Assembly: GCA_016927095.1 (NCBI GenBank)
Contig: JAFGNI010000609.1
Coordinates: forward strand, 1-7,709
Origin: Anaerolineae bacterium
GTDB taxonomy: Bacteria > Chloroflexota > Anaerolineae > B4-G1 > SLSP01
DNA: 7,709 nt
Reading direction: 5' to 3'
Both the position numbers and the translations under genes were made by a program. Positions 1 through 7,709 of this stretch are shown piece after piece (position 1 is the first letter of the stretch; each line of letters begins with the position of its first letter). A model generated the notes under the pieces. That model saw only the letters and a list, made by a program, of their open reading frames with translations, did no database searches and was not told the origin of the DNA.

Positions 1-2
1 CT

Positions 3-425
3 CATAACGCGAGTCGGCGGCAGACAGCCGACATCGGAACTATGTCTACCACTGCCGCACCCCGCGAGCCACGCACCCCACCTTTCCCGGAGATCGGCAC
101 GGCTCGCGGGCGCACTCATACCCCCCATGGCTCGGGCGCGGGCTGCTGCGTGAAGCGTCCGGGCCAGCTATCCCACACGCTAGGAGGTGCCCATGAGACC
201 CTAGCGGTGTTGCCAGTCGGGCCGCGTACAACTGAAGCACGTTCTCAGCGCGAGGGACACGTTACATCGTGCGCTGGTGGAACGGTAGATGGCACAACGC
301 AAAATCCAACAATCGAGCAGTTCTCGTCCGTAGCACCTGCGGCCCGACGCGAGTTCACCCCGGCTGGGGGCGGACTTCCCCCCTCTACGTCTCCGGCCGG
401 GGTTTCTGTTGTGAAGGAGTGGTGA
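3..425 (+). CDS. Doubtful 3' part of an upstream gene, unknown function (5' end outside window)
   Basis: A frame stays open from the left edge (first full codon at 3) to a TGA at 423-425, at least 140 codons. Its first ATG is at 42 but has no convincing SD, so if the gene is real its start lies outside the window. For coding: the stop is 2 nt before the next gene's ATG, whose SD lies inside the last codons, as in phage operons. Against: the product is rich in Pro, Thr, Gly, Ala and Arg, shows no domain I recognise, has no clear hydrophobic core, and long open frames arise by chance in GC-rich DNA. The stretch is also full of inverted repeats, which fits a structured non-coding region equally well. 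I cannot decide between the two. Confidence 0.25.
   Translation, partial: HNASRRQTADIGTMSTTAAPREPRTPPFPEIGTARGRTHTPHGSGAGCCVKRPGQLSHTLGGAHETLAVLPVGPRTTEARSQREGHVTSCAGGTVDGTTQNPTIEQFSSVAPAARREFTPAGGGLPPSTSPAGVSVVKEW
61..110. repeat. Perfect 10-bp inverted repeat
   Basis: CCCGCGAGCC at 61-70 is the exact reverse complement of GGCTCGCGGG at 101-110, with a 30-nt spacer. In RNA this would be a strong GC-rich stem. No T-run follows, so it is not an intrinsic terminator. It may be an operator, an RNA stem, or chance in GC-rich sequence. Confidence 0.5.
174..212 (+). other. Hairpin with an SD and a three-codon minigene-like ORF in its loop
   Basis: ACACGCTAGG (175-184) pairs with CCTAGCGGTGT (200-210): ten pairs with one bulged G. 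The stem and loop hold a consensus-like SD, AGGAGG (182-187), followed after 5 nt by ATG AGA CCC TAG (193-204), a Met-Arg-Pro mini-ORF. The sequence shows this arrangement directly. A role as a leader, minigene or translational decoy is only inference. If the open frame 3-425 is a true gene, the SD and mini-ORF are simply part of its coding sequence. Confidence 0.3.
216..348 (+). repeat. Long-range 11-bp complementary arms
   Basis: GTCGGGCCGCG (216-226) pairs with TGCGGCCCGAC (338-348): ten Watson-Crick pairs and one G-U. Between the arms are shorter complements: AACTG (230-234) with CAGTT (318-322), and CAGCGC (246-251) with GCGCTG (271-276). Together they could fold as one branched domain. 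No known RNA family was recognised. Confidence 0.35.
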
Positions 426-427
426 AG

Positions 428-649
428 ATGGCAGATGCCCTGACTAACCGACTCCGTCGAGAGATACGAGACCACATGGATCAGCAGGAGCGCGCAGAGC
501 GGCAGGCGCGCGAGCGTGACGAAGCGCGGCCGACCTTGCGCAGCGTCGCGTTCGGGTTCGTGCTTCTCATAGTGCTTGCGCTGGGTCTAGCGACGTTCGG
601 ACAGATTCTCTTCCGACTATCCGAGATCAGCGCAAAAGGATGGCCGTAA
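428..649 (+). CDS. Small one-pass membrane protein, unknown function
   Basis: Encodes 73 residues. The start at 428 is supported by AAGGAG at 414-419 with 8-nt spacing; an upstream in-frame extension exists but lacks such a site. Residues 1-37 are hydrophilic and strongly charged (many Arg, Glu, Asp, Gln), probably an amphipathic cytoplasmic helix. Residues 39-62 form a single hydrophobic segment (core FVLLIVLALGLATF), followed by about ten polar residues. There is no signal-peptidase site, so it is likely anchored in the inner membrane. No family is recognised. Small membrane proteins of this shape are common in phage accessory regions, where some act in lysis or superinfection exclusion, but nothing here shows which. 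The next gene starts 42 nt downstream. Confidence 0.7.
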   Translation: MADALTNRLRREIRDHMDQQERAERQARERDEARPTLRSVAFGFVLLIVLALGLATFGQILFRLSEISAKGWP

Positions 650-691
650 TGACGATGGCTGGAGCGGAGGCTAGCCGGAAAGGAGAGTCAC

Positions 692-901
692 ATGAACCTT
701 GCAGTAACGGCATCAGCCCCGCGGACGCGATACAAAAGACAGAACGGTCGCAGCTTACTGACAGGAGCAGAAGCAGTCGTCCAGCTAGGCGCGATGGCGC
801 ACACGCTGAGGCGATGGACGCGGGAAGTTGAGGAGCTTCGCGATCAGCTAGCGGAGCAGCAGGAACGAGAGGAAAGGAGGTTCCGAGGAGATGAGGACTG
901 A
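692..901 (+). CDS. Small protein with C-terminal charged helix, unknown function
   Basis: Encodes 69 residues. AAAGGAG at 679-685, 6 nt before the ATG, is a strong SD and decides this start. A longer-upstream frame beginning at 640 has no usable SD and is not preferred. The N-terminal 25 residues are basic and polar. Residues about 36-66 are very rich in Arg, Glu and Gln with Leu/Val at intervals (REVEELRDQLAEQQ), which suggests a single long helix or short coiled coil, perhaps for dimerisation. No catalytic motif, cysteine cluster or HTH is visible. It is co-directional with the membrane protein upstream. The function is unknown. Confidence 0.65.
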   Translation: MNLAVTASAPRTRYKRQNGRSLLTGAEAVVQLGAMAHTLRRWTREVEELRDQLAEQQEREERRFRGDED

Positions 902-1021
902 GAAACGCGAAACCACCCCGGCCCGGCGAGGACATGGGGTGGAATCACAGGCGGCAGTTTCCTGCCACGCGCACTGTACCACGGCGCCGGGGGACTGTCA
1001 ACAGGATTGGAGGCGGATCCC
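902..1021 (+). other. Intergenic gap with potential leader hairpins
   Basis: This 120-bp gap before the recombination block holds CCACCCC (913-919) facing GGGGTGG (936-942), and a tight hairpin GGCAG-TTTC-CTGCC (953-966). CCCCGGC (916-922) can also pair with GCCGGGG (986-992), which excludes the first hairpin. The SD GGAGG (1009-1013) of the next gene lies at the end. I see no convincing sigma70 promoter and no T-run terminator. The region could be an alternative-fold leader, but short GC-rich complements are expected by chance here. Confidence 0.3.
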
Positions 1022-2095
1022 ATGTCTATGATTGGATTCCAGAGTCTGGAGCCTGGTCTCTATCAGGTGGCGACGCCCGCGGAGATGCAGGTGATCACCG
1101 CCAAGGTGACGCTGCGCGAAGACGACCACTTCTGGACCGAGAGCAAACGAAAGAAGCAGGGCGGCGAGTGGATCAGCATACCCACGAACTGTCACACATC
1201 CACGACCGGCCTGCTCGTGCAGTCTGCTGCGATCGGCGCCCATGTCCATTCCAAGGTCGTCGAACTCGACCGAAACCGCGTACGGGTCGTCGCTCGCGGC
1301 TACTGGCTCCGGCAGGATGGCCTGCTGGAGGTCGTCGAGAAGTCGAAGGAATACGACCTGAACGCGGAGTTGTTCAAGGCCGCGCTGAAGGAGGCCCGTT
1401 CCAAGGGCGCTCCGAGCCAAGAACAGACCACCGCGCTTGTCAAGGTGGCTACCGAGGAGACGGCCCTTGCCCTCGTCAACACGCTGCCCGTGCTCACCAA
1501 GGCGAAGGTCATGGAAGCGCGCATGGAGGTGCAGACGCACCGCGAGGCCCTCTGTCGCACGAAGGCCGAGAACATGTGCCACCGCTACTTCATCGCCCAG
1601 GCGGGAGGCGTGCTGAAGCAAAAGCCTGGGTTCGGCTCGATCACCATTGAGCTGCAGCGCCCGATGCTGGCTAAGAAGCTCGATGGCGCGGCGGTGCAGG
1701 AGGCGACTGAGTCGCTGTTCGGAGGCCCGGCACCTACCACGACACCGGTACAGATACCAGAAGAGCCAGAAGGTGAAGAGCAGCAGATCATCGACGCGGA
1801 GGTCACCGACAAGACCGAGACAGAGGCGGCGGCAGAATCCGGCGAGGACACGGACACTGAGACGGTCGATGGAGAGGACGAGGGCGTTTGGGGAGAGGAG
1901 CCTGACGGTGCAGAGAGTGCCGAAGATGATCCCCCTACCACCTGCCAGGCCGACGGCTGCCAGAATCCACTGAGCCAGAAGGTCATCGACTGGTGCCAGA
2001 GTCACGCCGAGGAGTTCGGCGGCTTGCTGCTCTGCTTTGACTGCCAGCAGAAGATGAAGAAGGGGCAGAAGGCTGGTGCGAAGGCGGGTGCATAA
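1022..2095 (+). CDS. Putative phage recombination / ssDNA-annealing-type protein with C-terminal zinc ribbon
   Basis: Encodes 357 residues. GGAGG (1009-1013), 8 nt before ATG 1022, sets the start; an in-frame TTG at 1007 is not preferred. Residues 1-235 look like one globular domain, with beta-strand-like stretches about 70-110 (HSKVVELDRNRVRVVARGYW) and a Thr-Lys-Ala-Glu-Asn element near 180-184 in a helix. That resembles the conserved Lys/Arg-Ala-x-Asn helix of phage Rad52/RecT-like annealing proteins, though the similarity is from memory. Residues about 246-306 are an acidic Glu/Asp/Thr linker. Residues 308-341 hold C308-x4-C313 and C338-x2-C341, with FGGLLLC before the last pair, as in the zinc ribbons ending some phage recombination proteins. 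Its position at the head of a nuclease/SbcCD operon fits a DNA-recombination role. The exact family is uncertain. The stop overlaps the next ATG (TAATG). Confidence 0.5.
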   Translation: MSMIGFQSLEPGLYQVATPAEMQVITAKVTLREDDHFWTESKRKKQGGEWISIPTNCHTSTTGLLVQSAAIGAHVHSKVVELDRNRVRVVARGYWLRQDGLLEVVEKSKEYDLNAELFKAALKEARSKGAPSQEQTTALVKVATEETALALVNTLPVLTKAKVMEARMEVQTHREALCRTKAENMCHRYFIAQAGGVLKQKPGFGSITIELQRPMLAKKLDGAAVQEATESLFGGPAPTTTPVQIPEEPEGEEQQIIDAEVTDKTETEAAAESGEDTDTETVDGEDEGVWGEEPDGAESAEDDPPTTCQADGCQNPLSQKVIDWCQSHAEEFGGLLLCFDCQQKMKKGQKAGAKAGA

Positions 2096-2778
2096 TGGGT
2101 AGACCATTCGACTGGGCAACTCTCCGCGAGGACTATGAGCGGCTCGGTAGCGCCATGGCTGTGGCGGCCGAGTATGGGTGCGACTACTCCGGCGTAGTCA
2201 AGGCCCTAAAGCGCAAACGCATTCCTATCAGGCCCCGGTACCCGTATAACTGGGACAACCTTGAACGCGATGTAAGGCGCCTCGGAAGTGTGCGCGCTGT
2301 GGCTAGAGCTTACGGCTGCGCCTCATCTAGTGCTGATGCGCAGGCGAGAAAGCGCGGCATATCCATTGTTCCAGCGCTCGAGAAGACCGGCGGCAAGGCC
2401 GGTAGAGGGCGCCAGGCAGAGCTACTGGCGCTGAAGATCCTGCCTGGCGCCGTGGACCTCAACGCAGTTCAGCTTCATTCTCCGTATGACCTCCACTACC
2501 AGGGCAATAGAGTCGATGTGAAGAGTTCTCGACTCATGTGCGGTGACGGTAATCGAGGCTGGCGATTCGGCTTCAATGGGAAGAAGAATCGCGTGGATGC
2601 TGTGCTGTGTCTATGCCTGGATGCGCAGGGCAGTCGTGTCCTGGACTGCTATCTCGTTCCGACGTCTGCGATTCGGGCGGGATCTCTGCGAATCCCACAA
2701 TCTGGCGCGGGGCGACTCGCTGTCTATCGGAGAGACGTACCCAAGGAGGTGGCAAATGCTGATCTGTCATACGAGTGA
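2095..2778 (+). CDS. Twin-HTH PD-(D/E)XK nuclease
   Basis: Encodes 227 residues. Residues 5-45 and 51-91 are a tandem duplication with about 17 of 41 positions identical. The shared core is W...L..D..RLGS..AVA..YGC, which looks like a helix-turn-helix DNA-binding unit. The C-terminal domain has the PD-(D/E)XK layout: GRQAE with E109 in a helix, then P130-Y-D132, then V140-D141-V-K143-S, followed by a beta-rich stretch. All catalytic residues expected for a Mg-dependent endonuclease of this fold are present. It could be a phage Holliday-junction resolvase, a structure-specific nuclease or a free-standing homing-type nuclease; the sequence does not settle this. It starts in the TAATG overlap with a weak SD (AAGGCGGG, 2081-2088), so translation is probably coupled. 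Its 3' end overlaps sbcD by 23 bp. It uses more A/T-ending codons than sbcD/sbcC. Confidence 0.7.
   Translation: MGRPFDWATLREDYERLGSAMAVAAEYGCDYSGVVKALKRKRIPIRPRYPYNWDNLERDVRRLGSVRAVARAYGCASSSADAQARKRGISIVPALEKTGGKAGRGRQAELLALKILPGAVDLNAVQLHSPYDLHYQGNRVDVKSSRLMCGDGNRGWRFGFNGKKNRVDAVLCLCLDAQGSRVLDCYLVPTSAIRAGSLRIPQSGAGRLAVYRRDVPKEVANADLSYE
2743..2749 (+). promoter_or_regulatory. Strong ribosome binding site fixing the sbcD start
   Basis: AAGGAGG lies 6 nt before ATG 2756, inside the end of the preceding nuclease gene. It decides the sbcD start: the frame is open upstream to 2543, but the first Mre11 motif begins only at codon 8 from 2756. Confidence 0.85.
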
Positions 2779-4018
2779 TTGGCACTTAGCCGCGTCTGGC
2801 TCAAAGCGAGCTCCGAGCGGGAGAAACGCGAGGCTCGAAGACCGTTGCCGCTGCGCGCGCTTCGTCGTGGAAGACGCGGTGAAGCGCGGCGCGGACTTGA
2901 TCGTGCACTGCGGCGACGTATTCGACCGCTGGCACGTGACGCCGACCGAGGTGCGGCTGGCGAAGCAGGCCTTCGTGCCGGCACTCGACGCGAAGATCCC
3001 GGTGGTGATCGTCAAGGGCAACCATGACGACGTCCGTTCGCCCACCGAGTTCAACGCGCTCGACCATCTGCGGGAGATGGTGGGCGTGACGGTGGTCGAT
3101 CAGCCCTGCTTGCTAGACGTGTGGGAGGGCAGTCACCGGACGATGGTAACACCTTCGCCGGAGAAACGCCCGGAGGTAGACAGCACGATGGTGCAATTGG
3201 CCTGCCTCCCCTACCCACAGCCCAACCTACTGCTGCGCGACGAGGACACGCGCCAGCTCTCCCCCGGCGAGCGTAACCTGCTGATCCGAGAGAAGATGAT
3301 GGAAGTGGCGCGGGGATTGGCCGCGGACAGGCGGGAGGGAGTGCCGAGGCTACTGCTCGGGCACTTCTCCGTGGACATGGCGGAGGCGGGGCAGCAGAAC
3401 CGCTTGATGGCGTTGGGGGGCGAATTCACGCTGAATGTGCATGAGCTCGCGGCACTCGGATTCGAAGCGGTGTTGCTCGGACACATCCACAAGGGGCAGA
3501 CATTCCCGAAGATGCCCGTCGTGTACAGCGGTTCGCCCGAGGCCTGCTCGTTCGGAGAAGAAGGCGAACCGAAGTATTACCTACTCGTCTCTCCACATGA
3601 GGACGATGAGCACAAAGGCTACTGGAATATCGGCTTTGAGATGGTGGCGACCCCCTACCGTCCACTCGTCACCCTCGACCCTCTCCAGGACTTCACGGAC
3701 GAGGGCGAACTCACGGCCGAAGCGCCGGTGGTCGAGCACGCCATTGTGCGCGTCGAGCTGCCGGCCGGCTCTCCACTGGACCTGAACGCGGTGCGGCGGG
3801 AGGTCGAAGCCTGTGGCGCGTTCGAGGTGCGCGTAACGAAGGCCCGCGCCGAGACGGAACGACGGGTGCGCGAGTCAGACGTGAGCCACGGACAGGCACT
3901 TCCTGAGCAGATCAATGCCTGGCTGGAGTTCCATCCAGACTACCAGCCGCACGCCGACGCGCTGATTGCTGAGGCCGTGAAGTTGGAGGAGGCGGTGGCG
4001 GAAGGGGGTGCAGCATGA
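2756..4018 (+). CDS. sbcD: SbcD/Mre11-type DNA repair nuclease subunit (phage gp47-like)
   Basis: Encodes 420 residues. It is a calcineurin-like metallophosphoesterase with all Mre11/SbcD metal motifs intact: D8-W-H10, G53-D54-V-F-D57, G88-N89-H90-D91, G202-H203, and G242-H243-I-H245, followed by VYSGSPEACSFGE (256-268), the usual family motif after the last histidines. Residues about 1-270 are the nuclease core. Residues about 295-370 resemble the capping domain. The C-terminal 380-420 are helical and may bind the coiled-coil base of SbcC. The Mn-dependent enzyme works with SbcC as an ATP-controlled exo/endonuclease on DNA ends and hairpins; in T4 the equivalent complex gp47/gp46 acts in recombination-dependent replication and host DNA breakdown. 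It overlaps the upstream nuclease by 23 bp and the next gene by 4 bp (ATGA). Confidence 0.93.
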   Translation: MLICHTSDWHLAASGSKRAPSGRNARLEDRCRCARFVVEDAVKRGADLIVHCGDVFDRWHVTPTEVRLAKQAFVPALDAKIPVVIVKGNHDDVRSPTEFNALDHLREMVGVTVVDQPCLLDVWEGSHRTMVTPSPEKRPEVDSTMVQLACLPYPQPNLLLRDEDTRQLSPGERNLLIREKMMEVARGLAADRREGVPRLLLGHFSVDMAEAGQQNRLMALGGEFTLNVHELAALGFEAVLLGHIHKGQTFPKMPVVYSGSPEACSFGEEGEPKYYLLVSPHEDDEHKGYWNIGFEMVATPYRPLVTLDPLQDFTDEGELTAEAPVVEHAIVRVELPAGSPLDLNAVRREVEACGAFEVRVTKARAETERRVRESDVSHGQALPEQINAWLEFHPDYQPHADALIAEAVKLEEAVAEGGAA

Positions 4019-4350
4019 TGTTCCTTTGCCGCCGGAACGGACAAGGGTGTCAACTGGTCGATGATGACCACCCGATCGCCAAGGCCTTCGAGGCCATGAT
4101 GGCTGAGCGCGAGAGGCGCGAGGGAGAACGCATCGATCTGCTATCTCCCGCGCAGCGTAAGTTCGCGGAGGGGTTGACTACCGCCTTACACCGCCGACGG
4201 TACCGCGATGGGCAGATGCCGCCTCACCACGCGTCTCGTCCCAGGCAGGTAGCCATAGAAGCGGTGTACGTGCTCGACTATCTGTGCTCCGAAGAGTGCC
4301 AGGCCGCTATTGAGGCGATGGGCGCGGAGCAGGAAAGGGGTGGCGCATGA
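4015..4350 (+). CDS. Small unknown protein between sbcD and sbcC
   Basis: Encodes 111 residues. It starts in an ATGA overlap with sbcD, with SD-like GAAGGGGG at 4001-4008; a second ATG follows at 4018. It ends in an ATGA overlap with sbcC, so its output is locked to both SbcCD subunits. No family is recognised. Visible features are C5 and C12 near the N-terminus, a highly charged helix at about 22-40 (AMMAERERREGER), two adjacent histidines at 71-72, and C91-x3-C95 in LDYLCSEEC near the C-terminus. The four cysteines could bind a metal, but the spacing matches no zinc-finger type I can name. Its position suggests an SbcCD partner or regulator, which is inference only. It could equally be an unrelated phage insertion. 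Confidence 0.7.
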   Translation: MMFLCRRNGQGCQLVDDDHPIAKAFEAMMAERERREGERIDLLSPAQRKFAEGLTTALHRRRYRDGQMPPHHASRPRQVAIEAVYVLDYLCSEECQAAIEAMGAEQERGGA

Positions 4351-6611
4351 AACCCCTATCCCTCAAGCTCTCAAATTTCCAGAGCCACCGTGACACTGTG
4401 CTTGACCTCTCAAGCATCGACTGTGCGGTGCTGTCTGGCCCTAACGGGGCGGGGAAGAGTTCACTTTTGGACGCCATGCTCTTCGCCCTGTTCGGCGAGA
4501 CGCGCGGCGGGAATCTCGACTCGGTGATTACCCACGGCGAAGAGGTGGCGCGAGTCGAGTTCGAGTTCTCTATGAACGGTAGTCGCTACCTCGTCAGCCG
4601 CCAGCGCTCACGCAAAGGCGCTGGCACGACAACACTGACCTTCCAGTGCGACGGACAATTACTGGACGGGAAGACCGCCACTGAGACGCAGCGGAGAATC
4701 GAGGAAGTCACCGGACTGACAGCCGACCTCCTACGGGCGACGGCGGTGTCGGCGCAGGGAGACGCGGACGCATTCGCCCGGGCCAAGGCTACAGAGCGCA
4801 AAGGCTACCTCGGCAGCATCCTCCAGCTCGAGCACTATGATCGGCTCGCCCAGGAGGCACGCGACCAGGCGAAGGCGGCCCAGGGAGAACGGGACGCGAA
4901 GCAGTCGGCGCTCGAGGCGGCGCAGGCCACGGCCGCGACCATCCCGACTATTCAGGAGCAGTTGACAGCGGCGGCCGGCAACATCACCGGGCTGGAGAAG
5001 GCGCGGGACGAGACGCAGGAGAGCCTCGACGGTTTCACGAGACAGCGCGAGGAGACCTCCAGTGCCCAGGCCGCGGATACCGAACGTCGGAAGGCGCTGG
5101 CGAACCTGGCTGAGCAGATCGGCAAGGCGAAGACGGTGTTCGAGACGGCGGAGAGAAAGGCGAACCACCTCTCCTTCACGGCGGATGGAAAGCCTGCTGC
5201 CGTGACCGGATTGGAAGCAGCCAAGGCCGCCCAGGCCAAAGCCGAGGGGTTCGAGGCGAAGCGACAGGAACGGGAGCGGCTGAAGTCAGAGGGCTTGCTG
5301 CTCAGCGAACGCGTCAAGGCGAGCAGGGCCGCGCACCAGCAGAGCATCAAGGAGCGCGAGACGGAGATCGCCACCGCCAAGCGGGAGCATGAGCGCGAGG
5401 CGGCGACGCTCCGGGAGACGATCGAGGAACTCGAGAAGCGGGAGAAGCTGCTGGAGGGTGTTCCGTGTACGGATACGCCCATGGCCGAGACGTGCCCGCT
5501 GATCGTGGATGCCATGAGTGCCCGGACCCTCCTGCCGACGAAACAGCAAGAGCTGCAGACGCTCGAGCAGCAGACGCCGTGGCAGGACAAGGAACGAAAG
5601 CTCGAGGAGACTCGACTATACGAGCCCTGGTCGGCCGACGAGACGGAGAGCAAGCGACTCAAGGCCGCCTATGACGCCATCGAGTATGACGCGGAGGCGC
5701 ACCAGAAGGCGAAGGCGGAGGCCGCCAAGCTCTCCGATCGCCAGAAGCTGTTGGCCGGAATCGAAGCGGCCGAGCAGCAGTTACCGGAGGCGCAGCAGGC
5801 CGTCACCACCGCACAGAACGAACTCTCCGCACTCGAGCGCCAGCACAAGGAGCTGAGCGAGCAGCTCGGCGACGCGACAGACTGGGCCGCGAGGCTGGCC
5901 GCCATCGAGGAGAGACTGAAGTCGAAGCGTGAGGATCTGGGCCGTATCAGCCGGAGCCTCGACGTAGCACGCCAGCAGCAGGGCGCGCTGACCGAGAGAC
6001 TCGAAGCCGCGCAGCAGGCGGCCGCGCAGGTCGCGGTACTTGAGGCCGACCTCCATGTTCTCGAGCTGCGTCTGCTCCACCTAAAGATGCTGGGCAACCC
6101 CAGGGACGGCGCCTTCTCTCGCGCCGGTATCCCCGCGCTGCTGATCGACCAGGCCATTCCCGAGCTGCAGGACGCGGCAAACGCCGTGCTCGAGACGCTG
6201 AGTGATGGGCGGCTGGCGCTGGAGTTGCGGACGCAGGGCGAGACGCGCAGCGGCTCGACCACGGAGACCCTCGACCTCGTGGTATTCGACGATGCCGGGG
6301 GGCGGCTGTTGGAGAGCTATAGCGGTGGCGAGCAGATGCGAGTGCACCTGGCGCTGCGGGTGGGGCTCTCGAAGCTACTCGCTCACCGCGCCGGCGCCAA
6401 GTGCCAGTTGCTTGTGCTCGATGAGATGGCAGCGCCGCTCGATGTGCGGGGACAGGAGCAGTTCGTCGAGGCGCTGGCTACGATCGCCGAGGAGGAAGAT
6501 CTGACGGTGCTGTGCGTGAGCCACCTTGCCGATCTCAAGGAGGCCTTTCCTGTGCGTATCGAGGTGAGTCGGAACGGGCGAGGATCGTCTATTGAGGTCA
6601 CTCATGCTTGA
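4347..6611 (+). CDS. sbcC: SbcC/Rad50-type SMC-like ATPase (phage gp46-like)
   Basis: Encodes 754 residues, shorter than E. coli SbcC (about 1050) and longer than T4 gp46 (560), so the coiled coils are of medium length. In order: N-terminal ATPase half with Walker A GPNGAGKS (31-38) and a Q-loop-like SAQGDADAF; coiled coil about 165-370, rich in Ala, Glu, Gln and Lys; a hook apex with C374 and C383 in VPC...ETCPL; return coil about 384-570; C-terminal ATPase half with signature S659-G-G-E662, Walker B LVLD692-E693, D-loop APLD, and H-loop H726. All ATPase motifs are intact. It should bind and bridge DNA ends and gate SbcD by ATP-driven closing. The hook cysteines are spaced C-x8-C instead of CxxC. 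SD-like GAAAGGGG precedes ATG 4347 by 6 nt. The stop codon overlaps a promoter for the next gene. Confidence 0.93.
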   Translation: MKPLSLKLSNFQSHRDTVLDLSSIDCAVLSGPNGAGKSSLLDAMLFALFGETRGGNLDSVITHGEEVARVEFEFSMNGSRYLVSRQRSRKGAGTTTLTFQCDGQLLDGKTATETQRRIEEVTGLTADLLRATAVSAQGDADAFARAKATERKGYLGSILQLEHYDRLAQEARDQAKAAQGERDAKQSALEAAQATAATIPTIQEQLTAAAGNITGLEKARDETQESLDGFTRQREETSSAQAADTERRKALANLAEQIGKAKTVFETAERKANHLSFTADGKPAAVTGLEAAKAAQAKAEGFEAKRQERERLKSEGLLLSERVKASRAAHQQSIKERETEIATAKREHEREAATLRETIEELEKREKLLEGVPCTDTPMAETCPLIVDAMSARTLLPTKQQELQTLEQQTPWQDKERKLEETRLYEPWSADETESKRLKAAYDAIEYDAEAHQKAKAEAAKLSDRQKLLAGIEAAEQQLPEAQQAVTTAQNELSALERQHKELSEQLGDATDWAARLAAIEERLKSKREDLGRISRSLDVARQQQGALTERLEAAQQAAAQVAVLEADLHVLELRLLHLKMLGNPRDGAFSRAGIPALLIDQAIPELQDAANAVLETLSDGRLALELRTQGETRSGSTTETLDLVVFDDAGGRLLESYSGGEQMRVHLALRVGLSKLLAHRAGAKCQLLVLDEMAAPLDVRGQEQFVEALATIAEEEDLTVLCVSHLADLKEAFPVRIEVSRNGRGSSIEVTHA

Positions 6612-6636
6612 CTTGGATCCCGGAATCTGGTATCCT
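6608..6636 (+). promoter_or_regulatory. Sigma70-type promoter for the HNH gene
   Basis: The -35 is TTGACT (6608-6613; five of six match TTGACA). A 17-nt spacer follows, then -10 TATCCT (6631-6636; four of six), preceded by TG at 6628-6629, which makes an extended -10. The -35 contains the sbcC stop codon. The expected start site, about 7 nt after the -10, is near 6643, the first paired base of the structured leader downstream. It is the best promoter-like sequence I see in the window and would uncouple the HNH gene from the SbcCD operon. Confidence 0.7.
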
Positions 6637-6641
6637 ACGGG

Positions 6642-6747
6642 TGCTGAAGGTAGTGGTATGAGAGGCGCTTTCTTCGTGGCCCACAGTGCGCGGCCCCGGA
6701 CCTCCGCTACCTTCAGCAAGTCAGCGGCTCTCGGTTCGGGGCCGCGC
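6642..6747 (+). ncRNA. Structured 5' leader: interleaved 15-bp stems, predicted pseudoknot
   Basis: Arm A, TGCTGAAGGTAGTGG (6642-6656), pairs with A', CCGCTACCTTCAGCA (6704-6718): 15 pairs, one G-U. Arm B, GCGCGGCCCCGGACC (6688-6702), pairs with B', GGTTCGGGGCCGCGC (6733-6747): 15 pairs, one G-U. The order A-B-A'-B' with no shared bases is an H-type pseudoknot: loops of 31 nt (6657-6687), 1 nt (6703) and 14 nt (6719-6732), so the helices could stack end to end. B' can instead form a local hairpin, 6724-6731 with 6738-6745. The structure begins at the predicted transcription start and ends 5 nt before the HNH SD (6753-6757), which suggests control of translation or RNA stability. No known riboswitch or ribozyme family is recognised. 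The pairing is seen directly; the fold and function are inferred. Confidence 0.65.
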
Positions 6748-6762
6748 TCATTGGAGGGCATG

Positions 6763-7359
6763 ATGGCATTGACGCCAGATGAAAAGAGGCGTCGCGACGC
6801 GGAGAAGCGCAGGCGTTGGTACTACCGACACCGCGAGGAACATCTTGCTAAGTTGCGCGCGAAGACTGCCGCTGGTCCGAAGGCGCAAGAGCGCAATCGA
6901 CGCAAGCGACAAAGAGATCAGATCAAGGCATGGCGCGACGAAGCATTCTCTCGCGATGGCTATCGCTGCGTAGACTGCGGGAAATCAGAAGGTCTGCTTC
7001 TACACCACCTGGACGGTCGCAGCAAGGACAGTACCATCCGCACTGAGGGGACAGTCAATAACCGACCAGAGAATCTCGTTACCCTTTGTTTTCGGTGTCA
7101 CACTCTGCGGCACGAGCACGATCCGACGCTCCCCTTAGATGAACGATTGAGGCGGAAGCGCCGCTCAATTGCCGAGCGCACTGAAGAAGAGGCGCGGGCG
7201 ATTGTCCGCAAGGCATCCGAGACAATGGGGTCAGATGGCCTCTCTGCCAGATCGCGCGCAGCGTGGGCAAATCTTACACCCGAACAACGGACAAGGCGAA
7301 TCCGTAACGCTGCTGAGGCTCGTCAGCGCGTACGCGATGCCAAGAAGGAGAGCCATTGA
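6763..7359 (+). CDS. HNH endonuclease, homing-type
   Basis: Encodes 198 residues from ATG 6763; GGAGG (6753-6757) is 5 nt away. An ATG directly before it (6760) is too close to the SD. The frame is also open upstream, with ATG 6604 behind GAGG (6594-6597), but that would translate the structured leader. Residues 1-60 are a basic Arg/Lys-rich helical DNA-binding part. The HNH domain spans about 65-118: C69-x2-C72, H81-H82-L-D-G, N100, N104-L-V-T-L-C109-x2-C112-H113, giving a complete beta-beta-alpha-metal fold with a structural zinc. The C-terminal tail (about 160-198, AAWANLTPEQR then basic residues) resembles the NUMOD-like DNA-binding ends of phage homing nucleases. It has its own promoter and leader, and more A/T-ending codons than sbcC, which suggests an acquired selfish gene. 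A packaging-type HNH is less likely, since no terminase is nearby. Confidence 0.85.
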   Translation: MALTPDEKRRRDAEKRRRWYYRHREEHLAKLRAKTAAGPKAQERNRRKRQRDQIKAWRDEAFSRDGYRCVDCGKSEGLLLHHLDGRSKDSTIRTEGTVNNRPENLVTLCFRCHTLRHEHDPTLPLDERLRRKRRSIAERTEEEARAIVRKASETMGSDGLSARSRAAWANLTPEQRTRRIRNAAEARQRVRDAKKESH

Positions 7360-7709
7360 TGCCATACCTGACCCACGGACTCAGACACGACACCGACGAC
7401 CTGTTCGCCAAGCTGCTCGATCCGAGCAATGAGAAGTGGGGGATGACGCCGTGCGTGGTGCTGCGGATGCTCTCCTGGCCCGAGGAGGAGATCAACGCTG
7501 TCCGCTCGGCGGATGAGCTGCTGACATTCCCGGACGGCTGCCAGGTCATCTGCGGGTGGCCGGGCGCGCGGCGGCAGGACGTATTCGAGTTCACCGTTGG
7601 GCAGTTCCGGGCTTACGTTCATGCCCGAGATCATAGAGGAGGCAATACGCCAATGACGTGTAGTGACGATCCGAAGCCGGACTCAGAAACCGGCGCGACG
7701 GAAGAAACC
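7359..7709 (+). CDS. Unknown protein, 3' end outside window
   Basis: 117 codons are visible with no stop before the right edge. ATG 7359 overlaps the HNH stop by one base (TGATG), and AAGGAG (7345-7350) is 8 nt upstream, so the start is well supported. Residues about 10-85 look globular: acidic helices (HDTDDLFAKLL, PEEEINAVRSADELL) followed by beta-like stretches (CQVICGWPG, VFEFTVGQF). From about 92 onward it is polar and probably disordered. An in-frame ATG at 7653 follows GAGGAGG (7636-7642) by 10 nt, so a shorter product could also be made. No family is recognised with confidence. G/C-ending codons here resemble sbcC, not the HNH gene, so it is probably part of the original backbone. Confidence 0.75.
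   Translation, partial: MPYLTHGLRHDTDDLFAKLLDPSNEKWGMTPCVVLRMLSWPEEEINAVRSADELLTFPDGCQVICGWPGARRQDVFEFTVGQFRAYVHARDHRGGNTPMTCSDDPKPDSETGATEET

Follow-up and report, generated by a model that had tools for sequence, protein, structure and literature searches.

The window, that is, the whole stretch of 7,709 nucleotides analysed here, belongs to a phage-like contig of uncultured origin, and it raises the following question: what is the role of two long, mutually interleaved complements that lie between an SbcC-like gene and a gene for an HNH endonuclease? The genes on both sides are all read in the plus direction (Table 1), and in that same direction the intervening segment presents in turn a promoter-like site, the structure, an SD and the HNH start.

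Table 1. Features of the leader region and of the gene run around it (positions in the window)
Feature	Position	Strand	Remark
357-aa gene	1022-2095	+	belongs to a gene run in which starts overlap or abut
Gene	2095-2778	+	same run
SbcD-like gene	2756-4018	+	same run
Small gene	4015-4350	+	same run
SbcC-like gene	4347-6611	+	same run; leader region directly downstream
In-frame open stretch from ATG 6604	6604-6759	+	could add 52 aa to the N-terminus of the HNH protein
Promoter-like site TTGACT-17-TATCCT, TG before the -10 (extended -10)	6608-6636	+	9 of 12 matches
Arm A, 5' arm of stem A	6642-6656	+	at the expected transcript start
Arm C, tentative	6660-6669	+	in the loop between A and B; would pair with 6723-6732
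Outer extension of helix B, 5' side	6679-6687 (6679-6682, 6684-6687)	+	minimum-energy fold
Arm B, 5' arm of stem B	6688-6702	+	complementary to 6733-6747
Arm A', 3' arm of stem A	6704-6718	+	complementary to 6642-6656
Arm C', tentative	6723-6732	+	immediately abuts B'
Arm B', 3' arm of stem B	6733-6747	+	complementary to 6688-6702
Outer extension of helix B, 3' side	6750-6759	+	minimum-energy fold; overlaps the SD GGAGGG, 6753-6758
HNH endonuclease gene	6763-7359	+	ATG 6760 or 6763; stop 7357-7359
Further gene	from ATG 7359	+	start overlaps the HNH stop 7357-7359

The stem pair is a real and rare sequence feature. As the sequence-only reading had claimed, there are two complements of 15 bp that share no base and follow one another in the order A-B-A'-B' within 106 nt (6642-6747); each comprises 14 Watson-Crick pairs and one G-U pair, and folded together they would leave pseudoknot loops of 31, 1 and 14 nt. 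In a scan of the window for stems with a span of at most 200, B is the strongest and A the third-strongest on the plus strand. An additional pairing, 6608-6615 with 6717-6724, was set aside because its 5' arm begins at the -35 box, which the expected transcript would not include. When 6600-6770 was shuffled 1000 times with dinucleotides preserved, the top stem scored no more than 14.6 (B has 14.0) and the runner-up no more than 10.0 (A has 13.0). Among interleaved pairs, ranked by their weaker stem, none in 15,000 dinucleotide shuffles of 6604-6762 exceeded 10.0, where the observed pair has 13.0. Among 89 phage loci (959,234 strand-bases) there are 192 interleaved clusters in which the weaker stem scores at least 8.5; this score is at least 10 in 12 clusters, at least 11 in one and at least 11.5 in none. 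The next-best interleaved pair among 10 sources that include the window (488,940 strand-bases) scores 11.2. With no equal in 15,000 shuffles or in 89 phage loci, the earlier judgement that the pair is unlikely to have arisen by chance stands. The score tail in the phage loci drops about threefold per 0.5, and by extrapolation about one equal pair is expected per 80 Mb of strand sequence; a chance equal could turn up in a very large scan, rare as the pair is.

These frequencies bear on the view that the pair has no function as RNA and is either a product of chance or a feature of the DNA itself, such as paired protein-binding sites or the debris of an inverted duplication. The extrapolated rate leaves some room for chance, the finding having been picked from a scan of unknown size, and there is no homologue showing conservation. 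Yet the pair is located exactly between the promoter-like site and the SD, and its imperfect pairs wobble on the transcribed strand only: in minus-strand RNA the G-U pairs of A and B alike would turn into A-C. Folding, too, is better on the plus strand, with a z of -2.65 that we judge moderate (3 of 200 shuffles as good), as against -1.54 for the minus strand (14 of 200). The wobble pairs, the better plus-strand fold and the promoter-to-SD placement together favour an RNA role, and we consider it unlikely that the pair lacks one.

The two ends of the structure fared differently with respect to what had been proposed for them. The promoter-like site is indeed placed directly before arm A, 5 nt ahead of it, and is the sole plus-strand site found with the sigma70 consensus, the only consensus used; taken alone, the motif is not significant (2 sites in the window scan, whereas 50 shuffles lead one to expect 0.9, sd 1.1). 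The model, in contrast, contradicts the claim of a structure ending just ahead of the SD: in the minimum-energy fold helix B is predicted to run on through 6750-6759 by the pairs 6684-6687/6750-6753 and 6679-6682/6756-6759, covering part of the SD. Specifically, positions 6753, 6756 and 6757 are paired in the predicted fold and 6754-6755 are unpaired, which amounts to a partial occlusion.

We hypothesize that the segment beginning near 6643 and ending at 6759 forms a pseudoknotted 5' untranslated leader, acting in cis, by which translation of a free-standing HNH endonuclease gene is throttled. We give this reading about half of our confidence; the transcription start near 6643, the formation of the pseudoknot and the effect on translation are what we infer. 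Transcripts from the promoter at 6608-6636 would start at arm A, and A would pair with A' as soon as A' had been made; B' would then pair with B across A:A', yielding an H-type pseudoknot with two long helices. Part of the SD would be taken up by the outer extension of helix B, with the loops perhaps joined by a third helix. Translation of the nuclease would as a result be low or delayed, as would that of the next gene through the overlapping stop and start codons, and the 5' end of the transcript would be kept in duplex. A protein might conceivably exert the control, for instance the HNH itself, in analogy to T4 gp32. Several observations count against this leader: the non-significant promoter motif, the partial occlusion of the SD, the moderate z, the lack of a homologous leader in our searches, and, among the loci compared, the missing leader after SbcC in L003 and the missing comparable pair in 91 HNH loci. 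Stems of 14-15 bp are, in addition, long for an H-type pseudoknot.

Energetically, both a pseudoknot and an exchange between the two stems deserve to be weighed. As duplexes, A is predicted at -25.0 kcal/mol, B at -34.8 and B with its extension at -44.8. Among nested folds the best contains B:B' and has -62.9 kcal/mol, the fold with A:A' forced has -57.8, and that with B:B' forced and A and A' left free has -49.9. Adding the A duplex to this last B:B' fold brings the total to -74.9 kcal/mol, with no pseudoknot penalty yet applied, whereas the nested fold has -62.9; on this rough sum the pseudoknot wins if the penalty is below about 12 kcal/mol. The closeness of -57.8 to -62.9 would suit a two-state switch, in which A:A' forms first with the SD more open, B:B' then displaces A:A' and closes the SD, the length of the stems excludes their coexistence, and timing or a ligand decides. 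In folds of growing prefixes, the full A:A' indeed appears from 6720 and is replaced by B:B' from 6752. The SD would change with it: in the A:A'-forced fold the unpaired probability is 0.87-0.90 at 6753-6755 and 0.17-0.24 at 6756-6758, as against 0.01 at 6753 and 0.00 at 6756-6757 in the free fold. The prefix folds follow a nested model without pseudoknots, in which both stems can never be displayed together, and therefore cannot by themselves separate a pseudoknot from a switch; the apparent displacement may be an artefact of that model. The alternative helices of a switch usually have a strand in common, whereas the arms of A and B overlap at no base, which makes simultaneous pairing the simplest reading and a sequential switch its main rival. 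A distance test likewise does not bar helices A and B from coexisting, though it is permissive, accepting even a third loop of 2 nt, so that its outcome means no more than that the folds are not forbidden by distance. Overall, a switch does not strike us as a likely arrangement.

Within the proposed pseudoknot, the two loops may themselves be connected by a third helix, as arms C and C' pair at 9 of their 10 positions. Compared with shuffled loops, this helix has P values of 0.06 (dinucleotide shuffles), 0.03 (mononucleotide shuffles) and 0.03 (duplex energy); it is weak and suggestive only. If real, it would make the leader a pseudoknot of three helices ordered A-C-B-A'-C'-B'. Ideal A-form helices for A, B and C satisfied the short linkers without clash, again in a permissive test. 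One might even imagine this knot, in which each helix crosses the other two, being bound by the HNH nuclease so as to shut off its own translation, an RNA route as opposed to the DNA operator described for I-TevI, but we regard such an elaboration as highly improbable.

The same segment could instead be coding. Here the HNH protein would start at ATG 6604 and carry a 52-aa extension, and the RNA structure would be secondary, or active only on transcripts that start downstream of 6604. That ATG has an SD-like GAGGT upstream and overlaps the SbcC stop in the way that other starts of the operon do, the frame is open from there into the HNH gene, and the protein database entry is 251 aa long, that is, it uses the 6604 start. 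Per codon, the score of the leader frame is -0.133, the best of the plus frames (the others have -0.251 and -0.208), where windows of the HNH gene range from -0.02 to -0.14, known genes have a mean of 0.19 (sd 0.13, minimum -0.15) and off-frames one of -0.33 (sd 0.11, maximum -0.08). However, a minus-strand frame does as well (-0.206, -0.124 and -0.273 for the three), and the GC content of the leader by codon position is 0.57/0.64/0.64, as against 0.42-0.52 at the second position of the genes. An open stretch of 52 codons would moreover occur by our estimate about once in five at such a composition, and translation leaves the two 15-bp complements unexplained. We think it rather unlikely that coding is the main role of the segment. 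Returning to the pseudoknotted leader, it is possible that ribosomes from ATG 6604 on read-through transcripts could unwind it, while transcripts from the local promoter would be without that start, giving two expression modes.

The gene behind the leader had been read as an HNH nuclease, and profile comparisons agree: its product matches HNH families of PHROG with E values down to 4.4e-12, and the HNH family of Pfam with E 4.1e-4 (20.9 bits, slightly below the cut-off of 21.4). By sequence it is a phage gene for an endonuclease of the GIY-YIG/HNH kind, with a putative homing role. At E 1e-3, no Pfam domain besides HNH was found in the 198-aa protein, and no RuvC part. A structured RNA upstream of an HNH-domain gene is also the arrangement of HEARO, the omega RNA of IscB; unlike that system, the locus here has an HNH-only protein and no Rfam match to HEARO, either in 6560-6800 (E up to 5) or in 6400-7709 (E up to 1). 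No Rfam family reached its gathering score for the leader structure, and no tRNA, tmRNA or group I intron was found, consistent with the earlier remark that such a large pseudoknot resembled no family of which the sequence-only reading was aware. Two microRNA families and ilvB-OMG (6560-6800), a viroid motif (7500-7580) and HOTTIP_3 (146-380) stayed below their gathering scores and were taken as chance. A group I intron with an HNH open reading frame was also rejected, as no intron model matched and SbcC is uninterrupted in comparison with locus L003 (residues 1-751 of 754). These results weigh on a further possibility, that the promoter yields an RNA acting separately from the HNH mRNA, such as a small stable RNA or one bound by the nuclease. 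Such an RNA would have its own promoter-like site and a structure at its start, but there is no terminator-like site downstream of that structure, no match to HEARO or another Rfam family at gathering score, and no further Pfam domain in the HNH protein; we deem it very unlikely.

A leader of the proposed kind can be set beside several phage systems. Phage homing endonucleases are restrained by several controls, leader RNA structure included (PMC2988022), and structures that cover the RBS are described for I-TevI, I-TevII, I-TevIII, segB and the free-standing HNH gene mobE of Aeh1 (PMC2988022, PMC3014915). The locus resembles these T4-type leaders in having a phage endonuclease gene, a promoter nearby and a predicted stable RNA structure at the RBS; it differs in that theirs is a hairpin, whereas here there are two interleaved 15-bp stems with partial coverage of the SD. 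The late promoter of I-TevI is sited so that late transcripts lack the inhibitory structure (PMC2988022, PMC3014915). Unlike that arrangement, the promoter-like site here precedes the whole structure, so an escape of the I-TevI type is not evident, and the sigma70 consensus scan found no promoter that would let some transcripts skip the structure. In seg43(25) of Aeromonas phage 25, a very stable predicted hairpin lies just upstream of the RBS (PMC2988022); a very stable predicted structure near the RBS of an endonuclease gene is common to both, but the hairpin of seg43(25) leaves the RBS uncovered, no pseudoknot is described there, and that 2010 review left a regulatory role for it open.

In topology, the leader resembles that of gene 32 of T4, T2 and RB69, for which a leader pseudoknot has been described (PMC3014915). 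In terms of complementarity, the leader here likewise holds two interleaved helices and would share the H-type pseudoknot topology in a phage mRNA leader. The gene 32 pseudoknot is located 67 nt ahead of the start codon, and from it gp32 binding nucleates over an A+U-rich stretch that contains the RBS, whereas helix B is predicted to reach the SD itself; and gene 32 encodes a single-stranded DNA binding protein, whereas the gene here encodes an HNH protein. By analogy, the leader would work most like the endonuclease leaders, with a gene-32-like topology. The source on the gene 32 pseudoknot, also a 2010 review, knows of only one viral pseudoknot in translational autoregulation (PMC3014915), and full-text searches of open-access papers brought up no endonuclease leader pseudoknot, though one may nonetheless have been published. 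If true, a long pseudoknot leader on every transcript would represent a second architecture for restraining endonucleases, and the leader would be a compact test object for the co-transcriptional folding of interleaved long helices.

The leader reading rests on a single sequence. DNA similarity searches found no homologue of the leader in phages (881 bases at E 0.01; 181 bases at E 10) or in plasmids (181 bases at E 1). Against the two nearest records, a query of 281 bases matched only the SbcC end, in phage G002, apart from one 19-base match at E 0.08, and the best match of the leader to the fetched loci covers 20 bases at E 0.24. The exact three-piece leader pattern has no match in viral contigs. 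The exact stem-A pattern has two in genome contigs (L111 and L112), which were dropped as relatives of the leader since each is a lone hairpin that no comparable stem interleaves; the hairpin of L111 sits within an open reading frame of another kind.

When the HNH protein was searched against 5.8 billion proteins at E 1e-3, shared short words picked out 428 candidates, of which only the protein itself was a match; nine phage records were matched, none covering 80%, and another locus search gave two loci. A profile from six HNH proteins retrieved 202 distant proteins, and 80 of 141 confirmed loci were kept for scanning. In these and 11 others, 91 HNH loci in all with some contigs included two or three times, no interleaved pair anywhere scores above 10.8; such genes therefore do not generally carry the leader. 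The pair that reaches 10.8 is in locus L087, at about 907-1116, on the strand of an HNH match at 1501.

The neighbouring genes lead to two phages. Separate searches with SbcC returned one locus, three loci and 1206 phage records, these last all below 60% identity; those with SbcD and with the downstream gene returned no relatives, and of the two with the first operon gene, one gave phage G001 again and the other nothing. The nearest are G001 (L009, L110) and G002 (L003). G001 has 67% identity in SbcC over residues 1-243 and 61% in the first operon gene, and its record ends inside SbcC. In G002, SbcC is 45% identical over its length, with residues 1-751 of 754 matched. Among relatives whose gene after SbcC is visible, L003 is the nearest: that gene can start on the SbcC stop, leaving no room for a leader, and has no similarity to the HNH protein. 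Both phages do have HNH genes at other sites, in front of SbcD in G001 and in front of SbcC in G002, as one would expect of genes that move.

Outside the genes, the DNA similarity search matched the window to G001, one of its two nearest phage relatives, at a single place, the non-coding stretch 338-408 (79% identity over 73 bp). When window 216-408 is compared with positions 9186-9316 of the G001 locus L110, each contains a helix, and between the two helices we observe one two-sided change, from T-A to C-G; the correspondence of the arms was drawn by eye, because the 5′ arms stayed unaligned in the MAFFT alignment. This helix, together with the G+C-rich hairpin that follows it (357-403 in the window), may represent a conserved structured leader or a terminator of the operon. 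Window 268-337 is taken here, by eye and from its motifs, to resemble a degenerate tRNA; ARAGORN called no tRNA at these positions.

Features of the window and of the G001 locus L110
Feature	Location	Position or strand	Source
Helix	window 216-226/338-348		stem scan
Counterpart helix	L110 9186-9196/9245-9255		stem scan; arms matched by eye
G+C-rich hairpin	window 357-403	3′ of helix 216-226/338-348	
Perfect 12-bp inverted repeat	window 2408-2451	within gene 2095-2778	stem scan
Promoter-like TTGACA-17-TACAGT	window 973-1001	minus strand, directed away from operon	
tRNA-Met	L110 8532-8606		

The gene 3′ of the HNH endonuclease gene (7359-7709) has a relative in G002, the other near phage relative (L003, about 3157-3450), with 76.8% DNA identity over 56 bp and, by eye, similar proteins. 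There it sits between SbcD and the HNH gene preceding SbcC; gene order around the HNH genes varies among the relatives. Lastly, a small ORF (window 428-649) has one hydrophobic stretch, seen by eye in the ORF listing, and perhaps encodes a single-pass membrane protein.
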